Shown in pieces: positions 1 to 64,000 of a stretch of DNA of 64,000 nt (position 1 is the stretch's first letter; the number at the start of each line of letters is the position of its first letter). The translations under genes and the position numbers were made by a program. Origin of the DNA: Cokeromyces recurvatus. Taxonomy: Eukaryota; Mucoromycota; Mucoromycetes; Mucorales; Mucoraceae. A model generated the notes under the pieces. That model saw only the letters and a list, made by a program, of their open reading frames with translations. It ran no database searches and was not told where the DNA came from. The stretch is taken from contig NW_026251391.1 in the NCBI RefSeq assembly GCF_025118155.1, positions 189,501 through 253,500 on the forward strand, in the 5' to 3' direction.

Positions 1-685
1 CATTGGTGGTGTAAGTTGAAATGATTGCTTATGTCAATTTTTGTTTTGTTTTCCTAATTTTGTAAAAATTTTATTACAGGTATCTCTAGGTATTTCAGCT
101 AAATCTATTCCTATTGCTGTCATCATGGGTATTATTTGTGGTTTATTAGTCGGTCTTCTTATCTACCGCGGAGGATCATTAATTCAACTTCATTGGTTCT
201 TTGTATTCTCAACTGTCATCCTTTATCTTGTCTCTGCTGGTTTGATGGCAAGAGCTGTAGGCTTCTTGGAAAAAAACTCATGGAATAAAGTTATTGGTGG
301 TGAAGGTAATGGCGTTATTGGCTACAGAGTTAAGACTGCTGTTTGGCATGTCTCTTGGGGAGACCCAGAATTACAGACTGATGACAATGGTGGTTGGCAA
401 ATCTTTAATTCTATTCTTGGTTGGAATAATACTGCTAGTCTTGGTACTATTATTAGTTACTGTCTTTATTGGTTGTTTGTTATTTGTTACCTTGCCTATA
501 GTTTCTATAAGGAAAGACGTGATGCCATTCGTAAAGCAGAAGCTGGTGAATGGGATGATGGTGATGAAGCTATGGATCGTGCTCAACATTTTATTGATGA
601 ATCTGGCGAAATTCGCAATGTTAACGATGGTGAATTAAAGGAACATCACTCCGAAACTATTGAGACTTCCCCTATTAAAGTTTAA
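1..685 (+). CDS. FTR1: High-affinity iron permease, Ftr1 family (3' part)
   Basis: Plasma-membrane iron permease that takes up ferric iron delivered by a multicopper ferroxidase. Only the C-terminal part is in the window. Exons 1-10 and 80-685 are joined by an intron with donor GTAAGT at 11 and acceptor CAG ending at 79, phase 0, giving the family junction IGG-VSLGISAKS. At least three hydrophobic segments follow (from IPIAVIMGIICGLLVGLLIY, FFVFSTVILYLVSAGLMARA and GTIISYCLYWLFVICYLAY), then a charged cytoplasmic tail rich in Glu/Asp, with the stop at 683-685. The iron-binding REXLE motifs lie upstream of the window. The ferroxidase gene that is often divergent from FTR1 would also be outside. 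Family assignment is secure; the 5' end is not visible. Confidence 0.9.
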
Positions 686-2239
686 TATATTGTATACATC
701 TTTAAAGCAAAAGAAAATCATAGAACTACACTTTTTTTTTTTACTTACTAATTCCTTGCAAAAAAAATTTTTTTATTGCAATAACTATTTTATTATATTT
801 TTCCCCACTCCATTTTGTAATGTTATTAATATTATTTTAATGATTTAGATACATCATAAGCTAGTGTACTGAATCAATTTATATTACCGTTTTATTATCA
901 CAACTTAACCTCTTACATATATTCCATTAATATATATATATATGTATTTTTTTTTACTATGATTAAAATAAATATAATTCCTCTTTTATTATAAATATTT
1001 TTGAATATGATATTTGTTTTATGTAATGTAATATATAATATATAATCAAAAAATTTTGATAAACTATGTCTTGACTTTTTTTTTTGGATTATAAACACAT
1101 ACAAGTTTTATTAATTTTACGCATTTATGATTTGAAACAAAAATCAGATAATCAATATTATAATGTAATTATTCACCCCACATACATTATAAACCGACAT
1201 GATTACATTTTTTTTTTTTTTGGTATAACAATAAATTGTTAAAACTGAGCTACTAGCGGTTTATCATTTAACTAATATTTATTCGAAAATCATGTTTATA
1301 ATAAAGTTGGCTTATACCTTTAGATCGGAATTAATAATAATAATAAAAATAATAAAACAAGTTTAGTCTGGTCTTTACGTTACAGTATAGATAACATATT
1401 ACAAATAATAAAGTTCACTTTTGTTTTTTTATATATTGTGTAATTATATATAACATCTGATAAAAAGTTATTTCCGCTTTTTTTTTTTTTTTTTTATGTA
1501 TACGTTACTACCATACTTCTGCAAACTAAAATATACAGGCATTTATTTCCTTTTTCGATTTTGATGTACAAATACTATATCGTCAAACTGACTGAAGATG
1601 ATTTATCTTTGAAAATATCGAATGATTTTGAAAATAGGTAATATTTAGGCTATTTTCTAGCTACTATATAAAAAAACATAACGACTCTTCTTGCTGTTAA
1701 AGGAACTAGATAAAGACTATTTCAGTTACATAATCACCGAATTTATATTATTGTGATTTCTATAACCTAATCGATAATAATACAGGGGTTGAAAATCACC
1801 TAATAATGTAAAAAGAAGAGGCGGAGGAGAAAACCTGAGTTCAGGAATCCCGAATCAATCGGAAAACCAATGAGGGTTACAATATGTTGTTTGTAAATCA
1901 ATATTCAGTAGAATTGAGACTATCTAGACAAGTGCTACTCACAAGTATAAAAGTCATATAATTACTCGAAGCACTTACATAGAAACATTTATGTTTATAT
2001 TCACAGAGATTACTATAGTATTAATCCTTTCTTTTTTCTTTTTTCTTCTTTTTTTTTTCATTATTTTTATTTACATAATACAAGTGGAACATAGAGTCCT
2101 CTTTTCCAAGCTTTCTAAAGTAATTGTTTAGCCGATAATACGATTAAAAATTGGCCAATAAGTATATAGCTAATAGAATTACTGAATTGCCTTAGTCAGA
2201 TCAAAAATAGTAAAAAGGAACTAAAAATCCTTATAGGAC

Positions 2240-2271
<32 letters not shown>

Positions 2272-4519
2272 GGCAAAGATCAACTAAATTATAGAAAGAA
2301 GGAACATGTTTGGATAATGAGTCTAGGTTGATAATAGAAATGTGAACTAAGTAATCCATTTTATATAATATAGAATATATGAAGAGTCAACGTATAAATT
2401 ATAGTAGAAGCTAATATTATAGAAGTGGGGATTTTCTTTTTATTAACCGATAATACACTATCTCAGGAAATAGATTGCACAAATACAAAAAGCCTTTGTA
2501 CATGTCATAAATAAATATCTATTTTGCACAAACAATTTTTTTAGACTTCTGAACACTAACTGTACTTATAAAAATGATTACATAACCTTCTACTCTAAAG
2601 AAGATTTTTATTTTTTATTTTGGCACAATTGTGGAATCTTTTACAAAGGCTCTTTATTTGGACAACAAGTTTGTAGTTTTAAATTTGAATAATGACAGAA
2701 GAAGAAGATCCCTTGAAGGTTTTGGAAATTATAAATGACAAGTTAATATGTGTCTTTTCTCCCATCTAGATTATCCTTGAATCATGAAGGTCTGATTGGT
2801 TAGCTTTTTACTTTATTATTATTATGACAAAATGCAATCTATTACTGTATGCTTGTTATTTCATTTCTATATGATACGATGAAACAAACGCAAAAAGCCA
2901 GATAAGGGAATAAGTAACATGGTAGATACATGTTATGAAAATGTCTGTCTTGGTTTTAGGTTTTTTGTTAAATTCTAATCCTTCAAATTTTCAAAGGTAC
3001 GAAAATTCCTCTAGTGGGATGAATCTCGAAAATGTAAGACGAGAGATAATTAAAACGCCTTAGTAAGTGGATATTTTGTCATTAATACTATTACAATTTT
3101 CTTTTCTTTTTTTTATCATTATAAAAGTTAGGTGATACTACTAATATCATATACAGTATTATTCGGCTTTTTTTATTTTATTTTATTTTATTTTATTTCA
3201 TTTATTTTCGTTATTAGTTTTAATATAAGAATAAGCTGAAATTTGTCAATTATTTAGTAGGACTTTATATAGTCTGTTTATCTATATTCACTTCCATATT
3301 TCTCAATTTTAGTTTTTTATAACATCATTGCAAGCTATAACTGAATTCTTAGCTGCATATAATAAAATTACTATAGATTAGTCTGTAAAAATAAATAAAT
3401 AAAAGCATGAATAAAATAATAGTCTTTAAGCTTTTGCTTGTAGCTTACGAATATATTTGATTTTCATAACGCATAAATCGCATGTTCTTTATCAGATATT
3501 AACATTAGTTTTTTAATCTTTTTCTGTTAATATCCTGTCTGCTTCATGAATTTTAATTCGCGTGACTCACATCACTTGAAGAATAGAATTATGTTCTTAT
3601 TCTCATATACAATGTCATTGCTAAGATTGACAGGTAGAAAAAAAAATTTTTGTTCAGAAACTGAATAATTTGTGTTTCTATAAACACAATTGGAAGCATA
3701 ACATATCTAGCAATTTCTTCTCTATTTTAGAATCTTCATTTAGGAAGGGGATGGTGGCTGTCCAGCTACAATACCGAATAGGGTGTGCATAAAGTCTAGG
3801 TAAAGAAACTGAGAAAGGCATTTAAGGATCGTTTTCATGATATGTATCTATTCTCCTTTTTGGCTCTTTTCTCGTTAATTTTATTGTATTCCACACAGAA
3901 ATAACAAACTTATAATAGAGTACTTTTTGTGATTATAATAATGATAAAGAAAGAAGAGAGAGAGAGAGAGAGAACTTTTATAGCTCGAAGTTATTTTTTT
4001 TTATATTAATTATTATTATTTATAAAAAAAACATTATCTATATTTACTACTCTTATTCTTTACTAGTTTTTTTTTCTTCTTTTAACATAAACAGTATTTT
4101 CTATAATTTAAAAGGAAAATGTATTAACAAGTGTAACATTATACGTTGTAAAATAGCATACTAATAAGCAAGCACTTACAATCGTTTGACAATCTTCTTT
4201 GATAGAAGACATAATTCAAAATATTTATTCAAATTAATGATCAATTGGTAGTATTTCATTAGATGATAAGCCTGTAAATAATCTATATGTTCATATATTA
4301 TAATATAGATCTGGTCAAATATTAGCTAGTTGTACACTTTTCTAATTACTGAACTGCAATAATTAAAGAAGTATGGAATTGAAATATTCATGAATTTTAT
4401 TACTTTTTTAATTATAATAATATAAGATATGTTATATATACAAATATATATATATATATATATACATGTAACTAGTAGAGTTTCCTCCCCTCTCTCCTCC
4501 CCTTATCCTCCTATTTATA
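686..4519. other. Long A/T-rich intergenic region, no gene recognised
   Basis: About 3.8 kb with stops in all frames, many poly(A/T) runs (for example an A run at about 2240-2266), (TA)n at 4445-4464 and short (TTTTA)n near 3172-3196. A short open stretch at 2693-2740 (ATG, then MTEEEDPLKVLEIINDK) is followed by a possible donor but has no convincing second exon. No tRNA or transposon domain was seen. Confidence 0.6.
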
Positions 4520-6511
4520 TTATATGGTAATTCCTTCAAATGAGAATTCTTTCACACTTCTACAGCGTACAGAGAACCAACCGTAAGGAATATCTAGATA
4601 CCAATGTTTTTTGTCTTCATATTTAATTCTGGATCCTACAAATGAAATTTGTTCCCATAGTTGATGTGTTATATCCAATTGCTTTATCTTCATAATGCTG
4701 CTATTATTTAATCTTTGAAACCTTGGTGTATTATTATTGTATTTTGATTTTCGACTATTTGATCTATACTTTGGTTGATAAAGATGATACCATCGTTCAG
4801 CACACCATAAGTCATGTGCGTGATTTTGTTTCTTATTTTTCATATGATTACTATTGCTCATTAAACCAACTAGTTCATGATTATTACGTTTTAATAATTT
4901 TTGCTCGGTCTTGCTTGTTTCTTCTAATGAGCATAATGTTGAATAATGATTGCATTGAAATCCGGCGTCTTCTATTCGTAAACCAAGATGAAGCCCCTTT
5001 ATTTGTATAGACTTAAAATCATGATGCGGCATATTGACTTTGACTTGAATATCATTATCATAGGGTTTTGTAAAGTTGGATATACGCAATGTATTTAGAT
5101 AGGGACAACGTATCGATAGATAGTCAAAGAGTTGATTATTTACCATTGTATGCCTTAATGAAAGCTCTTCAAGGTGGTGTACATTATTAATATTTGCATT
5201 AGTTTCATCTTCAATAAAAAGATTATATGTATTTGCAAGTTCTAGTCTCTTGAGACAAGGAAACTTATCTAAAAACACATCAATATCAAATTCAATTAAT
5301 GTACCTAATTGAGGCGACAAGGACAGATCCACCAACTGAGAGCAATAGCGAATGGGTCTCAGGATATCTTCTTCGTACTCCCAATTTCTATCCCAATTAC
5401 TGATACTAATGCTTGTTAATGTACAAATAGAATTATTTATTAAAATCTTGAATTGATGGGCATTCCGACGGTGATAATCAAAATTAAAAAAATGAAGAGA
5501 CACTTCTTCGAGTTGAAGGCCAATCGTATTGATTCCTCGAAGGAACACATCACCAGGAAAGTATTTGTCATCAAATCTCGCTTTTAGTTTTCTTAATTTC
5601 ACAAAACTTGAAGCCATCATAGCAAAGTATTCTTTCATACTTGAGTTCTCAGGCCAAATAGCTTCATGATAATATTCTGGTTCAAGTAACCTTAATTGAA
5701 TATCAAGACTTTCGATATTAGAATATTTATGGGCCCAGTATTGAAGAAACTCTTCACTATTGATAGATAAATTATTAAGTGAGAGGTTCTTTAGATGAGA
5801 TGCTACTGGCAGTGTCTTGATATCGATTAAACATACATCTTTTGTAACTAAACGTAATTCAAAGGACTCTAAATGCAGACTTTGAAGCTTGGGACATAGA
5901 GTATGAATAGACTCAAAATCAGAGATAGACAAAGTATGTGAAACAGTAATGCCATCGGACAGCTTTAATGATAATAGATTAGGTGTGTAAGAAAGTAGTG
6001 AAATTATATTCAAACGGGTTTCTGCTAATTGATCTATAATAACAGAACCAAATTCAAGATGAGTTAAGGTTTGTCCATTATTGTATAGAATTGGGAATGC
6101 TAACTTGAGTCTTTCCATACGGGGGTATTGTATGATATATCTCCAGTATGTCATACTCTCTTTAGCATATGTAAAATAGCGCCAAAGTTCAGGGTTAAAG
6201 TTAATAATTTCCAGGAATGGACAATATAGAGGCAATAAATGAAATTCAGAATTAATCATGCCAACAGTAGGGTCTAAATCTAATCGTAAAATAACTTGTC
6301 CTAATGTTATATTTTCATTTTGTGTACTCTTCAGTTTATTAAAAAATTCTTTAAATTGCTTTCTTGATTTTATATATAAACATTTCATAACCGTTAATTG
6401 AAATCGATCATGCCAAGAATGACAAACTTGCATGCACGTCTTTTGATCATCAATTGAAAGTGTTTTTAAAATCTTGATAAAGATTTCGTTAGGTAGATTT
6501 ATTAATGACAT
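4520..6511 (-). CDS. F-box protein with leucine-rich-repeat-like region
   Basis: Likely substrate receptor of an SCF (Skp1-Cullin-F-box) ubiquitin ligase. Single exon, 663 aa. The F-box is at residues 1-40 (LPNEIFIKILKTLS, then CMQVCHSWHDRF), the standard Skp1-binding helix pattern. The rest is a long series of irregular leucine-rich repeats (for example LISLKLSDG, LQSLHLESFEL, LKNLSLNNLSI, LEELSLRHT) that would form the substrate-binding solenoid, ending in a less repetitive basic C-terminus. The start at 6511 places the F-box at the extreme N-terminus, as usual. A second F-box/LRR-like gene follows downstream of its 5' end on the same strand. Such genes are expanded in Mucorales and the substrate cannot be predicted. 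Confidence 0.85.
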   Translation of the reverse strand: MSLINLPNEIFIKILKTLSIDDQKTCMQVCHSWHDRFQLTVMKCLYIKSRKQFKEFFNKLKSTQNENITLGQVILRLDLDPTVGMINSEFHLLPLYCPFLEIINFNPELWRYFTYAKESMTYWRYIIQYPRMERLKLAFPILYNNGQTLTHLEFGSVIIDQLAETRLNIISLLSYTPNLLSLKLSDGITVSHTLSISDFESIHTLCPKLQSLHLESFELRLVTKDVCLIDIKTLPVASHLKNLSLNNLSINSEEFLQYWAHKYSNIESLDIQLRLLEPEYYHEAIWPENSSMKEYFAMMASSFVKLRKLKARFDDKYFPGDVFLRGINTIGLQLEEVSLHFFNFDYHRRNAHQFKILINNSICTLTSISISNWDRNWEYEEDILRPIRYCSQLVDLSLSPQLGTLIEFDIDVFLDKFPCLKRLELANTYNLFIEDETNANINNVHHLEELSLRHTMVNNQLFDYLSIRCPYLNTLRISNFTKPYDNDIQVKVNMPHHDFKSIQIKGLHLGLRIEDAGFQCNHYSTLCSLEETSKTEQKLLKRNNHELVGLMSNSNHMKNKKQNHAHDLWCAERWYHLYQPKYRSNSRKSKYNNNTPRFQRLNNSSIMKIKQLDITHQLWEQISFVGSRIKYEDKKHWYLDIPYGWFSVRCRSVKEFSFEGITI

Positions 6512-6706
6512 ACTTTATGTTATCATCTATTTGAAAAAGGAAAAGGGAAAAAAAAAAAAAAAATGCTAGCTGTATGTGTTTATTTTATAGAAGGTTATGC
6601 TCAATAATAGACTAAAAGTGAAACTCTTTTTTTTTTTTCTTTTTTTTTTTTTGTTAATTATGATTAACAATATGTTTATTCTGCTTGTGCTCAATGGTTA
6701 TATATT

Positions 6707-8217
6707 TTAAGCATGATAATTTTCTATTAATTCAATTTTTACAGTTGGATCATTTATACTTTCTTGTATTGATTTTAGTAAAGGTGATTCCGAAAAAAAT
6801 GGAGCACTTTCAACTTCATCAAATAGAATTGGATGTAAATAAATACGAATTGTTTTTTCTTCGCTGCTACCTATTGTGGGTAACTTTTTTGAGAATGCAT
6901 AAGTAATAAATTCTTTCAAAGGGCCTAACAATAACCAAACACCTGCAGGCTCATTTATATGTCGAAGAAAATTTTTTCCGAATACGATGTCAAGATGTCG
7001 AAGTGAATGTGCTATATGTTTAGCTGCTCTAAGTAATCCAGGACCAATACTAAAGTCAATCAGTTTTAAAGAAATCAAATTAGGCAATAGCTCAAAACAT
7101 TCTGCAATAGCCGATTCTGCAGCTACTCGGGTAGGCTGAATAGTTGAACTTTTACTACCTATTTTTTCTAATTTCCCTAGCTGGTCCCAACCGTATAAAG
7201 TAAGCGACTTTAATTGAGGACTCTGAGAGAATATTTTTCCTAATATATTTCTCCAGATTTTTGGTGTCCAAGCATAACAAAAGCCAAATTCAAGATGTTC
7301 TAAATGATTCAAGCTTGCAAAAAAGCTGTATTTTCGAACAAGTGATTGTTCTAAATCACGCCAGCCTTCCATTAATAAATTTTTTTTACCCTCATGTTGT
7401 TCGAGATCTTGTTCTGCATAAATTTCTTCTTGATCATTTTCAACTTCTTCCATAATAGCTAACAAATTACGTTGTTCAAAGTATTCTGCATCTCGAATAT
7501 TAACTAAAGTAAAGGATCGAATAACAGGTTTAATAGTTCCCATAGAGGTCGATAAAGAGAGTGTGTTATGAATTGAAGCAAAACCAGAATGACCATCTTC
7601 CATGAAACTAAACTGAACTTGTTGTAAATGTGGATGTCTTTTAATTAATTCAAAATCAAAGCGTACTGTGTCACACCAAGTTTCTATATTTTTGCATATT
7701 AAAAAACGGAGCCCAGATTCTACTCTGAGAAAGATGTGTTGAAATAAATGCTTAATTTCAGCTAAACAAAGATTTGATGTCTGTAGAGTAGTGATATGTG
7801 AAAAGACTTTTAAAGGAAATGATCTTAAATGAGCATGCCTGCTTTCTGCTGATTTTGATACTATTAATATCCTTACAGCCTTCAGCCAAGGAATCTTATA
7901 ATTTGATGTTAAAAGACGGGTATAAGCAGCATGAAAGTTTGTTGAATTATGGAGTTGTAGTACACGTAACTAATAACTTTTGTTAAAATTAAGCAGTTTT
8001 TTTTTTTTATTTTAATTTTTTTTTTTTTTTTCTTTTCAGAATGAAATTTCGACATTAAATGAAGAATACTTACAACTGATGGACGCTGTACAATGGCATA
8101 CCATTTACGACAAACTTCTGATATTGTACGTAAGGTCCAAGGACAACCTTCACAAGCTTGAAATATAAGTTCTAAACAGTCATCACTTAATCTACTAATG
8201 GGCGAATGGCTAATCAT
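6707..8217 (-). CDS. F-box protein with leucine-rich-repeat-like region, two exons
   Basis: Second putative SCF substrate receptor. Model: exon 1 8217-8074 (48 codons), intron with donor GTAAGT and acceptor TTATTAG, exon 2 7969-6707; 467 aa. Exon 1 carries the F-box (ISRLSDDCLELIFQACEG, then VCRKWYAIVQRPSV). Exon 2 continues in phase (LRVLQLHNSTNF) into a leucine-rich region (LEHLEFGFCY, LKSLTLYGWDQL, LISLKLIDFSI, LRHLDIVFGKN). The ATG at 8217 was chosen because the in-frame ATG upstream adds only a low-complexity hydrophobic stretch. It lies 195 bp upstream of another F-box gene on the same strand, so tandem duplication followed by divergence is possible. The target is unknown. Confidence 0.8.
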
Positions 8218-8307
8218 TATGCATGTATTTAAAAAAATAAAAAATAAAATAAAAAAAATAAATAAATAAAAGTGAAATGAGAAAGTTAAAAATAAATAAA
8301 TTATCAA

Positions 8308-9173
8308 ATAAGATGATCATTCAGTAAATAAATAAAATGATCTTTTCGGGGTGCATATTTGATCAAATTCTTATGTAAGCCTACTACCAACCTATTGCCT
8401 TAAGACTCATGATAAGCTTACCTGTTCTTTTATTAAATAAGAAAGAGAATAAATATAATTAAAGCTTTTATAATAAACGATAAAACTATCTAATACATAC
8501 ATATATATATATATATATATATGGATATCTATATTAAAAGACCTAAATTCTTTAATGCTGATAAAGCAAAATATCGACCCTTAATTTGGATGGATATTAA
8601 TAACGCTATGAGAAGAAGGTATATAGGGAATATTGTATCATATAAAATGTCACAGCTATGTCTTATATACTCATTACTACTATCGCTCATAACAATACTT
8701 AATGTATAAGGCTGTGTACATATGCATATAACTTGAATGAAATTAGTGAACTCTTGTAAAAAGAGTGTATATTGAATCTATATTCTACACGTCTTTAAAA
8801 ATATATATAAATAAAAGGATGGTGAGGCTTTCATGGACTATACATAAAATACGCTAGTATTAAAACAATTAATGGTTGCTACAAAGAGTTGGTCCCTTTA
8901 TTTATGACTAATCAAATACAATAAATAAATGAAAAATTACGTAATATCTTTTTTTAAAAAAAAAAAGAAAAAGAAAAAAATAATTTAAAGCCAGGAGGAT
9001 GTAGAATTCATAATTTTATTCATTTTTATTTTATTTTATTTTATTTTATTTTTTTTGTAGAGTTTAACATTATTCATTTCATTTAGTAATGTACATATGT
9101 CTTTATATATCATTTGTATTTAAAATTTATTATTATTCTTATTTATTTTTTTATTAGTTTAAGAGAACTAATA
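8308..9173. other. Intergenic region between F-box gene and transcription factor gene
   Basis: About 0.85 kb of A/T-rich DNA shared by two divergent genes. It contains (TA)n near 8503-8522, a (TTTTA)n tract near 9021-9053 and a 62-codon open stretch at 8521-8709 with no recognisable similarity, which I do not call. No distinct operator was identified. Confidence 0.5.
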
Positions 9174-12100
9174 ATGACAGATCCTTCAAAATGGCAACAG
9201 CTTGTTAGAAATAATCAAACATCTTATTCACAACAATATAATATACCTCAACTTCAAACATCGTCTATTACTTTAAGACCTTTACAACCAAATCCATACC
9301 CATCTTTGGGTTATCCGATTTATCCACATTCTAATAGTAGAAATAACCAGCAATCCGAAGAAATAACAACAACATCTGAACAAGATAAAAAACAAGATAG
9401 TAATCGTCGAACTCGCATTAGTCGAGCATGGTGAATAATAAGCTCTATTTTATTTATATCAAGTTATTCATTATTTATTTTTGTTTGCTAGTGATGCATG
9501 TAGACGTAAAAAAATAAAATGTGACACGAGTGGTCCAGGAAACACATGCAGAAGTTGTAAGTCATCAAAATTAGAGTGCACTTTTAATGATAGGTATTAT
9601 TATACACAAATATATATATATATAAAATTGTAAGAATTTCTTGTTAAATTATGTGATAAATATAGTGCAAAAAAGCGTGGTCCTCCAAAAGGGTAAGTTG
9701 AAATGACTTGAAGTTAAATATAAATTGATGCATGTATTTATTTGATATTCTTTCATTTGAATACAAAAAAAAAAAAAAAAAATAAAGTTATATTGAAGTG
9801 TTAGAAAATCGATTGAAAAGAATGGAAGAAATGCTTGGAACTTTAGTTAGTAATACAAATGATGATGATACAACTATTGCAAAAAGGAGAAAGCTATCTG
9901 TACCAATGGAAAATAACGATGGTTTTAATCCATCTACTATCGTTGCATTTAGTAATGCAGAATCATCGTCACAGCAGTCTTTATCGTCCGGCACCATGGC
10001 CGAAAAAAAAGAAAAATGTCCTACTGTGGATTCTGGACCATTAGCAGTTGAATTATCTTCAATAAGTACTAAAATGACTACACGCTATATTGGTGATATG
10101 AGTCCATATCCTCTCTTAGCTCAGATGATCAATTTTGAAGATGCTCGAGTCGCTTCTAAGATTGGTATAAAAATAAGAAGATTTGGTCAAAGCTTAGTTT
10201 TATATGAAAAGGATGATAATTCGGGGAAAAATGGAAATCAAAAATTATTAGAATCATTAGGGATGTTGAAACCAGGTGAAACGATAAAAAGTTTGAATGA
10301 CTGGATATATAAGGTTGCCGGTATAGATAAAATAACAAGTGACTCTTTGATGAAGATGTATGTATCTCTTTATATTTGTGTACAAATTACATGCTAATCA
10401 AGCATTTTATATAAATATATATATCAAGATATTTTGCTTATATTCATCCAGGATTACCAATAATAAACAAAAAATTGTTTTTAAAACAATATCGTGGCCA
10501 AATTGGTGAATATCCTTCAGCACCACTTCTAAATGCCATATACGGCGCTGCTGTACGATACATTGAAACATGTAAATTATTTGGTGATCAAGTACCTCTA
10601 GATCAGCATGTAGAGATAAAGGAAGGATGGTCTGAAAAATTATTTGAAAATTTAATTTTTTATGTTAGAGGTAGATATAATCCCTGTATATCTACTATTC
10701 AAGCTATTGTCATTTCCCAAAATCATAGAGCAAGCTTTGATGAAAAGATAACAAGTAGTTGGTTGTTAAATTCTGCTGTAATTTATTTACTTATGTATTC
10801 ATCTTTAATATATATGCATTGATTTATTTAGCTTACCTTTTATTTTTAATAGGCAATTCGAATGGCACAGGACTTGGGTCTTCATAGATCAAGTGAAAGT
10901 TGGGATATTCCAGTATCTGAAAAGGAGACAAGAAGAAGAGTATGGTGGTCTGTTTATATTATGGATAAATGGTCATCAGCAGCTACAGGTAGACCACAAA
11001 CGATTTTTGATGAAGATTGCGATGAAATCTATCCAAATGAAAGTGCTGATTGGGAAGAGGTAATGGATATAGCCTTAGAAGAGAATGCAGATGTCGATGA
11101 GCCAAGATATCCTTCCTTGGATAACAATGTGGCACAGAAGGCTAAAAGTGGCAAAATACCCATTTACCAACCTTTTGTACAACTTGCAAAATTATCAAAA
11201 ATTCTTGGTAAACTCTTACAAGGTTTATATACTCCTGTGGCTAAAAAATATAGCGAAAAGCATGGTAGTGATGCTATTGTTACATATTTAGACAACGCCC
11301 TTTCGGAATGGCGTTCTGCCTTACCACCTGCTTTACAAATATCCAATATTAATGTTCGTCGACTCGATAGTCGTGGCCATATACCATTACTTTCTATGTC
11401 AGGTATTATACATGTATATTTATTTATAAGTATTTTCATATACAAAAAAATATATATTAATCAGATTATGTTTAGGTTTAATGTATTTATCTTATTGTAC
11501 TCTGTTAATATTACTTCATAGACCATTTATTGAAAAGAATGGCGAAAAGACACGTTCATCTCAATCTTCCCTTAGCATTTGTACAAGTGCAGCTACACGA
11601 TGTGTTGATATAGCTGAAAAGATGCATTATCGTGATTTCCTGCTTGTATCCTGGAATTTTGCTATTTATCCAGTTTTTACCGCATCATTAATTCATATTT
11701 ACAACGCTGCTAATCCAGATGATATTATATCAGATGTTGCTAAATCAAATTTATTTAGAGCATGTAATGTAATTAAACGACTTTCAAAATTATCAATAGG
11801 TGCAGCTAAACTTTATGATGTATTAACTCAACTTACAAAGATTCACGATATTAGTATGGATAATCGATTACAGCATCAATCAGAGAATGATGAAGATAAT
11901 AGATCAAAGCAGCAACAAAAGCTTCTATATACATCGTATAAGCATAAACCTTCTACTATTCATATCCGTTCCTCTAAATCAAAATCATTTGAAGATAATG
12001 AAGTAAACAGTCAACATTATGTTCAACAAAACGTCTCTTCTTCAGACTCGCATTCACCTTCTACTGCTATCTCAGATCCTGAAATAGTAATAAGTGCTAA

Positions 12101-12640
12101 TTCTACTCCTACTTCTACAGGTAATGGTGACTGGATTAATGGACTGTATTCTTGCCTCCAGAATGAGAATACAAACCAGCAAGGTAATAAAATTTATATA
12201 TTATTATGATTTTTTTTTTCATTAACTATAAATTCTTACAATAGCCAACAGTACTAGTTCGAATCAATGCCAGCAATTTTCACAAAATGATTTATATCCT
12301 TCTATCAAACAACAGTCAATTCAACAGCAACCCTTGCAAAATGTATCCCAAGAATCTGAGCCTTATACTTTAAGGCAATTTGGTTTAAATATAAATCCAG
12401 TATATACTGCCCCAATAAATCATAATCAACAAATGGATATCCAAACTTCATATAATACGAATACTAGTTTTCAGCAACAACAGCCTTTTATGCTTCCAAT
12501 AAATCCTATTAATAGTCTCTTATTTGGTCTTACAGATATTAATTTTACTGAATCACCCATTAATAACATATGTCAGCAACAAACTACTGCTACCCCATCT
12601 CCTTACAATGCTGCTGCTACTGCTGCTACTGCTACTACTG

Positions 12641-12706
<66 letters not shown>

Positions 12707-12969
12707 CTCATGATAATAGTTCTAATAATTTTCATTTATCGTCAACAAATGTGGGAGATCAAACTATGTTTAGAAATCGTCCAGATAATCCATTTTGGTC
12801 AGTACCAAGTAGCATAGAATTAGATGATTGGGCAGCTTATTTATTTCCTCAACAAATTCCTTATTTTACCAACATGGCTAATTCAATAGTATCAATTCAA
12901 CAAGAAACAACGACATCAATACCAGCACCAAAACCATCATGGACTTCAAACAACCAAGGTTGGATGTAG
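9174..12969 (+). CDS. Zn2Cys6 fungal transcription factor, eight exons
   Basis: Nuclear DNA-binding regulator. Exons: 9174-9430, 9492-9593, 9666-9692, 9788-10357, 10429-10777, 10853-11402, 11476-12183, 12245-12969; 1095 aa, all junctions in phase. The zinc cluster is split by intron 1: C86-x2-C-x6-C-x8-C-x2-C-x6-C, followed by the linker KKRGPPKGYIEVLENRLKRM, which resembles basidiomycete/Mucoromycota Asg1/Rgt1-like factors and leads into a coiled-coil dimerisation segment. The Fungal_trans middle homology domain starts near IYFAYIHPGLPIINK and continues through AIRMAQDLGLHRSSESW, with RRRVWWSVYIMDKWSSAATG. The C-terminus is Gln/Asn/Thr-rich and includes an ACT-repeat poly-Thr tract followed by AAT poly-Asn (about 12640-12700), plausible activation-domain sequence. 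The 27-nt exon 3 is unusually short. Target genes are unknown. Confidence 0.88.
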
Positions 12970-13231
12970 ATATATACATGTATACATGTTATACCTTTTA
13001 TATATAAGTGTATGTACAAAACGTAAATATAAAAGAATAGTTTCTTTATTCCTATAATTTTGTATAAAGTAAATGTATAAATGAGCATGATTCTAAACAC
13101 ACCCAAGAGAATAGGTATAAGTCTAAAATGTATTATAAATATTTGTATATAAATACATATATATATATATATATATATATAAAAGACAATATAATATTAT
13201 ATATGTTGCGACTATTTTTGACATAAATGGA
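12970..13231. other. Shared 3' intergenic between convergent genes
   Basis: A 262-bp gap between the stops of the convergent transcription factor and FAR-17a-like genes. It holds (TA)n near 13157-13181 and A/T-rich sequence suitable for polyadenylation signals on both strands. Nothing else was seen. Confidence 0.4.
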
Positions 13232-13477
13232 TCACGCTATTACTTCCTCTAGTTTATCATCATATACATGTATCATCGACCCTATAATTAGACTTTCCTT
13301 CATTTTATTGGCAATAAAGTCGCGAAGCCAATGAATAAAAACTTGAATAAAGAATCCAATTACACAAATAATGCCTACTAAAAAATACCAAAGTGCTGCT
13401 ATTGATCCTTGTTTCCAGTCCAAGAAGGGATAAACCCAAAATCCGTTACTGGAATATATAATACGTAAAATAAGTCA

Positions 13478-13526
<49 letters not shown>

Positions 13527-13886
13527 GCTATCTATTTTACCAGGCATATATAATAAATGTCATGAGCATATATGATATAATTATTACAAGTGGAAATATA
13601 ACATGGCGAACAGGAAGCTTCATACGATTTAAAATGACTTCAAAGATCATCAAAAAGAATGAGACACCATGAACAGATACATTGATCCAAGTATTCAGAG
13701 TAGCCTCTAATATTATATGAAAAGGTTTAATATAAGTATACATATACGAATTAAGTTTTATAATGATTAGATTGTTAAACCTTGACTATTTCCTTTTGCT
13801 AATAAAGACCAATAGACAACAGGAGTCACTATACTGATAATAGTAAATAAAAAATAAATAAATATTCATGTATTTAAATAATACAA

Positions 13887-13925
<39 letters not shown>

Positions 13926-14376
13926 CTTGAAGGTAACAATAGTAGAATAAAGAACGACGTAAAGGTAATTTAAAATTTTGGGCTGATCATTAAAAAAAGA
14001 AATATCTCTTTTTGTGTAAAGATAACGAAAATGATGTACAATTGTAGTCTAAATATAATATTTATATTAATGGATTGTATTCTAATATACAATAGTCAAA
14101 GAAGAGACTTACAACTTGATAGGCATGGAGTCCAATGAATGTTAAAGAAGTGAAATAAGCAAAAAAGCTACCTTTATGAGTAATACCAATATCTGTCCAA
14201 AGAACGATAGCTGCATAGAAAGCTAAAATAAGTCGAATAAAAAAAAATAGTTTTGAAGAAACCCAAAAAGATGTTACTGCTAATTCTGGATCAAATCTAT
14301 CAAGACCGAACCATCGAATAATTGCATATTTAGATGATGGTTTTATATTCTTTTCGTTTTCCTGATCTATTGTCAT
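13232..14376 (-). CDS. FAR-17a/AIG1-like multi-pass membrane protein
   Basis: Exons (minus strand order): 14376-14113, 14048-13927, 13833-13781, 13706-13541, 13448-13232; 273 aa, all phases consistent. About six hydrophobic segments. Family-like landmarks are a YFT motif (Thr76) at the start of a membrane segment, VHG (His159), and NGFWVYPFLDW near the last membrane pair. In the animal relatives AIG1 and ADTRP, a Thr and a His in comparable places form the catalytic pair of an intramembrane hydrolase of fatty-acid esters of hydroxy fatty acids. Equivalence here is inferred from motif position only. The related Rolling-stone family is the alternative assignment. Convergent with the Zn2Cys6 gene; the next gene upstream is a broken Fanzor locus. 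Confidence 0.6.
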
Positions 14377-14876
14377 ATATTTACAAAAGGAAAAAAAAAT
14401 CGAGAAAAAAAAAAAATCGAGAAAAAAAAAATCGAGAAAAAAAAAATTGAGAAAAAAAATCGAAAAAAATAAAATAAAATGTCCCTGCATACATTTATTT
14501 ATTTATTTTCCGCGCAATCCTAATTTATTAACAATAATGATTTACATGTATTACATTCTATAAATATTTTCTGTGTGATTCTAATTTATTATCAAGTGTG
14601 ATTTATATACATTATATGCATATATATATATTTTTTTTCAAGTACAAATAGAATATGAGATAAGACTATCAATCATCATTGTAAATATGGAAGCAATATG
14701 TACATAATCATAATAAATGGTATCCCTTCAATGAAGTCTACTAACTATCATATTTTTTTTCATTTGTTTGAGCCTTTTACAAGATCATAATCGTTATTAT
14801 TTAATAGTATTTTTTTTTGTGGTAGGGGCCTTGTATGGTTAGAGAAATATATTGTAATATGTTCAAGCTTACTTAC

Positions 14877-15007
14877 AAGGAAGTAAACCTCTATGTAGAT
14901 CAATTTTATTCTTTAATTTATCTGCTAGTGTCTCTGCAGGTACAATCATTTTTGTCATGAAATCTTGTAAATGTGTTGTATTTTCGAAAACTTTAACTTT
15001 ATTGCGC
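14877..15007 (-). pseudogene. Orphan exon-like fragment
   Basis: On the minus strand, 43 codons (starting RNKVKVFENTTHLQDFM, ending LHRGLLP) are bounded by a plausible acceptor (TTATTAG at the 15008 side) and a strong donor (GTAAGT just after 14877). Phases are 2 in and 1 out. I found no partner exon on either side and do not recognise the family. It abuts the repeat-flanked Fanzor relic, so it may be what is left of a gene cut by that insertion. It could also be a chance open stretch. Confidence 0.3.
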
Positions 15008-15169
15008 CTAATAAGGAATAATATCATCTGATATATTATCGATTCTCGTTTTATCCACTATACTACTGTATTTGAAAGTCGTAAGGAATTATTAGTCTTA
15101 AAAATAAAATATTATTTCTCTTCTCTTGCTGAATAATTGAACTTCATGCCAAGGATATTGTAGTATTTC

Positions 15170-16021
15170 TACTTTAAATTCGGAAATTGTCTAGTTCTTT
15201 TTGGACAAATCAAACTTATGATTCAGATGGATTTGCTTATCTTTTTTGGATGAAACGTAAAAAAAAAGAAAATTAGTTTTCAGACGGATGAGAGATTCAT
15301 ACTCAGATTTTTTTTATTATTATTATTGCAGTTTATCAAACTAATAGTAGTATATGCGTCTTATTCGCTAGAAGTTGTTATTCGATAGATAATTTTTCCA
15401 AGAGTTGAATGCTGCTATTTGTCATTTTAGGTTATCAGCTGTTGATGAGTGAAGGTGTGTTGTATGTATACATTCAGATTGAAATACTACATTAACAAGC
15501 ATTGTCGGTACTACTGGCAAGAGGTATTGGAACTAAAAGTAATGTATTCATGTATTTTTTTTTATCAGTTGGATGGTGTTTATTAGTTTGATAATAAATA
15601 TAATTAGCGGGTTGAAGATTATGAATCAAAACGTCTGAAGAAAAAGGAAAAATAGAGTCGCGTGGATGACAGACAAGAAGCAAATCAGTCTGTGTGTAAA
15701 AACTGTCATTAAACCGGTCATAAAAATTATCGGCCAAAAGATTGTCCAAATCATAAACTAACAAAGGTTGAAGAAGTACACGGTCTTTTTGAGAAACAAA
15801 ACTATTGCTGTCATCAGAAAGATAAAACTAGACATAATTCTGAGATCAGAATACAAAACGGTCATCCTCAGTAAAGTCCAAAAAAGTATTCAAACATGTC
15901 CATAATATAATGATACGCGCACAATTGTTCGTGAATTACTATGTAATTATCCATCCTGATCACACTGTTGACAAAAAGGTTTTCTCTCAAAACTTCTAGT
16001 ATGATATAATACAGTAGTTAG

Positions 16022-16071
<50 letters not shown>

Positions 16072-18200
16072 AGAGAGAGAGAATCCAAGTCCGAAACACC
16101 TTCCAAGTGATTGTTTAGAAAATTGGAGCAACTTTTCAACATGATATAATGTAAGCTATTAGATACTTCCAGAAGTAAAAGGATATAGTCATTATGTAAC
16201 TGCCGTTTGTGTGGAAATGGCCATGATTTACGCAAATAATATCGTCGAGTGCTTCGAGACAAGACTGAAATCATATATCTTGCACAATATTGCAAAGAAA
16301 TTTGAAAAGGTACATAGTTCTTTATTAAATATTATGTTGAATGTTTTTAAAATATATATGATATAGCCAGATAAAGGTATACTCAAAAAGATTACTCATA
16401 TGTACTGCTACCAGAGTATTTGTGGAGGTACATCACCTACATGGCCAGACGATCTGCCTAGAATGTACAATAATAAGAAATTTGTAATTGATGACATTTG
16501 TAAAGAATTAGCAGACATAAACATGCCTAAACCAGTTACCCTTCAAAACTTGTCAAAGTCCCTAGGAGTCAACATACCTATGTTAACCTAAATTCTGCGA
16601 AAACATGGACAGCAACACCAAAAGAAAGTATTAAAATACCAAGACAAAAATGGAAACCAAGATTTTCCTCGTTTATTCTAATCAACTCCCTGTGCCATCT
16701 TTAAAGTGGTAATTTGTATCTATAAATCCAGATACTCTTGCTGTTTTTGTTGGTAAAACATTACTAAGCACCTATGAAGAAAAACTAGAAATGTTTAATC
16801 AAATCTTTGATTTCAAAAAACTCGAAATAAATAGGCGTGTAGTTATTATCATTTAGCTTTCTTATATATGTTACTCATTCTTAACCAATGCTTTTTATTA
16901 GATACTGACTATAGTATTGAAACTTTACGGGATTCAGCTAAGAAGAAAAAGACTGTTTTTTTCAAATGTTATCCAAACCACCAGTTTTACCGCTGATGTT
17001 GTTCTTATCCAAAGTACAAAGACAAAAGATGATGCTTCTTTTGATAGCTATGAACAAGTTTTTGATATTTCATTGTTCGGCAATGTTATAACAAGTAAAG
17101 AGCTAAGTGATATTTCTCTTTATGCTATAGACCTAAATCGAGGACAGATGTTTGCTGTTGTCTATGGTCATGATGAAAGTTCCCATCAGATTAGAAGATG
17201 CTCTACCAAAGAATACTATACTTACACAGGTAGTAAAAGACATGAAAGGAGAAAAAGAAAAAAATACAAAGAACAGAAAGAAAAGGAAAAGAAGAAGAAA
17301 AAAAAGAAAAAAAAACAAGATATACAACAGAATACTATAGATAAAGAGGTACAACAAACCACAAGATTAGTGTTAATAAAACAATAGAATAATTATTATA
17401 TTAATGTATTGTTTATTTAGAAGAAAAGTCAAATCCTGGAGATCAGGAAAATTTCATTATCAAAAAGAGAGTTTACCCATGATTTCTTTTGGTAATGGAA
17501 TGTTCGGTAAGAACATATATAAGTTTCGTGGACCTTGAGTTGGTCTTACTGGAGTACTTTGGAATCAACTTAAATGCAGGCAAAGATCTGATGATTTTAC
17601 TAGTTGCCTATGTAGATGAATACCGTACTTCAAAGGTACAAATTATTAAGTTGCATTAATTTTTAATTTTACAACTAAATGTCATAATACTGCTAATATT
17701 TAGACGTGTCATTCATGTAAGCAAATGTTTTTCACTGAAGCTATCATCGGATTGCACAGTGCTCTTGCTTGCACAAGTTGTGGAATGATGTGGCAACGTG
17801 ATGTGAGCGCATCAAAAAATATCTTTGAGGTTTCTCAAGACATGCTCGGCGGTCGTGGTCGTCCCCGAGAATTAACAAGATGCAAGTAAATCTTTAATTA
17901 TATCGCCGTCTCGAACACGATTTTCCTTCTTTTTTTTTTTTTTAGAAGGAATTTAGATTTTTACTGGTAAGAATCTCAAACATAAATCCTGACTCGTCTG
18001 AAAACTAATTTTCCTTTTTCTGAATTTCCGAATTTAAAGTACTAACCTTACTATACAATCATTTACAGCTTTTACACTTTGGATTCAGACGATGTTAGTT
18101 TTTTTTTTTAGATGAATTAAAATTACTTTTCAGATGATTTGCTTACCTTTTCCGGATGAAATAAAAAAGGAAATTCAGATAAAAAAAAGTTAGTTTTAAA
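15170..18200. mobile_element. Repeat-flanked element containing the Fanzor relic
   Basis: Two perfect 19-bp inverted repeat pairs flank the Fanzor relic. GAAAATTAGTTTTCAGACG at 15268-15286 is inverted at 17995-18013. TACTTTAAATTCGGAAATT at 15170-15188 is inverted at 18023-18041. A degenerate direct repeat (CAGATG, TTTGCTTA, GGATGAAA in order) is at 15221-15256 and 18131-18161. The nesting order fits subterminal repeats of a DNA transposon. Exact ends, target-site duplications and a transposase were not found. Known eukaryotic Fanzor genes are often carried in DNA transposons, which fits this reading. Confidence 0.5.
15660..17889 (+). pseudogene. Degenerate Fanzor (eukaryotic TnpB-like RNA-guided nuclease) gene
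   Basis: In-order fragments in several frames. First, a zinc-knuckle-like piece (CKNCH, stop, TGHKN ... DCPNH) at 15689-15760. Then the N-terminal helical region: AQLFVNYYVIIHP at 15910-15999, and YANNIVECFETRLKSYI up to a donor at 16310. Then WPDDLPRMYNNKKFV at 16368-16591 and NPDTLAVFVGKTLLSTYEEK at 16725-16851. The RuvC-I-like YAIDLNRGQMFAVVYG follows (Asp codon 17130-17132, open frame 16917-17387), with CSTKEYYTYTG after it. SFGNGMFGKN is near 17486, the RuvC-II-like VAYVDEYRTSK at 17591-17635, and a GT-AG intron leads to 17704-17889. That last exon has a CHSC/CTSCG zinc ribbon and RuvC-III-like QRDVSASKNI. Stops and frame changes, including one inside the zinc knuckle, indicate a pseudogene. 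An A/T homopolymer at 16021-16069 interrupts the N-terminal part. TnpB-family identity is clear from the C-terminal ribbon; activity is not expected. Confidence 0.75.
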
Positions 18201-18684
18201 CGAGCTCCAACAAGAAATCATTCATACCTTTAAATATGTAAAGACTGTTGAAAAAAAGAAAAAAAAAAGAAAAAAAAATAAAACTCCTTTTTTTTTTTGT
18301 AAACCAAGAAAACTGTTGCTATGGTTTCTATTGTCAATAAATCACCCATTATAAATGCTGATTTACTTGGTGGTTTCTTGAACTTTATAATCATACTGGC
18401 TAAGGCTTATTCTTTACATAATAGATATATCCATATTAATAATATTTATGTTCCTCATATAATACATAATTCATTGAACACACTATAGATAGTTACGATT
18501 TGTACAAGTAAAAAAGCTTCTATACTTTATTAGCTTTGAAAATGTTTATAAAGTAAATGATAGGAATATGCTCATAGTTACTAGTTAATAAAAGACAAAT
18601 ATAAAGAATCTATATGCATGCAAATTTATTACAAAGAAAAAAAAATAGATATAATAAACAGATAAAAAAAGAAGGTAAAGTTAT
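17890..18684. other. Intergenic: repeat-element end and A/T-rich DNA
   Basis: To about 18200 this is the downstream repeat array of the Fanzor-bearing element. From 18200 to 18684 it is A/T-rich with T/A homopolymers and no recognised coding exon. Confidence 0.5.
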
Positions 18685-20065
18685 TTATTTCTTGCCTTTG
18701 ATATTAGGGGGACCGCGTTTTGTCACTTTACCACCTTTGCTACGTTTACCACCTTCGAATCCGGGACGTGCTTTGTTGGAAGCCTTAGCTTTAATTCCCT
18801 TCTTTCTATTCTTCTTATCTTCTATTTTTACTTTAATATTTTCCTCTCTCTTCTTAATCTTCTTCATTTCATCTTGCTTAACTTTATCGAGTCGTTTCTT
18901 CCATTCTTGTCCACTCTTATTCTTTGCCTTTTCTTGTCTCTTAATGGTCTTCTTCAATAATTTAGCATCATCTTTAATCTTTTCACCTGTAGCCAAAGCA
19001 AGCACTCTATTCCATTCCTCCTTTTCAACCATTTCATTTGCTTTAGCTTTATCTCCTTCCTTGAGCTTCTCAATCTTTTCTTTCTTAGCCTCAAGCATCT
19101 TCAACTGAGTCTTAGCATCAGAAGGACCCTTCTTTTTCTTTTGTTCGTTACCGATTGCTAATTTACCAAAGTATACATCACCATCCATTTTAATAGAATC
19201 AGCAGAAGGACGAAGTTTATCAGATGTAGGCTAAAAAAAATTAAAAATGAGTAATTACATGTTTAGAAGCTTTTTGATATATATATGTATATATATTATA
19301 TATATTTACCTTTTTAACATCTAATTTAACAAGTTCTTCAGAAGTAGATTTACCACCCTTTTCTTTTTGTGCTTTTATTGCCTTCTTTCTATCTTCTTTC
19401 TTTTTATTTCTTGCAGCTAAAATATCTTCACGACTTCTTGGCTTGGCAGTATTAGAACCTGGTGCATTACGTTTTTTACGTAATTCATTAATACGCTCAT
19501 GAAGACGGTTACGAAGTTGAGTAATATCACTCTTTTCCATAGGTTGGACAATAGCTGTGTAAATCAATTACAATAGAATTTTTTTTGTCAGCATCAATAC
19601 AAATAAAAGACTTCAGTCTTATTTACCTGGTTCTTTTGTTGATGATGCCGTTGTTGTTGATTCACTTTTAACAGATTCATTGTCAACAAGCCCACTAAAA
19701 GCATTTGTATCAACATCCATTTTTTCTGATTCATTATCGTTATTTGTTGATGCTTCATTTTCAGAATCACTTTCAGATTCATTCATTTCCTTTTCAATCA
19801 ATTGTTTTGCCTTTTCCTGTTGCACTTCCACTATTGACTTTGCGTTATCTGGATCAAGTTTTGCTTTCTTTGCTTTCTTTGAAGCATCTTTGATTGCCTG
19901 TTTAGGTGCCTTCTTACGTTTATTGTGTTGAAATTTGTTATTAGTCTCGTCATTTTTATCCATTACATAAAACTTTGCGGGTATTAATTTTAGTAAGTCA
20001 TCAAAGATTTGTGCATCACGCATTAGACGATCTGATAAAGAATCAATTACATGATTTTGAACCAT
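18685..20065 (-). CDS. RRP14: SURF6/Rrp14 nucleolar ribosome-biogenesis protein
   Basis: Nucleolar, nucleic-acid-binding factor needed for maturation of both ribosomal subunits. Exons: 20065-19627, 19554-19310, 19230-18685; 409 aa with matching phases. The N-terminus (LSDRLMRDAQIFDDLLKLIPAKFY) is the conserved helix of the family, followed by a Lys-rich segment and an acidic Ser/Glu stretch. Exon 2 has the motif LRNRLHERINELRKKRNAPG and SREDILAARNKKKE, and exon 3 has GDVYFGKLAIGNEQKKKKGP and a long Lys/Glu coiled-coil, ending in the basic tail GKVTKRGPPNIKGKK. These are the characteristic SURF6 blocks in order. Intron 2 begins GTAAAT. Confidence 0.92.
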
Positions 20066-21485
20066 TTTGTTTTATTTTTCTTTTAGTATGATTCAAGTGA
20101 ATTAAAAAAAAAAAATGGAAGTAAATTCTAAAAAATAATAAAAAAAAATGTTGTGGCTGTAAGTTAATACTTTCAGTCACACCTGTGACTTTTTTATGTA
20201 GTGAGGAGGAAAAGTAAAATACAGCCTTTATCATTAAATAAATAATTCGTACCGTTTTTCCTCTTTTCTCGATTTGAAGGAGATTGCTAATAACAAAGTA
20301 ATTTGATATAAATATAAACTAAAAATGAAAATTCGAAGCTAAACTTTATGGATTTTAAGAAAATAATTTCACATGTCTTTAATATTTTGATAATTTATAT
20401 ATGTATATACATTGTTATCTTTGTAAGAATATCTAATATAGAATCAATGATCAAATGTGGCACATGCTTTTTAATTGAAAAAGGCAAACATAGGATTAAA
20501 AAAAAAAAAAGAATCCTGAATTTTACAAATGTATATTCAACTTACTAGTAAGTAAAAGCTCTCAATTACGCAATATTATATATTAGTTATACGCACTAGG
20601 ACTTGCTTAAAGAAATTTTGTTCACAATTTACAAGCCTTGTATTGTTATTCAAGCACTATAATAATCATTTATCTCTTCTATACCATAACTTCATTGGAA
20701 TAATCAATCCTAATAACGGTATAGATAAAAGTGAGATCAACTATAACCATTTGGTTTCATAGTTTATTCTTATTATTAAAGAATGAAAACAAAAAATACG
20801 TGAAACTATTTCCTTAGGTAGAATCCACTAAATTTTACTAAAATTGAAAAATTGAATGATTGTATATTTGAGGGAAGAGAGGAGAAGCAATCAGATATTT
20901 ACTAGAGTTATGCTATGCATGGTAAAGATCATTACGATGAAAAGACGTGATAGAGTACCTACAAATATAGTTTATTTGATGTCTAGATGACATTCTTTTT
21001 ATTCAACTACTGCATCAATATCAAAAATTCTTACGGATGCGCACTATTTAAATCAGCACTTTAGAAACAGTGTATTTTCTATTTTAGCTACCAATGGCTC
21101 TCATATTAATAAGGTCTTGAAAACAATTTCTTAAAAAGCAATTTCATGATATAAGCCGATAAGACTAATCCAAACTTATTATCAATTGCCGTCGTCTTGT
21201 CTACTCTTGTATTAATTCAATTCTTCCTAGGGATTTTCGTTGCCTTATTTTGATCGTAGTTACGTATCAATTAGTATCTTGGCTACTGGAAACTCTTATC
21301 TGTGTTTTCAATACTTGACAATACTTTTTTTTTTTTAAGAAAGCTTAGAGATTTATATACAGTAAATTGCCTCAACTTCTTTTTTTTTTTTTGTTACTCT
21401 CTATTATATAAAATAGGATAATATTTACTGTATACATGTATATAATATTGATATATTTTATTACAAAAAAAAAAAGTGTGTATCG
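20066..21485. other. Intergenic region, no gene recognised
   Basis: About 1.4 kb of A/T-rich DNA upstream of SURF6 and downstream of the ANK-DIL gene. A 66-codon open stretch at 20348-20548 has hydrophobic, biased composition and no recognisable similarity. No RNA gene or repeat family was detected. Confidence 0.5.
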
Positions 21486-24113
21486 TTATGATATTGCTAT
21501 AGAAGAAGATTGTTGCTTATCCAATTTATGCATCCATTCTTCTGGTATAAATGGTATCATTGAGCGTGAATGTTGCTCTTCATTTGTTTTATCCCAATGG
21601 CTTGAAGTAAAGGATATCATATGAGCTGTAGTAGGAATAGAAAATGGTAGCAAGAATTTTGAATCTTTTGTTTCTTTAATATCTTCTTCTGTATCTTTTT
21701 CTTCATCATTATTATCATGCTCTATTTCTATATTATTAGTAGTAGTGGTGGTGGTGGTCATATTTTGAGGTTCATCATATAAAGTGGGTAACTGTTCTGC
21801 TACAGGTGTTGAAGGTAAACTTCGATTTAATCCTAGATAATGCGATATACTTTGTCTTCTAGACATCTTTTGACTTTGCGTACGAGACATAGGCAATGCG
21901 CGAGGTTTATCCATGGATTGTTTTCTTTGTTTATATCGAATAATATCTTCAGCACACTGCATTGCATACTTTTCAATTTCTTCTGGTATACGTTGTTCAT
22001 TTACTTCATATCGATATGAAGTAACACATCTTTTAACTTGAGCCGCATTAAGCGCATCGAATTCTTTTGTAGTATTAATAAAATCAACCAGATCTTTCAA
22101 TTGAGTTATACATTGTAAAAGCTGGAGTAATTGAATGGTTGGATGGAGATAATTAAGCAAATGACTAGGAAGATGCTTGGTTGATACCCAATCTTCAAGA
22201 TAAGAAAAATTCATACGAACTTGCATTGCCCTTGAACGACACAACATTTTTTTATTAGTCAAGATACGATTGAATACCTCGCAAGATATAAAATGCATAA
22301 ATTGAGCTATTGCTTGAATGATAATGATCGGGTGTACATCATAAGATTGTAAAACATAAAGAGTCGATGACAAAAGACTAGTAACGGATTGAGGTGAAAT
22401 CGTTGCTTGTTGTATGGCTATTCCTCCATCTGGTGCAATAAAGACTGAACGTCTCATACTTTTACGGAAGAAACGATGCCAATCATCAGTAAAATCAACT
22501 TCATCCATACCTGGAATAGATTTATGATCCAATAAGGCTGGCCCGAGCACTTTAAGTAAACGTCTCTCTGTGTCTTGAATCATTAAATTATATGTCTCTG
22601 AAATTAATTCGGACAAATTTAATTGTTGTTCAGCGGTAGCGACTACCAATCCACTGTCCTTTTTGAGGTAAAATAATAGTTGAGTTAAATTTGTCATCCA
22701 GAATGCCAGCAGATGAATATTGCGAGCATTTGACTAAGCACATAGAACGAGCGTTAATGACGATGAGTAAGTAGAGTAGCATTCATTTATTTTATCTACT
22801 AGGTTACCTTAATTGTCTTTCCTATCCTTCTTAATGAATCGCTCAAGACTTGCTCTAGTAACTCATTACTGGAAAAATAATGAGCAAACCTTGCACTTAA
22901 AAAAATGACATTAACGGGAACACAAATATCTTGAGGATTTTTTAACGGGAATTTTAAATTGGTTATGACTGTGTCAAGTATGTAATCCAAATCATCTGAA
23001 TTAAATACAAACATTTGATCAGGAGAACACTTGTTCCAATGAAATTCATTTTCATGAAGGACACCTTCCTCACTACTGATATCATCACTGCCACTTTCAT
23101 TATTATCTGTATCGTTATCTGTATCATCTAAAGCTAAAGCCATTGTTGTTTCAAATAATTTTTGACGTAACTCTGCTTCTTCAGACATGAAATTATTGAA
23201 ACCTTCGATTGTTGAACGATAATAAAAATTATTATCAGTGCCACCACTTGTACTTGATGTAGAAGAAGACACACTGCCAGTTGTTCGATAAAATAAACTA
23301 GATGTAGATGAAATACTATCTCGAGGATTTGTTGCTAAAATATCAATAATCTTTTGATTGTCTGTATTAATAAAATCAAATACAGTACGGCCTTTACTTG
23401 ATCTTGTCTGAGGCGAAGCTCCATTTTCTAATAAAATCTTCACTAAGGCTTCATGATTATTATTTGTTGCCCACATTAAAGCTGACCAGCCAACTATTAA
23501 TATACAATTTAATTATTATTGTGAAACAACACAAACAAAACAAAAAAAAAAAAATCATATTTACAACTATCTTGAGCATCAATCTGTGCGCCTGCTTCTA
23601 TTAAAACTTGAGCAACGTCAATTTTACCGAAACAAGCAGCATAAATTAAAGGTGGTGTCCCATCACTGTCTTTTGCATTGATATCAATATAATGTCTAAT
23701 ATTACTATCAGCTAACATTTCTTTCATTTTTGCTAAATCGCTATTAGAAGCAGCATGAGCAAAGAGTTGAGTCCATTTCGTATTAGGATCGTCATCATTA
23801 TTATTTTGTTTTCCTTTTTCTAATTTTAACTGTAATTTTTTTTATTATAGTCTTCTTCCTCATCATCTTCTTTATCAGATGTAGAATGAGATGACATGGA
23901 AGTAGTCGAACTTAGCATTTCAGACATTTGTCGATTATTTTCGGCCATCCTTTTCGACATTTCTTCAAAAGACATATTTTCGTATTTTTTCTTTAGCATA
24001 TCAGGATCTTCTTCATATCCTTCTGATAAATTAAAACTAGCTGTGCTAGAGGTAGTTATTGCTTTATTTGTTGTCAATTCAATAAAAGGCTTTTCAGCCA
24101 TAGTTGTTGTCAT
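21486..24113 (-). CDS. Ankyrin-repeat and DIL (dilute) domain protein, with apparent frameshift
   Basis: Cytoplasmic protein combining ankyrin repeats with the DIL domain of class V myosin tails; fungal members are poorly characterised and probably act in transport or polarity. Segments: 24113-23565, 23493-22808, 22733-21486. Ankyrin repeats (TPPLIYAACFGKIDVAQVLI, WSALMWATNNNHEALVKILL) come first, an acidic linker follows, then the DIL domain in the last exon (NARNIHLLAFWMTNLTQLLF to about YLHPTIQLLQLLQCITQLKD) and a disordered Ser/Thr/Glu tail. In the first segment the frame breaks in a run of eight T (plus strand 23836-23843). One more A on the coding strand would keep it open and make every downstream phase fit, giving about 827 aa. 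That suggests a homopolymer sequencing error or a recent frameshift. Head-to-head with the ANK-DysF-FYVE gene. Confidence 0.8.
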
Positions 24114-24303
24114 TATAATAAATTAATTTCGTAAATAGAAGAATAACAATTTTAAAATAAAATAAAAAAAGTATTTTATATAAAAATTTGTCGGTTTACA
24201 ACATAAAAAAAAAAAAGAAAAAGCTCAAAAAAATAAATAAAAATAAAAAGACAAAAGAAGTAGAATAGATAAATCAATGTTATTTTTATATTTCCTTTTT
24301 TTG

Positions 24304-24357
<54 letters not shown>

Positions 24358-24519
24358 TGTGCAGGGCGCTCGTATGTAAATCTATAAAATCTAGGCGCAC
24401 CCGCTAAGATTTGTTGTAAAACCAAAGACTTTATTATCATTCATCCCTTTTCTCCTTTTTTTTTTTTTCTTGCTAAACACGTCTCTCTCTCTTTTTTTTT
24501 CTTTTTTTCTTTCTTTATT
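24114..24519. promoter_or_regulatory. Divergent promoter region of two ankyrin genes
   Basis: A 406-bp gap between the start codons of the head-to-head ANK-DIL (-) and ANK-DysF-FYVE (+) genes. It contains an A run of more than 30 nt near 24304-24337 and a C/T-rich tract just before the + start. No clear TATA box or named site was seen; a shared promoter is inferred only from spacing. Confidence 0.4.
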
Positions 24520-26421
24520 ATGGGGGCTCAAATACTTGAGTTTTGTACACCTCCCATTCCAGGACAGATACATAAATACTATGGCAACTCACATAACAAT
24601 TATATTAAATTGCCTGTTGTTATACCTCATCATTCAATCAAACAAGAAAGGCCAACTACAGCGAGAAATGTTAATAATAACTCTTCTTTACATTCTATAG
24701 CATCTTCTGGAAACCTTAATATGCTGAAAAATATACTACCCTTCTTACCAACACCACAAAATGCAGTTAATGAGCCACAATCGACAACTGGTTTAACACC
24801 ACTTCATTTTGCTGCTTCAAGAGGTCATTTTGACATTGTCAAGTACCTCATTGATGAATTCTCTGCTATAGTAGATGCAAAAGATAAAGAAGGAGAGGTA
24901 ATAAAAGTGATAGTTTTTTTTTATTTTATTTTTTTTATTTTTATTTTTGCTCTATCTAAACTACTTATTATCTCTTCTTAGACAGCTTTATTAAAAGCAG
25001 CTTATAACGGACATTATCACATTGTGAAATATCTTTTATCCAAAAATGCTAACATTCATTTGAAAGATAGAGACGGTTGGACTGCTCTTCATAATGCATG
25101 TGCCAGAGGTTATCTGCCTATTGCACGCCTATTAATTGAAAAAGGCGCTCACGTAGATGTTAAAAGCAAAATGGGGCATACACCACTTAGTAAGAATGCT
25201 GAATGCCTATTATCTTTTTTTTTCTTTTATATATGTGTATAACAATTTTATTTAAATACCTATATTAGTTAATGCTGCATCAAAGGGCTACATTTCTATA
25301 GTAGAATATTTATTAAATGAGGCACATGCAAATCCTTTAATTAAAAATAATTTTGGTGAAGCAGCCTATGATGTGAGTGCGGCTGCTGGAGAGTCATACA
25401 TATGTGAAATTTTGCATAAGGCTGGCAAGACTTGGTGGGAAATGCAACATACAAATTTGAAAGGTAAAATAAAAAAACTTGGTAGATGGCTAAAATTTTA
25501 ATACATATATGTATATATAAATATCAATATACACATTTCTAGACGACAACAAACATTCTTCTATCAAGTATAATCTATTAGACTTCCATGTCACCGTCGT
25601 AGTTATATTACATGAGAATCAAAGATCTTCGTCTTTACTAGGCTTATCGAAACTCCAGTTTAGTGCCTCATCTCTTACAAAGCATGATGTACGTGGCCCT
25701 TGGTCTCTATATCCTTCTGGAAAACCATGCACAATGGAAGAAGTGAAACTGCCTGAAAGTGAACAAAATACAGGTGTATCAGATTGGTTCTGGCTCACAG
25801 ATTGGCAAATTGACTATAGTGATCCAAGAATTGATCCAACAACAGGTTGGCAGTATTCTCGTTCTTTTAATGATCCTGATGATTCTTGGACACCTGTCAC
25901 ACCTACAAGTGGTTATGGTTGGGTAAGACGTCGAATTTGGGTACGTGTTATGAAGCGTAGAATGGATTTGTTTAAGGGAAGTCATATTGGTTTCCCTTCT
26001 ACACTATTGGATGAAGAAGAAGATTATTTATGTGAAGCAGAAGATATTGTTCAAAATTCGAAAGCAGATCCTATAATAGCTGCTAATGAAGAAGTTTCTG
26101 TTCAACAACTAACTGTAGAACTACGTGCTTTAGAAGAAGCGGTTCAATTATTACGCGAGGGGATCAAAGGTAAATTTTATTATTATTATTATCAAAACTG
26201 TTTACTTTATTATTAATACTATTAAAATTAGTTGACAAGAATCAATATAGAATACATCAGGCAAACACATTAATTACTTCTTATACGTCTCAAATTGAAA
26301 CACTTAATATGCAAATTACTCGGTTAGCTCATACAGTATCTACACCTATTATGACCTCAAATTTGGAGCCTAATTCAGAATTAGCTCGAGAATTAGGGTT
26401 TAATGATAATCATCATCAGCA

Positions 26422-26478
<57 letters not shown>

Positions 26479-26929
26479 GAGGCAACAACAAGGTGAATTT
26501 GACACTAATCCTTGGTCTCGTGATACAATTATATCAGATTGGCAAACACCTAATATATTGGATAATACAAGTTTCAATCATATAAATTTAATAGGACATG
26601 GAGTCGAAGATCAAGAGCAAAGTACTTCTGATGATAGTTTAACAGAAGAACGGACAAAAATGTCTAAACAGTATACTTGGGAATCTGATTTTGACGTAAA
26701 AGAATGCAGAGGGTGTAGACGAAAATTTGGGTTTTTAGTCAGAAGACATCACTGTCGTTGTTGTGGGTTAATTCACTGTGATCGTTGTTCGATGTCTCGT
26801 ACCTATCTTCAACCGACTCAAATCTTGCAAGATCCAAATGGCCCATTAGAATCCTTAGAAGTTCTTGCTTCTCAGCATCAGCGTGTTTGTGATACTTGTT
26901 ATGCAAAATTAGGGGGTATACCACCTTAA
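24520..26929 (+). CDS. Ankyrin-DysF-FYVE domain protein
   Basis: Predicted endosome-associated protein: FYVE zinc fingers bind phosphatidylinositol 3-phosphate. Exons: 24520-24897, 24982-25189, 25269-25463, 25543-26169, 26232-26929; 701 aa, phases consistent. Ankyrin repeats (TPLHFAASRGHFDIVKYLID, TALLKAAYNGHYHIVKYLLS, WTALHNACARGYLPIARLLI) occupy about residues 85-250. A DysF (peroxin/dysferlin-type) region with WFWLTDWQIDYSDPRID and GYGWVRRRIWVRVMKRR is near residues 340-390. A coiled coil and a CAG/CAA poly-Gln tract (26418-26490) follow. The FYVE domain begins at W619 (WESDFDVKECRGCRRKFG, then RRHHCRCCG and CDRCS) and ends with VCDTCY. The signature WxxD, RRHHCR and CxxC pairs are complete. 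Confidence 0.88.
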
Positions 26930-27134
26930 TTATTTTGAAATAATGCTGTTCTATTCTACTTTATTATTTCTGAAATACATATACCATCGATCCAAACTTC
27001 TTGATATTGTTATTGAATTTCGATTATTGTGACTGTTTAATTATTGTTTTAAACAAAACACTACTGTACAAGTAAATCAAATAATTCTTTTACTCTTTCT
27101 TTGAAATAAGATTTTTTTTTAAAAAATAACAAAG

Positions 27135-27822
27135 ATGACAGCACAATCTGAAGAAGAAGCTGTTTATAATTTATTAATTGATGATGAAACACAAGAGTTA
27201 AGACCTAAAGTTGATAAGGTATTATTATTAGTATTAAGTCAAGAAAATTGTGTTTTTAAAAGTTTCAATGTTGTATTTATTGGATTTGTTTAGATTCTTA
27301 AAAAGATTTTCGATAATTTTGACAAAGTAAGGATTCCTTAATTATGACTACATTAGAAGAATAGAAATAATAAAGTTAAAATGTATGTGATTGAATATAA
27401 CTATTTTTTTTTCCCTTTCACTATTAGGATAAAGACGGGAAATGGAATTTAAAAGAAATTCAAGATTTTGCAACTGCTACCAACGGACGTCCAGTAAAGT
27501 ATTTTGTTGTTTGTTTTGTTTTGACATTTATAAGGAGAACATTACTTACAAGCTATAGTTTGAAGATTCCGTTATTGATGAAATAGTTGAATCTTTTGAA
27601 GTTGATTCAGAAAACAATCTATTATATTCAGGTTTTTATCAAATGTACTATATGCAAACCATATCTGATCCTGAAGAAACTTTAAAAGATTTCAAAAAGC
27701 GTAAATAGAAGTGCAATTATTTTTTTTTAATATTGTTCAATTAATTATTCTTGCATAAAATAGATGGTTATGATGATAAACTGGAGCTAGTGTCATCTCG
27801 TACAGAAGATAATGAAGCTTAA
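27135..27822 (+). CDS. Small EF-hand-like protein, five exons
   Basis: Exons: 27135-27218, 27294-27326, 27428-27493, 27559-27700, 27764-27822; 127 aa, acidic. A single convincing EF-hand spans exons 2-3: helix ILKKIFDNFDK, loop beginning DKDGKWNLKEI, where Asp, Asp and the Glu near position 12 could bind calcium. A second, poorly conserved hand may follow (ESFEVDSENNLLYSGFYQM). Exon 2 is only 33 nt. The function is unknown; a calcium-regulated adaptor is possible. UBA3 begins 195 bp downstream on the same strand. Model confidence rests on five consistent splice phases and a coherent domain. Confidence 0.7.
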
Positions 27823-28017
27823 GAGAAGGTCATAAACTAAATTAGAAAAATAAAATATATATTTTTGAACGCTTTAGTGATATAAAATCTTGTCTCCTTG
27901 TTGAATTTGAATAATAATGCAGTTATTTTAAAGAAAGTTTCTTTTTTTTTTTTTTTTTTTTTTCCTTCAAGTATCTATTTATTTCTTTATAAATTCCTGC
28001 TTCTTCAGAATTTTTTT

Positions 28018-29279
28018 ATGGATTCCCATTGTATAAAAAGACAAGAAGAACAGCCTATGACATTTCCTGATTCTAAAAGACAACGAACTTTATCACAATC
28101 AAACAGCAAAGGTAATATTGTCTTTTCTTTTTCTTTTTTTCCTTTTCTTTTTTTTTTTTTTTTGGTTTTAATTGCATTATTAACTAAAATAAAATTTATA
28201 AAGACATGGCAACTTCTACAACTAATAATTTTGATGTTGATATGACTGGAATGGATGAATTAAATTATGAAGACCATGCAAAGCAAGGAATTATTGATAA
28301 TCTAAATTCATTAAAGGTAGTTAAAAGGCAATAAAACAACATTAAAATATACTAATTATCTGTATATTTAGAATGCCAAGGCTTTAGAAGAATTTAAAAT
28401 TCTTGTTATTGGCGCTGGTGGTTTAGGATGTGAAATTTTGAAAAATCTAGCACTAACAGGGTTCAAGCATTTGCATGTGATTGATATGGATACAATCGAT
28501 TTGAGTAATTTAAATCGTCAGTTTTTATTTAGGCATGCTAATTAAGTTATAACTTTTATCATTACATACTTACAAAATAATATTTTACAAAATATATAGG
28601 AAAAAGGATATTGGACAATCAAAGGCTATTGTTGCAGCTAAATTTGTCATGAGTAGAGTACCTAATGTTGAAGTGGTTCCGTAAGTAATAGAAAATGACA
28701 TGTAAAACAATTATTTTTTTTTTTTGAAACCATAAGTATGAATCTACAATAGGTATTTTGGAAAAATTCAAGATAAAGATGACGATTATTATAGACAGTT
28801 TCAACTTGTTATCTGTGGATTAGATTCAATCGAAGCAAGAAGATGGATAAACGCTAAATTAATAGATATGTTTGATGAAGATGATATGCAAAGTTGGAAG
28901 CCTTTAATTGACGGTGGCACTGAAGGGTTTAAAGGCCAAGCACGTGTTATTTTGCCAACAATGACTTCATGTTATGAATGCTCCTTAGATATGTTCAACA
29001 AACCAACCACTTTTCCTATTTGTACAATCGCTAATACACCACGGTTACCAGAACATTGTATTGAGTGGGCCTCTGTATTAGAATGGCCACGTGTATGGGG
29101 AGATAAAAAATATGATACAGATAATCCAGAAGATATCACTTGGTTATATGAACAAGCCTCTAAAAGAGCAAAGCAGTTTAACATCACAGGCGTCACCTAC
29201 TCTCTTACTCAGGGCGTTGTTAAAAATATCATTCCAGCAATAGCGTCTACAAATGCAATTATAGCAGGTATAAATATCC

Positions 29280-29317
<38 letters not shown>

Positions 29318-29832
29318 TATTGGTTTATTTACGTTGTGTATATAGCATCATGCTGCAATGAAGCATTCAAGTTAGCAACTGGAGCAGCTCCTTGTTTAAA
29401 TAACTATATGATGTATACAGGTAATGATGGTATTTATACATACACATTTGAGCATCAAAAAAAGCCAGAATGTCCTGTATGTGGCTCAGAATCGATGATT
29501 GCTGATTTAAACCCTCAAATGACACTTGAAGAATTAATAGACTGGTTAGCTGATAAACCTGATGCGTAAAGTATATGAATAAATAAATAGGATATGAAAA
29601 AAAGATATCTAATTTTAAATTTATAATGTTTATTTATAGTCAATTAAAGAAACCTAGTTTACGTACTGCGACAAAGACTCTATATATGCAAGCGCCTAAA
29701 TCATTAGAACAAGCAACAAGACCAAATCTTTCTAAAGCCATCAATGATCTTGTTAAAGACGGTGAATATATTACAGTAACAGATGCTTCATTGCCTGTTA
29801 GTCTTCAATTGAGGGTCAGATATAGTCAATAA
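28018..29832 (+). CDS. UBA3: NEDD8-activating enzyme E1 catalytic subunit
   Basis: With its ULA1/APPBP1 partner, adenylates NEDD8/Rub1 and holds it as a thioester before transfer to Ubc12 and cullins. Exons: 28018-28111, 28204-28316, 28372-28532, 28600-28680, 28753-29267, 29346-29565, 29640-29832; 458 aa. Visible: nucleotide-binding [61 protein letters not shown]; zinc ligands CYEC and CPVCGS; catalytic Cys240 in [21 protein letters not shown]-terminal ubiquitin-fold-like domain binding the E2. Intron 3 starts with GC (AG|GCATGC) rather than GT, the only join that restores QFLFRKKDIG. Intron 5 contains a 34-nt A run. This couples functionally to cullin ligases using F-box proteins, two of which are encoded in this window. 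Confidence 0.95.
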
Positions 29833-30631
29833 ATTACTTTGCTATTAGTAATAAACTTATTAGATGTAGTTTATATTGCAAATAAAGGCAATATAACTAA
29901 ATTGTATTTCATATAACTTCTTTTTGTGAAAAAGGACTATCTAATACATGCGCTCTAGTTTAAAGAAGAGCTTATTAGGAAATCAATCTTGATACTAACA
30001 ACAACCTAAATACCCAAGATGCTGGTTAACTTTAAAATATCAAAAGATGTAACAGTAGACGGGTCTTTCTTCTTCTTCTACTTTCTTTATCATCAATGAA
30101 ATTGAGATCTATTCCTATTAGCTCAAATACTTTATTTAATTTTGCTAAACTGTGTCTCTTAAATGTGTTATTTCCCAAAGACGGACATGCTTGCAAATGC
30201 CCTTATGTTGAATAATGGTATGTTTAAAAGGGATACCGTACTGTTTTAAAGGATATTATGTGGGTACTTTTTGGAATTATATACTGAATGAAAGATTAAA
30301 ATTTAAGGTGCCTTTATGGGTAATAGGAATAAATATCTGTAGTAATTATATTAGACTTCAAATAAGGTAGAAAGAATCCCAAATATTCTCAAGATTGCTT
30401 AAAGTTTAATTATTCTACTTTAATTAATTATCATCATTAAACAAATAGTATAATTGAGGTATCTAAAGAAACTATGCAAGTTTGATGAAAATATAAAAAA
30501 GTCACGTATAAGCCACAAAATACATTTGTTTTATGTAAGATAGTTACCGTCTTTTTTTTTTATTAGAAGGGAAAAAAAAAAAAAGATTACTCTTTTGAAG
30601 TAATTAGTTAACCTTCAAGTTCTTCATTAGT
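29833..30631. other. Intergenic region, no gene recognised
   Basis: About 0.8 kb between two genes on the same strand; A/T-rich, with no coding exon, RNA gene or repeat family recognised. Confidence 0.5.
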
Positions 30632-33337
30632 ATGTCCGGATTCGTTTTAGAAGAGCCTTTTCCACTTGCTCGCTTCCACAATACTATTGCTGAAAGTGAT
30701 AGTAAGCATTTTATCATTGGACTTAACTCTTTAGAAGCAATTGTAAACAACGATTCCGCTGAACGCTTAGACGAAGCTGATTTTGCCGCAGTCACCCTTC
30801 AGGGTGAAGGCTTTAAGATTTACAATGTATTTATATTTAACTAATGTTTGTAACAAATGAATTGACTTTTTTTTTTTTTTTATTATTCATTCATTCAGAC
30901 TATTGATCAAAAATGTATTAAATCGTGGACAGCACCTCCAGGAGTTGCATTTGCTAGACCAGCTACACATATTGACGGCGGTAGAGATTCCGAATCAGTT
31001 GATTATACTTATGCCATTGTTGCTTCTGGACCTGATGTTACTGCAGATGAAGAGCGTAAAACAGTTTGGTTATGGAAGAATACAAAGACTGGAGATAATG
31101 AAGAAACTGATAAAACTGTCAAAAAGGTAAGCATAAAATAGTACTTTATATACTGGGGATTATAAACTGATTGGTTTTCTATGAATGTTAGTTTGATGAA
31201 TGTATTAGTGCTATTCACGTATCGTCTGCATTACCATCTCATGTCATTATAATTAGTGAAAATGGAACAATCGATTTAGCTACAAAAGATTTAGATCGTT
31301 TTACAGCAAAACAAAAAGCACAAAAAAAGTGTAATGTGATTTGGTCAACTGTATTTGTTACTTCAAACGCACACACACGTCCTTGCTGTGTTGCTTCATC
31401 TATGGTTCCTTCCATGTCAACAATCATTGTTACTATTAATAATGTCAAAGATTCCAATATATACAGTTTCAAAATGGATTATGTTAATGTTGAGCGCAGA
31501 AGCATTGATCCCATTACAAGCATAGATATTAAATTAACAGAAAAGCCTGTTGACTTTACCTTTGATTCTACAAACGGCCGATTAACTATTTTGAGTCATG
31601 TTGGTACTTGGACTATATGGAATATGCAGTTGAGACATAGCTCTTCAAAAAAGATTTCTGGCACGATGACTGAACATTTATCAATCAAATTAAACGGTTA
31701 TCGTTTTCAAGATGATGTTTTAGGTAATATTGCTGCAATTACACAATTGAACGATAATTATGTTGCAATGGTAGTACCTCGTACAGTTAAGAAAACAAAT
31801 GAAGTGGAGCACGTTATTAGTGTTTGGGATGTGAAATATGGTACTCTTCAAGCTGAACAATTGATTAAAATGAACGAGAAAAATGTATTTAGCAAGAATG
31901 CCTGTATATATAAGATTGCTGTCTTACCAAATTCTCATCTTGCCGTTACCATATCCTCTATCACTCCTAAAACTGATACTAAAAAAATTAAATCCTCAAA
32001 GAAGATGGTGGACACAAACTCAGTAATTATGCTTTGTCCATATTATAATGAGCCTGTTTCTTTGATAGCAGCCATGGGCAAAATGAAGCAAACTATTGAA
32101 TTTATGGGTATTAATAATTCAATTGACTCAAAACAAAGTATTGGATATTCTCATAGTGGAATCGAAACTGTCTGTCAGCCTGTTAAGTTTTGCATAAATG
32201 ATGATTCTGAACAAGTATACCAAAAATGGGTTTCTCGTTTGAAGAAATATCAAAAGAAAAGTACAAACGCCTTAGCAAAACTAATGATGGAAGATATTAC
32301 TCAAGAAGAATTTACAGACACATTTTTCAAGCATATCCATGTTACTTTCAATACCTCTAATAACGATGATGTTTTTATGGAAGATAGTTCTTTAGATCCA
32401 ATGACTGCTAAAACCAATGAGTATCGTCATGCTATGGAAACAAAATACGTCGATTCAGAAAAACGTAACACACAGCTTTCACAATTCTTTATTTCGAACG
32501 TAATTTCCAGATGCTTTCAAACGAATAATACTCAATTTTGGCCTATGGATGTGATTCTTTATTTGATGTCAAGATCAATGCTTCGTAGTAGTTATGCAGA
32601 TAAAGGCATCATGAGGTTATTAGTAGAAAGAAAGGAATGGGCACTTATTCCTCTAGTGCTAGAAAAGGTGCACGATATCCCTGAAAATGACTTGGTAACA
32701 CTTATTAAAGCATTAATTTCTTTGTATAAAAATGAAAGTGAATGGAAGAACCGTTTCAGTACATATTTAAAGATGATTGTAGATGCGCCAAAAAATGACA
32801 TCTTTTTACAACAAGCACTGAAACGTATTGATTCATCTGAATTACCAATTATACTTGAAACAGTCATTAGTTGGTTAAAGGACAGATCATCCAACTTGAA
32901 TAAACGTAGTAATGTAAGTATGCCAATAGAAGTTATTAAGAACCAAAATAATAATAATAATAAATTTTATTTTTTAATAGATTGTTGATTTCGCTAATAA
33001 CATTTTAGACATTCATTTCACCACACTTATTTTGGAACCAGCACTTAAAGAACTTGTTGTTACATTACGTGAACTTGTTGATAATGAAATAGAGGTTATC
33101 GATGATCTTGAGCAATTAAAAAATATTTTAGGAGCATATGATCGTAAGAATAAGCATGCAACTGTCAAACGTAATGAGAAATATTCAAAGGAATCAAATA
33201 ATGCCGATGTACCTATTGATGAACTAACTAAATTCCGTCAAAGGAGCAAGGGTAAATTTGGTGGTGAGCAAGGTGTACCAGTGTATAGAGTTGAAGTCAT
33301 GGCTTTTCCCGAGTTACAGGCTTCATCTAAAAATTAA
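30632..33337 (+). CDS. NOL11/Utp8-like nucleolar WD40-type protein
   Basis: Probable t-UTP component of the small-subunit processome, supporting rDNA transcription and early pre-rRNA processing. Exons: 30632-30826, 30899-31126, 31192-32913, 32981-33337; 833 aa, all phases 0. The N-terminal half is beta-rich with propeller-like repeats (CIKSWTAPPGVAFARPATHI, KTVWLWKNTKT, GTWTIWNMQLRHS, HVISVWDVKYGTLQAEQLI). The C-terminal half is helical, with a block resembling the NOL11 C-terminal domain (NILDIHFTTLILEPALKELV, followed by VTLRELVDNEIEVIDDLEQL). I recognise the family by this layout rather than by a diagnostic motif, so another nucleolar WD40 protein is possible. The start at 30632 follows a clean A/T-rich leader. 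Confidence 0.6.
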
Positions 33338-34151
33338 TATATAAAGTTTGTTTCTATTATAGAAAATATACTCTTTTTTAAAAAAAAAAATGCAATTGTA
33401 TAGATTTATTATATATTTAAAAAAAAATGTATCCTAATATATTATTCAGAAATCAATAATTATATTGGTTTAATTTGAAAAAGATACTGTCTTTTTTTTT
33501 CTTCTAATATATAATTATGTGTTTAAAGAATATGCACATGTTAAAATTAAATGTTAGACATGCACTATTTTTCTAATTTAAAAAGTTTATTGTTAAATGT
33601 ACTTGATAGTAGAAATAAATATTATTGAATGACGAATTAAGGAAATGACGTATAATGACCCTTTAAACGTTAGATTATGTCATTGTTCTTCTATTTTTAT
33701 AGCAATGATTAGAAGTGAAAGCATTGCATATTTTAATAATAATAAAATTTAATCGAACAAAAAGAGAGAAGCACACATGTATATTATCATTAAAGGTAGT
33801 AATAAACACATTCTATTATTTTGTCATCGGCTTTAAAAGATATTTTTTCTTCTTGAAAAAAAAAATACAAGTTTATTAATGGTTAATATTACTTATTATA
33901 AAAGAAAGTTTTATGAGTTCATTTATTTTATTAATTATGGTTTTGTTATTGTCAACATCAAAAAAAAAACATAATATTATAAAAAGCGACCGTCACGTGA
34001 TTTAAATAGTTGGCGGTGATGACATCATCAAAAAATTTTGACTCTCTATATAATAGAAATCACAAAATTTTAAAGTCAGAAAAGAAAATAGATAGTGTTA
34101 AAAAGTGCGACTAATTTTAGTTGCTATAAGTCTGTGTACTCGAACCACAAA
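33338..34151. other. Intergenic region ending in a promoter
   Basis: A/T-rich 0.8 kb with several A/T homopolymers. The last 160 bp contain recognisable promoter-like sites that are listed separately; the rest shows nothing. Confidence 0.5.
33994..34053 (+). promoter_or_regulatory. E-box plus TATA-like promoter
   Basis: CACGTG E-box (a bHLH-factor site) at 33994-33999, a GATGACATCATC near-palindrome (bZIP-like) at about 34018-34029, and TATATAA at 34047-34053. The first ATG downstream is at 34152, about 100 bp from the TATA-like box. The sites may drive the short ORF at 34152, or the fasciclin gene through a spliced leader. Confidence 0.45.
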
Positions 34152-34639
34152 ATGGGTTCATTATGCAGACGTTGGAGTTCTAATATGATGATTTTACTAA
34201 GTTATCCCTGGCTGAATGGTATAGCCTCTTCGGACGCTATTATCGTTGTTGAAAAAGCTTTAAATGTAAATTTCTGATTTTTTTATTATTATTTTTGATG
34301 ATAATAATAACAACAACCATTATTATTATTATTTTTTATCACTATCATAAAAAAAAAGAAAGAAAAGAAAAGTAATAATAACAATAATAATAATAATAAT
34401 TGTTGCATACCACATTATGATTTATTATTATGCAGCATACTTTTTTTGTCATAACAACAAATTATTATGCCATAAATTTTATAACTATGCTACTGTAATA
34501 TCGAAAATCTACTTTTTTTTTTTTTTTACGAAACAGGATAAATTAAATGTATTTGGATTATTCAATGCTCGAATATTCTTCGAAAAGCTGGAAAAACTAG
34601 ATTTACATTTGTCATTTATAAGGTTAGTCTTATATTACT

Positions 34640-34686
<47 letters not shown>

Positions 34687-34770
34687 CAGCATATTTATAT
34701 AAGGAGGAAAAAAGCACACAAATACACTTATTTTTTATTTAGTGTTATTAAATATAATTTAATTGAATAA
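34152..34770 (+). CDS. Possible short three-exon ORF upstream of and overlapping the fasciclin start
   Basis: Model: 34152-34265, 34537-34622, 34743-34770; 75 codons, with GT-AG junctions in consistent phase. The peptide begins MGSLCRRWSSNMMILLSY and has FGLFNARIFFEKLEKLDLHL in exon 2; it has no recognised domain. Its stop (TAA 34768-34770) overlaps the fasciclin ATG at 34770 as TAATG. Together with the promoter-like sites just upstream, this suggests either a small gene or a spliced leader of the fasciclin mRNA with a long upstream ORF. Intron 2 contains an A run of about 37 nt. It could also be a chance alignment of splice-like sites. Confidence 0.35.
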
Positions 34771-35434
34771 TGCAACTTAAAAAACTTTTATCTTTCATCC
34801 TCCTTGGTGCAGCTACTGTTTCTACTCAAGAATCATCACAACAAACTACGCAAACACCTACTGGTAATAGCTCTGCTACCATTGCTGAGCTTTTAACGGA
34901 TCCTAATAACAAATTGGGCATCAAGAAATTTGCTGGTCTCCTTCAATCTGATTCTGGCTATCAACCTATTATTGATCTTTTAAATAACCAAACCGCTAAT
35001 TATACTTGCTTTATTCCTAGTGATCGTACTATGAATAAGGCTATGCATATTTTCAAGTCGTATGCAAATGCAAACAATTTGAACATCACTAATGACTATC
35101 CTCCTGCTAGTTTCACTATTAGCAATATAACTATTTCTGATATTATATACTATCATATTGTTAATGACTCAATTCAACTCTCTAATTTGACATCATATAC
35201 TAATATTGTTTACTCTATGTTGAATAATGACTCTATTAATTTCCTTGACACCGGTTTGCCTATTCTTATTGAAAATAATGCTTCATATGATGAATTTAAT
35301 GACCAAGCATGGATGAATAATAATAGTCAATATCTTGAATATGAAGTTGGTAATGGCGATGACGATGGTGATGTCCTTTATAAAGACATTGAAGCCTCTA
35401 ATGGTTATATCAATATTATTGACACAGGTAAAAC

Positions 35435-35468
<34 letters not shown>

Positions 35469-36025
35469 CTTTAAAATAAAAACTAATAGTAATCATTCAT
35501 ATTTAGTTTTGTTCCCTCCTATGAAGCCTACTGAAGTTATTGATCGTGTCGATGATACAGAAACGTTCGCTAAGCTTTTGAAGAATCATCCTGAAGTTTC
35601 TGAAGAATTGAATAATGCAAAGAATGTAAATTAGTCTTAATTAAATAATAGTAATAATAATAATAGATAGCAGTTAACTAAAATTAATTTATATTGAATA
35701 TTTCTAGTTTACTCTCTTTGCTCCTGATGATGATGCTTTAGAAGATTTCGACTTTGATAACTTAAGTAATGATGCTGTCAGATCAATTATTTTTGCTCAT
35801 ACTATTCCTGGTGTTTATTATTCTACTAATTTCACTGAACAAGCTGCTGCTAACAATGGATATCTTAATTTAACTACTGTGAATAATGCTCAATTACCTA
35901 TATTCATAAATGGCACTAGAATCACTTTGAATGATACTGCTCGTGTTGAAGAGTCTAATATTTTCTTTAATAACGGTGTTATGTATGTTATTGATAAAGT
36001 CCTTAACTATTCTACTCCTGCTTAA
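34770..36025 (+). CDS. Secreted fasciclin (FAS1) domain protein
   Basis: Probable cell-surface or secreted adhesion-type protein. Exons: 34770-35427, 35507-35625, 35708-36025; 364 aa, phases consistent. An N-terminal signal peptide is apparent (MQLKKLLSFILLGAATVSTQ). Two FAS1 domains are suggested: the first contains NYTCFIPSDRTMNKAM and DIIYYHIVND, the second FTLFAPDDDALEDF, IIFAHTIPGVYYS and a final FNNGVMYVIDKVL. Many N-glycosylation sequons (NQT, NYT, NIT, NDS, NLT, NFT, NGT) support secretion. I see no C-terminal hydrophobic GPI-type signal. Intron 1 carries a (TA)n repeat. Confidence 0.88.
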
Positions 36026-37284
36026 ATTCTAATTTAATAATAATATTTAACTATTTACTTGACTTAATCTATAATATATATATATATATATATATTTTTA
36101 ATAAAATAATATCAGTACTATAGTTATTATAATAATAATAATAAAAGTTACTGTCTACTACATTATAATATTTAGATAATTATGAATCATTTCAGCAAAT
36201 TCACTATTCTTTTGTAGATTATTTTAGGTTTTATCGCTTAATAATTATCCAATTTTAAGTTCAAAACAGCAAGCTTTTTTTTTTTTATGATCAAAGTACA
36301 TCATATAATAATTGTTTATAAATGACATGGTCAGTATTATTATTTTTAGAAATTATAAAATAATTAAAATAGTATAGTTAATATTAAATAAACTTTTATG
36401 CAAAGAAGAAAAGGAAAGAAAAAGAGTTAATGATAACTTTTTTCCTTATGTCAAACGAACTTCTTCGAATTATATTGAATTGATTAATATCATTATGTAA
36501 TAATAAACGCAACAGCGTCTTCTATTTTTTATCAACATCATTTTATTATGGGTAAAATGAAATAATTACATAACTTGATTTTTGTCATTATTATTGCCCA
36601 CTATATTACTCTTCATTCAAAGAATGTGCAGAAATCTATTATTATTTGTCTTACAATGATCTAGCATTTACATTGATCTAATAATAGTTGCTTTTATTTC
36701 TACTAACTTTATATGTATATATATATATATATTTACAGTCATCATATCAGACCTTATAGCACTATTACTATTTATATATAAGACTTATACGTGTATGTTT
36801 CTTAAAAAGTATATACATATATCTATATATTATGATAGTTTTTAATTTAATTTATTTTATTTTTCGAGCTTTCATCATCCTTTTTCCACGAGGAAAAAAA
36901 AAAAAAGTTTTACAAATAACTTTAAGTGGTGTCTAATAAAGTTATATTATATAATAACTATTCTACCGAAGTATTCCATTAACAGTATATTGCGTGTTCT
37001 ATTTTTTTTTTCGCATAGATGAAAAAGAGAGGATATTCTTCTTTCATTCATTTATATTTAATTATTTCAGGTGTTATGTAACAAAGGAGAATAGATTCAA
37101 ATCAATACATACACAGCTAAAAAAAAAATAAAAGTAAAGGAAACTTCTTTCTCTTCATAGTTCACTATGCTATTATTATTATTATCGAACTTGTATTATT
37201 CATTTTGACTCGAAGTCAAAAAAAAAAAAAAAAAAAAGAAGGAAATAATGATGTGACAATTTAAAAAAAAATTAAAATGTAATT
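36026..37284. other. Intergenic region, no gene recognised
   Basis: About 1.25 kb of A/T-rich DNA between the fasciclin gene and the tRNA. (TA)n tracts lie near 36076-36095 and 36714-36732. No exon or repeat family was recognised. Confidence 0.5.
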
Positions 37285-37356
37285 GCGGCTAAGGTGGATC
37301 GAACACCTGACCTTTAGATCTTCAGTCTAACGCTCTCCCAGCTGAGCTATACCCGC
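37285..37356 (-). tRNA. tRNA-Phe (GAA)
   Basis: A complete 72-nt cloverleaf on the minus strand starting GCGGGTATAGCTCAGCTGGG. D stem GCTC/GAGC, anticodon loop CTGAAGA (anticodon GAA) on a TTAGA/TCTAA stem, T arm AGGTG-TTCGATC-CACCT. No intron. Acceptor pair 5-68 is a G-G mismatch; the other six pairs are Watson-Crick. An A run on the plus strand just below 37285 gives the T-rich RNA polymerase III terminator on the minus strand. Confidence 0.93.
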
Positions 37357-37530
37357 TTGTTGTTGATTGGAACTTTTTAAACGCTAAATAACGACTATTC
37401 ATAATTTATTGCCAGTCACGTGACTGTCCGGGAAATCATCTATTGTTGTTGATTTGTCCGGTCTTGTTTGATTTCTCTACCCCCTCCCCCCTTAAATTTT
37501 AATTACTAAGTATTAAAGAAGTATCTCTCT

Positions 37531-37573
<43 letters not shown>

Positions 37574-37575
<2 letters not shown>

Positions 37576-38634
37576 GAATAAAGTCTTTTGCCATTTTATA
37601 TTTAGATTTAACCAATTAAACATTAAACAACATAAATCTTTATTGAACACTTCTACATTTTCAACATTTCGTAATTTACTAAAAGAAGAACATGCAAAAT
37701 TAAATAATGTACAAGCAGAACGAACAAAAGAATACAACATACGAAGATCTTGGTCAAGTGAAGACACAGAAAAGTTACTCAAGTTGATAAAGAAATATGG
37801 GAATAAATGGAAAGTATTTGAAAATTATTTTCCTGGTCGAAATGCATTCTGTATTCGGTCTCATTATTTGTCCAATGTATGTGATGCAACTCGCTGGACT
37901 TTAGAAGAAAAAAAAATATTACAACAGAATTTAGGAGCGATACAAGATCCAAAAAAGATTAACTGGGAATTGATTCAAGAATCGTTACCAAAGAAACGAA
38001 CGATCGCACGTATCCAAGAATTTTACAATAATTCCATGCATCCTGCATTAAATCATGGTAGTTGGACAGAAAAAGAAAGCACAAAGTTAAAAGAATTAGT
38101 TTCAAAATATGGAAAAAATTGGGAAAAGATTTCAAAGAAAATAAAATCAAGAAGTGAAAAGCAATGCAGAAACAAATGGGCTTATGAGATGACTAGCTTA
38201 AAAAAAGGTTAGAAGATTAAGATAAGATACATATAATATGAGTATGAATGAATGACTAAAAAAAAAAAAAAACAAATAAATACATACATACGTACAAATA
38301 TATTAATACAAATATATAAATATGTATATGCATAACTATAGGTAGATTCACTAAAGAAGAAGATGAAGCGATTTTAGCAGCAGTAGCTAAGCATGGTGAA
38401 GATAATTTTCAAATAATTAAAGAAGAGATGAAGACTCTAAGATCAGTATCACAGTTAAAAGAAAGATATACCAATTGTTTAGATCCAGAGATAGATCGAA
38501 GTCCTTGGACACCGAAAGAGAAACAATTAACTGCAATTCTATTTTCCGAACTAAAAGATGTAAAAGCTGTGAAAGAGAAGATGAATAGTAAAAGAAGTAC
38601 TAGAGACATATACAATCAACTTCGAAACAAATAG
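37574..38634 (+). CDS. Five-repeat Myb/SANT-like protein, possibly mitochondrial
   Basis: Exons: 37574-38207 and 38342-38634; 308 aa. Five Myb/SANT-like repeats with the Trp or aromatic landmarks start near RSWSSEDTEKLLKLIKKYG, RWTLEEKKILQQNL, GSWTEKESTKLKELVSKYG, GRFTKEEDEAILAAVAKHG and SPWTPKEKQLTAILF. The first about 37 residues (MNKVFCHFIFRFNQLNIKQH onward) lack acidic residues and contain Arg, Lys, Ser and Thr, resembling a mitochondrial presequence. If so, it would be a mitochondrial DNA-binding protein rather than a nuclear Myb factor; this localisation is inference. A nuclear SNAPc4-like role is the alternative. It starts 217 bp from a divergent tRNA-Phe gene. Confidence 0.75.
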
Positions 38635-39673
38635 AGCAGTAATAAATGTTACTACAGTTTTCTTTTTTTTTACGCTTTGAATGCAGACAATGTTAATTTA
38701 TTTTATTTTTTTTTATTGCAATCGACACACGTTATTCCTACTTGATAGATTAAAAAAAAAGGAGTTTCTACTTTAATTTGTTATATATCATGATATTGTC
38801 TCTCTTTTGCATTAGATTGTCTACTATTACATTTTAATAGCCCTCACTAGCATTATTCTCATATTTGCATCAATTGAAACTGGTAAGGAAGACGATCCTC
38901 TCTCACAAGATTGTATATACATATTTATATATTTTACTTATCATGAAGATCGTAGATTCAGATTATTACAGGTAAAAAAGTCTGATTTGTTTGAAAATTA
39001 ACATTATTTTCCTATCTGAATTCCCTTTTCTCGGTTCATCCAAAATTATCTTACTAGACTGATCCGAGCAATCGAGTAGTATTATTTAGACACAAAGATC
39101 AACAAAAAAAAAAAAAAAATAATTATGAAATTAATTTTTTATTTATTTATTTATTTTTTGGGGAGAAGAAAAGAGAAAATAAGCTCACATTAAATTATTA
39201 AATCCCAGATAAATGCCCTTGTCGATCTCTTTTTTCTTTTAGGAAAAAAAAAAAAAAAAAAAAGGATGTTCAGTATTCATGTGACAAGGAAATTATATCA
39301 TAATAGAACATTGGTTTCGATTTATTAGTATTAAAAATGATAAAATATTTACTGTCTTTATTAAATAGTCTTTTAATGAATTATTTGAAATATGTATTTT
39401 AAGAAAAGAAGAAGAAGAGAACAACAATGTGTATTATTCCAAGTATTAAAATGCCAAGCCAAATCAAACTATATCGGCACCAAAAAAAAAAAATCCTTTC
39501 AACAAATTATAATCGTTCCCGTCTCTTATCATTGCTACATTAAGTATTTATCCAAAAAAAAAAAAAAGTATCGATGATTTTTTTTTCTTTTTTCAGATAA
39601 TACTTCACTTTTTAATATAAGTAAAAGAAAAAAAAATACATCTTTTTTCCTTTTTATTCTTGAGTTATAAAAA
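38635..39673. other. Intergenic region with a copy of the Fanzor-flanking repeat
   Basis: Contains a dispersed-repeat copy at about 38671-39060 (listed separately), poly(A/T) runs at about 39105-39118 and 39243-39263, and otherwise A/T-rich DNA without a recognisable gene. Confidence 0.5.
38671..39060. repeat. Dispersed repeat related to the ends of the Fanzor-bearing element
   Basis: TACGCTTTGAATGCAGACAA at 38671-38690 matches TACACTTTGGATTCAGACGA at 18073-18092. A second block, with GTTTGAAAATTAAC, ATCTGAATTCCC and TTCATCCAAAA in order (38990-39045), matches the reverse complement of about 18140-18200 and of 15240-15290. No coding capacity; it looks like a short non-autonomous (MITE-like) relative. 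The boundaries are approximate. Confidence 0.5.
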
Positions 39674-41318
39674 ATGAAAAGAGGAGTTACATACCTGACT
39701 ACGCTTATATCAATCATCTTTTTATATTCTATATCTTTGTATTTTGTTTCAAGACCATCATCAAGTGGATGTTTCAGTTCGCTTACAAATGGAAGATCAG
39801 GATTAATAAATAATAGAGAAGAAGTCAATACTACTTTTATACAGCTTCCTCTTTCTTTTAATAATAATTTAATCGACAAATATACGATTGTTGATATTAA
39901 ACCGACTTGTGATAAAATTCCAGTTTATAAACAAAAAGAAAAGGCAGTTATCGTCATATTAGTTAGAAATAATGAACTTCAACCTATGAGACGTACACTA
40001 AGGCAATTTGAAGAGTAAGTTCATCAGTCAGTCAGTCTGTTTATACCGTCTGTTCATACAGTCTGTTCATACAGTCTGTTCATACAGTCTGTTCATACAG
40101 TCTGTTTATACAGTCTGTTTATACAGTCTGTCTGTCTGTCTATACTGTCATGTTTATTAACTTCTTTATCCTAGTCGCTTCAATCGTAAATATAATTATC
40201 CATTTGTCTTTTTAAATGATGAACCTTTTACTGATGAATTCAAAAGGGCTATATCTGCAATGACAGATGCTAGTATTAAATTTGGTCTCGTACCTAAACA
40301 TATGTGGTCTGTACCAGATCATGTTAATCAAACAGTAATGAATCATCAACTACGCGATTATGCTTCTCGTAATATCATGTATGGTGGATCTCTATCCTAT
40401 CGTCATATGTGTCGTTTTAATTCAGGTTTCTTTTATCGTCATCCACTCTTAGAAGAATATGACTATTACTGGTAAATAGATATATATATATAAATATATA
40501 TAAATATCTGTATAAATAATGCTTATTTAACTCATATCATATTATGCGTACATACCATACCTTACCATATCATACTTCTATTTTTTTTTTATTAGGCGTG
40601 TAGAGCCAGGCGTTGAATTTTATTGTGACCTTGATTATGATCCATTCAGATTTATGAGAGAAAATAATAAAGAATATGGTTTTACAATTACACTTCAAGA
40701 GATTCCTGAAACAATTCCTTCACTTTGGGATCATACAATCCGATTTGCCCATCAACATGAACTTAATACAACTTTATTAAGATTCTTTGGTAATCCAAAA
40801 ACTGGCTACAACTTGTGTCATTATTGGTCCAACTTTGAAATTGCTAGCTTAAACTTTTGGAGAAGCAACGATTATCAAGCTTATTTTGATTATCTTGACA
40901 GTACAGGCAATTTCTTTTATGAAAGATGGGGTGATGCGGCTGTTCATAGTTTAGCAGCAGGTCTCTTTTTAAACAAAAGTCAGGTTCATTTCTTTAATGA
41001 TATTGGTTATAAACACGATAATTTTGCTCATTGTATTGATGACGGTATTTATGGAAAGTGCATGTGTCCAGGTTAGTTAGTTTTTTTTAGTTCCTTCTCA
41101 AGAAAAAAAAATAGATATACGTATTTATATCTTTTCCTTTAGAGAATGTAGCAAATTTTGATAATCAATGGGGATCTTGTCTTTCAGTAAGTAGTGACAC
41201 GATAGATATATTATTACAAGCTTATTTTTTTTTTTATTATTAGTCTTGGAAACAATATCCTGAAGAAGGATATCCTTGGAGTTTCTCTAAAGATTATCTT
41301 CCCAATCAAGTTGTTTAA
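39674..41318 (+). CDS. Alpha-1,2-mannosyltransferase, GT15 (Ktr/Mnt) family
   Basis: Golgi type II membrane glycosyltransferase adding alpha-1,2-mannose from GDP-mannose to O- and N-glycans of secreted and wall proteins. Exons: 39674-40014, 40175-40471, 40596-41071, 41143-41186, 41244-41318; 410 aa. A short cytosolic N-terminus and signal anchor (YLTTLISIIFLYSISLYFV) are followed by a stem and the catalytic domain. Landmarks: VIVILVRNNEL, YPFVFLNDEPF, YRHMCRFNSGFFYRHPLL, RVEPGVEFYCDLDYDPFRFM and YNLCHYWSNFEIA, whose Glu294 corresponds to the proposed nucleophile/essential Glu of Kre2-type enzymes, then ERWGDAAVHSLAAGLFL. Length is typical of the family. Intron 1 carries a 13-bp minisatellite. 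Confidence 0.94.
40035..40140 (+). repeat. 13-bp minisatellite in GT15 intron 1
   Basis: Seven tandem units of GTCTGTTCATACA or one-base variants (T for C at position 8, C at position 13 of the first unit), from 40035 to 40125, followed by a short (GTCT)n run to about 40140. It lies wholly inside the intron between donor 40015 and acceptor 40174. Confidence 0.9.
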
Positions 41319-41807
41319 ACTAATGCTGTTATAAATATATCATTTATGAAAAAAAAAAAAACTCTCACTCTTTTATATTTACTGCTACTACTACTTTATG
41401 GACGATATTTACTTGTATTTATTATTAGTCTTTAGATGGTTATCATATCCAACAACACATATGCCCAATATAATTACTGATTATTTTTTTTTTTAATAAA
41501 ACAAAGGTTATCATATACTTGAAACGAACATAATAAATACTCTTTTTTCAATTTAAGCCAATCAAAATTTGCCATTAACAAAAGTACTTTTTTTACGATA
41601 AACCTGAATTTTTTTATGGAAATGAATAATAAAAAAAAAGGGCCAAAACTGCAGTTTATAATATTGTAGGCTATTTAGATTTATTTTATTTTATTTTTTT
41701 TTATTTTATTTTATTTTTATTTTTATTATTATTATTTTCTATTTTTATTTCCTTCATATATTATAATAATAATAAAAAACTACAAGTAAAGCCTCTTCAA
41801 ATACAAA
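41319..41807. other. Intergenic region upstream of COPI beta-prime
   Basis: A/T-rich 0.5 kb with (TTTTA)n near 41679-41722 and (TTA/ATT)n nearby; no gene or named regulatory site recognised. Confidence 0.5.
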
Positions 41808-44800
41808 ATGGTAAACATTTTTTTAATTAATATCGAATTTTGTTTCTCTTGGATGAATGCATACCTTATATTAATAGTCCAAAAGAAACAGATGAGTTAT
41901 CATAATCTATTCATCATCTTTTCCTCTTTAAAAAAAACTCTTATTTATGACATGCATGTTATTCTTTATATACTAATATTTCATTTTTATTCATTCTAGG
42001 GTATGCGCATTGATATTAAGGCAAGTCTTATTCATTTATAAAGCATTTCTGCAATTATCGAGATTGAAAAAAAAAAGATTAACAGCCTTTTTTCTATTTT
42101 TATGTTTATTTTAACAACAGCGTAAATTATTATCGCGTTCTGAGCGTGTTAAATGTGTTGATTTACATCCCACTGAGCCTTGGTTGTTAACAAGTTTATA
42201 CAGTGGTATTGTTCAAATTTACAATTATGAAACACAGGTACTTGTGGAAAAGAAATAAATAAAATAACAATAAAAAAAAACAATGCCTCTCTATATATTT
42301 ATATATTAAAAAAAAAACCCTTCCCCATCTATAGGCTTTAGTAAAAACGATTGAAGTTTCAGAAACACCTGGTATAATTAAATAATCAAGTACTTTTCCC
42401 ATCTTTACTGATTATTATTCTTCAACATTCTAGTTCGTGCTGCAAAGTTTATTGCTCGCAAGAATTGGATCGTTACAGGTGCCGACGATTCACAAATTCG
42501 TGTTTTTAACTATAATACGCTTGAAAAGGTGACTTCATTTGAAGCACATCCGGATTATATACGTTGTCTTGCAGTTCATCCTACTCAACCTCTTTTATTA
42601 TCAGGTTCTGATGATATGACCATTCGTCTTTGGGATTGGGAAAAAGGATGGAAATCTGTTCAAGTAAGAAAGTTGAAGTTTATTATATGTTGAATTCAAT
42701 CTTATTTAAACTTTTTTCTTTTTTTTATTGTTAGGTTTTTGAAGGTCATGCTCATTTTGTTATGCATATAACTTTTAATCCTAAAGATTCCAATACATTT
42801 GCTTCAGCTGGTTTGGATGGCATGATTAAAGTATGGTCACTTGGATCTAATGTCCCGAATTTTACCTTGGAAGGTCATGAAAAGGGCGTTAATTATGTAG
42901 ATTATTATCAGGGAGGGGATAAACCTTATTTGATTTCTTGTGCTGATGATAATCTTGTTAAAATTTGGGATTATCAAAATAAGAATTGCGTTCAAACTCT
43001 TGAAGGTCATAATCAAAATGTGAACTTTGCTGCCTTCCATCCCAACTTACCCATTATCTTATCTGGTTCTGAGGATGGTACTGTTCGTATTTGGAACTCG
43101 GATACATATCGTCTTGAAAATACATTGAATTATGGTCTAGAACGTTCTTGGTGTATGGCCACTCAAAAGAATGGGAACAACGTGGCCCTGGGTTATGATG
43201 AAGGCTCCGTTGTGATTAAACTGGGTAGAGAGGAACCTGCTGTCTCGATGGATTTATCTGGAAAAATTATTTGGGCAAAGCATTCTGAAATTCAAACAAC
43301 GAATATCAAAACAGGTATCGATGAAAATGTCAAAGATGGTGAACGCTTGGCATTACCCATTAAAGACCTTGGCAGTTGTGAAGTATACCCTCAAACACTT
43401 CAACATTCTCCTAATGGTCGTTTTGTTGTTGTCTGTGGTGATGGAGAATATATTATTTATACTGCTTTAGCATGGAGAAATAAGAGTTTTGGTAGCGGTC
43501 TTGATTTTGTTTGGGCTGATGATTCTAACGTTTATGCTGTACGTGAATCTACTTCAAGAGTAAAAGTATTCAAGAATTTTAAGGAAAGATCGGGTATGCT
43601 TCCGAAATTAAATTATAGCGCTGAAGGTATCTATAGCGGTGCCTTGCTTGGTGTACGTGGCACTGGTTTCTTGAATTTTTATGATTGGGAAAGTGGGGAA
43701 GTCGTACGTCGTATTGATGTAGATTCCAAAGCTGTTTATTGGTCTGATGCAGGTGATTTACTTGCCATTGTATGTGATGATTCGTTTTATGTCTTGAGAT
43801 ATAATGCTCAAGCTTATGCTCAATTTATTGAAAACGGAGGTGATCCAGGGGAAGAAGGCGTTGAAGATGCCTTTGAGTTTATTACTGAAGTCCCTGAGGT
43901 AGTAAAGACCGGTACCTGGGCAGGTGATTGTTTTATTTACACCAATAATTCGAATAGAATGAACTATCTTGTTGGCACTGAAACATACACGATTAGTCAC
44001 TTTGATAAACCCATGTACTTGTTGGGTTATGCACCTAGAGATAACAGAATCTATATGGCTGATAGAGATGTTCATTTTTATAGTTATAGCTTATCTTTAA
44101 GTGTCATTCAATATCAAACTGCTATTCTTCGTGGTGATCTTGATGCTGCCGCTGACTTGCTTGAATCTATTCCTAATGATCAACGTGGACGTGTTGCAAG
44201 ATTTTTGGAATCTCAAGATCTTAAGGAATTAGCCCTTGAGGTGACTACAGATATTGATCAACGATTTGACCTTGCTATTCAACTTGGTAAGTTGGATATT
44301 GCTTCTGAAATTGCACATGAATATGATTCTGAAACCAAGTGGAGAACTTTGGGTGATGTTGCCATGTCCTCTTGGGATTTCAAGTTGGCAGAAGAATGCT
44401 TGATAAAGGCAAATGATCTTAGTGGTTTGTTACTCTTTTATACTGCTAATGGTAATCGTGCTGGTATTAGACGCATTGCAGATACAGCAAGTAAGTATAT
44501 AAATATATAAATTGACTTTACAATTAATCACATATGAATTCATAGTTGAACAAGAAAAAAATAATATTGCATTTACTTGTTTATTTGAATTGGGGGCCAT
44601 GGAAGAAGCCATTGATTTGTTAATCAAGACAGATCGTATTCCTGAAGCTGCCATGTTGGCAAGAACTTATTGTCCTGATCAAATTTCTCGAACTGTTCAA
44701 TTATGGAAATCTGGACTTGAAAGCAAAAACCGTAAAAAGACAGCTGAGAGTTTAGCAGATCCAAAAGAATATCCTAATCTTTTCCCTGAACTTTTAAACA

Positions 44801-44955
44801 AAGATTTAGAATCTACTATTGAGGAGACAAGAACAACAACAACAGCAGCAGCAACAACAACAACATCATCATCTTCATCATCATCATCACCTCTTATTGA
44901 TGTTGATGATGAAGTAGTAGAAGAAGAAGTAGCAGATGAAAAAGAAGAGTCTTAA
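41808..44955 (+). CDS. SEC27: Coatomer (COPI) beta-prime subunit
   Basis: WD40 and alpha-solenoid subunit of the COPI coat, binding dilysine cargo signals for Golgi-to-ER retrieval. Exons: 41808-41810, 42000-42020, 42121-42237, 42335-42371, 42434-42663, 42735-44490, 44546-44955; 857 aa. The N-terminus [20 protein letters not shown] lines up with the animal beta-prime start (MPLRLDIK), which supports a first exon holding only the ATG. Intron 2 has a GC donor (AAG|GCAAGT). WD40 repeats include [39 protein letters not shown] and [20 protein letters not shown]. The Coatomer_WDAD region follows ([20 protein letters not shown], then RNKSFGSG), with a helical C-terminal half to [15 protein letters not shown] and a low-complexity Thr/Ser/Glu tail. 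Confidence 0.95.
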
Positions 44956-45191
44956 AAAAAAATTTGAGAATAATAAAATATATTAAAATTATATAATTAC
45001 AAGAATTTTTTTTTTTTAAAAAAAAAAGAGTGAATGGATATGATAGAAAATAGAGAGAGAAAAGAAGAGGGGAAAAGGGGGGGGGAATTCGTTATATATA
45101 TATCTTTTTATAAATATACATGTAAAAAAGAAATCTTTCTCAAAAAGACTGTATTGCGCAAAAAAAAAAGAGTATGTACATGAACTACATA

Positions 45192-45774
45192 TTAAAGTAA
45201 TATACTTGAAAGAACTTCATCATTTGCTGGTTCATAAATATCATCAAATACGTTATCAGATTGTACATATAAATCCTCCGAGAGACCTCCATGTTTTCTA
45301 TAAATCCATTCAAAGCATAAAACAAGTGTCTTGAGACCGAGCAAATAACCATTATCGGGACCTTTATTACGAGGCGGGTAAGTAAATTCGTCTTGACGAA
45401 ATTGAACATCTTCAGCCGTGACACAGTTAGCAAAATCAATGATACGGACATCAATCTTCTTTCGTGTATCTGTCGTCGTAGGGGAGCCATCATAAATCAT
45501 GAGAAGACTAGAGGCATAGAGTCTATAATCATCCATTTTCTTTATGATTCTTGCCAGTCGTCGAAGCTTACGAACGATAACGGGTATATGTTGAATTTGA
45601 CAGCCTTGACCATTATCTAAATAGGCTTCTAAAGTATCACGAAAAGTCACAGGCGTTAAAGTTCGACCATAATATTTATCTTGAAAAATGAATTCACTTG
45701 AATTTTTCTTATAGACCTATTATGACGATGTAACATTCATTTAGCATGTGACTACACATACATGCGTACATGCG

Positions 45775-45805
<31 letters not shown>

Positions 45806-46224
45806 GTATATATACATATATGTATATCCTTTCTTTTTTTCTTTCTTTCTTTCTTTCTTTCTTACCTGCATGCCACATACACGAACACCTAAAACTTTAC
45901 TTGTGGATTTTTCACATTTTATTGTTTGACTTTTCATCTTTTCACGCGTAGCATAAACACCATATTGACGAGTCCCCATTTTTAAATCAAGAACACAAGG
46001 ATATCTAACTCCATCAGTCAAATCTTCAATTAAAATATATTTCTGAACATTATTTTGCTGTGATACTTCGTCTGAGGACGTGGATTGCTTTCGATTACGC
46101 ATCTTTTGTAAATCGCGATTATATATTTGAAGTGACCAAGGATTATCTGGTGGCCTTGGACTATTATGATGATGATTATTATTAGGGTTATTATTATTAT
46201 TATTATTATTATTAGTGTCTAAAG

Positions 46225-46258
<34 letters not shown>

Positions 46259-47509
46259 TTTTGACTGTCTACTACTACTACTAAGGCAAATTGAATCCAC
46301 TTGAAGTAAAGGGATTTTCTTCTTACTGATCTTTTCTCTCCTTGAATTCTTTCCAATATCGATATCATCCATAGTAAAAATAGCGCCTTCGTCATGATTG
46401 GTACTATCATGATCATTCAATGACTGTGAATTTTTTGTACATATATCAGGTGAAGAAGAAGGTGAAATGATCATAGACGGTCTTCTAGGTTCTAATGTCA
46501 TGTGATCAATCGAGCCTGTCAAAGTCATACTGTCATCATCACCAAATCCATCTCCTCTATCACCTGAATTTCTTCTAATAAAATCGGATGAGGAGAATAC
46601 ATTTAGTTTTTCCAAGTTACAAAAACTTAATCCAGACATCATGACAGGTGCAGAACTGCCTCCGTGAGAAATTGGATTTTCATCTTTCCACGATTTTTCT
46701 TTATTTAAATGATGATCAGAGTAACTTTGGGCTATTTTGGACTCATTTGTATTCCATGAAGTAAAAGTAGAATCAGCTGCTGTTGCTGTTGTTGGTATAG
46801 CTGGGGATGATTTAAGAGGTTTCAACTTTTCTTCGTGACTCATTAATCGATTTTTACGTTTCCAATCTTCTGCCAACATGAGTCTTTCTCTAAGTGCTTC
46901 AGGAGAAAAGACTTCCTTCAAGACTTGTTCTTGAAATTTTCTAGATCGTGTGGCACGAAATCGGTTATTTGATGATGCCCTTAGTAATTCGTGAGCTTCA
47001 GGTGAACACGAATGGCGTCGACCTATATAGCATTGTTGTTGTTGTTGTTGTTGTTGCCTTTGATGTTTCTTAAATGCACAAGCTTGCCAATCACGTAATA
47101 AATGCTTGTTTTTTTCAAATAAAACTTCTGGTACAGGTGGATCTAAAGCATTATCTAGTGAACGATAAGTGACATTTAAAACACCCATGTATTGGCATGT
47201 AAATGGTAGTAATTCGTGATGTTGGCCATCAATGTTTTCATAAAATACTTGCTCTCTTGCAGTTACTGGCTTACAAATAGCTCTTTTGGAAAAACGAAAA
47301 AAGGGTGCATGTCCTCCAACTTGATTATTAAAAGGTAAAAGTGGAAGTGAAGTTGTGATTTTCGTTGGGTCAAAGTAATGATCTTTATACTCGTCACTTG
47401 AATATTCATCATTCTCTGAGCTACTGCTTTCATATGTATTTAAGCTCCATTCACTTTCATCGTCATTATCTTCACAATCCGAAATATGACATTCTCTCCT
47501 AGCTTGCAT
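45192..47509 (-). CDS. KCS1: Inositol hexakisphosphate kinase, Kcs1/IP6K type
   Basis: Makes the pyrophosphate IP7 from IP6, a signal for phosphate status, vacuole function and stress. Exons: 47509-45866 and 45716-45192; 722 aa. Visible motifs: [20 protein letters not shown] and [18 protein letters not shown] (N-lobe), the family signature PxxxDxKxG as [15 protein letters not shown] with [16 protein letters not shown], then [22 protein letters not shown] and the metal-binding RIIDFANC. About 300 residues of low-complexity Ser/Asn/Gln sequence, including AAT poly-Asn tracts, separate the N-lobe from the signature, as in yeast Kcs1. The intron contains (CA)n and (CTTT)n repeats. A DUF202 protein lies just upstream on the same strand. 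Confidence 0.93.
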
Positions 47510-47941
47510 TATTATTACAATAGCAAAAGAAAAGAAAAAAAAAAAAAGGAAAGAAAGAAAGAAAGAAAGAAAGGAAAAAAAAAAAAGAAAATATTATTAT
47601 TTTTTTTTAAAAAAAAAAAAAAAATTATGCTTAAAATCTTTATTGATTGGATAAATAAGAATAACTCAGCATGTTCAATTGTATTATTGGCCAATATAAA
47701 ATAAAAGAGGAGAGAGGACATGGTTGCTATTGTTTAATAATAGCATACAATTGCATGTGCGACCTGTCAACGGTCTTTTTTTTTTATATTTATTTATATA
47801 TATTCAATTAGTCGCTTTATTTGTATTCCTTTTTTTTTGTTTTTTTTTTGTTTTTTTTTTCTTCACATATCACTATTTATCACGTGATTTTATTTTATTT
47901 ATTTTTATTTTTTCAGTGTAGTAAATAATGGGTATCATAAA

Positions 47942-48395
47942 TTAAAGGTTCAATAACAACACAAGCAGCACAATATATGTTGCCATAGTTACAATTGTTG
48001 TTAGAATAACCCAATCACCGCTTGTTTTATAAGGAATCGTTTGATCAAATACATCAAAAGAAGTACGTCTACGCCATAAAGCGATGGCTAACATGGCTAA
48101 TCCAAAAACAAAGAATGTAATGCCAATCTTATAAAACTCTCTTGTAAATACTTTTAAAATTAACAATCCCGAAGAGAAAGCTGCTAAAGCAGTTCGCCAA
48201 TATGCACCTTCAAATGTTCTTTGATGGGCTATATTTTTGAACATTACGATCATTTTGTTTTTTTTTTAAAAAAAAAAAGGCAATACATGTATACATGTTT
48301 AAATATATACCTCTTAAATCTTGCAATTCGACAAGAGTAAATAAAACTGAATCTTTACGATGACCTCGAATTAGTCTTTCTTTTTTTTTAGTCAT
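47942..48395 (-). CDS. DUF202 (YidH/Vtc1-like) small membrane protein
   Basis: Exons: 48395-48311 and 48228-47942; 123 aa. The hallmark after the basic cytosolic N-terminus is DLRAHQRTFEGAYWRTALAA, equivalent to the AxERTFLAWxRTSLA signature of the DUF202 family, followed by three hydrophobic segments (FSSGLLILKVF, GITFFVFGLAMLAIAL, WVILTTIVTMATYIVLLVLL). The family includes bacterial YidH and the Vtc1/Vtc4 membrane part of the vacuolar polyphosphate polymerase. This protein looks closer to the stand-alone YidH-like type than to Vtc1, so a polyphosphate role is not shown. The only phase-compatible acceptor is the ATATAG before 48228. Confidence 0.78.
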
Positions 48396-48910
48396 TTTGA
48401 TATATTAAAGCCAAAAAAAGTAATAGATATGCATATAAATATAAAAATAAAAAAAAAATATATAAATTTTAGAATTTTATTTCGGCCGTCATATTTTTAT
48501 GATGACTTAATAATAAGGGATAATATCACATCTGACGACGAAGAATAAACCAGCTGACTCAATTCCTTACTTGTTATTGGTACAGGAAGAATAAAAAAAC
48601 AAAACAGAAAACAACTTGCTTCATCATTAGGATTAAAAGTTTGACAAGCTATTCTTCTTTGAACTATCAAGGAAGTACTACAATAAACTAGTAGGCATAT
48701 TATATAAACATGTTATTCATATACTTTTAGCTAATGGAAAAAAAAATACATATAAATATTTAAAGTTCATTAAAGAAACCAATAAAATAATTATGCTTAA
48801 TAACTGACGTCGTATTCAATCTTCATTTTTTTTTTCTCGTTCCTGATGAAGAAAAAAATTCATTTTTTTTTTATTTCTATCTTTTATTCTTCAATAAATA
48901 AAATATACAC
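48396..48910. other. Divergent intergenic region, DUF202 gene and syntaxin gene
   Basis: 515 bp of A/T-rich DNA between two divergent start codons. An ATGATG/CATCAT-rich stretch lies near 48490-48540; no named site was identified. Confidence 0.4.
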
Positions 48911-50055
48911 ATGTCATTTAATGATTTAGAACAGGGCTTAGGAATATCTAACTCCACAAGAAATAGAACTCAACAAGGTTATTCTTTTAGAATTAAAGAA
49001 AGAGAAAGAAAGAATGTTATTAATTGTAATTGATTAGATGAAAGCGACAGTGATTATAAAATGTTAACACAAAGAGTATCTCAACAGATATTTCATATTA
49101 ATGGAAATATTACAAGCATTGAAAGACTTATTGGATTCTTGGGAACTTTAAAAGATAATCCTGATATCAGAAATAAATTGTATGTCAAATAATAATTTAC
49201 AACATGAGAAATGAACATTTATTTATTTATTTTTTTTTCCACCTTAGACATGACGTAACAGAAAGCACAAGAGAATTAATAAGAGACACAACATCAGATA
49301 TAAAGTTATTATCTCAACAACAAATATCGGATCCAAAGAAAACAGTAATTCAATAATAATAATAAATGATAACATTAAGCATTTACATATACATATTATA
49401 TAGCGTCAAAGAAAGCTTGAACAACAAAAGTTATCTAAAGACTTTCAAAAGGTCTTGGCAGAATTTCAAAAAATCCAAAGAGAGTCTATATCTAAACAAA
49501 GAGAATATGTGGATAAAAAGAAAGCAACGACTGCAGCACTTCAATCTCAAATGGAGTAAGAAAAAAAGGGACTATTTAATTTATTTTAAATGATTAACAT
49601 GTGTTTATTAGTGATGAAGAACAAGAACAAGAACAAGCTGATGATACACAAAGACGTATTCAAATTGAAGCGTTAGATAATGAAATTGAATATAACGAAA
49701 CTTTAATTGCTGAACGTGAAGGTGAAATTCGAGATATTGAACAAGGAATAACGGAATTAAATGAAGTATTTCGTGATCTTGGTATGCTTGTTAATGAGCA
49801 AGAAAGTGGTATTCGTAAGTATCCCTTTATTTATTTATAAAATAAAATAAATGCAGTAATAACTTTATTTTAATGAATTTAGAGAGCATTTATGGCAATG
49901 TGTTAAATATTGCACAAAATACAAAACAGGCAACGGAAGAGTTAACAGTCGCAAATCGTCATCAAAAGAAAGCAAGAAAGAACATGTGTTGTTTTATGTT
50001 GATTATTACAATTGTTGCTTGTGTATTAGCTTTAATTATTGTAGTAGCAAAATAA
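48911..50055 (+). CDS. Qa-SNARE, Pep12/Vam3/syntaxin-7 type
   Basis: Tail-anchored target-membrane SNARE for fusion at endosomes or vacuoles. Exons: 48911-48977, 49038-49179, 49248-49344, 49404-49555, 49612-49814, 49883-50055; 277 aa, phases consistent. N-terminal Habc-like helices (MLTQRVSQQIFHINGNITSI, LIRDTTSDIKLLSQQQ, KDFQKVLAEFQKIQRESI) are followed by a Gln-rich linker. The SNARE motif runs from IQIEALDNEIEYNETLIAER through IEQGITELNEVFRDLGMLVN, with the zero-layer Gln in NEVFRDLGMLVNEQ or nearby, then a C-terminal membrane anchor (CCFMLIITIVACVLALIIVV). The short N-terminus and overall length fit Pep12/Vam3 rather than plasma-membrane Sso1. Confidence 0.9.
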
Positions 50056-50583
50056 AAATACCCTTTTTTTCTTATTTATATTTTTATACAACAAATGAAA
50101 TTTATTATAAAAAGAATAAATCAATCCTGTTATAGTTCTGTATATGCTTATTATGATATGATATAGGCCTAAAAAGAAAAAAAAAAGAAAAAAAAAAAGA
50201 ATCATTTGTGCTTTATATTCAGTCTTAGCTTGAGTATCTTATTGTATACATATAAATATGTGTATATCTTTATAGTAGACTGTTGTTAAAGAAATGACTA
50301 TATATATATACATACAAATAAATAAATAAAGAAAGAAAGGGCCATCCAAGGCTACATACACATACACATACGCTTATAATAGAACAAAAGAAAAAACGAA
50401 GGAATTTATCAGAAATGAATATAAAACGTTAAAGTATAAAACTTGAATCGAGGCTACGATAATAATAATAATAATAATAATAATAAAGGAGTCGTACGTT
50501 CTATTTGTTACTTTTAACAGAATGGATAATATTAAAACCTTAGTTCATCTCTTTACTATTTACTCTGCTACTAGAATCAAACA

Positions 50584-50636
<53 letters not shown>

Positions 50637-50827
50637 TATTATTCTGCGTATAGGAAAATGATTAATAATGTAATAAAGGGAGACACACAGAAAAGGAAGA
50701 AAGGCTTTATTTTATTTTATTTGTTTGTGTTTGTTATTTGTTAATATAAAAGTGACATTGTTTCTTTTCTTTTTTTTTTTTTTTTCACTCTCTCCTTTTT
50801 CTTTCTCTATTTTATTTTTATTTATAT
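50056..50827. other. Intergenic region with a 50-nt T run
   Basis: Contains (AAT)n near 50460-50486, an uninterrupted T run at 50586-50635 and a C/T-rich tract immediately before the next start codon. No gene was recognised. Confidence 0.6.
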
Positions 50828-53350
50828 ATGAATAGATTAATATACCTTCTAATCACATTACTTTGTTCTTTAAGAGCAATTCAGCTGTATTTGTCTTCTA
50901 CAAAGGCATTAAGACCTACTGAAGGTCATTCTTGGTTTTCTCCTTCAATTCATGATAATGGTCATAGTATCATCAAAAATGACTCAATCGTACTTGGTAC
51001 AGAATCACATAATATATTCTATTTTGTACATGTAAATATGATCCATTTTATGTATAGATGTTAAATAGGTTACTAAACTACAAAATATATAAATGTACCT
51101 ATTTATTTATAGGTTACAGATTTACATTTATCAAGATTTAGACCCAAGGGCCATACTTTTCATTTTCTACATTTTATTCAATCTATTTTACCTGTTGTCA
51201 AGTAAATATTTACATTAGTAGAGTAATATGATGTTTCCTTTTACCTAATTTTTTATTATCTATTATTAAAAAAAGACCAGAATTTGTTATTGTTACTGGT
51301 GACTTAACAGATGCTAAAGATAAAAAAAGGGTTACTTCTCAACAATACATCGATGAATGGGATGTATATCAAACGGCAATAAATGAAAAAGTGAATACCA
51401 AATGGTACGATATAAGAGGTAATCATGATTGCTTTAATTTGCCATCATGGAAGTCTCGAGTTAATTATTACAGTACGCATGGGAAGAGTGCCGATTTAGT
51501 AGAGCAAGGTAAAGGCATATACACATGGCAACTTAATAAACCCGAAGTAGGAAATTATCAATTTGTTGCGATAGATGCATGGTAAAAAAAAAAAGAAAAA
51601 GACTTTGTGTAATATATAATAAACGTTTCATCATAGCCCAAAACGAGGACCATCAAGACCTTTAAATTTCTTTGGTTATCTTACTTCAAAAACTATGGAT
51701 CAATTAGAAAAGGCTTTGACACTGAACACATTTAATCATACATTTTTAGTAAGGAAGAAAAAGAAAGAAAAAAAAAAAAAAAAAAAAAAAAAAACCTCCA
51801 CTCCGTTTATAACATTCCTTATTAACATATTCTTTAAAGTTCTCTCATTATCCTACAACTACGATGGTATTTGGTGTTTCGAAAACAGGAAAGACGTTTC
51901 GAGATTTATCAAGAAATTACAGTATTTATTTCTGTGGTCACCTCCATAAGCTTATAGCAGGTAAATATCTCGTCACACTTACTTGATAATTTTATGTATA
52001 CATGTATATATACATATTGACATTTTGTTATATATATTTATATGTATTCATATATATATATAGGAATAGGTGATGTACTCAAATCATATAATCCTATTAC
52101 AAAATCACTTGAATTAGAACTAGGTGATCTAAAGGAACATGGACTCTATAGAATTGTTGCCATAGATCATGATTTAATTTCATTTGTAGACCTTCAATTA
52201 CCTTTAGACCAAATCCCAAAAAGGGGTCCCGTCAATTCTGCAGGCCTTGTTCAACCTATGCAAGATGATAAAATTATTTGGCCTAATCTAGTTCATCCTT
52301 CTCCTTCTATCTTAGTGACTAATCCTAAAGATGCTCGATTCTCGATCCCTACAAAGGAACCCTTATGGCGTATTCGTCAAAGCACTCATATTCGCTTTTT
52401 AGTATTTTCTGAGGAAGAAGAGACCGAAAAAATATCAATTGAAATCAAAATTAATGGTCAATTACATCCTAATCCTGCTATCTATGTAGGTGATACGAAA
52501 AACCCACTTTGGGTATCTCCATGGGATCCATCTTTATTGGAAGATAGGAAGACACATCAGCTTAGTATTCGTATAACTACTCCAAATGGTAAATCCAGTA
52601 TATCTGAAACTGTGTTCCGTACAGATATGTATAGAGCTAAAATTGGTGGAGGGTCTGGTGAATTTATTATCAAGTCTAAAATGGCCTTAGTTGTAAGTCA
52701 TAATAATAACTATTATAAAAAAAAAATTCCTAATTTATTTATGTCTATTAGCTACAATGTATTACTTTATTTTCTATCTCAAGCATATTATTTTTATTGC
52801 TTGTTCCTAAATTTTTTGTTTCTGAACAACGTATCAGTCAAATTTTGTTACGTATTCATGCAATAGATCAAATCGTGATTGCAAAGAAACAGTCATCACG
52901 TTGCTCTTATCTGTATTTAAAGAAGCAAATTTTGATTTGGTCTCTTAGACTTTTACAATTACCACAAGATCAACCATTAGTCTGGCATCTGACATTTGCC
53001 TACATATTAACTCTCTTAACTCTGCCTTGGTTTAGAGCTAATTTTATACCTGCTGCTGATACAAATGCTGAACGCTATGGTATTTTTTATATGTGGGGTA
53101 TGGTGTTTGCCGGGGAATGGATACCAATCGCTGATACTTGGATGTTTGCCGCTGAACAAGTTACTTTAGATGTCTTTATGTTTTTCCTTTTAGTAACTTG
53201 GAGAGGTACGGATGCAAGCGAGTTGACATGCCAGGGAGCTATCATCATGATGCAACAACAACAATATCGTCATTCTTCATCAGATGGTGGAAGGCATACA
53301 ATGACAACAAATTCTACAAAAACTGCTGCTGCTGCTACTACTACTACTAT

Positions 53351-53383
<33 letters not shown>

Positions 53384-53972
53384 GACAACAACAACAGCAG
53401 CTATTCTTCATAATGAAAGTCATAAAACTAACAACAAACGATGCCGTCAAGTGAATGAAAAAGCATGGTTCAAAGGATTAGAAGCAATTTATTGGCTTTG
53501 GCGTTCCAGTGAGCTTATCGCGCTTGCCTCCTTTTATGGTGGCATCTGGCCTACACTTATTCAAAATGTGAATGTTTATTGGATGCTCTTTGCTGGTTAT
53601 ACTATTGGATGGGGTAAAAATGGTATCTTTACAAGTACTAAAAATAAACAGCAAAAAAAGAGATTTTTGAATTTCATTGAAGGCTGTCTTACTTGTCAAC
53701 AATATCAACAGAATTCATTTATTAAAAATGAAAAAAAGTTGATGGAGACAACAAGTTTAAAGGAAGGGAATAAAGAAAAAATGAGTAGATCCATATCCGA
53801 TGATACTTTAACTCAAGAGGAAGATCAACAAAGGGCTAGCTTTATTGAGTCTACTAGTTCTTCAAATAGTAGTAGTAGTGGCAGCAGCAGCAGCAACAGT
53901 AGTAGTACTCCTTATGATGGGATTACTCTTAATGTAAAGAGCAGAAAAAGATATTTAAAGAATCCTCATTAA
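50828..53972 (+). CDS. TMEM62-like membrane metallophosphoesterase
   Basis: Calcineurin-type phosphoesterase with a C-terminal membrane region. Exons: 50828-51031, 51113-51201, 51276-51581, 51637-51748, 51840-51960, 52064-52692, 52752-53972; 893 aa. N-terminal hydrophobic anchor (LIYLLITLLCSLRAIQLYL). The metal-binding motifs are complete: DLH in VTDLHLSRF, GDLTD in VTGDLTDAKD, GNHD in IRGNHDCF, SHYP in FSHYPTTTM and GHLH in FCGHLHKLIA. A beta-rich domain follows, then membrane segments (LFSISSILFLLLVPKFF, LVWHLTFAYILTLLTLPW, VTLDVFMFFLLVTW and others). An ACT/ACA poly-Thr tract (about 53335-53400) lies in a loop. The domain order matches animal TMEM62; the natural substrate is unknown. Confidence 0.88.
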
Positions 53973-54083
53973 TTATATTTATTTGCTATGTATTATTATT
54001 ATTATTATATAAAAAGTGGAAATATATCATATTATTAATAATTCTTAGAAAAAAGAAAAAAGAAATAACAAATGTAACTTTCT

Positions 54084-56391
<2,308 letters not shown>

Positions 56392-56882
56392 GTTTTCTTT
56401 TTCTATCTTTGTGTATAGATGGAAGGAAAAAAAAAAAGAGTAATAATGAGAAGGAGGAGGTTTTTTCTTTTCTTTTTTTTTTTTATTTCTTAAAAAAAAA
56501 TTACAATCATATGAAATATATCAGAGAAATAAAACCCTAGTTTTACTATATATTTTTTTAACTTAATTTTGCTGCATTAAAAAATAAAATAGAACGTCTA
56601 AAGAAGGGAAATAGTAAAAATACACGAGATAAGTTTATATAATCTTTAAATATTGTTAGAAAGGATAATTATTATATAGAATAAATGGTAAGAAAAAAGG
56701 AACAAAGTAAAGAAAAAGAAAGTTATAATACTGCGTATATAGTGTGTGCATGTATATATGTAAGTAAGTATGTAAGTATGTAAGTAAGTATGTACGTATG
56801 TACGTATATATATATATATATATATATAAACTTGATTATTGCAATAATATTTATACATAAAGATTACCCCCTTTTGTTTTTT
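56392..56882. promoter_or_regulatory. Upstream region of mitochondrial Hsp70
   Basis: 491 bp between the MFS stop and the Hsp70 start. AAAACCCTAGTTTT at about 56530-56543 is a near-palindrome that contains the telo-box core AACCCTA, an element common in promoters of fungal growth-related genes. (GTAA/GTAC)n and (TA)n repeats lie at 56756-56828. The role of the box is inferred from its sequence only. Confidence 0.35.
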
Positions 56883-58127
56883 TTATACTGCTTCAGCTTT
56901 TTTGTCAAAAGCACTTTCGACATCATTCTTTGCAGAATTCTTGGCATCACCACCACTACCAAGAGATTCACCATAACGAACATTCTTGAAAAAGAGGGTT
57001 AGAATAAAACCAACACCAGCAGCAGCAATAGGGAGAATAAAAACTTTGTGAAGAGCTTGAGAGTATGCATGAATGACAGGTTTTTGAATCTCTAAAGGCA
57101 TTTCACGAATATACAAAAAGTTACGAAGGGCACCATATTTGTTGGCTATAGCTAATACCTCAAGAGGCAATTTTGCAAACTCATCTGTGAGGAAAGTCTT
57201 ATACAACACTTGATAGATTGCTATACCAACAGAGGAGGCAAGCATCATGAAAAAGTTGTTAGAACTAGTAGCGACTGCAATATCTTTTAATTCGACACAT
57301 GATTGTACAGTTAATATGGCATTTTGTTGAGAAAGGCCAAAGGAGAAGCCACAGAAAGCAAGATAGCCGGCCTGCTGACCCCATGTACTACTTTCATTTA
57401 CAGTATAAAAAAGACCATAACCTAATAAGTTACAAGCTGAACCGATAATAAGGTAATATTTTGTGCTAGGAAATTTTCTTAAAAGGATACTACAACCTAC
57501 TGAACCACCAATAAGACAAACCATAAAGGGAATCAGACGAAGACCTGATTCAGTACTATTTGCACCAAATACAGACTGGAAATAGATGGGACCAAAATAA
57601 AGTGTGCCGGTAAATGTTAAACCTAAAGTCAACATATAGCCGTAAACCATGGTAACAGGTGGATTCAGTAAAACTTTAGCAGGCAGAAGCGGTTCCTTGG
57701 CTAACCAACCTTCAGATATAATTAAACCAATTAAACTAACACCAGCTCCAACAAATGGGCCAATTGAATGAGCATCCGACCAGCTATATACATATATACA
57801 TACATACAACGTTAGAATAATTATATATGTATATATATATATGAAATCCTTACCCATAGGAAGCGCCCCAATTAAGAGCTAAAAGTAAACAAACAATAAA
57901 CCCTATAGAGAAAACAGAACCTAACCAGTCAATACGCTTTATTTTATCTTTAAGTGAGGTTTCTTTAGTATTTTGTGTTTCATTTAAATAGAAGAATATG
58001 ATTATAAATGCAATCGCGGCAAGAATAACATTTAACCAGAAATCCCAATGCCAAGAAGCATGATCGACAAAAGCGCCACCTAAAAATAAAAGTTAGCAAC
58101 AAGCTCCGACTATAGTGGGATCAAGGG

Positions 58128-58163
<36 letters not shown>

Positions 58164-58421
58164 TACCGAGGAGAGGGCCTACAACACTGGCAATACCATA
58201 AACAACAGCAAGCATAGATTGAAAACGAGGACGAAGATTGACAGGACAAACATCAGTTACAAGAATATAAGCCATCGACATTACGCCACCACCACCAAAA
58301 CCTTGAATAGTACGTCCAGCAATTAACATGCTGATATTCTTGGATAAGGCATTAATTAAAGAACCTATGAAGAAAAACACGATACCAAACATAAAAACCG
58401 CTTTTCTACAAATATAGAAAG

Positions 58422-58466
<45 letters not shown>

Positions 58467-59009
58467 AAAAGGAAATATTATACAGAATATATTAACTAAA
58501 TATATCCTAAATTGTATATGTATGCAAATAATGTATACCTTCCAAAAATGTCTGAAAACTATATAGATTTATATTTGATTAGTCATTATTTTATATCAAT
58601 TTGCAAAACTTACTTTGCCCGATAATGGTTGAAATGAATTCACAGCTACAAGATAAGATGTAGCAATCCAAGTTTGTTGTTCAAGTGCATTTAAATCTGT
58701 AGCAATAATACTCATAGCGGGAGCAACGACAGTAGAATTTAAAGACATCATGAACATAGCAAAAATGATACCAATAATGACAATTGTGAATTTAATTAAT
58801 TCTGCCCTTGTCTTGAAATTTGGCTCATTTGCTGAGGCTTCTTTTTTACTGCAATCCACTGTAGGCTCACTATCCTCAGAAGGGACTCTATTATTATATA
58901 ATTCTTCAATTGACTTGTTTGAAGTCATAGTATCATTATATTGTTCATCAGTTTCTATTGTAGTAGTTGTAGTAATATTCTTGTCGTTAGTGTTGTTTAC
59001 TATTCTCAT
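56883..59009 (-). CDS. MFS drug:H+ antiporter (DHA2-like, 14-TM type)
   Basis: Plasma- or vacuolar-membrane proton antiporter exporting small molecules. Exons: 59009-58614, 58558-58539, 58405-58167, 58079-57854, 57783-56883; 593 aa. Landmarks: Thr/Ser-rich cytosolic N-terminus, first membrane segment IVIIGIIFAMFMMSLNSTVV with D1-like motif (SLNSTVVAPAMSIIATDL), WIATSYLVA, motif A-like SGKFSDIFGRKAVF (formed by joining the 20-nt exon 2), motif C region AGRTIQGFGGGGVMSMAYIL, and VYGIASVVGPLLGGAFVDHA with SWHWDFWLNV. About 14 hydrophobic segments are visible. The substrate is unknown. Introns 2 and 3 each contain a T run of about 30-40 nt on the plus strand. Confidence 0.9.
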
Positions 59010-59609
59010 AGTAAAAAAAAAAAAAGGATGTAATAAAATTAAAATAAAATAAGAAGAATAAAGGATATTTATAATAAACTGATCTGATCAGCTTCTATAT
59101 ATTTATATTTGAAAACAAAAGTTATAAATGAAAAAGAGAATACTAATGTAGTACCGGTTGAAGTTGTCGCCGAGTAGGATTAATTCGTGATTGGTGGAAT
59201 ATATGATGTGCAACCCAAATTCGGATCTTTTATTCTGCCCTGTACGAGAAGTAAACATTCTATTTTTATTAGACATAATTATGATTCAATATAGAATGAA
59301 GCCTTTTTTTCATTTTCATTTTTTTTTATTTTTTTTGTTTTTTTTTAAAAGAAAAAAAAAACAATTCGTTACTGTAGATCATACTGTTTTTTTTTTTACT
59401 AGACAAATTAAAATTAAAATTCAGACGACTTTATTTTTTGGATGGTGCGGGACTACTATAGACACAAGAAGTAAAATATATTATTTGAAGAATGGAATAA
59501 TATCTATTAAAATAAAATATAATAAACTTTTAGTGGATACACAAAAGCGCTGTATTTATAAAGACATTCAGCAAAAATCAACTCGGTAATTATTGTCAAA
59601 ATAAAAACG

Positions 59610-59674
<65 letters not shown>

Positions 59675-59918
59675 AATGATAAAAATTTTCAATACGCGTC
59701 TTATACATAATAATTGCACAGCGATCAGTTTTCAACCAGTATGAGCTTATTGGTTTTACAAAGTTGATCAGTGGAAGCTATATTTTGGTTAGGATAAGTT
59801 ATATAAATAATTGAGAAATAAAAGATAATAGTTTATAAGAGCAAACTACTAAACTTTTTGTTAATTATAGGTGTAAAGGAAGAGTCAGGATTTGAACACA
59901 TAGTTTTAAATGCGTAAA

Positions 59919-59970
<52 letters not shown>

Positions 59971-61306
59971 TAATTATTGCATGTTTTATTAAAGGATTCG
60001 TAGAGATTTTAGCAACTCGGCAGTATTACCAAGCGTATGTGGTGATACATTATTAACTTTGTTGTATACACTTGATTCTATAATAGTAATATACAGGACA
60101 TTGAGCTTGATTGTCTACCCAATACTATCAGCAAGTTTAGTACAATTAATATTTGACACTTCATGATTGATTTGTTTGATTCGGACTGCTTTTCCATTCA
60201 GGATAACCGATGTATGACCAAGTGCATTACCAAACGTTTTGAAAATGAGGATGAAAATTTCGGCAAAGATTTTTTGTTCATCCCTATGATGGTAGCATCT
60301 GCTTTTGATCCGCAAAACAACAAAGAAAGAGAATATAAAAACAAAAGACAGGAGTTTGTGAAAACTATATATATAGTTTATTAAAGAGGAAGATTTGATA
60401 ATACAAGAATGAAGAAGGTTATTTTTACAAAATAAATAATATAATATTGTCAACAAGCAAGGACTAATGTGATAAAGAACTGTGTAAAAATTGTTATTCC
60501 TAGATGAGCTGTGAAACTGTTACTTAAAAATAAAATTATTTGTTATTATTCCTGGTAGTAGAAGGATAAGTAGTTATAACCAACAATGCCAATTATTCAT
60601 ATCATTCTCATATGATATACTATTACATAATATAATTGTTATTATAAATGCTCAATGACAATATAGTTAAAACCGAGTATAGAATGAACATTATGCTATC
60701 AAGTATAATAGACTAGTTTTATTATATGAACCACAACTTCTTTAATTATATAATAAACAATAGCGCTATTTCTTGTTATAACTTTGATATAAAGGCAGCT
60801 ACAGTCATAACAATATGTTCTTCTACAGCAAGTGTTCCTGAAACCAGTTAGTGGGTTATCAAGTATATATTCGTATATAAATATATATTTTAAAACATCT
60901 TGATAATAAGAAACAACTCTGCGATGATCTTTAAACTTGTCAAAAATAAGATAAAGTAAATATTCATAGCAGATGACTTGTTAGTGCTTATTTATTTATA
61001 TGTATTTTAGTTTTTATATATTTATCGAAGGCTGTTAAAGACAGAAGGATAATGTTCTGTGTTGACAGCAGTTTGTATCAATTCAAATTACTTGGTTAAA
61101 CGATATCATATTTAAACAAATTATCACTCAATAATTTGTCACTACTTTGATTTTAAACTAAACAAATTGAAACTTAATATGTTACCACAGCCATAAATTC
61201 AGAACTCGCAACCCTTTTTTTTTTTTTGGTTTATTAAAAGGGAAAAATAAGATCTCCAAAAATAGAATCAGAACAATGCGAAAGGTAAGGAAAAAACATT
61301 TCTCCG

Positions 61307-61356
<50 letters not shown>

Positions 61357-63008
61357 ATGGAAAGAAGTAACGTTCCTTGCCACTTTTGTCACAAAAAAAA
61401 AGCATACATATATGACCTCAACGTGCACGAGATGATATTAAATACATTAAATTTTCCTGGGTCGGATCGAATAATTGCACATGAATGAAGAAAAAATTAG
61501 AAAAAAAAAAAAAAAAACTATACGTAGTTAATCAGATACTGGCTATTCAAAGATAATCCAAAAACTATTTCTAACTATCCTCTCATTTTATTGTTAAAGA
61601 GTATTAATATATAAATTCAAATATCATTATTTAAGGTGCGTTTCGCTGAGTCACTATGGAAATAACTAAAAGTACCTCTCAAAGCTTAGTTCCTGATATA
61701 CACAGCATCTATTCAATGCGATAGATGCTTGTACAAATTATTTTTATCCTTGTTAATAAAAAATGTTCAAATATAGATTGATATAGTTAAATACTGCTTT
61801 GATAATTATTGTTCTAATACATATTGATCTAGGAATACTTGTAAACAACTAATATGATGAGTCTTGATATTAATTAAAGAAGGCTGCTATGTATATTTAT
61901 TAGCGAGTCTATATATGAATCAATAAATTTAGACATGAGGGCTAGATCACGTAAATGTATGAATGATATACATTTAAAGTGAAGATAAACAATATATAAG
62001 GGAAACAAGAAGAAGAAGAAGAAAACCAATATGAACAATCAAAAAAGAAAAAGAATGTATAACAGACAAAATATTGGTATCGCATATCAACCTGTTGAGC
62101 AAAAGTAGTTATCATTATGATAAAATACATTAATTAATATTTAAACAATAGGAAAACTTATAGCAGTCGATTTAATGATGACAAGCAAAGAAAAATGCCC
62201 TTGGTGATCTTTGGAGAGCAAGTTTGAGGATATCGACATGGATCATCTTCTGGATATTAATGAATTTGAAACTTTTTCACGAGTATTTAAATAAATATAT
62301 GTTTATCAGATTCTTTATATTAAATCAATATTTATATATCTTGGGTTTGTAATACTTGTAAAGTAAGAGATCTAAGGACTTTTTGCTGAACAAGGCTGAA
62401 CTGCCATTCATCAAACATTAACTTGTAACGGTTAGAATAGACGCATATTAGCAAATTACAAATGCCACAAACAATTGAAGTCCCTCTTCCTTCCTTCCTT
62501 CCTTCCAAGAAAAAACTTTCTATTATGATGTCTGTCTTTCCAAGATTTATAAGTTGACTCTCAATATGGTCTATATTACATTAGATGAATTATCTGGCTT
62601 ACAACTCCATTCCTCCACCTTTTCATAATCCTAATACTTTATTTCTTTTTATAACCTTTTATTTTTTGCCTTTTGTCCTAAAAGAGGTTTAGTTATTTTT
62701 TTATATCATTGTTTTTTGAACTGCCTAAAAAAATTCAGTAATTGTCTTAATCGTATATGCACTACTTTTCATAATTTACCAATATTTTATCAATGTCTTT
62801 TTTTTTTTTTGTCTAACAATAACAGGTTCTTTTCCCTTTTTCTTTTTTTACTATTAGAGTATAATAATATGGTATTGTATCATCTTCTTTTTTATTATTA
62901 TTTATTTATATACGTTATTGTTCAAACTTCGCAATTTTATGATGAGAAAAAAAAAACAAATATAACAATAGCGAAAATTAAAACAAAAATATCCTTTTTA
63001 AATTAATT
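59010..63008. other. Gene-poor A/T-rich region
   Basis: About 4 kb with no supported gene. Holds T runs of 61 nt (59611-59671) and 44 nt (61309-61352), an A run near 59930-59960, and (TTCC)n near 62490-62506. A possible fragment of the Fanzor-flanking repeat is at 59427-59455 (ATTCAGACGACTTT, then TTTTTTGGATG). Open stretches at 59191-59589 (+) and 60115-60456 (-) have no recognisable domain. The last 300 bp would be the 3' flank of CDC48. Confidence 0.6.
59611..59671. repeat. 61-nt T homopolymer
   Basis: Uninterrupted T run, the longest in the window. Other runs above about 40 nt are at 50586-50635 and 61309-61352. Confidence 0.95.

Positions 63009-64000
<992 letters not shown>

What the first reader, a model, noticed from the sequence alone, without database searches (positions are those of the whole stretch)
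15660..17889. Relic of a Fanzor RNA-guided nuclease with its catalytic motifs still readable
In-order + strand fragments show the TnpB/Fanzor layout: an N-terminal helical region (NNIVECFETRLKSYI), RuvC-I-like AIDLNRGQMFAVVYG, RuvC-II-like VDEYRTSK, and a last exon with CHSC/CTSCG zinc ribbon and QRDVSASKNI. All three expected acidic residues and all four ribbon cysteines are present, yet stops and frame changes break the gene. Such a pattern suggests recent decay. It also leaves open that intact copies exist elsewhere in this genome.
Basis: partly seen in the sequence, partly recalled or inferred. Interest (0 to 1): 0.85.

Follow-up and report, generated by a model that had tools for sequence, protein, structure and literature searches.

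The report
Dead Fanzor transposon with readable guide-RNA
This is the decayed remains of a fungal mobile element that once encoded a Fanzor RNA-guided DNA-cutting enzyme; the protein gene is broken, but the folded RNA that probably guided it can still be recognised just behind the gene.

Summary
Window 15677-17889 (+) carries in-order, broken pieces of a Fanzor gene: RuvC-I Asp (17130), RuvC-II Glu (17618), last RuvC Asp (17800) and four zinc-ribbon cysteines. They sit in an inverted-repeat element of about 15162-18041. 'Recent' decay is not supported. The genome (28 Mb; nearest proteins from Mucorales fungi) holds about 122 Fanzor zinc-ribbon loci. I saw no unbroken copy among 29 read, by eye.

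A covariance model built without the window's group finds it at E 1.2e-12. It lies behind 64 of 76 Fanzor loci examined and shows compensatory base changes. I read it as the omega-RNA scaffold; no transcript was seen. Near its end, 51 of 76 loci (0 antisense) carry ACAGGTA, resembling back-to-back splice sites. The relic is a new member of a known kind; the RNA family and a possible splicing role are the interesting parts.

The parts
15162..15297 (+). Left terminal inverted repeat; outer end TAGTATTTC-TACTTTAAATTCGGAAATT (15162-15188)
   Evidence: Inverted pairs with the right end (I2, I3); exact 19-nt outer end at 15170-15188 and, inverted, at 18023-18041; near forms of the outer end beside other Fanzor loci
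15677..15790 (+). Start of the Fanzor coding remnant: zinc-knuckle-like segment, one in-frame stop
   Evidence: tblastn with the L020 N-terminal exon, summed E 1.2e-31; translation. Pfam support for a zinc knuckle in relatives is weak and under cut-off
15810..16014 (+). N-terminal remnant, two pieces in different frames (15810-15878; 15895-16014), one stop
16076..16309 (+). N-terminal helical remnant incl. NNIVECFETRLKSYI; two in-frame stops upstream of it
   Evidence: (L020N, L034N)
16310..16366 (+). Putative intron (GT..AG)
   Evidence: Read from sequence; not tested with RNA
16367..16591 (+). Second exon remnant, ends in a stop (16589-16591)
   Evidence: tblastn L034E2 E 3e-6; 80% identity to copy C1a (L010) over 45 residues
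16713..16832 (+). Next coding remnant (TLAVFVGKTLLSTYEEKLEMFNQIFDFKK)
   Evidence: L020, L021; P0003, P0014
16953..17387 (+). RuvC-I exon; catalytic Asp codon 17130-17132; internal deletion of 260-270 nt near 17260
   Evidence: deletion seen against C1a and C1b
17419..17635 (+). RuvC middle part and RuvC-II (VDEYRTSK, Glu codon 17618-17620); stop 17536-17538 and frame change near 17597
17636..17703 (+). Putative intron between TSK and TCHSC (GT..AG); open frames of the L011 group break at the same place
   Evidence: Read from sequence
17704..17889 (+). Zinc-ribbon/RuvC-III exon; Cys x4, last Asp codon 17800-17802, stop TAA 17887-17889
   Evidence: PF07282 25.5 bits; 88 own-genome matches incl. 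itself
17901..17986 (+). Conserved structured RNA, candidate omega-RNA scaffold: H1 17905-17909/17917-17921 (one pair broken here), H2 17923-17930/17944-17951, H3 17955-17963/17968-17976, ACTGGTAAG 17963-17971
   Evidence: R1 71.3 bits (window row used in building); R2 built without window-group rows 63.4 bits, E 1.2e-12; fold
17995..18041 (-). Right terminal inverted repeat, shortened by an internal deletion

Best explanation
The stretch is a dead copy of a DNA transposon that carried a Fanzor1-type RNA-guided nuclease gene in a Mucorales fungus.

When alive, the element would have supplied (i) a multi-exon nuclease mRNA and (ii) a structured RNA starting just behind the stop codon, whose hairpins H1 and H2 are bound by the RuvC/zinc-ribbon side of the protein. 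The RNA's 3' end would read into DNA flanking the element as guide. The protein-RNA complex would then cut DNA matching the guide, favouring retention or copying of the element, while a transposase acting in trans moved the inverted-repeat ends.

Shown here: protein homology, motif order, terminal repeats, breaks, and the conserved RNA with compensatory changes. Inferred: that the RNA is transcribed and bound, where its guide begins, and that it directs cutting. This copy cannot make an active nuclease; its RNA part could in principle still be transcribed.
For: Protein: PF07282 E 1.5e-5. L020 N-terminal exon E 1.2e-31 and other relatives colinear over 15677-17886. 24 relatives found, 23 named, all of these from Rhizopus, Gilbertella, Phycomyces or Mucor; SpuFz1 is the only PDB match of P0001 and P0020.
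Element: exact inverted ends at 15170-15188 and 18023-18041; near forms at other Fanzor loci.
RNA: R2, built from 14 sequences without the window's group, hits 17901-17986 at E 1.2e-12. A genome-wide H1 pattern gives 50 hits against 0 for the reversed control. 39 of 50 lie 16-117 nt downstream of a zinc-ribbon match on the same strand; of the other 11, 10 have Fanzor coding matches upstream (L118 only at E 0.006, L125 about 670 nt away) and 1 (L116) has none. Covariation: 28 both-side changes against 12.4 +/- 3.0 shuffled, 0/500. For H1 in A5 (22 rows not in the first set plus the window row; chosen by model or pattern hits, so leaning towards pairing): 18 against 7.2 +/- 2.0, 0/500.
Precedent: SpuFz1's 75-nt scaffold region between stop codon and 3' repeat (PMC10432273, section 7 read).
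Against: The zinc-ribbon score is just under Pfam's cut-off. The window's own pieces hit SpuFz1 only at E 0.88, and the RuvC-I piece hits no Fanzor structure. An AlphaFold model of relative P0001 was unusable (pLDDT 37.8). Single-sequence folds of eight copies are only modestly stable (z -3.0 to +0.4; 128 and 99 of 200 shuffles fold as well for L022 and L106), and L022's best fold lacks H2. RNAalifold on A2 predicts H1 but not H2. In one search two of five measures do not exceed the shuffles, and one slid version (+3, 60 cells) still pairs 71.7%. H3 has only weak support (378 of 5000 permutations as good). Within close copies the RNA is no better conserved than the coding part. The motif ends about 55 nt (window) to 130 nt (L020) inside the element, whereas the conserved SpuFz1 region spans its 3' repeat. 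12 of 76 loci have no model match at E 0.01. No transcript was seen.
Confidence: 0.85

Rival explanations
1. The protein part is a Fanzor relic, but the conserved 3' structure is a 3'-UTR or transcription-end/export element of the transposon mRNA, not a guide RNA.
For: It lies directly behind the stop codon on the sense strand and usually carries a splice-like ACAGGTA; no small RNA was seen; close copies do not conserve it better than the coding part.
Against: It matches the place and scale of known Fanzor1 omega-RNAs (PMC10432273 section 7 and PMC11423790 section 5, both read). It is shared by Fanzors whose zinc ribbons are only 31-48% identical to the window's and by two unrelated terminal-repeat types.
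Confidence: 0.2
2. The element is a TnpB of bacterial origin (contaminant or recent transfer), not a eukaryotic Fanzor.
For: PF07282 also matches prokaryotes (controls); the zinc ribbon's best PDB hits are Cas12m (E 0.0069) and TranC (0.03), ahead of SpuFz1 (0.88).
Against: Apparent introns, about 122 loci on many contigs, all 23 named relatives being Mucorales proteins, only PDB match of two of these SpuFz1.
Confidence: 0.02
3. The relic's RNA gene is still used: the broken copy is a guide-RNA donor for Fanzor proteins made elsewhere.
For: The window RNA keeps an 8-bp H2 and a 9-bp H3, while copies C1a and C1b have lost the 3' strand of H2; several broken copies keep the motif.
Against: No excess conservation of the RNA over coding sequence within five groups of close copies; no unbroken Fanzor gene was seen to supply protein; the right end is rearranged; one H1 pair is broken.
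Confidence: 0.1

Closest known systems
SpuFz1 (Spizellomyces punctatus Fanzor1; PDB 8gkh)
   Same: Fungal Fanzor1; D..E..D RuvC with C4 ribbon; RNA between stop codon and 3' repeat; inverted-repeat element with putative TA duplications; partial and 'ghost' copies (PMC10432273 section 7; PMC3627910 passages)
   Different: Single open reading frame; 30-nt repeats; its conserved 75-nt RNA region spans the 3' repeat; protein match distant
PpFz1 (Parasitella parasitica Fanzor1)
   Same: Mucorales Fanzor1; omega-RNA with two stem-loops (SL1 7 bp, SL2 4 bp), similar in scale to H1 and H2 (PMC11423790 section 5 read)
   Different: No chain named as it turned up in five PDB sequence searches; its RNA sequence (Table S3) was not available, so whether the RNA families are the same is untested
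Fanzor1 elements MCi-4, ROr-4, PBl-3 of Mucorales (Bao and Jurka 2013)
   Same: Mucorales; terminal repeats; no transposase in the element (PMC3627910 section 12 read)
   Different: Those have MuDR-like repeats and 9-bp target duplications; here TA flanks the common ends and no 9-bp duplication was seen, but the right end is rearranged
Bacterial IStrons (group I intron plus IS element)
   Same: Only as an analogy for the splice-like site in the RNA (PMC4227781, search listing with start of abstract seen)
   Different: Group I ribozyme in bacteria; nothing here shows splicing

Membership tests
Fanzor1 | RuvC-I Asp, [TS][TS]XX before C4 zinc ribbon, then X(5,50)-RD (motif in the abstract of PMC3627910, shared with TnpB) | tested here: met
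   Asp 17130, TS-KT-C, four Cys, CGMMWQRD
Fanzor1 | Spacing D-X(125,275)-[TS][TS] | tested here: inconclusive
   260-270 nt missing and exon limits uncertain
Fanzor1 | Closer to Fanzor1 than to Fanzor2 or bacterial TnpB in a tree | not tested
   Only searches: the one PDB match of relatives P0001 and P0020 is SpuFz1; no tree built
Fanzor1 | Carried by a eukaryotic DNA transposon with terminal repeats | tested here: met
   Inverted ends 15162-15297 and 17995-18041
Fanzor1 | omega-RNA encoded at the 3' end | tested here: inconclusive
   Structured conserved motif in the right place; transcription and binding unknown
Fanzor1 | RNA-guided DNA cleavage | not testable with these tools
   Gene broken; needs experiment with an intact relative
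MuDR superfamily element (as ROr-4, PBl-3, MCi-4) | 9-bp target duplication and MuDR-type repeats | tested here: inconclusive
   No 9-bp duplication seen, but the right end is rearranged; repeats not compared with MuDR

The most novel reading that the evidence does not exclude
Mucorales Fanzor elements share an omega-RNA family whose scaffold ends in a built-in spliceosomal site (UUUUUACAG|GUAAG). Splicing at this site would either clear the element from host transcripts or join the scaffold to host RNA as guide, making these elements a spliceosomal counterpart of bacterial IStrons. The sign is present in three RNA types that otherwise differ (R1 type; L001/L005/L111; L006/L008).
Probability: 0.12. 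Interest if true: 0.88.

Novelty: new member of a known kind. Interest (0 to 1): 0.5.

Why it matters
Fanzors are the eukaryotic relatives of CRISPR nucleases, and few of their guide RNAs are known. One genome with about 122 Fanzor loci of different ages gives a natural alignment from which a guide-RNA scaffold can be read by covariation, without transcripts. That makes it directly testable which RNA these proteins bind, and whether a splice-like signal in it has a role. For the window alone the point is modest: an ordinary dead element, but one that shows where to look.

Tried and rejected
Rejected: 'recent decay' (many breaks, 14-17% divergence). Rejected: special conservation of the RNA in dead copies (RNA 0.957 against coding 0.954 in 11 copies; no clear excess in four other groups). 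Rejected: 'solo' RNA genes; of 11 pattern hits without a zinc-ribbon match, only L116 had no Fanzor coding match upstream. Rejected: presence in viral contigs; 48 stretches with the bare pattern, best model E 0.23. Led nowhere: AlphaFold of P0001 (pLDDT 37.8; not searched further); Rfam on 14500-19500 (4 matches, all far below cut-off); H3 pairing test. The terminal-end pattern with up to 3 mismatches gave 44 places against 54 for its reversed control, so only the exact and one-mismatch places mean something on their own; I then looked at 14 ends. Searches for an earlier description of this RNA: 'Fanzor'+Mucoromycota 0 papers; +Parasitella 1; +Rhizopus 2; two of Fanzor/fungal genomes/transposable elements/Mucorales, 1,140 papers, 12 listed, one with Fanzor; Fanzor+covariance model+guide RNA 1, a bridge-RNA paper. 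The library lacks most subscription papers. The organism was not identified to species. No tree was built. The terminal-repeat superfamily stays unassigned. In one search, 45 motif rows were thinned to 26; 21 of these went into A2 (left out: L010, L023, L025, L090, L034) and 14 into A6. The 76 3' regions are those I fetched out of about 122 loci; many are near copies of each other (35 clusters).

Full report
What is there. The window lies at 189501-253500 of contig 45 of a 28-Mb, 64-contig genome. Pieces of one gene run in order on the + strand from 15677 to 17889. The zinc-ribbon exon reaches Pfam PF07282 at 25.5 bits against a cut-off of 26.3, and it has 88 matches in its own genome, itself included. 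Weak PDB hits of that exon are Cas12m (E 0.0069), TranC (0.03), TnpB-like protein L79 (0.22) and SpuFz1 (0.88). The RuvC-I piece alone finds no Fanzor structure. Relatives do better: P0001 (Rhizopus delemar) matches SpuFz1 at E 8.6e-4 around the RuvC-I Asp, and P0020 (Mucor flavus) at 5.7e-6. An exon of another clade, L008, matches nothing in the PDB.

How broken it is. The N-terminal exon of relative L020 is one open frame. The corresponding window stretch changes frame three times and holds four stops. The second exon ends in a stop at 16589-16591. 260-270 nt of the RuvC domain are missing against both closest copies, with the junction in an A-rich tract near 17260. A stop at 17536-17538 and a frame change near 17597 precede RuvC-II. 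The two closest copies (C1a, C1b on contig 1) are 83-86% identical in DNA over most of the gene and broken too, with frame changes shared between them (by eye). dN/dS of window against C1a is 0.49 (213 codons) and against C1b 0.54 (193 codons); per block it ranges from 0.18 to 2.3 because the blocks are short.

The element. A 19-nt outer end, TACTTTAAATTCGGAAATT, occurs exactly at 15170-15188 and inverted at 18023-18041; with one mismatch it occurs at the right end of C1a and at a place on contig 1 upstream of C1b. With up to 3 mismatches the pattern has 44 places against 54 for the reversed control, so the weaker places carry no weight alone. The left repeat resembles the right end of C1a over 141 nt at 79%; the window's right repeat has an internal deletion. 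Beside five further Fanzor loci near forms of the end occur, preceded by CAGTATTTC or a near form. The window's left end has this extension and its right end does not, so the target duplication cannot be read; TA flanks both common ends. A second group of 12 copies (L011-L021, L023) has an unrelated repeat, TACAGTCTGGGAAACTAGG. In that group two internal deletions recur: L011, L013, L014, L016 and L018 share one junction; L012, L015, L019 and L023 another. L020, L021 and L023 share one premature stop. Such copies most simply spread with broken genes, moved by a transposase from elsewhere (inference).

The RNA. Behind the stop codon of the window copy, and of most other copies, lies a conserved motif (45 of 76 Fanzor 3' regions by a 20-nt pattern with up to 6 substitutions). 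It folds as hairpin H1 (5 bp, 7-nt loop), hairpin H2 (3-8 bp in seven of eight copies folded, absent from the best fold of L022), then UUUAGAUnUUUACAGGUAAG, which may form H3. Taken singly the folds are not striking (z from -3.0 to +0.4). On 21 sequences, 83.3% of H1/H2 cells pair against 41-49% when the partner is slid; 28 cells change on both sides against 12.4 +/- 3.0 in shuffles (0/500). RNAalifold on the same alignment predicts H1 only. In A5, 22 sequences not in that set plus the window row, H1 gives 18 both-side changes against 7.2 +/- 2.0 (0/500). There, two of the five measures do not exceed the shuffles, one slid version (+3) still pairs 71.7% of 60 cells, one row (L110) is a near copy of L096, and the rows were picked by model or pattern hits. 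Stems such as CCGU/ACGG, CUGU/ACAG and CCAC/GUGG replace each other. H3 is only weakly supported (378 of 5000 permutations as good).

How specific the RNA is. Model R1 hits 64 of 76 Fanzor 3' regions at E <= 0.01, among them 43 of 55 not used to build it; many of these are near copies. Model R2, built from 14 sequences without any window-group copy, hits window 17901-17986 at 63.4 bits, E 1.2e-12; the next window hit is a decayed element end at 38939 (26.8 bits, E 0.001). A pattern of H1 with up to 3 mismatches has 50 matches in the whole genome and the reversed control 0. Of the 50, 39 lie 16-117 nt downstream of a zinc-ribbon match on the same strand. Of the remaining 11, 10 have Fanzor coding matches upstream (L118 weak, L125 distant), and L116 has none. 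Rfam gives no match above cut-off in 14500-19500.

The splice-like site. ACAGGTA occurs in the sense strand of 51 of 76 Fanzor 3' regions (23 of 35 sequence clusters), in 0 of 76 antisense, and in 1.0 on average (at most 4) after dinucleotide shuffling. It is present in clades whose RNA does not match R1 (L001, L005, L111; L006, L008). Just upstream of it T dominates, and A (35 of 51) and G (31 of 51) follow at +4 and +5. This fits a splice acceptor and donor back to back, but also a bound end of the scaffold. The window has ACTGGTAAG, so it is not among the 51 and the acceptor half is changed.

What it works like, and what it is. In place and size the RNA matches the SpuFz1 region between stop codon and 3' repeat (PMC10432273, section 7 read) and the two stem-loops of PpFz1, also Mucorales (PMC11423790, section 5 and passages read). 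It differs in that about 55 nt (window) to 130 nt (L020) of element follow. If the guide is flanking DNA, as in SpuFz1, the RNA must read through the repeat; within the L011-L021 group the sequence after the motif stays largely alike up to the repeat end (0.845 identity at +80 to +200). Fanzor1 in Mucorales was reported in 2013 (PMC3627910, section 12 and passages read), so the relic is a new member of a known kind. If the RNA family and its splice-like site were confirmed, the elements would count as a variant.

Limits. 'About 122 loci' merges the listed matches of two searches with 200-base joining; the tool calls such counts lower bounds. The copies were judged broken by eye. No transcript evidence exists here.

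Noticed in passing
window 18063-18240: Directly behind the right repeat lies about 180 nt, stretches of which recur at about 78-95% identity elsewhere, often in reverse orientation behind other Fanzor loci (e.g. contigs 11 and 29): apparently the 3' end of a second, different Fanzor element.
   Followed up: partly
window 38660-39050: A short decayed element end pair with TTCAGATTATTACAGGTAAAAAAGTCTGA but without H1/H2: possibly a 'ghost' of the same family (R2 26.8 bits, E 0.001).
   Followed up: partly
L011-L021 and L023: Two recurrent internal-deletion forms of a Fanzor element with repeat TACAGTCTGGGAAACTAGG, and one premature stop shared by three copies: spread without a working gene.
   Followed up: partly
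L006 and L008, downstream of the zinc ribbon: Another Fanzor clade with a different 3' region: an apparent intron (GTAAGC..ACTAAC..ACAG, clearest in L008) in the gene end, then a short stretch ending in TTTACAG|GTAAG.
   Followed up: no
window 15677-15790; P0010 residues 1-115; L060 1759-2466: Zinc-knuckle-like segments at the N-terminus of Mucorales Fanzors, two in P0010 by eye; Pfam support is under cut-off.
   Followed up: partly
window 40398-40491: Weak RNA-model match (19.9-22.3 bits) in a stretch that reads like coding sequence; probably chance.
   Followed up: no
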